The notes under the pieces were generated by a model. It worked only from the letters and a program-made list of their open reading frames with translations. It made no database searches and had not been told where the DNA came from. DNA of 40,561 nucleotides from Paragemmobacter kunshanensis (GTDB lineage Bacteria; Pseudomonadota; Alphaproteobacteria; Rhodobacterales; Rhodobacteraceae): contig NZ_JAALFE010000012.1 of NCBI RefSeq assembly GCF_011059185.1, forward strand, positions 1 to 40,561. The letters run 5' to 3'. A program made the position numbers and the translations under genes. Positions 1 to 40,561 of this stretch are shown here, one piece after another; position 1 is the stretch's first letter; every line of letters begins with the position of its first letter.

Positions 1-77
1 TCGGGGAAGGGTCACATGGGTCAAATCTCAATGGAAATCTTCAGCCCAACCGGGTCAGCTCTCAGCGCAAATCAACA
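1..77. mobile_element. Terminus of an IS21-family-like insertion sequence
   Basis: Two direct repeats of 26 bp lie at 18-43 and 52-77. Both begin GGGTCA and end in a variant of AAATCAACA, and they agree at 19 of 26 positions. A further GGGTCA sits at 10-15. Multiple terminal repeats of this style, ending in CA, are typical of IS21-family (istAB) elements. The transposase genes would lie left of the window and are not seen. A protein-like reading frame begins right after base 77, which suggests the element ended there and cut a gene. Family assignment is by pattern recall only. Confidence 0.5.
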
Positions 78-172
78 ACATGGGATATACCGGCCCGGTT
101 GGTATGGAAGCCTTTGCCAAAGGCGATGAGGAAGAAGCTCTGGAAGCCTTTCGCAAGGCATTTTCGATTTGA
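77..172 (+). pseudogene. C-terminal remnant of a TIM-barrel (hydroxypyruvate isomerase-like) protein
   Basis: The frame ending in TGA at 170-172 encodes a tail of about 31 residues containing NMGYTGPVGMEAFAKGD and then an amphipathic helix. This resembles the last beta-strand and helix of sugar-phosphate or hydroxypyruvate isomerase-type TIM barrels. Upstream of about base 77 the same frame turns into low-quality sequence that coincides with the IS-terminus repeats. The simplest reading is a gene truncated by insertion. No start codon or N-terminal part is present, so it should not be functional. The family call rests on a short segment and is tentative. Confidence 0.4.
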
Positions 173-179
173 CCTGATG

Positions 180-210
180 GCGGACCTTCGCGAGCATGAC
201 GAAGGTCCGC
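180..210. terminator. 11-bp perfect hairpin after the truncated gene
   Basis: Inverted repeat GCGGACCTTCG / CGAAGGTCCGC at 180-190 and 200-210 with a 9-nt loop. It lies 8 nt after the stop codon of the remnant. No T-tract follows, so it may be a weak or Rho-assisted terminator, or a repeat element. The remaining bases to 383 hold no gene that I can support. Confidence 0.4.
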
Positions 211-383
211 TTCCCGCCCAAAATGACGAAACCATGTCTGCGAAGCGGCCTTGGCCGTCGCTACACCTGACCGTCTCTTATCGGATCCCTGCGTCGCGAT
301 AGGCACGCGAAATGACGCTATCGTGAGAGCTTAACTCCGGCATGAGCTTGCCAAATCAGAGCAGTCGGGGTTGTGCGACAGCG

Positions 384-2978
384 TCATGTCCCACGCACCG
401 TCAATGCCATCCCGCCCAGATCCCGGAACGCCCTTTGCCGACAGCTGAGCACGATGATCTGCTGGCCTGACGCCTGCGCGTGCAGGGCGTTGAACATCTT
501 TTCGATGCGGTCGTCGTCGGTATAGACCAGCGCGTCGTCGAAGATGATGGGCGCGTGGTGGCCTCGGGCGGCGAGGAGGCGGGCGAAGGCGAGGCGGACG
601 AGGAGGGCGATCTGTTCCTGCGTGCCTCCTGACAGGATCGAGAGCGGCTCCTCGCGCCCGTCGCGGACCAAGGCGGTGGGAAGCAGGCTTTCGCCGTCGA
701 AGCGCAGTTCGGCATCGGGCCAGAGCATGCGGAGAAGTGGCCGCAGTTCGGCGAGGACGGGTTCGAAATAGCGGTCGCGGGCCTCGTTGCGGGCGGCTTC
801 GAGGGTAGTGGCGAGTTCCTTGAGGACGGCGACCTCGAAGCTGATGGTGGCAAGGGACTCGGTGGCTGCATCAAGGCGGGTCGTGGTGTCGGCCAGTTCC
901 TCCATGACGCCTGCGCCGGACTGGATCTTGATTTCCGTGTCGAGCTGGGCGCGTTCCAGTTCCAGCCGCGTCGTTTCACTGCGGGCGCTTTCCACGATCG
1001 ACTTTGCGCGGTCGAAGGCGGCTTGTGCGGCCATCAAGTCGGGGGCGGCGGCGAGGAGTGCGGCGTGTTTGGCGCGGGCTTCTTCCAGCGCGGTCGTGGC
1101 GCTGGCCAGTTGCGGGAGGAGGGTGGCCTCTGCGTCTTCGCCGAAGGTGACGAGTACCGCTTCTGCGCGGGCGAGTTCGTTGGCGAGGCTGGTGGCCTGC
1201 ACGCTGGCGCGGACTTCGGCGGTGCGGAGGCGTTCGGCTTCGGCGCGGGCGGCTTCGTGTGCCGTTTCGGCGGATTGCAGAGCGATACTAGCCTTGTCAG
1301 CGGCTGTCTGGGCCTCGGCCACGGTCGGCAGGCCTTCGCGGGGTGTGACCGCTTCGGGCAGGGCGGACAATTCGGCCTCTAGCGCGGGCAGGCCCTGCGG
1401 AGCGAGGGAGGCGAGGCTCGCGTCGAGGTCGCGCAGGGCCGAGGTCGCCTCGGTGCGGGCGGTGGCTTCGGATTGCGCGGTGGCGAGATCCGGCAGACCG
1501 AGGCGGGAGAGGGAGGTGGCGAACGCGGCCTCGGCGCGGGCGAGATCATCGCTGTCGTTTCCGGCGGCGGGCTTGACCGTGAAGTGGCCGAGGCCAGGCA
1601 TGTCGAAGCGGGTCTCGGCCAGCACCGGGAGGGGTGTTTCGGGAACCGGATTGTCGCCTGTCGTGACGCGGGCGGGTCCGGTGTGGTGGAAGGTGATCTG
1701 GGCCGCACTGCGGTCGCGCAGGGCGCGTTCGAGGGCTGCGGCTTGCGAAAGGTTTTGCAGCTCGGCCAGCGCTTTGGCGTCGGGGCCACGGGTCGCAGCC
1801 AATGCCAGCGGCGCGCGCTTTTCCAGCAAGGCGCGGGCTTTTCCGATGCGGTCGGCAAGATCCTTGCGGCGGGCGGCGGCGGCAAGGGATGCGACGGCGC
1901 GGTTCGCCTCGGCCAGTTCGGCGTCGGCGGTGGTTTTCGCGTGGCGAGCGGCGGCGAGTGCGTCGGCGAGGGGGATCAGGGCGGCTTCGGCCTGTGCGCT
2001 GGTTTCCTTGGCTGCGCGGGCTGCGGCTTCGGCGGATTGCAGATCGGCCTTTGCCTTTGCGCAGGCGGATTGGGCGCGGTGGAGGGCCGAGAGACGCTCG
2101 GACAGGGTCGCCTGAGTCATCTCCGCTGCCCGCAGTGCGGCGGTCGCGTTGTCCAGCGTGTCGGCGTGGCGTTTGGCCTCTTCAAGGGCGCGAGTGGCGT
2201 CTTCGAGGCGGGTCTGGCGCGTCTCGACTTCGTCGGGTGCGGTCAGGCTGGTCAGTGTCTTGACCACCTCGCGGCGGCGGGCAAGCGCGGCGGTCAGCTG
2301 ACGGGCGGTGGTTTCGAGACGTGCCTTCTCTTCGGTCAGCATGTTAACTAAGGCTTCAGCATCGGAGAGAGGCTTACCCTTGATCGCTTTTCCGTTGGGG
2401 GTGACATATTTCGCCAGTTCCTCGCGGGTCCGGGCCAGTGCCTTGTCCATGCGGCGACCGCCGGTCAGGGCCTCGACCTCGCCGGTGACAGAGGTCATCA
2501 GGTTGCGGCGGGCGGCTTTGGCGGCGTCCCTTTCCTTGGGGCTGTCGCCTTCGCCTTCCAGCCGTGTCAGCCCCTGACGCACCCAGAGAAGGCCCGCAGG
2601 CCCGCCATCCCCTTCGGCTTGGACGATGGCCGAGATGAAGGCTTCGGCATCGTCGGCCTGATGGATGAGGGTGCCGTTGCGATGCACCGTGGCTTGGGCC
2701 TTGCCGAGCCAGCGTTTGGACAGGGTGTAGCGGGCATCGCTCAGCTCCACCTCGACCGTCACGCAGGGCGAGCCGCCGACATGCGGACGTAGCGCGTTGA
2801 TTTCCTTGGATTTCGAGCGGTGGGGTTGGAAGAACAGGGCTTGCAGCGCGTCGAAGAGGGTGGATTTGCCGAATTCGTTCGGCGCGCAAAGCACGTTCAG
2901 GCCGGGCCCGATGCCGTCGATGCAGACAGGGGCGACGAAGCGGCGGACGTCGGAGAGTTCGATGGAGACGAGTTTCAT
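384..2978 (-). CDS. YhaN/SbcC-like AAA ATPase with SMC-type coiled coil
   Basis: An 864-aa protein with ABC/SMC-type ATPase halves separated by a long Ala/Glu/Arg-rich coiled-coil region. The Walker A motif APNEFGKST is at residues 32-40. Near the C-terminus come the signature LSGGTQEQ and the Walker B/D-loop stretch PIIFDDALVYTDD. The family (YhaN, related to SbcC/Rad50) acts with a metallophosphoesterase subunit on DNA ends during repair. I chose the ATG at 2976-2978, giving MKLVSIELSD, because its ATGA overlaps the stop of the upstream nuclease gene. The 67 residues further upstream in the open frame are Pro/Arg-rich shadow of that gene. It is translationally coupled and surely co-transcribed with the nuclease. 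The exact substrate is unknown. Confidence 0.88.
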   Translation of the reverse strand: MKLVSIELSDVRRFVAPVCIDGIGPGLNVLCAPNEFGKSTLFDALQALFFQPHRSKSKEINALRPHVGGSPCVTVEVELSDARYTLSKRWLGKAQATVHRNGTLIHQADDAEAFISAIVQAEGDGGPAGLLWVRQGLTRLEGEGDSPKERDAAKAARRNLMTSVTGEVEALTGGRRMDKALARTREELAKYVTPNGKAIKGKPLSDAEALVNMLTEEKARLETTARQLTAALARRREVVKTLTSLTAPDEVETRQTRLEDATRALEEAKRHADTLDNATAALRAAEMTQATLSERLSALHRAQSACAKAKADLQSAEAAARAAKETSAQAEAALIPLADALAAARHAKTTADAELAEANRAVASLAAAARRKDLADRIGKARALLEKRAPLALAATRGPDAKALAELQNLSQAAALERALRDRSAAQITFHHTGPARVTTGDNPVPETPLPVLAETRFDMPGLGHFTVKPAAGNDSDDLARAEAAFATSLSRLGLPDLATAQSEATARTEATSALRDLDASLASLAPQGLPALEAELSALPEAVTPREGLPTVAEAQTAADKASIALQSAETAHEAARAEAERLRTAEVRASVQATSLANELARAEAVLVTFGEDAEATLLPQLASATTALEEARAKHAALLAAAPDLMAAQAAFDRAKSIVESARSETTRLELERAQLDTEIKIQSGAGVMEELADTTTRLDAATESLATISFEVAVLKELATTLEAARNEARDRYFEPVLAELRPLLRMLWPDAELRFDGESLLPTALVRDGREEPLSILSGGTQEQIALLVRLAFARLLAARGHHAPIIFDDALVYTDDDRIEKMFNALHAQASGQQIIVLSCRQRAFRDLGGMALTVRGT

Positions 2979-4111
2979 GCCCGATCCTCGCGCAGGTAGC
3001 CATACAGACGGTTGAGGGCGGCGGCAGCGGTGCGGCGTGTTTCGCCGTCGAGGGCCGCATCGTCGGCGCGGTCTTTCAAGCGGTCGGCGGCAAGACGCAG
3101 GGCACCTGCGCGGTCGATCTGGTCGAGGTCGGTGGCTTCGACCTCGGTTTCGAGGGCGGTGGTGTCGAGGGTGAACCATGCGAAGTCCGGCGCGACGGCG
3201 GCTGCGGCCTCGGTCAGGGCGGCGTGTTCGGCCAGCGTGGCGCGGCCTGTGGCGCGGATGCGCATGAGGTGGTCGCGGCGTTCGGCCCGGTCGGGCGGCA
3301 ACAGGGCGGCGAGGGCTTCGGCGGTGTTCTGGCCGGGGAGGAGGGGCAGCACCTCATCATGCCATGCGAAGCGGCCGGTCGGGAAGGTTTCGACCTGAGG
3401 CGGGGAGTCGGGCGCGGTGAGCGTGACGCAGATGCAGGTGCCGCGCCCATCATGGGTGAAGGCGTCGCGTTCAGGCGTGCCGGGATACCATGTCCGGTCG
3501 CCGACGCGGACATGGCCGTGCCAGTCACCAAGGGCGAGGTAGTCGAGCCGTGCGGTGGCGGCACGGTCGGGCGGGATGGTATCCTCGGCGCGCGCGCCTT
3601 CTTCCGAGAAGTTCTGGATCGATCCGTGGGCCAGTCCGATGCGGAAGGCGCGGGGGTCCGTCTCGCATCCGGGCATATGGGAGGTGAGGTCGCGGCCCGG
3701 ATAGCGGCGGGGCAGCGGGGCCGGAAGGAGGAAGACGTTGGGTGCGATTTCGACAGGTTCGACATCGTCGAGGAGGTGGACGTTGGCGGGGGCCTGTTCG
3801 CGGAAGCGGGACCAGAGGGATTCGGCAGCAAGGCTGTCGTGGTTGCCGGGGATGATCCACCAGTGATGGGTCGGGTTCGCCCCCATCGCGGCCAATGCCT
3901 GCCGCCAGACGGGATCGGTCGGGGTTTCGCTGTCGAAGAGGTCGCCTGCGATCAGGATGTGCTCGGCCTCGTGGAACTGCGCCGCGGTGATCAGGTGGTT
4001 GATCGCGTTGTGCCGCGCCTCGACCAGACGGCCGCGCAGGTCTTCGGGATAGCCACCGAAACGGCGACCGAGGTGGAGATCGGCAGAGTGGATGAAACGG
4101 AAGGGGGGCAA
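2975..4111 (-). CDS. YhaO/SbcD-like DNA repair metallophosphoesterase
   Basis: A 378-aa calcineurin-like phosphoesterase of the SbcD/Mre11/YhaO type. Metal-binding motifs are visible in order: D11 and H13 in HSADLHLG, GD at 56-57 (AGDLFD), GNHD at 89-92, a histidine near 162 (AHGS) and GDWHGH at 195-200. The region after about 250 is the usual variable cap. It ends in a 4-bp ATGA overlap with the YhaN-like ATPase gene, so the two make a nuclease-ATPase pair expected to process DNA ends in the cytoplasm. It starts 209 bp from the divergently transcribed MerR-type gene. Family is certain by motif; the role in this host is inferred. Confidence 0.9.
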   Translation of the reverse strand: MPPFRFIHSADLHLGRRFGGYPEDLRGRLVEARHNAINHLITAAQFHEAEHILIAGDLFDSETPTDPVWRQALAAMGANPTHHWWIIPGNHDSLAAESLWSRFREQAPANVHLLDDVEPVEIAPNVFLLPAPLPRRYPGRDLTSHMPGCETDPRAFRIGLAHGSIQNFSEEGARAEDTIPPDRAATARLDYLALGDWHGHVRVGDRTWYPGTPERDAFTHDGRGTCICVTLTAPDSPPQVETFPTGRFAWHDEVLPLLPGQNTAEALAALLPPDRAERRDHLMRIRATGRATLAEHAALTEAAAAVAPDFAWFTLDTTALETEVEATDLDQIDRAGALRLAADRLKDRADDAALDGETRRTAAAALNRLYGYLREDRA

Positions 4112-4247
4112 GGTCGCCTCCTGAATGACTGTGACGCCGGACGGATTCGGGGGGCGAATCTGCCCTTGGTTAATGAATAGACTGGGGTCGTGTCAGAATC
4201 TGTCGCCCTGCCCGGTTAGTTAGGACTTGCACGGGCTGCGAGATCAA

Positions 4248-4262
4248 GACAAAAATTTTGTC
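4248..4262. promoter_or_regulatory. 15-bp palindrome upstream of the MerR-type gene
   Basis: GACAAAA-A-TTTTGTC is a perfect inverted repeat just upstream of a promoter-like TTGACA. It lies in the divergent region between the nuclease/ATPase operon and the MerR-type gene, so it is a candidate operator. Binding by any particular protein is inference. Confidence 0.45.
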
Positions 4263-4271
4263 ACGTTCTGC

Positions 4272-4301
4272 TTGACAGAGAATTAAACGCGACACAATTT
4301 A
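4272..4301 (+). promoter_or_regulatory. Candidate sigma70 promoter for the MerR-VIT/vWA operon
   Basis: A consensus TTGACA at 4272-4277 is followed after 17-18 bp by an AT-rich CAATTTA stretch at 4295-4301. The segment is much richer in AT than its surroundings. The TTGACA box is strong; the -10 box is weak. A GGAG ribosome site follows at 4311-4314. Confidence 0.45.
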
Positions 4302-4320
4302 TGTCTCGTTGGAGCCCGAC

Positions 4321-4665
4321 ATGACCTTGAACGACCTTGCCGAACGTCTTGGCGTTCCGGCGCGACAGATCCGCTTCCTGATTGCCGAGGGGATCCTTCC
4401 CCCGGCGGCCAAGACCGGACGCGCGGCGGATGGCTATGACGAGACGCATGTCCTGAAAGGTCAGCGGTATCTGGCGCTGCACCGGATGGGGATGAAGCCC
4501 GGCTCGATCAAGGTCCTGATGGCCTTCGACGATGCGGTGCCGATCCTTCAGGCGGGCGGCGTCGAGTTGCGGGTGGATCCGGGAATTTCCCCGGAGGCGA
4601 TCGACATTGAAACGGTTCTGGGCGCGGTCGAGGCGGCGCTGCGGGCCTATGTTGCAAAGGGATAG
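4321..4665 (+). CDS. MerR-family transcriptional regulator, small
   Basis: A 114-aa protein that opens with a winged-helix MerR-type domain: MTLNDLAERLGVPARQIRFL, then the wing with Y and H residues before KGQRYLALHRMGM. The C-terminal ~40 residues are short and carry no metal-binding cysteines, so this is not a classical metal sensor. I prefer the ATG at 4321, with GGAG 7 nt upstream, over an in-frame TTG at 4309. The next gene, encoding a VIT/vWA protein, starts 4 bp after the stop, so the two form an operon. MerR-type regulators are known companions of VIT/vWA proteins. The ligand is not known. Confidence 0.8.
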   Translation: MTLNDLAERLGVPARQIRFLIAEGILPPAAKTGRAADGYDETHVLKGQRYLALHRMGMKPGSIKVLMAFDDAVPILQAGGVELRVDPGISPEAIDIETVLGAVEAALRAYVAKG

Positions 4666-4668
4666 GGA

Positions 4669-6714
4669 ATGGGTGTCACGGCATTCGGGCATGCGCTGGA
4701 AACGATACATGACGGGTTGACGGTGTTTGCTGGTGGCAGGCCCGCGCCCGTGCCGCTGGTGGCGACCGATATTGCGGTCGGGATCGTGGCTGGGTTGGCG
4801 ACGGTGCGCACCTCGCGGCGGTTCGTGAATGCGGAAGGTCGGCCCATCGAGGCGATCCTGACCATGCCGGTCGGCTTTGATGCCGTGGTGACGGGGATGC
4901 GTGCGGTGGTGGATGGCCGCGTCCTTGTTGCCGCAGCCAAGCCCAAGGCAGAGGCGCGGGACAGCTATGAGGCTGCGTTGGACGAGGGAAAGCTGGCCGT
5001 GCTGCACGAGGAAGTGCTGCGCGGGGTCCATGCGCTGTCGGTCGGCAATCTGGGCGCGGGCAAGGAAGTGACGGTCGAGATCGAGACGGTGGTGCCGCTG
5101 TCCGCGGGCGCATCCGGGCCGTTCCTGCGGATACCGGTGACGGTGGGGCAATTGTACGGGGCGTCCCCGCTGGCCCCTGTCGATGATCTGGCGACGAGCG
5201 CGCATGTGCGGCACGAGGCCGATCTTTCCGTGACGGTGGATGCGGGTCAGGTGTTGCTGGGCGGACGCTTGGTCACTGGTTCGCAGCGGATCACTCTGGA
5301 TGCCGCGATCGAGATCGTGGTGCAGGGTGGGCGGTTCGGGGCGCATCAGGGTGTGGCGGCGGACGGGCGGCAGGTGCGCGTCGATCTGCGGCAGGTGGCG
5401 GCGGGTTCCGGGGCGCTGGATCTGGCGGTTCTGGTCGATCATTCGGGGTCCACCGGATCGAAGGCCGAAGGGCCGCGCGGGCTGACGGTGTGGGAGGCGA
5501 TCCGCGACGGGCTGCGGCTGGAGCTGGGGCGGCTGCGCGGGTCGGACCGGATCGCGCTGTGGGAGTTTGACGACGACTGTCGACAGCTTGGCGCGGCGAT
5601 TGGACCGGAGGCGGCACGGCTGGTGTCGAAGCTGCGGAAACCTGCGGGCGGCACCGAACTTGACCGGGCGGTGGATGCAGCGGTGCGGGAAGGGGCGCAG
5701 GATATCCTCGTGCTGACGGACGGGCAGACCTGGGCTGCGACGGTGGATGCGCTGGCTGCGTCGAAAGCGCGGATTTCGGCGATCCTTGTCGGTCCGGGCA
5801 GTCTGGATGCGAACATCGGGCAGCTCTGTGCCATGACGGGGGGGCAGCTGTTCTATGCGCCGGGCGATGATGTGGCGGCGAGTCTTGCGCTGGCATTTTC
5901 GGCCTTGCGGCAGCGTGGTCAGGCGGCTGACGGCCAAGTCGTTGCGGGTGCGCCGGAGCGGGTCGTTGCTCTTCGCGGCGGGGTGGAGATCACGGCGGAA
6001 TGGTCCGAGGCGATGGAGTTGCGCAGGGCGGATGCCGTGGGACGTTTTGCGGCAGCCTTGACTTTGCCGCTTCTCGGTGCAGAGGCAGCGGAAGATTTTG
6101 CGCGTGCCCACGGGCTTTGCACGCACCGCAGCAGTCTGGTTCTGGTGGACGAGGCGGGCGAAGTGGTCGAAGGCATGGCGCAGCAGCGCAAGGTGCCGTT
6201 GATGGCGTCGCGGTATGCTGCGGGCGTCACGCAGTCTGTCGATACGGCGATGCCCTCCATGTCATTTGCGAAGCGCAGCTTTGCTGCACCGCCTCCGATC
6301 TCCAGAATGCGGATCATGACTGACCGGGATGCATTGCCCAGCTTCAGAGCAGATGTTTCATTCTTCATGAAGCCGACCATTCCGCCCGAAGATCTTCGCC
6401 AGATGTTCGCTGGCCTGCGCTGGGATGCCTTGTGCGAAGAATTTCTGGCCGGAAATGTCAGCAGCCTAGATGAGGCGCAGCAGGATGCGGTTTCGAGGAT
6501 TGCGGCTTCGGATCCGATTGCGCACTTCGCAGCGGTTGCGGGCTTGCCTCCGGCGACGGTGGTGCTGGCCTTGATCGCCGATCTGATCGACGACCGGCTG
6601 GCGCGGCGCTTCGTCAAGCAGGCGTTCAGGGGTCTGCCGGTTGCCGATTGGGCGCATCTGCGGCTTTGGGATCAGTCTCCGTCCCGAGGGCTCTTCGCCC
6701 GTTGGGGTGCCTGA
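4669..6714 (+). CDS. VIT and von Willebrand factor A domain protein
   Basis: A 681-aa protein without signal peptide. Residues ~1-150 match a VIT (vault/inter-alpha-trypsin) domain, with the typical stretch about the self-processing core (RFVNAEGRPIEAILTMP). Residues ~245-420 form a vWA domain with MIDAS motif DHSGSTGS and a later TDGQ, and the expected strand order. The C-terminal 200 residues are Ala-rich helices that I do not recognise. VIT/vWA proteins bind divalent metal and act as scaffolds; the bacterial role is not settled. It begins 4 bp after the MerR-type gene and converges with the WYL regulator, leaving only 4 bp between them. Confidence 0.85.
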   Translation: MGVTAFGHALETIHDGLTVFAGGRPAPVPLVATDIAVGIVAGLATVRTSRRFVNAEGRPIEAILTMPVGFDAVVTGMRAVVDGRVLVAAAKPKAEARDSYEAALDEGKLAVLHEEVLRGVHALSVGNLGAGKEVTVEIETVVPLSAGASGPFLRIPVTVGQLYGASPLAPVDDLATSAHVRHEADLSVTVDAGQVLLGGRLVTGSQRITLDAAIEIVVQGGRFGAHQGVAADGRQVRVDLRQVAAGSGALDLAVLVDHSGSTGSKAEGPRGLTVWEAIRDGLRLELGRLRGSDRIALWEFDDDCRQLGAAIGPEAARLVSKLRKPAGGTELDRAVDAAVREGAQDILVLTDGQTWAATVDALAASKARISAILVGPGSLDANIGQLCAMTGGQLFYAPGDDVAASLALAFSALRQRGQAADGQVVAGAPERVVALRGGVEITAEWSEAMELRRADAVGRFAAALTLPLLGAEAAEDFARAHGLCTHRSSLVLVDEAGEVVEGMAQQRKVPLMASRYAAGVTQSVDTAMPSMSFAKRSFAAPPPISRMRIMTDRDALPSFRADVSFFMKPTIPPEDLRQMFAGLRWDALCEEFLAGNVSSLDEAQQDAVSRIAASDPIAHFAAVAGLPPATVVLALIADLIDDRLARRFVKQAFRGLPVADWAHLRLWDQSPSRGLFARWGA

Positions 6715-6718
6715 CAGA

Positions 6719-7717
6719 TCAGGGCAGCGCGGGGAAATCCCTGCGCTGGAAGCCTGCAACCATTGCACGCAAGCGGTCGGGGGCCAGAACCTCGACCGTG
6801 TCGCCCCAGAGGTAGAGATGCCAGGCCATTTCCAGATGCCCAGAGGCGTGGAAGCGGACGGTCAGGCTTCCGTCCGGCTCCTCCGTCACCTCTTGCAGCG
6901 GGTGGAAGATGAACTCGCGGGCGACGGCCGCAGCCTTCGGGGCGAAGCGCCAGATCACCTCGGCGAATTCCTCGTCCGCGTGGAAGCTGCCGAAGGCGCG
7001 GGCGGCGTGGGCTTCGAGGTTGAAGTCGGGATCGCGGTTGAAGGACGCGGCCTCCAGCCGCGCGGCGGTGATCCGGTCAAGGCGGAAGTGCTGCAAGCGC
7101 CCGTTGCCGCCCCTGACCTTGGCCACGAGGTAACGGCGGGTGCCAAGGAGCATTCCATAGGGTTCGACGGTGCGTTCGGTCCCGTCAGGCTTGCTGCCGC
7201 CTGCATAGGTGATGGTCAGAAGGTTCGGCCCCTTCAGCGCCTCGGCCACCGTTTCGAGGACGAGGGTGGCGGTCCGCACCCGCGGCCCGGGGCGCGAGGC
7301 GAAGCCATAGGCCTCCAGCACCGCCTCGGCATCGCTTTCGGCGCGGCGGGCGTGGGGGCGGGCCATGCTGGCAAGCAGACGGTCGCGGAGGGATTTCAGG
7401 GCTTTCACCTCGTTCGTCGCGCCATCCCTTTCGGCGCGGCGAAGGGCGATTTCGAGGGCGGCGAGTTCGCTGTCGCGGATGCCTTGGGCGAGCATCAGGC
7501 GGGCGGCGTTGCCGTCGAGCCGCCAGTATTTGCGGCGTTCGTCGTCGACGCGCGTGGTGCAGGTGTCGAACACCTCTTCCAGCACCCGCGTCATGCGCTG
7601 CGCGGTGCGGCGGTCGACGCCGAATTCCTCTTCGATGTCTCCGAGGCCAACGCCTGAATGGCGCGACGTTGCCATTTCGGCGAGGCGAAGCAGGTCAACG
7701 GCTTTGGTGAATGACAT
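6719..7717 (-). CDS. WYL-domain HTH transcriptional regulator
   Basis: A 332-aa regulator. Residues ~1-65 form a DeoR/HTH_11-like winged helix (LLRLAEMATSRHSGVGLGDI, then DRRTAQRMTRVL). Residues ~150-230 form a WYL domain with EPYGMLLGTRRYLVAK and FRLDRI. The C-terminal ~80 residues are a WCX-like extension. I set the start at ATG 7717 (MSFTKAVDLL); residues upstream in the open frame look random. WYL proteins usually bind ssDNA or nucleotides and often control DNA-damage or phage-defence loci. It is divergent from the 234-aa orphan across a 92-bp gap, so it may regulate that gene. Confidence 0.82.
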   Translation of the reverse strand: MSFTKAVDLLRLAEMATSRHSGVGLGDIEEEFGVDRRTAQRMTRVLEEVFDTCTTRVDDERRKYWRLDGNAARLMLAQGIRDSELAALEIALRRAERDGATNEVKALKSLRDRLLASMARPHARRAESDAEAVLEAYGFASRPGPRVRTATLVLETVAEALKGPNLLTITYAGGSKPDGTERTVEPYGMLLGTRRYLVAKVRGGNGRLQHFRLDRITAARLEAASFNRDPDFNLEAHAARAFGSFHADEEFAEVIWRFAPKAAAVAREFIFHPLQEVTEEPDGSLTVRFHASGHLEMAWHLYLWGDTVEVLAPDRLRAMVAGFQRRDFPALP

Positions 7718-7809
7718 GGTTAATGCCCGTGACAGGTTTTGCCACCCATAGCACGTAAAGTCAGATTTGGGACGAGAGCTTTTCCATTTGCCGATGAAAG
7801 GAAGTTTCG

Positions 7810-8514
7810 ATGCAGATCCAGCACAGCCATTTTGCGACCAACGCTTCCCTCCGGACTGCCCTGAAACGCGGTCTTGCGCGTCAGGCAATGTCGCATGCGG
7901 CGCAGGCCGAAGGAGATGTTGCAGCGCTTGTCCGCATTTCGACGAACATGCGGCCGAATGCGAAGGCCATGCAGCGGCTCGCACAACAACTGGCTTCACG
8001 GAAGGGAGTGGTGAAAGTTGCCAAGGGCGACGAAGGGCTTGTCGTCTTCGTCCGCAATGTCTGCCAGATCCGCAACCAGATTGATCAGCAGGACCTCTTC
8101 ACCGAAACGGCGCTCGTCTATACCCGGTTTGCGATCCGGTGCCTGCGGACGGGTGTCGGGTATCATGTGTCTCGGGCCAGTTTCTGCCTGCATGCTCTCG
8201 AAAGGTTGGTGGAGCGTAGCGCGATTGCGCTGGACCGCCCGCTTTTGCCAGTTGCCGATCAGGAAGGCATGCGTGTCCTGCGGGGCTTAGCGCAGGGCAG
8301 GGATTTCACCGAGAGTGGCGATCATTTCATTCCAGCAGCCGCGAATGGAGTCTGGGCAGGCGGCGTGGACCAGGCTGCCCTGGACGAAGATTGGGGATTG
8401 GTCTGCAAAGATGCTGCCGGAGTTCCTCTATTCTCTGTGCGAACCTTTCTGAGTGAGGACGAGATGCGTCCCACGGTCTGGTATTCGTGGAAGCAGGAAG
8501 CATCGGACCGGTAG
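7810..8514 (+). CDS. Unrecognised 234-aa protein divergent from the WYL regulator
   Basis: I do not recognise this protein. The start at ATG 7810 is supported by an AAGGAAG ribosome site. It has no signal peptide or membrane segment. The first 80 residues are basic and helical (MQIQHSHFATNASLRTALKR). A central segment contains SRASFCLHALERLVERSA, followed by a mixed alpha/beta C-terminal half rich in D, E and W. Codon use and base composition look like a real gene. It lies between a WYL regulator and a tyrosine recombinase inside a probable genomic island, so an island-specific or defence-related role is possible, but no catalytic motif supports that. Confidence 0.7.
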   Translation: MQIQHSHFATNASLRTALKRGLARQAMSHAAQAEGDVAALVRISTNMRPNAKAMQRLAQQLASRKGVVKVAKGDEGLVVFVRNVCQIRNQIDQQDLFTETALVYTRFAIRCLRTGVGYHVSRASFCLHALERLVERSAIALDRPLLPVADQEGMRVLRGLAQGRDFTESGDHFIPAAANGVWAGGVDQAALDEDWGLVCKDAAGVPLFSVRTFLSEDEMRPTVWYSWKQEASDR

Positions 8515-8542
8515 AGCAAGCCACGACTTCTGGCCCCGACAG

Positions 8543-9868
8543 TTATTCAACCATCATCGCACATTCCTCATAGTACCGCTCCAACCGCGCCGTCGCTGCG
8601 CGCGTCCGCTTGCGCATGCTCTTTTCGATTCCGGGATCCGTCTCGGGCCGATAGGTCAGGCCGATCCCGCTCTGATGCGGCTTGGTCATCAGGCGGTCGA
8701 CCACGGCTTTGGCTTTCAGGTGCCCATCGCCCGGATTGGCATGGGAGAGCAGTTCGTGATGCGGGAAGTCATCGTCGACGTAGCTTTCGAGAGCAGAGGC
8801 TGCGGTCCGGCGCAGGTCGTGGCGCGTCCAGTTCATAGTGCCGGTTGCCTCCTGGATCGCTTTCGTTGCGGCATCCCAGTCGCAGAACGGCCCGCCCTCG
8901 CTGTTCGGGAAGAGATATGCGCCCAGCTTGTTCCGGTCGTAGCTTGGCAGAGAGGTCACCCAGGCGATGATCGACGGAGACAAGCCGATGGTCTTGGTTG
9001 CGCCTCCCTTCGCGACGAAGGTCCAGGTTCCGTCGATAGGGTTGATATCACCACAACGGATCGTGGCGACGGGCCCACGCCGGGAGGCAGTGCACATGAT
9101 GAACCGGTGAATAGAATGCCCGATCCCTGCATCAGGCTTGGTCACTTCCCGCCAGACCAATCCGGCTTCCTTGGTGTTCAATGTGCGCTCGCGGCGGCGA
9201 GGTTCACCGGGTTTGTGGATGTTCTGCACTTCGGGGAGTTCGATGGGCACTTTCCGACCGCTTCCCATCTTTGCGAATTTCCCTCGGTTCGCCGCCCAGT
9301 CGAACAGGGTGCGCAGGTAGGAAAGGCCGCGAGATGCCGAACCGGGGGCCGTGACGTTGTGCCCTCCGGTCACGACGTCATTGATCGTTTCGAGGTCAAG
9401 CTCGCGCACCGGCTCGTCCAAAACAGTATGGAAGACGTTTTCGAGCGTTCCGACTGCGTCGGGGGTCTTGCGGTGCTCCCGCAGCGACCAGATCTTCCCT
9501 CCGATCCTGCGCTTGGCGAGAATGGGGGTGGCCTCGAGGATCAGTTGGCGCAGGGTCACGCGGCATGCGGAACGGGGGCCGTATTTGAGGGTATGCCGTT
9601 TGACCGACAGGATCTTCTCGCGTGCTTGAATCCGGACCTTTTCGAGGTCGACCTTGTCGGGCGAGCCGAGGGCGATGGTCGGCGTCTTGCCGCCCACGCT
9701 GATCTTGCAGACATACCGGCGCAGTCCTGTCGGCGAGACGCGCAGGACGAGGCCCGATACCACACTGTCGCGCAGTTCGATACGTTTCGTGGCATCGGTC
9801 GTTGCCTTGTCAGCAATAGCCTTGGTCAGTCGGACCGTCTGCGATTCACTGAAGATATGCGTGGACAT
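8543..9868 (-). CDS. Tyrosine recombinase/integrase, first copy
   Basis: A 441-aa integrase with an N-terminal arm-type DNA-binding domain (~20-110) followed by a core-binding domain and catalytic domain. Visible catalytic features are TASRRGP (Arg box, with Pro where many have Glu), a Lys in the beta-hairpin near FVAKGGATK, RHDLR (His-x-x-Arg box), SHANPG (third His) and a Tyr in GLTYRPE as likely nucleophile. It reads away from the Fic gene. It is a paralogue of the integrase at 11330-12703: a 32-nt block covering the HxxR region is identical in both (8799-8830 and 11568-11599). Which attachment site it uses is not known. Confidence 0.85.
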   Translation of the reverse strand: MSTHIFSESQTVRLTKAIADKATTDATKRIELRDSVVSGLVLRVSPTGLRRYVCKISVGGKTPTIALGSPDKVDLEKVRIQAREKILSVKRHTLKYGPRSACRVTLRQLILEATPILAKRRIGGKIWSLREHRKTPDAVGTLENVFHTVLDEPVRELDLETINDVVTGGHNVTAPGSASRGLSYLRTLFDWAANRGKFAKMGSGRKVPIELPEVQNIHKPGEPRRRERTLNTKEAGLVWREVTKPDAGIGHSIHRFIMCTASRRGPVATIRCGDINPIDGTWTFVAKGGATKTIGLSPSIIAWVTSLPSYDRNKLGAYLFPNSEGGPFCDWDAATKAIQEATGTMNWTRHDLRRTAASALESYVDDDFPHHELLSHANPGDGHLKAKAVVDRLMTKPHQSGIGLTYRPETDPGIEKSMRKRTRAATARLERYYEECAMMVE

Positions 9869-10043
9869 GTTCGCCGCCGTCGTTGATGCGGCGGGGACAT
9901 GAGTCCGTCGAAAAAATGTGAGAGGCGGGTTTGATGCGTGGCGCGTGCCTGCAAAAGCGGCCGCCCTGTCGGCTTCTGTGACGTCGTCGGGAAGTAGTCG
10001 CTGATACAGAGGAACCTACAACAAGGCCTCTCGCACGGATTCT

Positions 10044-10072
10044 TTATTCACCTTTTTGCAATAAGCTATAAT
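10044..10072 (+). promoter_or_regulatory. Candidate promoter of the Fic gene
   Basis: A consensus TATAAT lies at 10067-10072 inside an unusually AT-rich stretch; a weak -35-like TTTATT lies 17 bp upstream at 10044-10049. The -10 is 38 bp before the Fic start codon. The rest of the 241-bp gap from 9869 holds no other gene that I can support. Confidence 0.5.
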
Positions 10073-10109
10073 ATACATCCGGAGTTCTCGGCCTTATTGA
10101 AGGTTTTCC

Positions 10110-11312
10110 ATGCGCTACAGCGATCTGTCTGCTGTCGTCCGCTCCACGCTCGTGCCCTATCCTGCACCCCATTCCAATCACCGGGGCGTGGTGCCGCTGG
10201 CCCCCTCGCGGGGATCGATCCCGATCGGCGGAGCCGAGGTGGGCGCGCTTCTTCACTCCGCGAATTCCGCCCTTGTCCGAATGACCGAACATGTCCGGCC
10301 CGGCCTTTCCGCTTTCGCCCTCACGCGGATACTCGAGCGGCAGGAGGCGCTGACCAGTTCGTCGATTGAAGGCACCCACGGAACGCTCGACGCGCTTTTG
10401 GCCGGAGAGGCGGATGGGGAGGCCGAGGGGAACATCCGCGAGATTGGTGGAGTAACGCGGGCCATATCCCAAGGTCTCGACGTGATATCGAAAATGGGGC
10501 GCGACGGCTTCACGCTGGATCTTGTCTGCGATCTGCATCGCATCCTCGCCTCGAACATGGAGCGATACCGCGACACGCCGGGCGTGCTGCGGAACAGGGT
10601 CGTCTGGATCGGACCAATCGGCCCGACCCCCGACAACTCCAGCTGGAACCCGCCGCCGCCTGATCGCGTCGCTGCCTGTCTTGAGGATACGCTCGCCTAC
10701 ATGCGCGCGGATGTGGAGGACCCTTCGCAGGTTTCCCCGATCGTCCGCGCGGCAGTTGCACATGCGCATTTCGAGGCGGTCCACCCATTCTCTGACGGCA
10801 ATGGCCGGATCGGGCGCATCCTGATCCCGCTGATGTTCGCGGCAGAGGGTCATGCGCCCGTCTATATCTCCCCGTGGATCGAGGCAGCGGACCACAAGCA
10901 GGCCTATTTTGCCGCCCTCAAGGCAGCGCAGCAGCGGCTCGACCACGGACCGCTGGTGCGACTGATCTCGGAGGCAATTCTGGGGATCGAAGCGGAGTTC
11001 AAGGTAACGATGAAGGCGATCGCCACGATTGAGGCGGGCTGGCGTAAAAGGATTCCTCTGAGGCGCAACTCTGCGGCTGATCGGACACTCCGTTTGCTCC
11101 CGGCCTATCCGGTGATCACGGCGAAAAGGCTGGCACAGCTTCTGGATGTCAGCTTCAAGAGCGCTAACGACGGGATCGGTCAACTGGAGAAGGCGGGGGT
11201 TCTGACCTTACGGAAAGCGCAGTCGCGAAACCGCGTTTTCCAGTCGCGAGAGATCCTCGGGGTCCTGACGAGGCCCTTCGGGTCCGATCCGTTTGATCAC
11301 GATACGGTCTGA
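10110..11312 (+). CDS. Fic-domain protein (AMPylase type) with C-terminal HTH
   Basis: A 400-aa protein. Residues ~20-100 form a Fic N-terminal domain carrying the inhibitory helix motif SSSIEG at 83-88 (E87 would block ATP gamma-phosphate). The Fic core has the full motif HPFSDGNGRIGR at 225-236, with catalytic H225. The C-terminal ~90 residues form a winged helix (TAKRLAQLLDVSFKSANDGI). Such class II Fic proteins transfer AMP from ATP to protein targets and are self-inhibited. No separate small antitoxin gene is visible upstream. It sits alone between two minus-strand integrases on the plus strand. The target protein is unknown. Confidence 0.9.
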   Translation: MRYSDLSAVVRSTLVPYPAPHSNHRGVVPLAPSRGSIPIGGAEVGALLHSANSALVRMTEHVRPGLSAFALTRILERQEALTSSSIEGTHGTLDALLAGEADGEAEGNIREIGGVTRAISQGLDVISKMGRDGFTLDLVCDLHRILASNMERYRDTPGVLRNRVVWIGPIGPTPDNSSWNPPPPDRVAACLEDTLAYMRADVEDPSQVSPIVRAAVAHAHFEAVHPFSDGNGRIGRILIPLMFAAEGHAPVYISPWIEAADHKQAYFAALKAAQQRLDHGPLVRLISEAILGIEAEFKVTMKAIATIEAGWRKRIPLRRNSAADRTLRLLPAYPVITAKRLAQLLDVSFKSANDGIGQLEKAGVLTLRKAQSRNRVFQSREILGVLTRPFGSDPFDHDTV

Positions 11313-11329
11313 ACCGGGGCAGATTGGCG

Positions 11330-12703
11330 TCACTGATGGCGGGACCGGTCCTTCATCCGCGCCTCCATCATCGCTATGAGACGGTCATAGGTCGCGGCGA
11401 GCCGGTCGAGGGCGTCCTTCACTGGATCCACTTCGTTGGTCCACATCCGCGCCACGACCATGTAATGTTCTGACGCTCCGCCCCCGCCCGCCGACTTGAT
11501 CGGGGAGGCGTGGTTCAGGATGGTCTCGATGATATGCACCGGAATTCCCGCCTGGAGCATGACGGTCGCTGCGGTCCGGCGCAGGTCGTGGCGCGTCCAT
11601 CCCGACGTTCCGGTCGCGGCCTGGATGACCTTGCCAGCGCGGTCCCAGTTCATTTGCAGCCCTCCGTTTGCGTTCGGGAAGACGAGTTCGGACGGCAAAG
11701 CCTTCATTGCGCGCGGGAGGCTTCCGAGAAGGTCCAGCGCTTTGTCCGACAGAGGTAGCGACTGCTTCCGTGGGGCCGTGCCGAAACCCTTTGTGTCCGG
11801 CTTCATCCAGACACCATTGAGCCAGTCGACATCGCCCCACTTCATCGTCGTGACCTCGGACAGACGTGCCGCTGTCAGCAGGACGAAGCGGAGTGCCACA
11901 TAGGCGTAGTCTTCCTCTGGCGGCACCTGTGTCCTTTCGAGTGACGCGGGGCGCGGATAGGTGAGCAGGGGGTAGATCGCGGTGAATTCGGGGATCGTGA
12001 GCACCCGGGTTCGAAGGCCGGTGATGGTCGGATCATCCAGCTTCGGGTCGAAGACCTCGCGGATGTCTGGCGCGTTGAGTTTCGGCTGGCGACCAGCGCC
12101 GATGGGGCGGAACCGTTTGCGGTGGGCCGCCCAGTTCAGGACGGTGGCAAGGTAGGACATCGTGCCGGACACATGGCCCGACCCCGTCTGCCCAGTCTGG
12201 CGTCCTTGGGGGCGGTAGCATGCCACGACTTCGGCAAGGTCGTGGGCGGTCAGGCTTTCGACAGGTTTGTCGAGAAGGGGTTTGAAGACGGAATCGATGG
12301 AACGCCGTGCTGAAGATCTCCGGTTCGTCTCGCTCATCAATCGCCAAGATTTCAGGGTGCGGCTGAATTTGGCCTCGGCTTCGATCAGGAGTTCCTGCAG
12401 CGTGGTGGGGTCGATCTTTCGTGCTTCTTCGACCGTGACGGATGCAGGGATCTTGCCGCCCCCTCTGAGCTCGGACCTTATCCGGGCGGCAGCGTCGCGC
12501 GCTTCCTTGACCGAAATCTCCGGATAGAGCCCGATGGCGACCGTCCGCATCTTTCCTTCGCGGTCGCGACAGGCGACGACGAATGTCTTGGTCCGCTTTC
12601 CGATGCGGACCGCGAAGTCCGTCACCTTCGTGTCGCGGATCATGAGGCGCGGCCCCTTGCTGGTGGTGCCGGCGACAAGCTTCTCGGTCAGTTCCTTCTT
12701 CAT
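11330..12703 (-). CDS. Tyrosine recombinase/integrase, second copy, next to the tRNA-Phe scar
   Basis: A 457-aa integrase. The arm-type DNA-binding domain spans ~1-95 and the core-binding domain ~100-200. The catalytic domain shows LTAARLSEV (Arg box), TRHDLRRTAA (HxxR box), LNHASP (third His) and a Tyr in SEHYMV as likely nucleophile. All catalytic residues are present. I chose ATG 12703 (MKKELTEK) because a GAAGGGCAG ribosome site precedes it; an in-frame start 22 codons earlier is less likely. Its 5' end lies 245 bp from the truncated tRNA-Phe at 12949-12993, so this is the best candidate for the enzyme that made that site. Confidence 0.88.
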   Translation of the reverse strand: MKKELTEKLVAGTTSKGPRLMIRDTKVTDFAVRIGKRTKTFVVACRDREGKMRTVAIGLYPEISVKEARDAAARIRSELRGGGKIPASVTVEEARKIDPTTLQELLIEAEAKFSRTLKSWRLMSETNRRSSARRSIDSVFKPLLDKPVESLTAHDLAEVVACYRPQGRQTGQTGSGHVSGTMSYLATVLNWAAHRKRFRPIGAGRQPKLNAPDIREVFDPKLDDPTITGLRTRVLTIPEFTAIYPLLTYPRPASLERTQVPPEEDYAYVALRFVLLTAARLSEVTTMKWGDVDWLNGVWMKPDTKGFGTAPRKQSLPLSDKALDLLGSLPRAMKALPSELVFPNANGGLQMNWDRAGKVIQAATGTSGWTRHDLRRTAATVMLQAGIPVHIIETILNHASPIKSAGGGGASEHYMVVARMWTNEVDPVKDALDRLAATYDRLIAMMEARMKDRSRHQ

Positions 12704-12864
12704 GTTCTGCCCTTCGGTTGGGGCAGGAGAAGACGCGATCAGGCCATGTTGAATGGCCTTGATGGCCACGAAGAGCGCTCTGCCTGGACTTGCTTAGGAC
12801 TTGAAATCGCTGCGACCGGGCCCTTGATTCGGAGCCGACTGGCGACTGTGGCGAGTTGCCCTGA

Positions 12865-12877
12865 GGTAAATTTTACC
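12865..12877. promoter_or_regulatory. 13-bp palindrome upstream of the second integrase
   Basis: GGTAAA-T-TTTACC is a perfect inverted repeat between the integrase start and the tRNA scar. It may be an operator or an integrase/Xis accessory site. This is inference from position only. Confidence 0.3.
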
Positions 12878-12948
12878 CGGCATTTCCAATGGCTTGATGC
12901 CAATGTCCTGCGCGCTTTTCCCAAGATGGGTCAGGTCTTCTGCCCCGC

Positions 12949-12993
12949 TTGAAAATCCGCGTGTCGCTGGTTCGATTCCGGCTCTGGGCACCA
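12949..12993 (+). repeat. 3' half of tRNA-Phe(GAA): probable att site and island end
   Basis: The 45 bases read as anticodon loop TTGAAAA (anticodon GAA), 3' anticodon stem TCCGC, variable GTGTC, T-arm GCTGG/TTCGATT/CCGGC, acceptor TCTGGGC, then A and CCA. The 5' half is missing: bases just before are CCCGC, not the GCGGA needed to pair with TCCGC, and no GCCCAGA acceptor occurs upstream. Tyrosine integrases often cross over in tRNA anticodon loops, so this is the expected scar at one end of an integrated element. The intact tRNA-Phe should be at the other end, outside the window. From 12994 to 13196 I see nothing else. Confidence 0.82.
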
Positions 12994-13196
12994 CCTCCTC
13001 TGCCAAGCAGTTGAAACGCCCCGCTGTTCTTGCGGCACCCTGAGTGTCCGGGAGATGGTCTCTGCCATGCCGGTGCCTTGTGCCCCTGGAGAGGGTGGCC
13101 GGGCTGGCCGTGGGCGGGGGCTGCCCTTCTTGAGGCAGACATGCGCCGCTCGCCGGCGGGGATCCGGGGGGGCGGCGCGGGGCGGGGCGGCGGCGC

Positions 13197-15541
13197 TCAG
13201 ATCAGGAAGAGGTCGCCGAAGGCAAGCTCGGTTCCCGCGCCGAGGGAGGCGATCAGAACCGCGCTGCGGTTCCCCGATCCATCGGAATCATAGAAGAGTT
13301 GGCCGGTAGCACGATTGTAGACAAGGAAATCGTTGGAATCCCGCGCAACCGGGCCGAAGCAGAGTCCGTTTGCCGCCAGCACGGACCCGACCCGCGAGAC
13401 GATCCCGCTGGGGCCGCCGGAAAGGCCGACCCGGTCAAGGCCCGTGGTGAAATCGGTGATCGTATCGGCTCCGCCCGCGACGAGGGCGGCGTCGAAGAGG
13501 AAGACATCGGCCCCCGTGCCGCCGGTGAGGCGGTCGGCGCCGGACCCGCCGTTCAGCGTATCGGCCAACTCATCGCCCGCGAGCGTGTCGTTGCCCGCAC
13601 CGCCAAAGAGCATGTCGTTGCCGTTGCGGCCCTGAAGCAGATCGTTGCCCTGGCCGCCGAAGAGATGGTTCCCATCCGAGGAGCCGAGCAGGATATCGGC
13701 ATGGCGAGAGCCTTCCAGATCCTCGATGCCGAAATAGCGGTCGCCCTGAGGGGCGCCTGTATTCGTGGCCGCATCGAGGAGATCGGCGCGCAGCCCGGCC
13801 GTGGCATCGGCATGGGAGACGCGATCGCGTGTGCCGCTGCCGCCATCGAACTGATCCGCGCCATCGCCCCCCGTCAGCGTATCGTTGCCATTGCCGCCAT
13901 AGAGCCTGTCATTCCCCGCGCCGCCCGACAGCAGATCATCGCCCGCCGCGCCATAGAGGCTGTCATTGCCCGCATTTCCGGCGATCGTGTCGGCAAGATC
14001 CGACCCCATGATCGTGTCGCGCGTGATGTTCTGGTCATCGCCGTAAAGGTTCACGCCCTGGTTGCGGGTGAAGACGATCTGGATCAGTTCGAGTTGACCG
14101 AGGGTGAAGTCGAAGATGCCGTTGCGATCCTGATCAAGGGCGGTTTGCGTCCAGGCGCGCAGCTGGCCCCGGGTGAACTCGCCAAGGGCATCCTGACCCG
14201 GCGCCGCGCCAAGGGAGGTGGCGTGGATATGGTAGCCCTGACCCATCAGGTCACGGAAATCTACCGTGAAGCGGGCGTTGTCGTTCAGGACATTCGCGTA
14301 ATAGACGACGATCCGGTCGGTATCGTCGGAGATTAACGAGAATGTCAGACCGGCCTGGCGATCGGCGGCATCCTGAACGACTGCCTGTGCTCGAGACGTT
14401 TCCGTCTCTCCCGCATTGGTGACATCGACATATCTTGTCCCGACAAGGTTTTCGCGCATCATCCGGAACAGCTGGCCGGTTGGGGTGAGGATATCCTCGC
14501 CAGCCGCGTTCAGGAAACCTGGTTTGGTGCCGTGGAGCGTGAACACCGAAGCATCGGTGACACCGGCGCTTAGCAGATTTGAGAAGCCCCAGACGAAGAG
14601 CGACAGCCTTTCCAGCCCGGTGATTATCCCCGCCGCGCCATTCTCTGACCGTTCCGCCCTGACATTCCATTCCGTCGTGATGATGTCGACATCGGGCAGG
14701 ATTCCGAGCGAGGCGAGATCGCTGCGAAGTGAGTCTGTGCGGCGGGAGGCGACCCAATTGGTTGCGGTCTCAAAAACTCCGAGCGGCGTGTCTTGACGAC
14801 CTGCCGGAAAGTAGAAGTGATCTAGAATTCCGTCGACAAAGCCATGCGCTCCTTCACGCTTCAGCGCCTGAAGGATTTCGGCGGCGTCTCTCTGATTGTT
14901 CATGTCCCAATCCGCTTCGCCGCCGCCTCTGGCCTGAATCCAGATCCGAGGATCGGCGATCGAGCTATCCGCTGCGCGCGCTTCGTTGATCGCCTCATGC
15001 ACATAGCGCACGATCTTTGCCTGAAGCGCGCCGAACTCTGCCGCTGTCCAGTCAGACGGGGTTGTGTCTTTCACCTTTTGGCCATTTTCCATCGTATAGG
15101 ACTGGGCCCAATCCGGGTGAAACCATTCGTTCCCAATTTCAAATGCGTGGATATCCGCCTCTCCGTAAGCACCTGAAAGCAAGGATTTCACGAAGTCCTT
15201 TACGTCTTTCTTGGCCGTGGCGACGATCCCGCTTCCGTCAAAGAAGCATTGGGTTGGTATCCCATGATCGTTTTCTGCTGGGCTGCACTGGCCGCTGCCA
15301 GGAAGCCTGACAGGGTTTCCTTCAGGCCATTCGTGGTGGAATTCGGTTGTGTGACGTCAAAGGAACGCTCGGTATGGAAGCCGCCTGGAAAGCGGACATA
15401 ATCCGGTGCGATCTTGGAGAAGGCATTGGTGAGTGACGCAGCCGTGTAGCTTCCCGCTTCGAACTGCACGCCGAAATGGCGATCCGTGACGGCTGTTGCC
15501 GTCCTGAGCGCGGGATCTATCGAAAACTTGATTTCTGCCAC
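13197..15541 (-). pseudogene. Frameshifted RTX-repeat secreted glycoside hydrolase-like protein
   Basis: Two minus-strand frames, 15541-15200 and the frame continuing to 13197, make one protein of about 780 aa if one base is restored near 15245-15255: the first frame ends after GYQPNAS and the second picks up at DGSGIVATAKKD. The N-terminal ~420 residues look like a (beta/alpha)8 hydrolase of the arabinofuranosidase/clan A type, with EIGNEW (acid/base Glu) and IITTEWN (nucleophile Glu). The C-terminal third holds two blocks of GGxGxD calcium-binding nonapeptides and a terminal type I secretion-like tail. There is no Sec signal. It starts at GTG 15539-15541 behind a G10 tract. No ABC exporter lies nearby. 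Family of the enzyme domain is tentative; the frameshift could be real or a read error. Confidence 0.75.
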
Positions 15542-15548
15542 GGCTTCA

Positions 15549-15558
15549 CCCCCCCCCC
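15549..15558. repeat. C10/G10 homopolymer at the RTX ribosome-binding site
   Basis: Ten C on the plus strand, so ten G in the RTX transcript, ending 7 nt before its GTG start. It overlaps the position of the Shine-Dalgarno sequence. A tract of this length is prone to slippage. Confidence 0.6.
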
Positions 15559-15637
15559 AGGATCACGAACACGTGAGGATGAGAAGCGAGAGATGGAGTC
15601 CTGTCAATCAATTTCAGGTTGATGGACATGCAGTTTC

Positions 15638-15673
15638 GCCCCCGCTGCCCCGGCATGGCCGGGCGGCGGGGGC
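15638..15673 (-). terminator. GC-rich hairpin downstream of leuA
   Basis: A near-perfect inverted repeat of about 16 bp (GCCCCCGCTGCCC... / ...GGGCGGCGGGGGC) with a 3-5 nt loop lies 9 bp after the leuA stop. There is no U-tract on the exit side, so termination may be partial or Rho-assisted. Confidence 0.5.
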
Positions 15674-15681
15674 GTCAGGCC

Positions 15682-17256
<1,575 letters not shown>

Positions 17257-17292
17257 TGGGTCTGTTCCTTGTGCCGTCTGCTGCTTTTCCTG

Positions 17293-17341
17293 CGGGCGCT
17301 GATCACCTCCGAGCGGTCGCGCCCGGGGGCACGCTCAGAGG
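17293..17341 (-). promoter_or_regulatory. leuA attenuator: two mutually exclusive stems
   Basis: Stem A pairs 17332-17341 with 17306-17315 (10 bp, one G-U; CCTCTGAGCG with CGCTCGGAGG in transcript sense) and includes the leader stop codon. Stem B pairs 17319-17325 with 17293-17299 (7 bp, CGGGCGC with GCGCCCG). The arms interleave, so only one stem can form. This is the layout of a ribosome-mediated attenuator. There is no U-tract after stem B, so the exact mode of control is open. Confidence 0.65.
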
Positions 17342-17421
17342 CGGCTAAGGAGAAGCAGGCCAAGGGCGGCGGGGGCGCGGAATGCACCCGAAATCGAAGC
17401 GATATGCCGGTTCCCTGTCAT
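17335..17421 (-). CDS. leuL: leu leader peptide (leuA attenuation), 28 aa
   Basis: A short frame starting ATG at 17421 and stopping TGA at 17335. Its last nine residues are LGLLLLSRL, so six of nine codons are Leu (CTT, CTG, CTT, CTC, CTT, CTC). It lies 78 bp before leuA on the same strand and its end overlaps the first arm of the attenuator stems. Leucine leader peptides ahead of leuA are established in proteobacteria. When leucyl-tRNA is scarce the ribosome should stall in the Leu run and change which stem forms. The role is inferred from sequence but the pattern is strong. Confidence 0.8.
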   Translation of the reverse strand: MTGNRHIASISGAFRAPAALGLLLLSRL

Positions 17422-17459
17422 GGGGCGCGACGATACGCAGGATTTGCGGCGGCGCAAGG

Positions 17460-17488
17460 CGAAAAACCGGGTTGAAGCGGGTTTTTCG
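17460..17488. repeat. Hairpin with 9-bp arms between leuL and the SDR gene
   Basis: CGAAAAACC at 17460-17468 pairs with GGTTTTTCG at 17480-17488. It lies in the divergent region that must hold promoters for leuL-leuA and for the SDR gene. It resembles the A/T-cored hairpins elsewhere in the window. Confidence 0.45.
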
Positions 17489-17534
17489 CGGCTTAGGTGC
17501 TGGGGCCGGACAGGCGGGCAGGGGGCGGGGCGGC

Positions 17535-18197
17535 ATGCGGGCCTTGATCATCGGGGTTTCGGGCGGGATCGGGGCGGCGCTGGCGCAGGCGCTGGAGCGG
17601 CGGGGCTGGCAGGTGGTGGGCCTGTCGCGCCGCGCCGATGGCCTGGACGTGACGGATGAGGCCGCTGTCGCCCGGGTGCTGGGCGCGGTGGAGGGGGAGT
17701 TCGAGCTGATCCTCGTTGCCACCGGCGGGCTGGAGATCGGCGGCATCGGCCCGGAAAAGAGCCTGCGCGCGCTGGACGGGGCGGCGCTGGCCGCGCAATT
17801 CGCGCTGAATGCGATCGGGCCTGCGCTGGTTCTGAAACATGTCTGGCGCATGATCCCGCGCGACCGGGCGGCGCGGGTGGCGGTGCTGTCGGCGCGGGTG
17901 GGGTCGATCGGGGACAACCGGCTGGGCGGCTGGCATGGCTATCGCGCGGCGAAGGCAGCGCTGAACCAGATCATCCGGACCTGCGCGGTGGAACTGGCGC
18001 GCAGTCATCGACAGGCGGCGCTGGTGGCGCTGCATCCAGGCACGGTGGCCACGCGCCTGACCGCGGCCTATGCGGGCGGGCATCCGACTGTCGCGCCGGA
18101 GGTTGCCGCAGAGAACCTGCTGCATGTGCTGGAGCAACTGGGGCCAGAGCAGACAGGCGGCTTCTACGACTGGAAGGGCGAGGTGATCCCGTGGTGA
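17535..18197 (+). CDS. Short-chain dehydrogenase/reductase (C-factor-like)
   Basis: A 220-aa SDR. The Rossmann nucleotide site is GVSGGIG at residues 7-13. The catalytic triad is S119, Y136 and K140 (LSARVGS, then YRAAKAAL), and HPGTVATRL follows in the loop after the triad. The protein is shorter than classical SDRs and resembles the CsgA/C-factor group. I set the start at ATG 17535 (MRALIIG); 51 residues upstream in the open frame are Gly/Arg-rich noise overlapping the leuA leader on the other strand. The substrate cannot be told. A photolyase gene follows 85 bp later in the same direction. Confidence 0.85.
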   Translation: MRALIIGVSGGIGAALAQALERRGWQVVGLSRRADGLDVTDEAAVARVLGAVEGEFELILVATGGLEIGGIGPEKSLRALDGAALAAQFALNAIGPALVLKHVWRMIPRDRAARVAVLSARVGSIGDNRLGGWHGYRAAKAALNQIIRTCAVELARSHRQAALVALHPGTVATRLTAAYAGGHPTVAPEVAAENLLHVLEQLGPEQTGGFYDWKGEVIPW

Positions 18198-18216
18198 TCC
18201 CGTCCTGCCGCATGGG

Positions 18217-18238
18217 CTTCATCTTGGCTCAAATACCC
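18217..18238. repeat. Dispersed 22-bp intergenic repeat, copy 1
   Basis: Begins CTTCATCTTGG and ends AAATACCC. The same unit occurs in reverse or forward orientation at 23369-23390, 23399-23420 and 37325-37346, with a degenerate copy at 29276-29298. All copies lie between genes. Confidence 0.7.
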
Positions 18239-18282
18239 GATCGCACCCTCTCGGCCGGGCGCGCCGCCTGGGGGAGGGGCGC

Positions 18283-19812
18283 ATGAGCGGGCCGCGCCTG
18301 ATCCTTGTGCTGGGGGACCAGCTGACGGCGGATGTGGCGGCGCTGCGGGCGGCGCGGCCGGGCGATGTGGTGGTGATGGCCGAGGTGATGGCGGAAGGCA
18401 CCTATGTCCCGCATCATCCCCAGAAGATCGCGCTGATCCTGTCGGCCATGCGGCATTTCGCCGAAGACCTGCGGGCGGCAGGCTGGCAGGTGGCCTATTC
18501 CCGTCTGGACGAGGCGGAGAATACCCAAAGCATCGCGGGGGAACTGATCCGCCGCGCGGCGGAGGTTGGTGCGCGCGAGGTGATCGCGACGGCGCCGGGG
18601 GATTGGCGGCTGCGGGCAGCGCTGGCCGAATGCCCCATCCCGGTGAGGATGCTGCCCGATGATCGCTTCCTCTGTTCGGAGGCCGAATTCGCGGCCTGGG
18701 CCGAGGGGCGCAAGCAGCTCAGGATGGAGTTCTTCTATCGCGAGATGCGGCGCAGGACCGGGCTGATGATGGAGGGGGAGAAGCCCGCGGGCGGGCAGTG
18801 GAATTTCGACCATGACAATCGCAAGCCCGCGAAAGCCGATCTCTTCCGCCCGCGCCCGCCGCGCTTTGCGCCGGATGCGGTGACGGAGGAGGTGCTGGCG
18901 CTGGTCGAGGCGCGGTTCGGCACGCATTTCGGGGCGGCCCGGCCCTTCGGCTGGGCCGTGACGCGGGGGGAGGCGCTGGCGGCGCTTGACTGTTTCGCGC
19001 GGGCATCGCTCCCCACATTCGGGGATGAGCAGGATGCGATGCTGGCAGGCGACCCCACGCTGAGCCATGCGCTGATCTCGCCCTATCTGAACCTTGGTTT
19101 GCTGTCCCCGATGGAGGTCTGCCGTCGGGTCGAGGCGGAATGGCAGGCGGGCCGCGTGCCGATCAATGCGGCAGAGGGGTTTATCCGGCAGATCATCGGC
19201 TGGCGCGAATTCGTGCGCGGCATCTGGGCGCTGGAAGGGCCCGGTTACACGGGGCGCAACGCGCTTGGCCACAAGCGCGCGCTGCCTGCGGTCTATTGGG
19301 GGGGCGCGACGCGGATGGCCTGCATGGGCCATGCGGTGGGGCAGACGCGGGACATGGCCTATGCCCATCACATCCAGCGGCTGATGGTGACGGGGAATTT
19401 CGCGCTGCTGGCGGGGGTGGATCCGGCCGAGGTGCATGAATGGTATCTGTCGGTCTATGTCGATGCCTTCGAATGGGTCGAGGCGCCGAACACCATCGGC
19501 ATGAGCCAGTTCGCCGATGGGGGCGTGGTGGGGTCCAAGCCCTATGTCAGTTCCGGGGCCTATATCGACCGGATGTCGGATTACTGCGGCACCTGCCATT
19601 ACCGTGTGAAGGAAAAGACGGGTGCGCGGGCCTGTCCCTTCAATCTGCTCTACTGGCATTTCCTGATCCGGCATCGTGACAGGTTCGCGGCCAATCCGCG
19701 CATGGCGCAGATGTACCGGACATGGGACCGGATGGAGGAAGGGCACAGGGCCCGGGTCCTGCGCGAGGCGGAAGGGTTCCTCGCCCGGCTGGACGCGGGC
19801 GAGACGCTTTGA
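18283..19812 (+). CDS. FeS-BCP photolyase / cryptochrome B (CryB/PhrB type)
   Basis: A 509-aa member of the iron-sulfur bacterial cryptochrome/photolyase group, which repairs (6-4) photoproducts or acts as a light sensor (CryB of Rhodobacter). The N-terminal ~130 residues form the antenna domain (ILVLGDQL). The helical FAD domain contains the YLNLGLLSP and MSQFADGG stretches. All four [4Fe-4S] cysteines are present: C347 (RMACMG), C435 and C438 (DYCGTCHY) and C451 (ARACPFN), with the same spacing as Agrobacterium PhrB. A GGGAGGGG ribosome site precedes ATG 18283. It follows the SDR gene in the same direction and may share its promoter. Repair versus signalling role is undecided. Confidence 0.93.
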   Translation: MSGPRLILVLGDQLTADVAALRAARPGDVVVMAEVMAEGTYVPHHPQKIALILSAMRHFAEDLRAAGWQVAYSRLDEAENTQSIAGELIRRAAEVGAREVIATAPGDWRLRAALAECPIPVRMLPDDRFLCSEAEFAAWAEGRKQLRMEFFYREMRRRTGLMMEGEKPAGGQWNFDHDNRKPAKADLFRPRPPRFAPDAVTEEVLALVEARFGTHFGAARPFGWAVTRGEALAALDCFARASLPTFGDEQDAMLAGDPTLSHALISPYLNLGLLSPMEVCRRVEAEWQAGRVPINAAEGFIRQIIGWREFVRGIWALEGPGYTGRNALGHKRALPAVYWGGATRMACMGHAVGQTRDMAYAHHIQRLMVTGNFALLAGVDPAEVHEWYLSVYVDAFEWVEAPNTIGMSQFADGGVVGSKPYVSSGAYIDRMSDYCGTCHYRVKEKTGARACPFNLLYWHFLIRHRDRFAANPRMAQMYRTWDRMEEGHRARVLREAEGFLARLDAGETL

Positions 19813-19833
19813 TCGGTGTGCGCGGGGGGGGGG

Positions 19834-19854
19834 CGATTTTTCTGCGAAAAATCG
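19834..19854. terminator. A/T-cored hairpin repeat, copy A
   Basis: CGATTTTTC / TGC / GAAAAATCG, a perfect 9-bp stem with 3-nt loop, 22 bp after the photolyase stop. A second perfect 10-bp stem made of G7CGC and GCGC7 follows at 19856-19878. These lie between convergent genes, so they can terminate in both directions. Confidence 0.65.
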
Positions 19855-19924
19855 TGGGGGGGCGCGGTGCGCCCCCCCTGCCTTGGGGAAGGGGGGGGCG
19901 TCCGGGGGCGGGGGCCGGGCGGGG

Positions 19925-19945
19925 CGATTTTTCTGCGAAAAATCG
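19925..19945. terminator. A/T-cored hairpin repeat, copy B
   Basis: Identical in all 21 bases to the hairpin at 19834-19854, and 55 bp before the end of the MORN gene on the other strand. Likely the terminator for that transcript. Confidence 0.65.
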
Positions 19946-20000
19946 GGGGGCTTGGTGCCCCCCTGCGCGAAGGGCGGCGGCCTTGGCAAGGCGGGAGGGG

Positions 20001-21497
20001 TCAGTCCCCGGCGGGGGCCTCGGCCGGTGCTTCGGGGGGCGCCTCAGGTGGCGTCTCAGGGGCCGGTTCCGTAGCAGTATCGGCAGGGGCCTCGGGCGGG
20101 GCCACCAGGATGCCGTTCAGCCAGTTGCCTTCGGCGACCTGGCCGCCGGCATAGGTGAGCCTGCCCTGGCCCTGACGCTTGCCCTTTTCGAAGGCGCCCT
20201 CATAGACATCGCCGCCCGGATAGCTGGCCCGGCCCTGGCCGTGGATCTCGCCATCGAGCCAGTCGCCTTCATAGACGAAGCCATCGGGCATGGTGAGCTT
20301 GCCCTTGCCATGGCGCAGCCCGGCGCGGAAGTCGCCCTCGTAGACGGAGCCGTCGGCGAAGGTGGCCTTGCCCTTGCCCTCGCGCAGTCCGGCCTTCCAC
20401 TGGCCGTCATAGACATAGCCGTCGGGCATCGTCATCCGGCCCTGGCCTTCGGGGCGGGCATCGGCGAAGGCGCCTTCATAGACCGATCCATCGGCATAGC
20501 TGGCGCGCCCGTTGCCCGCGATCACGCCCGCCTTCCAGGCGCCCTCATAGGTCGATCCGTCGGGATAGGTGATCTTGCCCTGGCCTTCGGGGCGGTCGGC
20601 GGCGAGCTGGCCTTCATAGACCGACCCGTCGGGATAGGTGAGCCGCCCGGTCCCGGCAAGGCTGCCCGCGCGCCAGGTACCGTCAAGCACATAGCCGTCG
20701 CTGCTGCGGAAGACGCCCTGGCCTTCGCGCCGGTCGGCCTTGAAGCCGCCTTCATAGACATCGCCCCCGGCATAGGTGAGCGTGCCGCGCCCCTCTTTCA
20801 CGCCATTGGCGAAGCCGCCTTCATAGACATCGCCATTGGCCTGGGTCAGGCGTCCGGTGCCGTTGATCTGGCCATCGGCCCAGTCGCCGACATAGGTCAT
20901 CCCGTCGGGCAGGGTGAGGGTGCCGCGCCCGGCGCGCGCGCCGCCCTTCAGCATGCCTTCATAGACCGCGCCATCGGGATAGGTGATCTTTCCCTCGCCC
21001 TCTTTCACGCCCGCGACCCAGCTTCCCTCGAAGCGATAGCCGCCCGGGCCTTCCAGGACGCCGCGCCCGTCATGCTTGCCGTCCTTGAAGCTGCCGGTAT
21101 AGCTGGAGCCGTCGGCATAGCGGGCGGTGCCGCTGCCGGTGATCGCGCCGGCGAGCCAGTCACCCTCATAGCTGCCGCCATCGGGATAGGTGATCTTGCC
21201 CTTCCCCTCGGGCTTGCCTTCCACGAAGGCCCCCTCATAGACCGAGCCATTGGGATAGCTGGCGCGGCCGGTGCCGGTGATCTGGCCATCCTGCCAGTCG
21301 CCGCTGTATTCAAAGCCGTTGGGCAGGCGATAGGTGCCGGTGCCATGCTGGAGCCCGTTGCGGAAGGTGCCCTCATAGACCGAGCCGTCGTCATACTGCT
21401 TGGTGATGACCTCGCCCTCGTCCTGGGCCATGGCCATGCCGGGCAGGGCCAGCGCCGCCGCCAGAGTGAGAGCCAAAATCGACGAACCGTTCCGCAT
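20001..21497 (-). CDS. Secreted MORN-repeat protein (about 19 repeats)
   Basis: A 498-aa protein. A Sec signal peptide occupies residues ~1-25 (MRNGSSILALTLAAALALPG, then AMAQ). Next come about 19 tandem 23-residue MORN repeats of the form YPDGSVYEGxFxxGxxxGxG, filling residues ~30-465. The tail is Pro/Ala/Glu-rich (repeated PPEAP). I prefer the ATG at 21497 over an in-frame GTG at 21518, because it begins directly with the signal peptide. MORN repeats form elongated beta-sheets and often bind membranes or proteins; here it would act in the periplasm or outside. DNA-level similarity among repeats is high, so repeat number could vary between strains. Confidence 0.88.
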   Translation of the reverse strand: MRNGSSILALTLAAALALPGMAMAQDEGEVITKQYDDGSVYEGTFRNGLQHGTGTYRLPNGFEYSGDWQDGQITGTGRASYPNGSVYEGAFVEGKPEGKGKITYPDGGSYEGDWLAGAITGSGTARYADGSSYTGSFKDGKHDGRGVLEGPGGYRFEGSWVAGVKEGEGKITYPDGAVYEGMLKGGARAGRGTLTLPDGMTYVGDWADGQINGTGRLTQANGDVYEGGFANGVKEGRGTLTYAGGDVYEGGFKADRREGQGVFRSSDGYVLDGTWRAGSLAGTGRLTYPDGSVYEGQLAADRPEGQGKITYPDGSTYEGAWKAGVIAGNGRASYADGSVYEGAFADARPEGQGRMTMPDGYVYDGQWKAGLREGKGKATFADGSVYEGDFRAGLRHGKGKLTMPDGFVYEGDWLDGEIHGQGRASYPGGDVYEGAFEKGKRQGQGRLTYAGGQVAEGNWLNGILVAPPEAPADTATEPAPETPPEAPPEAPAEAPAGD

Positions 21498-21625
21498 CCC
21501 TGACGCCTGCCCTGCCACCTGTCGCGCGCAGCCTAGCCGCGCCCCCCCGATTGGGCAAGCCGCCCACCTTTCCCTTCCCCCCGGTTCTGTTAGAACGAAG
21601 GCGAACAGGCAGGGAATTTCCGCGC

Positions 21626-23293
21626 ATGGCCGATCACTTCCGTCTTACGCTGGCGCAGCTGAACCCCACGGTGGGGGCGATTGCGGCCAATGCCGCGAAG
21701 GCGCGCGCGGTCTGGGACGAGGCCCGGGCGGCGCGGGCCGACATGGCGGCGCTGACCGAGATGTTCATCACCGGCTATCAGACCCAGGACCTGATCCTGA
21801 AACCCGCCTTCGTGGCCGAGGCCGTGGCGGCGATCGAGGCGCTGGCGCGCGATTGCGCGGATGGTCCGGCTTTGGGCATCGGCGGGCCTGCGCTGCGCGA
21901 GGGGCGGCTTTGCAACGCCTATTACATCCTGCAGGGCGGAAAGGTCACGGCGACGGTTCTGAAGCATCATCTGCCCAATGACGGGGTGTTTGACGAGAAG
22001 CGCCTGTTCAGCCCGGCCGATATGCATGGCCCCTATGTGGTGAACGGCGTCCGCATCGGCACGCCGATCTGCGAGGACAGCTGGCATCCGGACGTGGCCG
22101 AGACCCTGGCCGAGACGGGGGCCGAGATCCTGCTGGTGCCCAACGGATCGCCCTATCATCGCGGCAAGCCCGATCTGCGGCTGAACCTGATGGTGGCGCG
22201 GGTGGTCGAGACGGGGCTGCCGCTGGTCTATCTGAACATGACGGGCGGGCAGGATGATCAGGTGTTTGACGGCTGTTCGATGGTGCTGAACCCGGGCGGG
22301 CATCTGGCGGTGCAGATGCCGCAATTCGATGATTGCGTGATCCATGTGGATTTCTCCCGCGGGGCCGAGGGCTGGCAGGCCGGGAAGGGCCTGATCGCCC
22401 CCGTCCCCCCGGTGGCCGAGGCCGATTATCGCGCCATGACCATCGGCCTGCAGGACTATCTGGGAAAGTCGGGCTTTTCGAAGGTTGTGCTGGGCCTGTC
22501 GGGCGGGATCGATTCGGCGCTGGTGGCGACGATTGCCGCCGATGCGCTGGGGCCGGAGAACGTGCATTGCGTGATGCTGCCGTCGGAATTCACCTCGGCC
22601 CATTCGCTGGAGGATGCGGCGGATTGCGCCGGGCGGCTGGGGGCAAGGCTGGACACGATCCCGATCAGCGGGCCGCAGGCGGCGGTGGGCGAGGCGCTGG
22701 CGCCGCTTTTCGCGAGCACCACGCCGGGGATCACGGAAGAGAACATCCAGTCGCGGCTGCGGGGGCTTCTGCTCATGGCGCTGTCGAACAAGTTCGGCGC
22801 GATGCTTCTGACCACGGGGAACAAGTCCGAGGTGGCGGTCGGCTATTGCACGATCTATGGCGACATGAACGGGGGCTATAACCCGATCAAGGACCTGTGG
22901 AAGACGCGGGTCTTTGACACCTGCCGCTGGCGGAACGAGAACCACCGCCCCTGGATGAAGGCTCCGCGTGGCGCGGTGATCCCGCAGCGCATCATCGACA
23001 AGCCGCCCAGTGCCGAGTTGCGCGACAACCAGAAGGACGAGGACAGCCTGCCGCCCTATCACATCCTGGATGCCATCCTGGAAGGGCTGGTTGAAAAGGA
23101 CCTGTCGGTGGCCGAGATCGTGGCGCAGGGGCATGACCTTGCCACGGTGAAGCGGGTGGAGGGGCTGCTTTACACGTCGGAATGGAAGCGCTTCCAATCC
23201 GCGCCGGGCGTGCGGCTGACGCAGAAGGCCTTCTGGCTGGATCGGCGCTATCCGATGGTGAACCGCTGGCGGGATGGCAGCGGGGCCGCCTGA
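21626..23293 (+). CDS. nadE: Glutamine-dependent NAD+ synthetase
   Basis: A 555-aa two-domain enzyme that makes NAD+ from deamido-NAD+, ATP and glutamine. The N-terminal nitrilase-type glutaminase domain has the triad E45 (LTEMF), K113 (LKHHLPNDG) and C149 (PICEDSW). The C-terminal synthetase domain has the ATP pyrophosphatase P-loop SGGIDSA at 292-298, and later TTGNKSEVAVGYCT and GDMNGG. I set the start at ATG 21626 (MADHFRLTL) with an AGGCAGGGA ribosome site; 25 residues upstream in frame are Pro-rich noise. It is divergent from the MORN gene. Confidence 0.97.
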   Translation: MADHFRLTLAQLNPTVGAIAANAAKARAVWDEARAARADMAALTEMFITGYQTQDLILKPAFVAEAVAAIEALARDCADGPALGIGGPALREGRLCNAYYILQGGKVTATVLKHHLPNDGVFDEKRLFSPADMHGPYVVNGVRIGTPICEDSWHPDVAETLAETGAEILLVPNGSPYHRGKPDLRLNLMVARVVETGLPLVYLNMTGGQDDQVFDGCSMVLNPGGHLAVQMPQFDDCVIHVDFSRGAEGWQAGKGLIAPVPPVAEADYRAMTIGLQDYLGKSGFSKVVLGLSGGIDSALVATIAADALGPENVHCVMLPSEFTSAHSLEDAADCAGRLGARLDTIPISGPQAAVGEALAPLFASTTPGITEENIQSRLRGLLLMALSNKFGAMLLTTGNKSEVAVGYCTIYGDMNGGYNPIKDLWKTRVFDTCRWRNENHRPWMKAPRGAVIPQRIIDKPPSAELRDNQKDEDSLPPYHILDAILEGLVEKDLSVAEIVAQGHDLATVKRVEGLLYTSEWKRFQSAPGVRLTQKAFWLDRRYPMVNRWRDGSGAA

Positions 23294-23368
23294 ACGGGAC
23301 GGAACCGCCCTGGGCGGGCCTTGGGCAGGGGGCCTTGCCCCCTCGCCGCCTGCGGCGGCTCACCCCCA

Positions 23369-23420
23369 GGGTATTTTTCCCAAGATGAAGCGGCGGGTCT
23401 TCATCTTGGCCCAAATACCC
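23369..23420. terminator. Inverted pair of the 22-bp intergenic repeat (bidirectional terminator)
   Basis: Two copies of the dispersed repeat face each other at 23369-23390 and 23399-23420, matching as arms at 19 of 22 positions around an 8-nt loop. They lie between the convergent nadE and EEP genes, which fits a two-way terminator. Confidence 0.6.
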
Positions 23421-23433
23421 ATCCTCGGCCTGA

Positions 23434-24966
23434 TCAGGGCGCGGCGACGGTGAAGGGGGCAACGGCCATCACGCGGTAATGGTCATCGAACATCAGCCGC
23501 GCCTCATAATCGCCGGGGGTGAGTTCCTCGTAGAGTTCTTCCGCCGGAAAGGTCAGCTCGCCCGCGATGCGCGCGCCGGTATAGGCGAAGCCGAGGTAGT
23601 TGTAGACCGAGGGATCGCCCTTCCGGTAGATGCCCACCCAATCGAGCTTGAACCCCGGCGCGTTTGCAAAGCGCAGGGAGACGGGGCTGCCTTGGATGAC
23701 GGGGGCCGTCACCTCCATCCGGGCCAGCCCGTCCTGCGGGGTGATGTGAAAGGTGGTGCGGGCGATTTCCGTGCCTTCGGCATCCAGCAGCACGGCGTCA
23801 TGCGGGCCGGGTTCCAGCCCGAGGGTGGAGAGCCGGAGGGTGGGCCGGTCGGCGATATCGACATCGGCGATGCCGGTCAGGGCCTGATCGGGGCCCGCGC
23901 CGGGCGGCAGGACATAGGCGGAATAGGTGCCGCCCCCGGGCAGCAGCGCGCGCAAGAGGAAGCTGCCCCCGGCCTGCACCGGGCGGGGTTCCACGGCGAT
24001 GCGGGGCGGGGCGGGGAGGGGGGTCACCTCCACCTCGGACAGCACGGCGCGGTGGTCCGAGGGCCAGGGCGTGACGGAGAGGCCGTTCTGCGGATTGCCC
24101 GCCTCGCCCATGACCAGCGAGGACAGCGTGCGCCCATTGGCGAGCCAGACGAAATCGATCCGGTCGAGCGTTTCGCCTTCGGGGATCACGGGGGCGGGGC
24201 GGCCCGGGGTCCAGGTCAGGCCGGGCCGGGTGGCGGGATCGGGGTTGGCGGCGCGGAAGGTATCGGTGAAGCCTGCCGCCTCCAGCGCGGTGGAGACGGG
24301 CCAGGCGAGGGCGCGGTCGCCCGTCCAGTCGCGATGCGAGGGGCTGTTGAAATCGCCCGTCAGCAGGACCGGGGCGCCAGAGGCGATGACGGGGGCGAGG
24401 CCCGTGATCAGGGCCTCGGCCTCGGGCAGGCGGGTATCGGTCTCGTTGGCCAGCACTTCGGCGGGGCTCGCGCCATCGCGCAGCAGTTCGGGGCCGTAGG
24501 GATCGGAGGTGAGATGCGTGTTGGCCAGCGCCACGACGCGGCCGGGGGCGACCTCGGCCCAGACATGCAGGGCATCGGGATCGAGGCCCGCGGTGGAATA
24601 GGGCGGGGCGGCGGTGGCGGTGGTCTCGCCCGCGCCGGAATCGAAGAGCGGGAAGCGCGACAGGATATGGCGCCGCGTATCGACGTAAGGATAGCCCGCG
24701 AGGGCCGCGATCTCGGCGCTGCGGCCATCGGGTTCCTGCAGGCCCACGATATCGGCATCGGCCAGGCGGATCGCGTCGATGACGCGCGCGAAGCTGACCT
24801 GATCGCCGCCATACCAGATGTTGAAGGACAGCACCTTGATCCGGACCGCATCTTCGGCCTGGGCCTGGGCCTGGGCCTGGGCGGGGGCGGGGGCGGCGGC
24901 GAGGAGCAGGGGCAGAAGCAGGCAGGCAAGGCGGGGCAGGGCAGGGGCAAGGCGCATCGGCGGCAC
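23434..24966 (-). CDS. Secreted endonuclease/exonuclease/phosphatase-fold protein
   Basis: A 510-aa protein. A Sec signal occupies ~1-35 (leucine-rich, ending APAQA), followed by a short AQ repeat from a CCTGGG-type DNA tandem. Residues ~40-325 form an EEP (exonuclease III/DNase I/sphingomyelinase) fold with motifs SFNIWYGG, GLQEPDG, NTHL, GDFNSPSH and the terminal SDHRAV. The C-terminal ~185 residues are beta-rich and Ig-like, ending in a segment with DWVGIYRKGD, as in other bacterial secreted EEP proteins. It could act on nucleic acids or phospholipids; the substrate is not resolved. It is convergent with nadE. Confidence 0.88.
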   Translation of the reverse strand: MPPMRLAPALPRLACLLLPLLLAAAPAPAQAQAQAQAEDAVRIKVLSFNIWYGGDQVSFARVIDAIRLADADIVGLQEPDGRSAEIAALAGYPYVDTRRHILSRFPLFDSGAGETTATAAPPYSTAGLDPDALHVWAEVAPGRVVALANTHLTSDPYGPELLRDGASPAEVLANETDTRLPEAEALITGLAPVIASGAPVLLTGDFNSPSHRDWTGDRALAWPVSTALEAAGFTDTFRAANPDPATRPGLTWTPGRPAPVIPEGETLDRIDFVWLANGRTLSSLVMGEAGNPQNGLSVTPWPSDHRAVLSEVEVTPLPAPPRIAVEPRPVQAGGSFLLRALLPGGGTYSAYVLPPGAGPDQALTGIADVDIADRPTLRLSTLGLEPGPHDAVLLDAEGTEIARTTFHITPQDGLARMEVTAPVIQGSPVSLRFANAPGFKLDWVGIYRKGDPSVYNYLGFAYTGARIAGELTFPAEELYEELTPGDYEARLMFDDHYRVMAVAPFTVAAP

Positions 24967-25085
24967 TCCATCCGGGGGAACAGGGGCGCAGTCTGTCAGG
25001 CTGATGCAAAGCCTGCGCGACAGCGGGCCGCCGGATCAAGCGAAACCTGTCCCGCGCGCGGGGCGGGGCGAGGGGGGCGGCGCGG

Positions 25086-26051
25086 TCAGACGGGGCTGAC
25101 CGCCGCCTCCGGCAGGAGCCGGGCGACATCCTCGGCGCGGCAGAGTTCGGTGGCCGCCGACATCACGGCGGCGGCGGCTGCGGCGGTGCCCTGGGCCAGC
25201 GCCTCGGCTTCGGTCTGGCCACGGGCGAGGGCCAGGACATAGCCGCCGACAAAGCTGTCGCCTGCGCCGACCTTGGAATTCACCTGCACCCTGGGCGCGC
25301 GGGCAAAGAGCCGCTGGCGGGCATCGGCAAGGACGGAGCCATCGGCCCCGCGCGCGATGATGACCTTCTTCGCGACGCCGCGCAGGACGAGGGACTGGGC
25401 GAAATCGGCAGTGGCGGCGCGGGTGGCAAGGGGGCGGGCGGCGAGCGCCTCTGCCTCTTCGCCATCCATCCGCAGGACTTCCAGATCGGGGATCGGATGG
25501 TCGACGGCCTGAGTCAAAGCCGCGCCGGAGGTATCGAGGACGACGCGCATCCCCGCCATGGCGGCGGCCAGGCGGGCGGGGAAATCCATGGGCACGCCCG
25601 GGGGCTGGCTGCCCGAGATGACGGCAAAGCCGCCGGGCTTTCCGGCCGCGCGCAAGAGCGTGAAGACGCGGGCCTGGTCTTCCTGATGCCAGACCGGGCC
25701 GGGCAGCATGAAGCGGTATTGGCGGCCGGTGCTGGCCTCGTTCACCGTCAGGCTCTGGCGCGTTTCGCCGGGGCCGGTGATCCCGAGGAACATCACGCCT
25801 TCGCGCCGGATCAGCACGGCGAGACGGTCGCCCGTCAGCCCGCCAAGCGCGACAAGGGCGAGGGATTCGCCCCCCAGCGCATGGACCGCGCGGCTGACAT
25901 TCAGCCCGCCGCCGCCGGGATCGAGCTGGGGTTCGGAACAGCGGAGCTTTTCATCCGGCACCATGACTGGCACGGAAGACGCCATGTCGAGCGCCGGGTT
26001 CAGCGTCAGCGTCAGGATCGGGGTCTGCTGCGGGGATGCGCTGTCAGGCAT
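25086..26051 (-). CDS. PfkB-family sugar kinase (1-phosphofructokinase/6-phosphofructokinase II type)
   Basis: A 321-aa ribokinase-fold enzyme. It opens LTLTLNPALD, as in E. coli PfkB and FruK. The first PfkB signature is DPGGGGLNVSRAVHALGG (~44-61). The ATP site and catalytic base are in GAGDSFVGGY, with D265. The likely reaction is phosphorylation of fructose 6-phosphate or tagatose 6-phosphate. No fruA, fruB or other PTS gene lies nearby, which favours the PfkB form over FruK, but this is weak evidence. The hairpin cluster at 26140-26211 separates it from the next gene upstream. Confidence 0.85.
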   Translation of the reverse strand: MPDSASPQQTPILTLTLNPALDMASSVPVMVPDEKLRCSEPQLDPGGGGLNVSRAVHALGGESLALVALGGLTGDRLAVLIRREGVMFLGITGPGETRQSLTVNEASTGRQYRFMLPGPVWHQEDQARVFTLLRAAGKPGGFAVISGSQPPGVPMDFPARLAAAMAGMRVVLDTSGAALTQAVDHPIPDLEVLRMDGEEAEALAARPLATRAATADFAQSLVLRGVAKKVIIARGADGSVLADARQRLFARAPRVQVNSKVGAGDSFVGGYVLALARGQTEAEALAQGTAAAAAAVMSAATELCRAEDVARLLPEAAVSPV

Positions 26052-26139
26052 GGGGCCGCCCTTCCTCTGGGGATCGGCGGCATGATAGCGCTAACGAGGC
26101 GCGGGGGGCAAGCGTCGCCCCCCGTTTCCTGCCGGGCTG

Positions 26140-26211
26140 CGGAATTTGACACAAATTCCGCGACGAAATCTGTGTGCAGATTTCGGGACGATTTCTGTGT
26201 CAGAAATCGTC
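26140..26211. terminator. Three tandem hairpins downstream of the MBL gene
   Basis: Hairpin 1: CGGAATTT / AAATTCCG at 26140-26160. Hairpin 2: CGAAATCTG / CAGATTTCG at 26164-26185. Hairpin 3: GACGATTTCTG / CAGAAATCGTC at 26187-26211, 11 perfect bp. All have A/T cores and short loops (GACAC, TGTG, TGT). They follow the stop of the metallo-beta-lactamase gene by 4 nt and precede pfkB-like gene on the same strand by ~90 nt, so they probably end the upstream transcript. Confidence 0.65.
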
Positions 26212-26215
26212 TTGC

Positions 26216-27154
26216 CTAAAGCATCAGTTGATAGCTGGCGGGCACGTAGCGGAAGCCGTCGCCATTCGCCTCGACAAAGCCCATGCCGGGGAAGGGCATG
26301 TGGTAGCCCGCAAAGGGGATGCGGTCGGCGGCCAGCATGCCCAGCATCTGGCGGCGGGTCGCGGCGGCCTGGGCCTTGTCCTGATCGAAGCGGACCTCCC
26401 AGTCGGGATAGGCGAGCGACCAGACATAGTGGTTGGTCGTATCGGCAAGGATCGCCATGCGCGCGCCGTCACTCTCCAGCATATAGGCGAAATGGCCCGG
26501 CGTATGGCCGGGGGCGGCCATGGCGGTGATGCCCGAGACGACAGCGCCGCCATCGTCGAGGAAGGTGAACTTGTCGTTCAGGGGCTTCACCTTGGCGTCG
26601 AAGGTTTCATTTGCCGCCGCCGACCAGTTGTTGTGTTCGGTGGCCCCGGTCACGTAGCGGGCATTGGCGTAGGTGGCGGTGCCATCCTCGCCCGAGAGGC
26701 CGCCGATATGGTCGCCATGCATATGGGTCAGCACCACGATGTCGATCTGGTCGGGCGACAGCCCGGCGGCGGCGAGCGCGGCGGTGGTGCCTTCGGCGGA
26801 AAGGCCGGTGTCGAACAGCACCAGTTCCGCGCCGGTATTCACCACGACGGGGGTGAAGAAGTTGAAGGTCCGGTCCGCAGGGATGAAATTCGCGGCCGAG
26901 GCGGCGGCGAAGTCTTCGGGCGAGACGTTCATGCCGAAGGTTTCCTGCGGCTTGTCGCCCGCGCGGGTGCCGGCAAGCAGGGTCGTCACCTCGAATCCGC
27001 CGAGCTTGGCGCGGTGGAAGGGGGCATGGGCGGCACCCTGCTGGGGGGCGGCCGCCAGGGCGGGGGCGGTGCCGGACAGAAGGGCGGGCGCGGCGAGGGG
27101 CAGCGCGGCACCGGCAAACAGCGCCTTGCGGCGCGACAGGATCGGGGTCGTCAT
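26216..27154 (-). CDS. Tat-exported metallo-beta-lactamase-fold hydrolase
   Basis: A 312-aa protein. The N-terminus has a twin-arginine signal (SRRKALFAGAALPLAAPALL) and a probable cleavage near residue 36. The zinc motif is THMHGDH at 143-149 (H144, H146, D148, H149), with H217 in APGHTPGHF and a later Asp in LADTTNH. It is a periplasmic hydrolase of the AHL-lactonase/quinoprotein-relay-like MBL group; the substrate is not known. I chose ATG 27154 (MTTPILSRR) with AGGAGG 4-9 nt upstream. The 5' extension of the open frame to 27247 is not needed. Confidence 0.88.
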   Translation of the reverse strand: MTTPILSRRKALFAGAALPLAAPALLSGTAPALAAAPQQGAAHAPFHRAKLGGFEVTTLLAGTRAGDKPQETFGMNVSPEDFAAASAANFIPADRTFNFFTPVVVNTGAELVLFDTGLSAEGTTAALAAAGLSPDQIDIVVLTHMHGDHIGGLSGEDGTATYANARYVTGATEHNNWSAAANETFDAKVKPLNDKFTFLDDGGAVVSGITAMAAPGHTPGHFAYMLESDGARMAILADTTNHYVWSLAYPDWEVRFDQDKAQAAATRRQMLGMLAADRIPFAGYHMPFPGMGFVEANGDGFRYVPASYQLML

Positions 27155-27297
27155 GGCATCCTCCTTGCGTGCATGGAAGCCGGAAGGATAGGCCATCGCG
27201 GCCATCGGGCCATTCACGCCTTTGTCAGCGGATGCGCGCGGGCGCACAAAGGTTGTGCTGGTGGGGCATGTGCGGGCGGGTCATGTGCGGGGGGGAC

Positions 27298-27319
27298 GGC
27301 GGGGTGAACCCCGCCCTAC
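27298..27319. repeat. 22-bp intergenic palindromic repeat, copy 1
   Basis: Core GCGGGGTGAACCCCGC plus CCTAC. Identical over 22 bases to 35681-35702. It overlaps the last codon of the metalloprotease gene and could serve as its terminator hairpin (GCGGGGT/ACCCCGC). Confidence 0.6.
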
Positions 27320-27753
27320 TCCCACCAGGGATCAATGGCCGCGATATCTTCATCCGACCAGCCGAAGTGATGGGCGAATTCGTGGATCACCACATGGGTG
27401 ATCAGGTCGCCCAGGCCTACATCGCCGCGATCGACCCATTCTTCAAGGATCGGGCGGCGGAAGAGCCAGACGATATCGGGATGGGCGGGCTGATCCATCA
27501 CCGATTTTTCGGTCAGCGGCGTGCCTTCATAGAGGCCGGTCAGTTCATAGGGATCGTGGAGATCCATCGCCTCCAGCACATCGTCGGGGGGGAAGTCGAG
27601 GATGCGGAGCGCGACATGGGTGGCCATGTCGCGCCAGGGTTGGGGCAGGGAGATGACCGCCTCATGCGCGAGTTGTTCGAAAAGCGCGAGATCGGGGGCG
27701 GTGAAGGCCTCCCAGCCCGGGGCCTGCGGATCGGGATTGTCGGGGGTTGTCAT
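27316..27753 (-). CDS. Zincin-like metallopeptidase (HExxH, PF06262 type)
   Basis: A 145-aa protein with HEFAHHFG near the C-terminus, giving zinc ligands H and H with catalytic E, followed by a conserved acidic SDEDI. This matches the small bacterial minimal-gluzincin family sometimes mislabelled as an acetylglutamate semialdehyde dehydrogenase-like. There is no signal peptide, so it acts in the cytoplasm. I set the start at ATG 27753 (MTTPDNPDPQ), preceded by GGAAGG. It is divergent from gltX. Substrate unknown. Confidence 0.87.
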   Translation of the reverse strand: MTTPDNPDPQAPGWEAFTAPDLALFEQLAHEAVISLPQPWRDMATHVALRILDFPPDDVLEAMDLHDPYELTGLYEGTPLTEKSVMDQPAHPDIVWLFRRPILEEWVDRGDVGLGDLITHVVIHEFAHHFGWSDEDIAAIDPWWE

Positions 27754-27844
27754 GCGGCGCCCTTCCTGCCTGTGGCATGGCCCTGATATGGACAAAAGGG
27801 CGCGCCTGTGAAAGAGGGACAGGGTTCAACGGAGCCCGTTCCCC

Positions 27845-29182
27845 ATGACCACCCTGTCCAAAGTCACCACCCGTTTCGCGCCCTCGCCCACCGGTTACAT
27901 CCATGTGGGCAACCTGCGCACCGCGCTGATGAACTATCTGATCACCCGCAAGGCGGGGGGCACCTTCATCCTGCGGCTGGACGATACGGATCAGGAACGG
28001 TCGAAGCAGGAATATATCGACGGGCTGAAGGAGGATCTGGCCTGGCTGGGCATCCAGTATGACCGGGTGGAGCAGCAATCGAAGCGGCTGGCGCGCTATG
28101 CGGAGGCTGCCGAGCAGCTGAAGGCGGCGGGGCGGTTCTATGAATGCTTCGAGACGCCGACCGAGCTGGACCTGAAGCGGAAGAAACTGCTGAACATGGG
28201 GCGTCCGCCGGTCTATGACCGCGCGTCGCTGCACCTGACCGAGGAACAGAAGGCCGCCTATCGCGCCGAGGGGCGGCAGGGCTATTGGCGGTTCCGTCTG
28301 GATCAGGAGCGGATCGAGTGGCGGGACGGGATCATCGGCGACATTTCCATCGACGCGGCCAGCGTGTCGGACCCGGTGCTGATCAAGGCGGATGGGCAGG
28401 TTCTGTATACCTTTGCCTCGTCCGTGGATGACGTGGATATGGGCGTCACGCATATCGTGCGGGGGGCGGACCATGTGACGAACACCGCGACGCAGATCCA
28501 GATCATGAAGGCGCTGGGCGGCACGCCGCCTGAGTTTGCCCATCACAGCCTGCTGACCGGGCCGCAGGGCGAGGAATTGTCCAAGCGGCTGGGCGTTCTG
28601 TCCCTGCGCGACCTGCGGGCGCGGGGGGTGGCGCCCTTGGCGCTGATGTCGCTGATGGCGCGGCTGGGGTCTTCGAAGCCGGTGGAACTGGCCTCATCCA
28701 TGCAGGACCTGATCGACGGCTTCGATGTGGGGTCCTTCGGGGCGGCGCCGACGAAATTCGATGCCGAGGACCTGTTCCCGCTGACGCGGGCGCATGTGCA
28801 GGGGCTGCCCTATGCGGACGTGGCAGAGCGGATCGCGGCGCTGGGGGTTCCGGCGGGCGAGGCGGAGGCGTTCTGGAACGTGGCCAAGGGCAACATCACC
28901 GTGCTGGACGATCTTGGGGAATGGTGGGTGCTGTTCCGCGACGGGGCGGATCCTCTGGTCGAGCCGGGGGATGAGGAGTTCATCGCGCAGGCCATGGCGA
29001 TGCTGCCCGCGCGGCCCTGGACGCAGGCGACCTGGGGCGCGTGGACCGAGGCCGTGAAGGCGGCCACGGGGCGGAAGGGCAAGCAGCTTTACATGCCCCT
29101 GCGCAAGGCGCTGACGGGGCGGGGGAACGGGCCGGAGATGGCCGATGTGATGCCGCTCTTGAAGGTGGTGAAGGCGGGCTGA
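27845..29182 (+). CDS. gltX: Glutamyl-tRNA synthetase (short type)
   Basis: A 445-aa class I tRNA synthetase. The HIGH-type motif is PTGYIHVGN at 15-23; the KMSKS-type motif is ELSKR at 244-248. The C-terminal anticodon-binding helices are complete. Alphaproteobacteria often have two GluRS forms, one charging tRNA-Glu and one misacylating tRNA-Gln for GatCAB; this copy could be either. The start at ATG 27845 has a GGAG 17 nt upstream. A perfect A/T-cored hairpin lies 4 nt after the stop. Confidence 0.95.
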   Translation: MTTLSKVTTRFAPSPTGYIHVGNLRTALMNYLITRKAGGTFILRLDDTDQERSKQEYIDGLKEDLAWLGIQYDRVEQQSKRLARYAEAAEQLKAAGRFYECFETPTELDLKRKKLLNMGRPPVYDRASLHLTEEQKAAYRAEGRQGYWRFRLDQERIEWRDGIIGDISIDAASVSDPVLIKADGQVLYTFASSVDDVDMGVTHIVRGADHVTNTATQIQIMKALGGTPPEFAHHSLLTGPQGEELSKRLGVLSLRDLRARGVAPLALMSLMARLGSSKPVELASSMQDLIDGFDVGSFGAAPTKFDAEDLFPLTRAHVQGLPYADVAERIAALGVPAGEAEAFWNVAKGNITVLDDLGEWWVLFRDGADPLVEPGDEEFIAQAMAMLPARPWTQATWGAWTEAVKAATGRKGKQLYMPLRKALTGRGNGPEMADVMPLLKVVKAG

Positions 29183-29185
29183 GGA

Positions 29186-29206
29186 CGATTTTTCTGCGAA
29201 AAATCG
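29186..29206. terminator. A/T-cored hairpin repeat, copy C (gltX terminator)
   Basis: Identical over 21 bases to the hairpins at 19834-19854 and 19925-19945. It begins 4 nt after the gltX stop codon, which argues for transcription termination. A degenerate copy of the GGGTATTT repeat follows at 29276-29298. Confidence 0.7.
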
Positions 29207-29326
29207 GGTGCTTCGGTCCTGCTGTCGCGGCGGTTGATGCGTCGGACCGGGGGTTTCACACCCCCGGACCCCCGTGGGATATTTGAAAACAGATGAAGGG
29301 CTTGGGCCTTTCGGAGGGGTCTTGGC

Positions 29327-30700
29327 GTGGCAGTGACGAATGAGGGTGAGGCGGCAGCGGTTGCCCCGGCGCAGGGGAAGTTCGTCACCGGGAGCCTGTT
29401 CCGGCATATCGCGGTGATGTCGCTGACATCCTCGGTCGGGTTGATGGCGATCTTCGTCGTGGACCTGATCAACATGCTTTACATTTCCTGGTTGCAGGAC
29501 CCCGAGAAGACGGCGGCCATCGGCTATGCCGGGGCGGTGCTGTTCTTCACCACGGCCTTCGGGATCGGTCTGTCGGTCGGTGTTTCGGCGCTGGTGTCGC
29601 GGGCGGTGGGGGCGCGGGACATGGCGCTGGCACGGCAGCGGGCGACGGAGGGGCTGCTCTTGGGCGCGGGCTTCGGGGCGGCATTCGCGGCGCTGGTCTG
29701 GGTTGCGCTGCCGTGGGTCGTGGGGTTGCTGGGGGCAACGGGCGGGACGGCGGAGGAGGCGCTGCATTACCTGCGCGTGCTGATCCCGTCGCAGCCCCTG
29801 CTGATGATCGGCATGATCGGGGCCGGGGTGTTGCGGGCGCATGGGGATGCGCGGCGGGGCATGATGGTGACGGTCTGGGGCGCGGTGGTGCTGGCGGCGC
29901 TGGACCCGGTGCTGATCCTTTGGGCGGATATGGGCCTGACGGGGGCGGCGCTGGCGGGGTGGGGGTCGCGGGCGGCGATTGCCGGGATGGCGCTCTGGCC
30001 CATCTGGCGGCATTACGGCGGGTTCGGGGCGCCGTCCGCGCGGACGGTCTGGCTGGCCGCGACGCCGATCTTCGCGATTTCGGGGCCGGCGATCCTGACG
30101 CAATTGGCGACGCCGGTCGGGCAGGCGGTGGTGACGCGGATGGTGGCGGGTTATGGCGAGGCGGCGGTGGCGGGGATGGCGATTGCGGGGCGGCTGACGC
30201 CCGTGGCCTTTGGCATCATCTTCGCGCTGTCGGGGGCGGTGGGGCCGATCATCGGGCAGAACCTTGGCGCGCGGAAGATGGATCGGGTGCGGCGGGTGTT
30301 CTGGGATTCCATCCTCTTTGCAGGGCTTGTGATCGTGGCCATGTCGGCGCTGCTGTTCCTTGCGCGGGGGGCCATCGCCGATGCCTTCCATGCCGAGGGG
30401 CAGACGCGCGACCTGATCTATCTGTTCTGCGGCCCGCTGAGCCTTTTGTTCTTCTTCAACGGGTTGATCTTCGTGGCGAATGCGGCCTGCAACAATCTGG
30501 GCGCGGCGATGCAGTCGACCATGGTGAACTGGGGGCGGCATACCATCGGGACGGTGCCTTTCGCCTGGGCCTTGGGGCAGTGGTGGGGGGCGGAGGGCGT
30601 GCTGGTGGGGCAGGCGGTGGGGGGTGTGATCTTCGGCATCCTTGCGGTCTGGCTGGCCCTGCGCGTGGTGGACCGGGTGGCGGCGGGCGCGCGGGTCTGA
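29327..30700 (+). CDS. MATE-family multidrug/toxin exporter
   Basis: A 457-aa inner-membrane protein with about twelve hydrophobic segments in two halves of six, typical of MATE cation-coupled exporters. The N-terminal helix pair (AVMSLTSSVGLMAIFVVDLI) and the second-half repeat (ISGPAILTQLATPVG, then GPIIGQNLGA) match the family. A GTG start at 29327 is supported by GGAGGGG 10 nt upstream. Cargo is unknown. It lies between gltX and the glycine riboswitch, and is likely transcribed alone. Confidence 0.9.
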   Translation: MAVTNEGEAAAVAPAQGKFVTGSLFRHIAVMSLTSSVGLMAIFVVDLINMLYISWLQDPEKTAAIGYAGAVLFFTTAFGIGLSVGVSALVSRAVGARDMALARQRATEGLLLGAGFGAAFAALVWVALPWVVGLLGATGGTAEEALHYLRVLIPSQPLLMIGMIGAGVLRAHGDARRGMMVTVWGAVVLAALDPVLILWADMGLTGAALAGWGSRAAIAGMALWPIWRHYGGFGAPSARTVWLAATPIFAISGPAILTQLATPVGQAVVTRMVAGYGEAAVAGMAIAGRLTPVAFGIIFALSGAVGPIIGQNLGARKMDRVRRVFWDSILFAGLVIVAMSALLFLARGAIADAFHAEGQTRDLIYLFCGPLSLLFFFNGLIFVANAACNNLGAAMQSTMVNWGRHTIGTVPFAWALGQWWGAEGVLVGQAVGGVIFGILAVWLALRVVDRVAAGARV

Positions 30701-30805
30701 GCGGTTCTGCGACCTGCCCGATGTCGGAAGGCGGCTGTATACCGTCGTATCCGAAATTCCGCTTGCCTGATCGGGGGCGGGCGGGTTAGGCAGGGGCGTC
30801 AGCAT

Positions 30806-30985
30806 CGGGAGAATCCGGCGCGCGGGGGCAGCCCTGTGGGAGCCGGTGCCGAAGGAGCAACCGCCCCGGTAAACTCTCAGGCAGCAGGACCGTTGCTGGC
30901 GAAGAACTCTGGAGAGTGGTGCGTGACGCACCCGCCGAAGGGATAACGATCTCAGGCGCCCGAAGCCGGGCAAGGACAGAGGGGG
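30806..30985 (+). ncRNA. Tandem glycine riboswitch
   Basis: Two consecutive glycine aptamers ahead of gcvT. The first (about 30806-30909) has GCCGAAGGAGCAA, then AAACTCTCAGGCAGCAGGACCG. The second (about 30904-30985) begins with ACTCTGGAGAG and has GCCGAAGGGATAAC and ATCTCAGGC, ending in AAGGACAGAGGGG. These are the conserved cores of the glycine riboswitch, which activates glycine catabolism when glycine is abundant. A 7-bp hairpin (GGACAGG/CCTGTCC) follows at 30993-31012 and may be part of the expression platform. Confidence 0.93.
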
Positions 30986-31062
30986 CATCGTGGGACAGGG
31001 ATTGGCCTGTCCGGGCGGTGCCGCGTTCAAAAGACCGGCGCTTTGGAAGGGGGAGGGACGTT

Positions 31063-32184
31063 GTGTCCGACCTGAAGCGATTGGGTCTGCATGACCTGCA
31101 TGTGGAATTGGGGGGGAGGATGGTCCCCTTTGCCGGATATGAGATGCCGGTGCAGTATCCGGCGGGCGTGATGAAGGAGCATCTGCAGACGCGCGCGGCC
31201 GCCGGGCTGTTCGACGTCTCGCACATGGGTCAGGTGATCCTGCGCCCGAAGCAGGGGATGGAGGCGCTGTGTCTGGGGTTCGAGGCGCTGATGCCGGTGG
31301 ATGTGCTGGGGCTGGCGCAGGGGCGGCAGCGCTATGGGCTGTTCACCAGCGAGACGGGCGGCATCCTCGATGACCTGATGTTTGCCAATCGCGGGGATCA
31401 TCTGTTCGTCGTGGTCAATGCCGCCTGCAAGGAGGCGGATGTGGCGCATATGCGGGCGCATCTGGGCGATGTGGCGGAGGTGGAGTTCATCGCGGACCGC
31501 GCGCTGGTGGCCTTGCAGGGGCCGGCGGCGGAGGCGGCCCTGGGGTCGCTGGTGCCGGAGGTCGCTGCGATGCGGTTCATGGATGTGGGCGTGTTCGGCT
31601 GGCAGGGTGCGGAGGTCTGGGTGTCGCGGTCGGGCTATACCGGCGAGGATGGCTATGAGATTTCGGTGCCGGAGGCTGTGGCGGAGGGTTTCGTGCGGGC
31701 GCTGCTGGCCTGTGACGGGGTGATGCCCATCGGCCTTGGCGCGCGCGACAGCCTGCGGCTGGAGGCGGGTCTGTGCCTTTACGGGCATGACATCGACACG
31801 ACGACCAGCCCGGTCGAGGCGGGGCTGACATGGGCGATCCAGAAGGCCCGCCGTGCGGGCGGCGCGCGCGCGGGCGGCTTCCCCGGGGCCGAGCGCATCC
31901 TGCGCGAACTGGCCGAGGGGCCGGAGCGGTGCCGCGTCGGGCTGCGCCCCGAAGGGCGCGCCCCGATGCGCGAGGGGGTGGAGCTTTTCGCCACGGATGG
32001 CACGCCCTTGGGCAAGGTGACATCTGGCGGGTTCGGGCCTTCGGTCGAGGCCCCTGTTGCCATGGGCTATGTCCCTGCCTCTTATGCGAAAACCGGAACG
32101 GCGATCGAGGGGGAGGTGCGCGGCAAGCGCCTGCCCGTCGCCGTGGCGGAGATGCCTTTCAATCCCACCACCTACAAGCGTTGA
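31063..32184 (+). CDS. gcvT: Glycine cleavage system T protein (aminomethyltransferase)
   Basis: A 373-aa enzyme that transfers the methylene group from the aminomethyl-lipoyl H protein to tetrahydrofolate, releasing ammonia. Early LHVELGGRMVPFAGYEMPVQY and later SRSGYTGEDGYEI match GcvT, as does GLGARDSLRLEAGLCLYGHD. I chose GTG 31063 (VSDLKRLG), preceded by GGAAGGGGGAGGG; longer upstream frame runs through the riboswitch and is not coding. First gene of the gcvT-H-P operon and controlled by the riboswitch. Confidence 0.96.
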   Translation: MSDLKRLGLHDLHVELGGRMVPFAGYEMPVQYPAGVMKEHLQTRAAAGLFDVSHMGQVILRPKQGMEALCLGFEALMPVDVLGLAQGRQRYGLFTSETGGILDDLMFANRGDHLFVVVNAACKEADVAHMRAHLGDVAEVEFIADRALVALQGPAAEAALGSLVPEVAAMRFMDVGVFGWQGAEVWVSRSGYTGEDGYEISVPEAVAEGFVRALLACDGVMPIGLGARDSLRLEAGLCLYGHDIDTTTSPVEAGLTWAIQKARRAGGARAGGFPGAERILRELAEGPERCRVGLRPEGRAPMREGVELFATDGTPLGKVTSGGFGPSVEAPVAMGYVPASYAKTGTAIEGEVRGKRLPVAVAEMPFNPTTYKR

Positions 32185-32193
32185 GGATGCGCG

Positions 32194-32553
32194 ATGAAGT
32201 ATACCGAAGAACATGAATGGCTGCGCGTCGAGGGCGATCTGGTCGTCGTCGGCATCACGGAACATGCCGCGACGCAACTGGGCGACGTGGTCTTCGTCGA
32301 ACTGCCGGAGACCGAGACGATGGTGGCCGCGGGCGACGAGGTGGTGGTGATCGAGAGCGTCAAGGCGGCGTCGGACATCCTTGCCCCGGTGGATGGCGAG
32401 ATCGTCGCGGTTAATGCCAAGCTGGTGGATAACCCCGGCCTCGTGAACGAGGACCCGACGGGGGCGGCGTGGTTCTTCAAGATGAAGCTGGATGACCTGT
32501 CGGTTCTCGATCAGTTCATGGATGAGGACGAATACAACGACCTGATCGGGTGA
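32194..32553 (+). CDS. gcvH: Glycine cleavage system H protein
   Basis: A 119-aa lipoyl carrier. The lipoylation site is K57 in ESVKAASDI. It shuttles the aminomethyl group from GcvP to GcvT. The frame begins MKYTEEHEWL and has a GAGG ribosome site 8 nt before. It starts 9 bp after gcvT. Confidence 0.97.
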   Translation: MKYTEEHEWLRVEGDLVVVGITEHAATQLGDVVFVELPETETMVAAGDEVVVIESVKAASDILAPVDGEIVAVNAKLVDNPGLVNEDPTGAAWFFKMKLDDLSVLDQFMDEDEYNDLIG

Positions 32554-32672
32554 TCCCGGCAAGTCCCTGATCTGCAAGGGTTTCGATGACCCTTGCACAG
32601 TCTATCGAAGGAAGTTGGCGGGCGCGTGCGGCGGCCGTCATGCCCAATCCCGCATCCGGTGAGGTCTGCGCC

Positions 32673-35543
32673 ATGTCCTATACGCCTGTCGACTATAACC
32701 CCTATGACTTTGCCAACCGCCGCCATATCGGCCCGTCGCCTGCCGAGATGGAGGAGATGCTGAAGGTGGTGGGCGTCAAGACGCTGGACGAGTTGATCGA
32801 CCAGACGGTTCCGGCCTCGATCCGGCAGAGTATCCCGCTGGGCTGGGCGCCCTTGTCGGAGCATGAGTTGCTGGCGCGGATGCGGGCCGTGGGGGCGCGC
32901 AACCGGGTGATGACCAGCCTGATCGGGCAGGGCTATTATGGCACCGTGACGCCGCCCGCGATCCAGCGGAACATCCTGGAGAACCCGGCCTGGTATACGG
33001 CCTATACGCCCTATCAACCCGAGATCGCGCAAGGGCGGCTTGAGGCGCTCTTGAATTACCAGACGATGATTGCCGATCTGACGGGGCTGCCGGTGGCCAA
33101 TGCCTCGCTTCTGGACGAGGCGACGGCGGCGGCGGAGGCCATGGCGATGGCCGAGCGGGTGGCGAAGTCGAAGGCCAAGGGGTTCTTTGTCGATCACGGC
33201 TGTCATCCGCAGACGGTGGAGGTGATCAGGACGCGGGCCGTGCCGCTGGGGATCGAGGTGATCGTGGGCGATCCGGCGAAGATGGAGCCGGAGAAGCTGT
33301 TCGGGGCGATCTTACAGTATCCCGGAACCTATGGCCATGTCACTGATTTCACGAAGGAAATCGCGGCGCTGCATGCGGCGAAGGCTGTGGCTGTGGTCGC
33401 CACCGATCTGCTGGCGTTAACGATTTTGAAAGAACCAGGGGCGATGGGGGCGGATATTGCCATCGGGTCCAGCCAGCGCTTTGGCGTGCCGATGGGCTAT
33501 GGCGGGCCGCATGCGGCCTTCATGTCCTGCAAGGACGATTACAAGCGGTCGATGCCGGGACGGATCGTCGGCGTGTCCATCGATGCGCGGGGGAACAAGG
33601 CGTATCGGCTGTCGCTGCAGACGCGCGAGCAGCATATCCGGCGCGAGAAGGCGACGTCGAACGTCTGCACGGCGCAGGCTTTGCTGGCGGTGATGGCGTC
33701 CTTCTATGCGGTGTTCCACGGGCCGAAGGGCCTGCGCGCCATTGCCGAGCGGGTGCATTTCCTGACCAACCGTCTGGCGCGGGCCTTGAAGGCGGCGGGG
33801 GCGAAGGTGTCGCCCAAGGCGTTTTTCGATACGATCACGGTGGAGGTGGGGGTGGGCCAAGCCGGTATCCTTGCCGCCGCGCGGCATGAGGGGCTGAACT
33901 TCCGCAAGATCGGCAGCGACCGCGTGGGGATTTCGCTGGACGAGACGACGGATGAGAAGGTGCTGATCCGCGTGCTGCGCGCCTTCGGCATCGAAGGGGT
34001 GCCGCCGCATCGGGCGACGCTTGGCTTCCCCGAGGATATGGTGCGTCAGTCGGACTATCTGACCCATCCGGTCTTTCACATGAACCGCGCGGAATCCGAG
34101 ATGATGCGCTACATGCGCCGCCTGTCGGACCGCGATCTGGCGCTGGATCGGGCGATGATCCCGCTGGGATCCTGCACGATGAAGCTGAACGCGGCGGCGG
34201 AGATGATGCCGATCACATGGCCGGAGTTCGGGTCGCTGCATCCCTTCGCGCCTGCGGATCAGGCGGCGGGGTATCGCGAGGCGATCGAGGACCTTACGGC
34301 CAAGCTGTGCGAGGTGACGGGGTATGATGCCTTCTCCATGCAGCCCAATAGCGGTGCGCAGGGAGAATATGCGGGTTTGCTTACCATTCAGGCCTATCAC
34401 CGTGCGCGGGGGGAGGGGCACCGGAACATCTGCCTTATCCCCGTGTCGGCGCATGGGACGAACCCGGCATCCGCGCAGATGGCGGGGATGCAGGTTGTGG
34501 TGGTCAAGTCGGCCCCGAACGGGGACGTGGATCTGGAGGATTTCCGGCAAAGGGCTGAAGAGGCTGGGGAAAATCTGGCGGCCTGCATGATCACCTATCC
34601 GTCCACGCATGGCGTGTTCGAGGAGACGGTGCGGGAAATCTGCAAGATCACGCATGATTTCGGTGGGCAGGTTTACCTTGACGGGGCGAACATGAACGCG
34701 CTGGTCGGGTTGGTGAAACCGGGCGAGATCGGGTCGGATGTGAGCCACCTGAACCTGCACAAGACCTTTGCCATTCCGCATGGCGGCGGGGGCCCGGGCA
34801 TGGGGCCGATTGGCGTGAAGGCGCATCTGGCGCCCTATCTGCCGGGGCATCCGGAGACGGGGGGACACGCGGGCGTAGGCCCGCAAAACGCAAACTATGC
34901 GGGGCCGGTGTCGGCAGCGCCTTACGGGTCTGCGTCCATCCTGCTGATTTCATGGGCTTATTGCCTGATGATGGGCGGGGCGGGGCTGACGCAGGCGACG
35001 CGGGTGGCGATCCTGAATGCCAACTATATCGCGGCGCGGTTGAAGGGGGCCTATCCGATCCTGTTCATGGGGAACAAGGGGCGGGTGGCGCATGAATGCA
35101 TCCTGGACACGCGGCCTTTTGCGGAGGTCGGCGTGACGGTGGATGACATCGCCAAGCGGTTGATCGACAACGGCTTCCACGCGCCGACGATGAGCTGGCC
35201 GGTGGCGGGGACGCTGATGGTGGAGCCGACCGAGTCGGAGACGAAGGCCGAGATCGACCGTTTCATCACCGCGCTGATGGCGATCCGGGCCGAGATCGAA
35301 GCCGTTGAAAAGGGGGAGATTTCCGCCGAGGACAGCCCCCTGCGCCATGCGCCGCATACGGTGGAGGATCTGGTGGCGGACTGGACGCGGAAATATCCGC
35401 GCGAGCAGGGGTGTTTCCCCCCCGGCGCGTTCCGGGTGGACAAGTACTGGCCGCCCGTGGGCCGGGTGGACAATGTCCATGGCGACCGCAACCTGATCTG
35501 CATCTGCCCGCCGGTGGAAAGCTACGCCCAGGCGGCGGAATAG
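32673..35543 (+). CDS. gcvP: Glycine dehydrogenase (decarboxylating), P protein
   Basis: A 956-aa PLP enzyme that decarboxylates glycine and loads the aminomethyl group on lipoyl-GcvH. Both halves of the fused P1/P2 type are present: N-terminal [15 protein letters not shown] and C-terminal PLP domain with [20 protein letters not shown], in which K697 binds PLP. I set the start at ATG 32673 ([10 protein letters not shown]) with GGTGAGG upstream; 29 residues of open frame before it are weak. A 119-bp gap separates it from gcvH. Length is normal for the fused enzyme. The L protein is not encoded here. Confidence 0.97.
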
Positions 35544-35603
35544 CCTTTGGGCTATGCCACATCTGGTGCAGCGGCGCGGTGCAGACGCGCGTGCATACAA
35601 ATT

Positions 35604-35629
35604 GGCGCAGCTTCGGCTGCGCCTTTTTT
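35604..35629 (+). terminator. Intrinsic terminator of the gcv operon
   Basis: GGCGCAGC / TTCG / GCTGCGCC, a perfect 8-bp stem with a stable TTCG tetraloop, then six T. It lies 60 bp after gcvP and is a textbook Rho-independent terminator. Confidence 0.92.
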
Positions 35630-35680
35630 CGGTTTCTGTGCGTTTCTGTAAGGCGGGAAGATCCAGCGCGCGCGAGGGGA

Positions 35681-35702
35681 GGCGGGGTGAACCCCGCCCT
35701 AC
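35681..35702. repeat. 22-bp intergenic palindromic repeat, copy 2
   Basis: Identical over 22 bases to 27298-27319, core GCGGGGTGAACCCCGC. It lies between the gcv terminator and azlC. Confidence 0.65.
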
Positions 35703-35778
35703 GGCGGCGGGCCTGCTGGCGTTGACGGGGGCGGAGGGGCCGAGTAGCCCTGCGCGGGGGCAGGATCGAGGGGGCGGG

Positions 35779-36474
35779 ATGGAGACGCGGCAGGAGACAT
35801 TCGCGGCGGGGCTGGTGACGGCGCTGCCCATCGGGCTGGGCTATTTTCCCATCGCCTTTGCCTTTGGCGTGGCGGCGACGGGGGCGGGGCTTTCGGGATG
35901 GGAGGCGGCGGCGCTGTCGGTGATCATCTATGCGGGGGCGTCGCAGTTTCTGGCGCTGGCGCTGCTGACTTCGGGCGCGGCGCTGCCGGTGGCGGCCTTC
36001 ACGCTGATCGCGATGAACCTGCGGCATGTGCTTTACGGGCCTGCGCTGATGAAGGCGGCGGGGGCGGGGGCGGGGAAGCGGCATGCCTGGCTGTGGGCCT
36101 GGGGGCTGACCGACGAGGTCTTCGGTGCGGCGCTGGGCGAGATCGCGCGGGGGCGGCGGTTTTCGGAGGCGGGGATGTTTGGCCTTGGCCTTTTGCCCTA
36201 TGCGGCCTGGGTTTCCGGCACGGTGGCGGGGGCCCTGGCGGGGGGTGGGGCGCTGGCGGGGTGGCCCGTGCTGGAGGCGGGGCTGGCCTTCCTGCTGCCC
36301 GCGCTGTTTCTGGCGCTGCTGCTTTCCATCCTGACGCGGCCGCAGGTGCCGGTGATCGTGGTGGCGGGGCTGGCCTGCGTGGCGGGCACGCTGGCGGTGT
36401 CGTCGACGGCGGGGATCCTGGGCGGGATGCTGGCGGGCGCGTTGGCCGGGGTGATGCGGAGGGCGCGGGCATGA
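35779..36474 (+). CDS. azlC: AzlC-family branched-chain amino-acid exporter subunit
   Basis: A 231-aa inner-membrane protein with about six hydrophobic segments. The N-terminal GYFPIAFAFGVAATGAGLS and SVIIYAGASQFLAL, then MNLRHVLYGPAL, match AzlC/YgaZ. It works with AzlD to export valine, leucine or similar. I set the start at ATG 35779 (METRQETF) because residues upstream in the open frame are not membrane-like. It overlaps azlD by 4 bp (ATGA). Confidence 0.93.
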   Translation: METRQETFAAGLVTALPIGLGYFPIAFAFGVAATGAGLSGWEAAALSVIIYAGASQFLALALLTSGAALPVAAFTLIAMNLRHVLYGPALMKAAGAGAGKRHAWLWAWGLTDEVFGAALGEIARGRRFSEAGMFGLGLLPYAAWVSGTVAGALAGGGALAGWPVLEAGLAFLLPALFLALLLSILTRPQVPVIVVAGLACVAGTLAVSSTAGILGGMLAGALAGVMRRARA

Positions 36475-36788
36475 GGTGGGAGGTGCTGGCGCTGGCGCTG
36501 GTCGTGGGGGCGGCGAATTGGGGGTTCCGCTATCTGCCGATCCGGTTCGGCCTTGGGTCGGGGGCAGAGGGGGGGATGCTGGGGCGGTTCCTCGCCTCGG
36601 TCGGGCCGGCGGCGATTGCGACGCTGTTCGTGGCATCCGCCCTGCCCTTCGTGGCCGGGGGCGCGCTGCTGGCCCCGGTGCCGGGGACGGTGGCGGTGGT
36701 GGCGGTGTGGTTGTGGCGGCGGTCTGTCGTGCTGGCGACGCTGGCGGGGGCGGTGGCCCATGCGGCGGGCTTTGCGCTGGGGCTGTGA
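36471..36788 (+). CDS. azlD: AzlD-family branched-chain amino-acid exporter subunit
   Basis: A 105-aa protein with about four hydrophobic segments (LALALVVGAANWGFRYLPI, then ASVGPAAIATLFVASALPF), the usual size and pattern of AzlD/YgaH. Its ATG at 36471 overlaps the azlC stop. With AzlC it forms the two-part exporter. Confidence 0.9.
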   Translation: MRWEVLALALVVGAANWGFRYLPIRFGLGSGAEGGMLGRFLASVGPAAIATLFVASALPFVAGGALLAPVPGTVAVVAVWLWRRSVVLATLAGAVAHAAGFALGL

Positions 36789-36879
36789 TCGGGGGGCTGC
36801 GAGGGGGGGGCCGTGATGCGGGCTTGCGCCGGGCGGCGCTTGGCGCGACCATCGGGGAAGCAAGCAGAGGAGTCGCGCC

Positions 36880-37197
36880 ATGCTGGAGATCAGCCCGGAG
36901 AAGGTGGTGCATGTCATTTACCAGTTCCGCGAGGGCAATGCGGCGGATGAGGAGTTGCATGCCTTCATCGACGGCCTGAACGACGACGAGAAGGCGCATC
37001 TGACGGCGATTGCCTGGGTCGGGCGCGGGGCATTCGAGCCGGAGGATTACCAGACGGCGGTGGAGACGGCCTATACCGAGGCCACGATCCCCACGGACCA
37101 GTATCTGATGGGGATGCCCCATCTGGCCGAGAACCTGGAGGCGGGGCTGGAGGCGCTGGGGATCGATGTGAGCGAGGTGGAGAGCGATTTCCTCTGA
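36880..37197 (+). CDS. DUF3775 family protein
   Basis: A 105-aa acidic protein with VHVIYQFREGN, then ELHAFIDGLNDDEKAHLTAIAWVGRG and PTDQYLMGMPHLAENLEAGLEALG, which I recognise as DUF3775. No known function. AGGAG lies 9 nt before ATG 36880. It follows azlD by 91 bp in the same direction. Acidic, soluble and probably cytoplasmic. Confidence 0.82.
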   Translation: MLEISPEKVVHVIYQFREGNAADEELHAFIDGLNDDEKAHLTAIAWVGRGAFEPEDYQTAVETAYTEATIPTDQYLMGMPHLAENLEAGLEALGIDVSEVESDFL

Positions 37198-37324
37198 CCG
37201 GCGGTGATCCGGCGGAGCGGCGTTCCGCCGCAAGTCTTTTGGCGTCGTCGGCGCCTGCGCGCCTCCTCCGGTGTCAGGGGACGTTCCGTCCCCTCTTGGC
37301 CGTGCCGGCCAATTCACCCCTTGA

Positions 37325-37346
37325 GGGTATTTTCGCCAAGATGAAG
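37325..37346. repeat. Dispersed 22-bp intergenic repeat, copy 4
   Basis: Begins GGGTATTTTCG and ends CCAAGATGAAG. Lies between DUF3775 and trxC; see the copies at 18217, 23369 and 23399. Confidence 0.65.
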
Positions 37347-37408
37347 GGGTTGAAGGCGGGTCCTCGGTTGCCAATATATGCGGTAAATGGAATGTATTGG
37401 AGAGGGCC

Positions 37409-37858
37409 ATGGCGGAAGGCGTGAAGCTGTGCTGTGCGGACTGCGGGCAGATGAACCGGGTGCCGGAGGCGAAGCTGGCGGCGGGGCCGAAATGCGGGGT
37501 CTGCGGGGCGGCGCTTGCGGATGGGCGGGTGATGGAGCTGGACGGCGCGGCGCATGACAGGGCGGTGCGCGGGGATGACCTGCCGCTTCTGGTGGATTAC
37601 TGGGCGGCCTGGTGCGGGCCCTGCCGGATGATGGCGCCGGAATTCGCCAGGGCGGCGAAGATGCTGGCGCCTGCGGTGCGGTTCGGAAAGCTGGACACCG
37701 AGGCGCATCCGGCGGTGGCGCAGCGGGCGGCGATCCGGGGGATACCGGCGCTGATCCTGTACCATCGCGGGCGCGAGGTGGCGCGGCTGGCGGGCGCGCG
37801 CCCGGCGGCGGAGATCCTGGCCTTCGTGCGGTCGCATGTCGCTGTTCCGACGGCGTGA
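37409..37858 (+). CDS. trxC: Thioredoxin 2 with N-terminal zinc-binding domain
   Basis: A 149-aa protein. The N-terminal 40 residues hold two Cys pairs, C9/C12 and C29/C32 (CADC and CGVC), as in TrxC zinc domains. The thioredoxin fold carries the active site WCGPC at C69 and C72, and IPAL for the conserved cis-Pro. It reduces protein disulfides in the cytoplasm and in E. coli belongs to the OxyR response. I prefer ATG 37409 (MAEGVKLCC) with GGAGAGG upstream over an in-frame TTG at 37397. Confidence 0.95.
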
Positions 37859-37918
37859 CAGGGCGCCGCGCGTCGCTTGACAAGGGTGCCGCTTTCGGCC
37901 AGAACGCGCGTCGCGGAT

Positions 37919-37994
37919 GGGGCAGTAGCTCAGTTGGGAGAGCGTATCGTTCGCAATGATAAGGTCAGGGGTTCGATCCCCCTCTGCTCCACCA
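37919..37994 (+). tRNA. tRNA-Ala(CGC)
   Basis: A full cloverleaf of 76 nt with encoded CCA. Acceptor GGGGCAG pairs with CTGCTCC; D-arm GCTC/GAGC; anticodon loop TTCGCAA with anticodon CGC; T-arm AGGGG/CCCCT with TTCGATC. The acceptor shows G3:U70, the key alanine identity pair. It decodes GCG. It starts 60 bp after trxC. Confidence 0.97.
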
Positions 37995-38191
37995 GTTTTC
38001 CATTTCTGATCCAAGATGCCGGGCGGTGGTTCGGGGCCTGATGGCCTGCCCTTGCGTGGCCTGCGCACAACAGGCGGCGCGGCATTGGTCTGCAGGGTGG
38101 CCCCGGCCGGAGGCGGCGATTGCGGCCAGGGGGGGTGGCTTGCTAACCTGTCTCAAAGAAGGCCGGAAACGGCGAACCTGACGGGGCAGCT

Positions 38192-40468
38192 ATGGCAGTT
38201 CAGCAAGGACGGCGCGCGGTGGCGCGCGGGGTGCTTTTGACGGGATCGCTGGCCGTGCTGGCGGGCTGCGGCGGCGGCGGGGGTTCGGGCAGCATCGATC
38301 TGGGATCGCTGGCGCGGGTGTCGCTGGGGCTGACGGGGGCGGCGCTGACCCAGATGGAGGCGGCGCTGGACCGGGTCTTCATCAATGCCCTTTCGGATTT
38401 CAGTGCGACGCGGCTTGCGCTGGTGCGCAACGAGGCGGCCTTTCGCGCCAATGTGCTGAATGCGCCGGGATTTGGCACGGTGCGGCCCCTGCAGGCGAGC
38501 AGGCTGGACTGGGTCCGCTCCATCGACCGCGAGACGAATGGCGCGGTGGACGGGGTGCCGGATGTGCCCGACGGGCTGCCGGACCTGACGGGGGCGGGGG
38601 TCGTGCTGGGCATGGTGGACAGCCCGATCCTTGCCAGCCACGAGCAATTCTCCACCCAGGCGGGCAAGTTCCTGGCCGGGGGCGGCGGGGTGAACGAGGC
38701 GGGGGACGAGCATGGCACCTTTGTCGCCTCGATCATGGCGGGGACCGGGGGGGCGGGGGGCACGGCCCCGACGCTGGGCTATGCGCCCGAGGCGCGGATC
38801 TATGCCGGGCAGATTTCCTATCAGCCGGGGGCGGTGCTGGATTATGGCGCGCTGGCCGGTGTGATGGATGGCGCGCGGGCGGCGGGCGCGGTGGCGATGA
38901 ACAATTCCTGGACGCTGACGACAGCGGGCGGGCAGGCGGCGACGGTGGCCAATTCCAGCATTGCGGGCATGGGCGCGGGCTTTGCGGGCTATGTCGATGC
39001 GCTGGAGCGGTTTTCGCAGACGGGCGTCGTGGTCTTTGCGCAGTTCAATGACGATCTGGCCAGTGCCTCGTTGATGGCGGGGCTGCCTGCGGAGCGGCCG
39101 GAACTGGAGCAGGGCTGGCTGGCGGTGATCAATGTGCTGGCGAATTACAACCCGACCACGGATAGGATCGTCGCGGTGCAGCGGCAATCGGCGGGGTGCC
39201 AGGAGGCGGCGCGCTGGTGCCTTGCGGCGACGGGATACATCACCGGGGCGGATATCGACGGCAACAGCGACTATGTGGTGGGGCAGGGCACATCCTATGC
39301 CGCGCCGCAGGTGACGGGGGCGCTGGGCCTGCTGGCGCAGGCCTTTCCCACGCTGACACCCGCGCAGCTGCGCAACCGCCTGATCGCGACGGCGGACAAT
39401 TCCTTTTTCACGCCCGAGGCCTTTCTGCAGATCGTGCCGGGGGTGGAGCATGGCTTCAGCACCGAATTCGGCCATGGCTTCATCAATGTGCGCGATGCGC
39501 TGATGCCCATCGGATCGAGCGCGGCCTTCACGGCGGCGGGGACGGTGGTGCCGATGGATCAGCTGCGGCTGTCGGGCGGGATGCTGGCGGGGGATGCGCT
39601 GGCCGCGGGGCTGGCGGGGGTGCAGATCGGGTTCAACGATCAGTTGTCGGCCGGTTTCGCCGCGCCGATGGCGGCCTATGTCGCGCCGGTGGCGGTGGCG
39701 GCCCCGGCGCGGGCGGCGCGGCGCTGGGCGCTGGATGCCGCCGGAACGGGGGCGGAGGCGCTGGCGCTGGCGGCGCCGGATGGGGCCGAGGTGAACGGGC
39801 TGACGGCGGTGGATCTGTTCGGTGCCGAGGGCGGGCTGCGGCTGGCCGCGCTGACCGATGGCGGGCAGGGCGCGGCCGGGCTGCGGGTGGAGCGGGTGAT
39901 GGCGCTGGGCGCGGGCGAGGTGACGGCGGGCGTGGCCGCCATGGCCGGGCAGGAGGGGCTGTTCGGGCTGGATTTCGGCGGTGGCGGGGCGGCGCGGGCG
40001 GTCTCGGCCAGCCTGGGCTGGCGGCAGCCGATGGGCGGCGGGCTGGAACTGGCGCTGGAGGCCGAGATGGGCCGCGTCGATGCGGCGGCGGGCGGGCTGG
40101 TGAGCGGGCTGAGCGGGCTGGGCTATAACCGGGCCGGGGCGGCGCTGGCGCGGCGGTCGGTGCTGCAGGGCGGGGACCGGCTGTCGGTCTTCGTGCAGAT
40201 GCCGGTGGGCGCGGTGTCGGGCACGGCGCGGATGGATGTGCCGCAGCCCATGGCCGCGGGCGCCGTGGCACAGGCGCAGCCCGATTTCGCGGCGGTGGAT
40301 CTGTCGCTGGTGCCCGAGGCGCGGCAGGTGGATCTGGGGTTCGAATATTACCTGCCGACATCGCAGCGCAGCGATCTGGTTCTGGGCTTTGCTCATCAGC
40401 GCAATGCGGGCCATGTGGCGGGCCAGACCGATCAGGTGGCCATGATGGGCTGGCGGTTGCAGTTCTGA
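38192..40468 (+). CDS. Subtilisin-family (S8) lipoprotein with beta-rich C-terminal domain
   Basis: A 758-aa protein. The N-terminus is a lipoprotein signal with lipobox LAGC at C26, then a Gly-rich linker. The S8 peptidase domain has D143 (VVLGMVDSP), H174 (DEHGTFVASIMAG), an oxyanion Asn near 238 (MNNSW) and catalytic S368 (GQGTSYAAPQVTGALG), so the triad is complete. The C-terminal ~270 residues are Gly/Ala-rich beta strands ending in F, like an autotransporter barrel or beta-sheet surface domain. It may be an outer-membrane or surface protease. A combined lipoprotein signal and barrel-like tail is unusual and is an inference. Confidence 0.88.
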   Translation: MAVQQGRRAVARGVLLTGSLAVLAGCGGGGGSGSIDLGSLARVSLGLTGAALTQMEAALDRVFINALSDFSATRLALVRNEAAFRANVLNAPGFGTVRPLQASRLDWVRSIDRETNGAVDGVPDVPDGLPDLTGAGVVLGMVDSPILASHEQFSTQAGKFLAGGGGVNEAGDEHGTFVASIMAGTGGAGGTAPTLGYAPEARIYAGQISYQPGAVLDYGALAGVMDGARAAGAVAMNNSWTLTTAGGQAATVANSSIAGMGAGFAGYVDALERFSQTGVVVFAQFNDDLASASLMAGLPAERPELEQGWLAVINVLANYNPTTDRIVAVQRQSAGCQEAARWCLAATGYITGADIDGNSDYVVGQGTSYAAPQVTGALGLLAQAFPTLTPAQLRNRLIATADNSFFTPEAFLQIVPGVEHGFSTEFGHGFINVRDALMPIGSSAAFTAAGTVVPMDQLRLSGGMLAGDALAAGLAGVQIGFNDQLSAGFAAPMAAYVAPVAVAAPARAARRWALDAAGTGAEALALAAPDGAEVNGLTAVDLFGAEGGLRLAALTDGGQGAAGLRVERVMALGAGEVTAGVAAMAGQEGLFGLDFGGGGAARAVSASLGWRQPMGGGLELALEAEMGRVDAAAGGLVSGLSGLGYNRAGAALARRSVLQGGDRLSVFVQMPVGAVSGTARMDVPQPMAAGAVAQAQPDFAAVDLSLVPEARQVDLGFEYYLPTSQRSDLVLGFAHQRNAGHVAGQTDQVAMMGWRLQF

Positions 40469-40469
40469 T

Positions 40470-40561
40470 CCGGGCGGGGGGGGGGGGCAAGGACACGCTG
40501 ATCGAGGCGGCGCGAAAGGCGCGGCCCGATCTGGTGATCGTCCGCCGTGTCATCACCCGGC
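40470..40561 (+). CDS. 5'-truncated phnN-like (ribose 1,5-bisphosphokinase) frame at the window edge
   Basis: The frame after the subtilase stop reads GGKDTLIEAARKARPDL, then VIVRRVITR, which fits the P-loop end and following conserved strand of PhnN-type ribose 1,5-bisphosphate phosphokinase (phosphonate/PRPP branch) or guanylate-kinase-like proteins. It lacks the expected start and the first part of the P-loop (GPSGxGK): the sequence ahead is an 11-G run (40476-40486) with no in-frame start codon after the stop at 40443. It continues beyond the window. Either the gene is truncated, or the homopolymer is mis-assembled. Confidence 0.55.

Follow-up and report, generated by a model that had tools for sequence, protein, structure and literature searches.

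The window analysed here, 40,561 nucleotides long, starts contig C22 of the Paragemmobacter kunshanensis assembly (genome G000). Its left part carries an accessory gene block with two tyrosine integrase genes, int1 and int2, and a piece of a tRNA gene follows. To the right lie an RTX-repeat gene and leuA. The features relevant to this analysis are as follows.

1-77, strand not specified: IS-like repeated end (terminal repeat 52-77) at the start of contig C22; the repeat occurs at 18 contig ends, presumably as part of an IS
384-8514, strand not specified: island cargo, comprising an SbcC/SbcD-like pair, a MerR regulator, a VIT-domain protein, a WYL regulator and an unknown ORF at 7810-8514 (Pfam, NCBIfam)
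8543-9868, minus strand: second tyrosine integrase, int1 (Arm-DNA-bind_3 above, Phage_integrase slightly below the Pfam cut-off)
10110-11312, plus strand: Fic-family gene in the cargo slot between int1 and int2 (Pfam Fic, E 5e-17; PADLOC SoFic, E 4e-63)
11330-12769, minus strand: tyrosine integrase int2 (Arm-DNA-bind_3 and Phage_integrase; Pfam E 1e-16; likely start 12703)
12785-12806, plus strand: possible arm-type site, TGGACTTGCTT AGGACTTGAAA, an imperfect 11-bp repeat read by eye
12949-12993, plus strand: tRNA-Phe(GAA) 3' half (anticodon loop through CCA), very probably the attR of the island (45/45 match to the tRNA gene at C33:51541-51616 of G000)
12994-15541, minus strand: flank to the right of the fragment, with an RTX-repeat protein gene in two ORFs (13197-15191 and 15200-15541; HemolysinCabind Pfam match in the larger ORF)
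15682-17256, minus strand: leuA, the first gene of the conserved right-hand block (Pfam HMGL-like and LeuA_dimer)

The sequence at 12949-12993, TTGAAAATCCGCGTGTCGCTGGTTCGATTCCGGCTCTGGGCACCA, is identical to the last 45 nucleotides (C33 51572-51616) of an intact tRNA-Phe (GAA) gene, which ARAGORN calls on contig C33 at 51541-51616; run on the window, the same program calls no tRNA at 12949-12993. The extent of the match was found by extending outwards from a shared core. Its first base is the start of the anticodon loop, TTGAAAA, its last base is the CCA end, and to the left there are zero further matching bases between the window and the intact gene. A 31-nucleotide core of the fragment occurs at exactly two places in the whole 4.46-Mb genome, the window and the C33 gene, and an exact search of the same genome with the reversed pattern returned none. 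The match is not due to chance. The first-pass annotation had assigned the fragment to tRNA-Phe(GAA) by folding, had described it as running from the anticodon loop to CCA with the 5' half absent, and had proposed that an intact tRNA-Phe with the same 3' 45 bases be sought in the genome; all of this agrees with what we find. The intact gene was expected to the left of the window; in this assembly C33 and C22 are separate contigs, so that such a position on the same stretch of chromosome is no more than likely.

Both integrase genes are on the island side of the fragment. The first possible start of the int2 reading frame is a GTG 179 bp from the fragment; an internal ATG at 12703, common to the related genome G006 (Rhodobacter/Paragemmobacter amnigenus HSP-20, same genus), is 245 bp away, and it is for this start that the 245-bp spacing given in the earlier annotation is correct. 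The G006 orthologue of int2 is found at the same place and is 97% identical. Five residues of int2, R302, H394, R397, H420 and Y436, are invariant across three aligned int2 sequences, and we take them to be the catalytic residues. int1 is 29% identical to int2 and 96% identical to its own counterpart in G006. The dN/dS ratios between G000 and G006, each calculated from one sequence pair by the Nei-Gojobori method, are about 0.05 for int2 and about 0.13 for int1; given these low values, both integrases look functional and appear to be under purifying selection. A BLAST alignment had suggested that int1 is without a catalytic tyrosine. We dropped this idea, a plausible tyrosine being visible by eye further on (GIGLTY), and claim no defect.

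Sequences that integrases might bind were noted at both island ends. On C33 the left end reads ATTAAAATCC..., with TGGACTTCAAT twice in tandem. Exactly common to this repeat and the imperfect 11-bp repeat at 12785-12806 is only the 8-mer CTGGACTT; the window repeat was not reported by a repeat search at its thresholds. Both are putative arm-type sites.

A homologous island is present in G006, where the tRNA-Phe gene and both island ends are on one contig and span 55.7 kb (C3:182720-238396). The segment C3:194901-182720 matches window positions 205-9935 and 11330-12968 at 93-94%, and the 395 bp of C33 beyond its intact tRNA match the DNA at the corresponding place in G006 (561-bp match including the tRNA, 91%; C33 51454-52011). 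Since one G006 contig carries a C33-like left end together with a window-like right end, the two ends are tied to one island type. The G006 island resembles ours in its integrases (96-97% at the protein level), its cargo (93% at the DNA level) and its left end. It differs in having a 236-aa ORF instead of the Fic gene and a shorter tRNA remnant: the displaced tRNA-Phe half in G006 (C3 about 182720) runs for only 20 nucleotides before the sequence diverges. A single-protein search of the genome contigs returned one locus, that of G006 itself. The G006 assembly also bears on the question of whether the 45-base repeat gave a false join in ours, which is in 117 contigs. The junction between int2 and the fragment recurs in G006 (first 20 nucleotides of the fragment), as does the junction between the tRNA and the left island end, and ordinary short reads are longer than 45 bases. 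We consider an assembly artefact extremely improbable.

We conclude with high confidence that an integrative genomic island attached at tRNA-Phe(GAA) has its attR in this fragment, with int2 as the probable recombinase. On this model, int2 would have joined the attP of a circular element to the tRNA-Phe gene by recombination in the anticodon loop. The 3' half of the tRNA supplied by the element would restore the tRNA-Phe gene, now on C33, and the original 3' half of the chromosome would be pushed to the far end, where it would be the sequence at 12949-12993. The displaced piece starts at a sublocation known for crossovers and extends to the 3' end of the tRNA. How it is oriented with respect to the integrase can be read directly, and the cognate intact tRNA is in the same genome. 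The right end of an integrative element had already been proposed at this position, and the exact tRNA copy, the intact cognate gene and the homologous island in G006 support that proposal.

The island is an ordinary case of a known tRNA-targeted kind, and the mechanism is textbook. Among other things, the Islander survey (PMC4383910) describes the signature of such islands as a tDNA and a displaced fragment with the island between them, reports 3' fragments for 3760 of 3919 islands, and counts 2083 islands with anticodon-centred sites. Our locus shares with these islands an intact tDNA, a displaced 3' fragment, an internal tyrosine integrase and a probable crossover in the anticodon loop, but the two ends in G000 are on separate contigs and on its outer side the fragment is not flanked by the ancestral neighbourhood of the tRNA. 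Tyrosine recombinases are described as having a 7-bp overlap that coincides with the tRNA anticodon loop (PMC8371274), and the overlap for int2 would be placed as in the SSV1 integrase and the classical bacterial anticodon-loop integrases discussed there; strand exchange was measured for those integrases, whereas we infer it for int2. A limited literature search by title and abstract found no report of this particular tRNA-Phe island. The exact match locates the edge of this mobile island with single-base precision; besides its two integrases the island carries a Fic gene and repair-like nuclease genes.

A tRNA-Phe gene and a downstream remnant in the same orientation are on one contig in G006 (55.7 kb apart, 20-nt remnant) and in G003 (55.5 kb apart); in G000, C33 and the window would be the two ends of one island. 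C33 stops in an IS-like end 472 bp after the tRNA-Phe gene, and the contig of the window begins in the other end type. One terminal repeat is found at 18 contig ends, nine of each of the two types, among them the C33 end and the beginnings of C63 and C22; we presume this repeated end to be an IS. To link C33 with the window, we looked for IS-like ends with matching target duplications. Contigs C41 and C63 have an exact 9-bp duplication and C27 and C68 match at 7 of 8 bases, while pairs of same-type ends match at 6 of 7 bases (C41-C57) or over 5 and 4 bp (two other pairs). No paired target duplication was found for the C33 and C22 ends, so the left end of the window could not be joined to C33. 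The exact and the near duplication make an IS-linked rearrangement plausible.

Later IS activity or rearrangement may have parted the attR from its attL, such that the ends no longer bound one mobile unit and the fragment is a relic. This possibility, which is compatible with the origin proposed above, we regard as somewhat unlikely but worth serious consideration. The two facing contig ends are both IS-like, and among the nine IS copies implied, one end pair has the exact target duplication and one more the 7-of-8 match. The end of C33 corresponds to G006 position 238002 and that of the window to about 196909 (76-bp match, 84%), so that about 41 kb would have been lost if a single IS copy separates them. 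The ancestral left neighbour of leuA, moreover, is on C63 behind another IS-like end. Against a relic, the ratios given above indicate purifying selection on int2 and int1 between G000 and G006, the 45-nucleotide core is intact at both places, and the cargo in window 205-9935 is still colinear with the G006 island (93% identity).

The first-pass annotation placed a boundary at the fragment between accessory DNA on the left and the leuA-to-gcv region on the right. The fragment does mark an island edge, but leuA is not the original neighbour of tRNA-Phe, and the RTX-repeat gene lies between the fragment and leuA. Conservation in relatives runs rightwards from about 15675-15687. The usual left-neighbour block is within about 1.3 kb of leuA in nine of the ten relatives checked (G002, G003, G005, G006, G007, G009, G011, G014 and G018), and in the tenth, G017, leuA and this block are on different contigs. 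In G000 the block is found at C63:2547-10282, beside a transporter permease (Pfam); inspection by eye adds an amidotransferase and another permease as neighbours. In a search of 13 other genomes, nothing matched C63:90-2500 closely, the best match reaching 69% over 264 bp. The distance from tRNA-Phe to leuA in the four genus relatives that have both on one contig is about 114 kb (G002), 119 kb (G007 and G018) or 2.2 Mb (G008). Since the left neighbour of leuA is on C63 and these relatives have leuA at a great distance from tRNA-Phe, we reject the leuA block as the native right flank of tRNA-Phe; a separate event, either a rearrangement or an insertion, brought the fragment and leuA together. 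A single inversion between tRNA-Phe and leuA is insufficient as an explanation, since colinearity between C63 and G007, in the parts compared, ends at about C63:63077. The orientation of tRNA-Phe relative to leuA is flipped in G002 compared with G007 and G018.

The RTX-repeat gene has only short repeat-type matches elsewhere in relatives, and none beside leuA. The smaller ORF (15200-15541) has no HemolysinCabind Pfam match. The gene is specific to G000 at that place, and its split over two adjacent ORFs reflects either a broken gene or a sequencing error.

Other genomes point to tRNA-Phe as an insertion hotspot in the genus. Among the matches listed, a long second 3' copy of tRNA-Phe is found in three of 18 genus relatives (G003, 48 nt; G011, 49 nt; G013, 45 nt), and a second match in G012, at a contig end, looks like an assembly overlap. 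The DNA after the intact tRNA-Phe was compared for 15 of the 18 genus relatives and differs among them, apart from a few similar pairs. The same fragment in relatives without the integrases had been named in the earlier annotation as evidence that would speak against an island. This does not apply to G003, where a related integrase adjoins the fragment. It may apply in part to G011 and G013: a search for the two integrase types found no int1 or int2 relative in G011:C42:10001-48975, nor in the 597 bp present on that side of the fragment in G013. To the right of both fragments the DNA resembles, by eye, the left end of another tRNA-Phe island. The G011 and G013 fragments appear to belong to different islands inserted at this tRNA, a possible sign of tandem islands.

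By the same token, the fragment in the window could be a seam in tandem islands at tRNA-Phe, in which case 12994-15541 would be left over from a second island and would not be native flank. That block is specific to G000 at that place, the right-hand DNA in G011 and G013 offers a parallel, and the 22 bases that adjoin the fragment on its right resemble the post-tRNA flank of G002 (93% over 67 bp, of which 45 are tRNA bases). However, no tandem 11-bp repeat of the C33 type is found in 12990-13200, where a repeat search gave a single 16-nt pair with a spacing of 62; none of the ORFs in 12994-15541 was recognised as an integrase, and the block reaches leuA without a second fragment. We consider a tandem seam unlikely.

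The attR reading also draws on the neighbourhoods of int2-type integrases in other genomes. When 295 genomes of the family were searched with a profile built from three int2 sequences, eight, including G000, gave a match at E 1e-30 or better. Together with G003 and G006 this makes a set of ten int2-type genes. The G003 integrase is 42% identical to int2 over 401 aligned positions and is in the same orientation beside its own 48-nt fragment, 55.5 kb from the intact tRNA-Phe of that genome. Eight of the ten genes, our own included, are accompanied by a tRNA remnant beginning at the anticodon loop; the distance from remnant to matched integrase start is 170-246 bases in all eight. The remnant derives from tRNA-Phe in six cases (G000, G003, G006, G275, G287 and G052) and from tRNA-Met(CAT) in two (G105 and G278). 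The intact tRNA-Met genes of G105 and G278 were located, and each remnant matches its gene exactly to CCA; in G275, G287 and G052 the tRNA identity was taken from the remnant alone. Only the C-terminal part of the profile (337-461 of 479) is matched in G052, where the remnant is inside the expected span of the gene. The matches in G275 and G293 contain one stop codon each. For G293 and a truncated int2-type gene in G050, the motifs used, which could miss other tRNAs, revealed no tRNA remnant in the fetched flank.

The G287 remnant ends after 28 nucleotides, cut in the T loop; like the 20-nt remnant of G006, it shows that an attR can be shorter than a complete 3' half. The core AATCCGCGTGTC, located in the anticodon stem and variable region, is common to tRNA-Phe and tRNA-Met, with one base different in the G275 and G052 remnants. 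The Islander survey reports that integrase targets have often been switched (PMC4383910), and the present set is a small, testable case in which one integrase family reaches two different tRNAs with a common core. It is conceivable, as a speculation to which we give little weight, that the int2 family keeps one geometry while switching between tRNA-Phe and tRNA-Met, and that a tRNA-Phe att region with tandem islands may act as a seam for large rearrangements of the chromosome, which would have brought leuA beside the island and, between species, flipped tRNA-Phe relative to leuA.

The cargo differs between G000 and G006 in the slot between the integrases. The match to G006 stops at 9935 and resumes at 11330, and the intervening slot (window 9936-11329) has no Fic gene in G006; its 236-aa ORF there has no family matches. 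Relaxase and conjugation genes were sought with Pfam in nine island proteins of the window and 17 island ORFs of G006 (16 of the 25 listed plus one more), and none was found. The scanned ORFs of the G006 island interior include sugar-transport, McrBC, Z1 and DUF4420 genes, as well as a third integrase-like gene (Phage_integrase, E 4e-5, below the Pfam cut-off). The tRNA-Phe island of G003 has a Fic-like ORF directly after its integrase.
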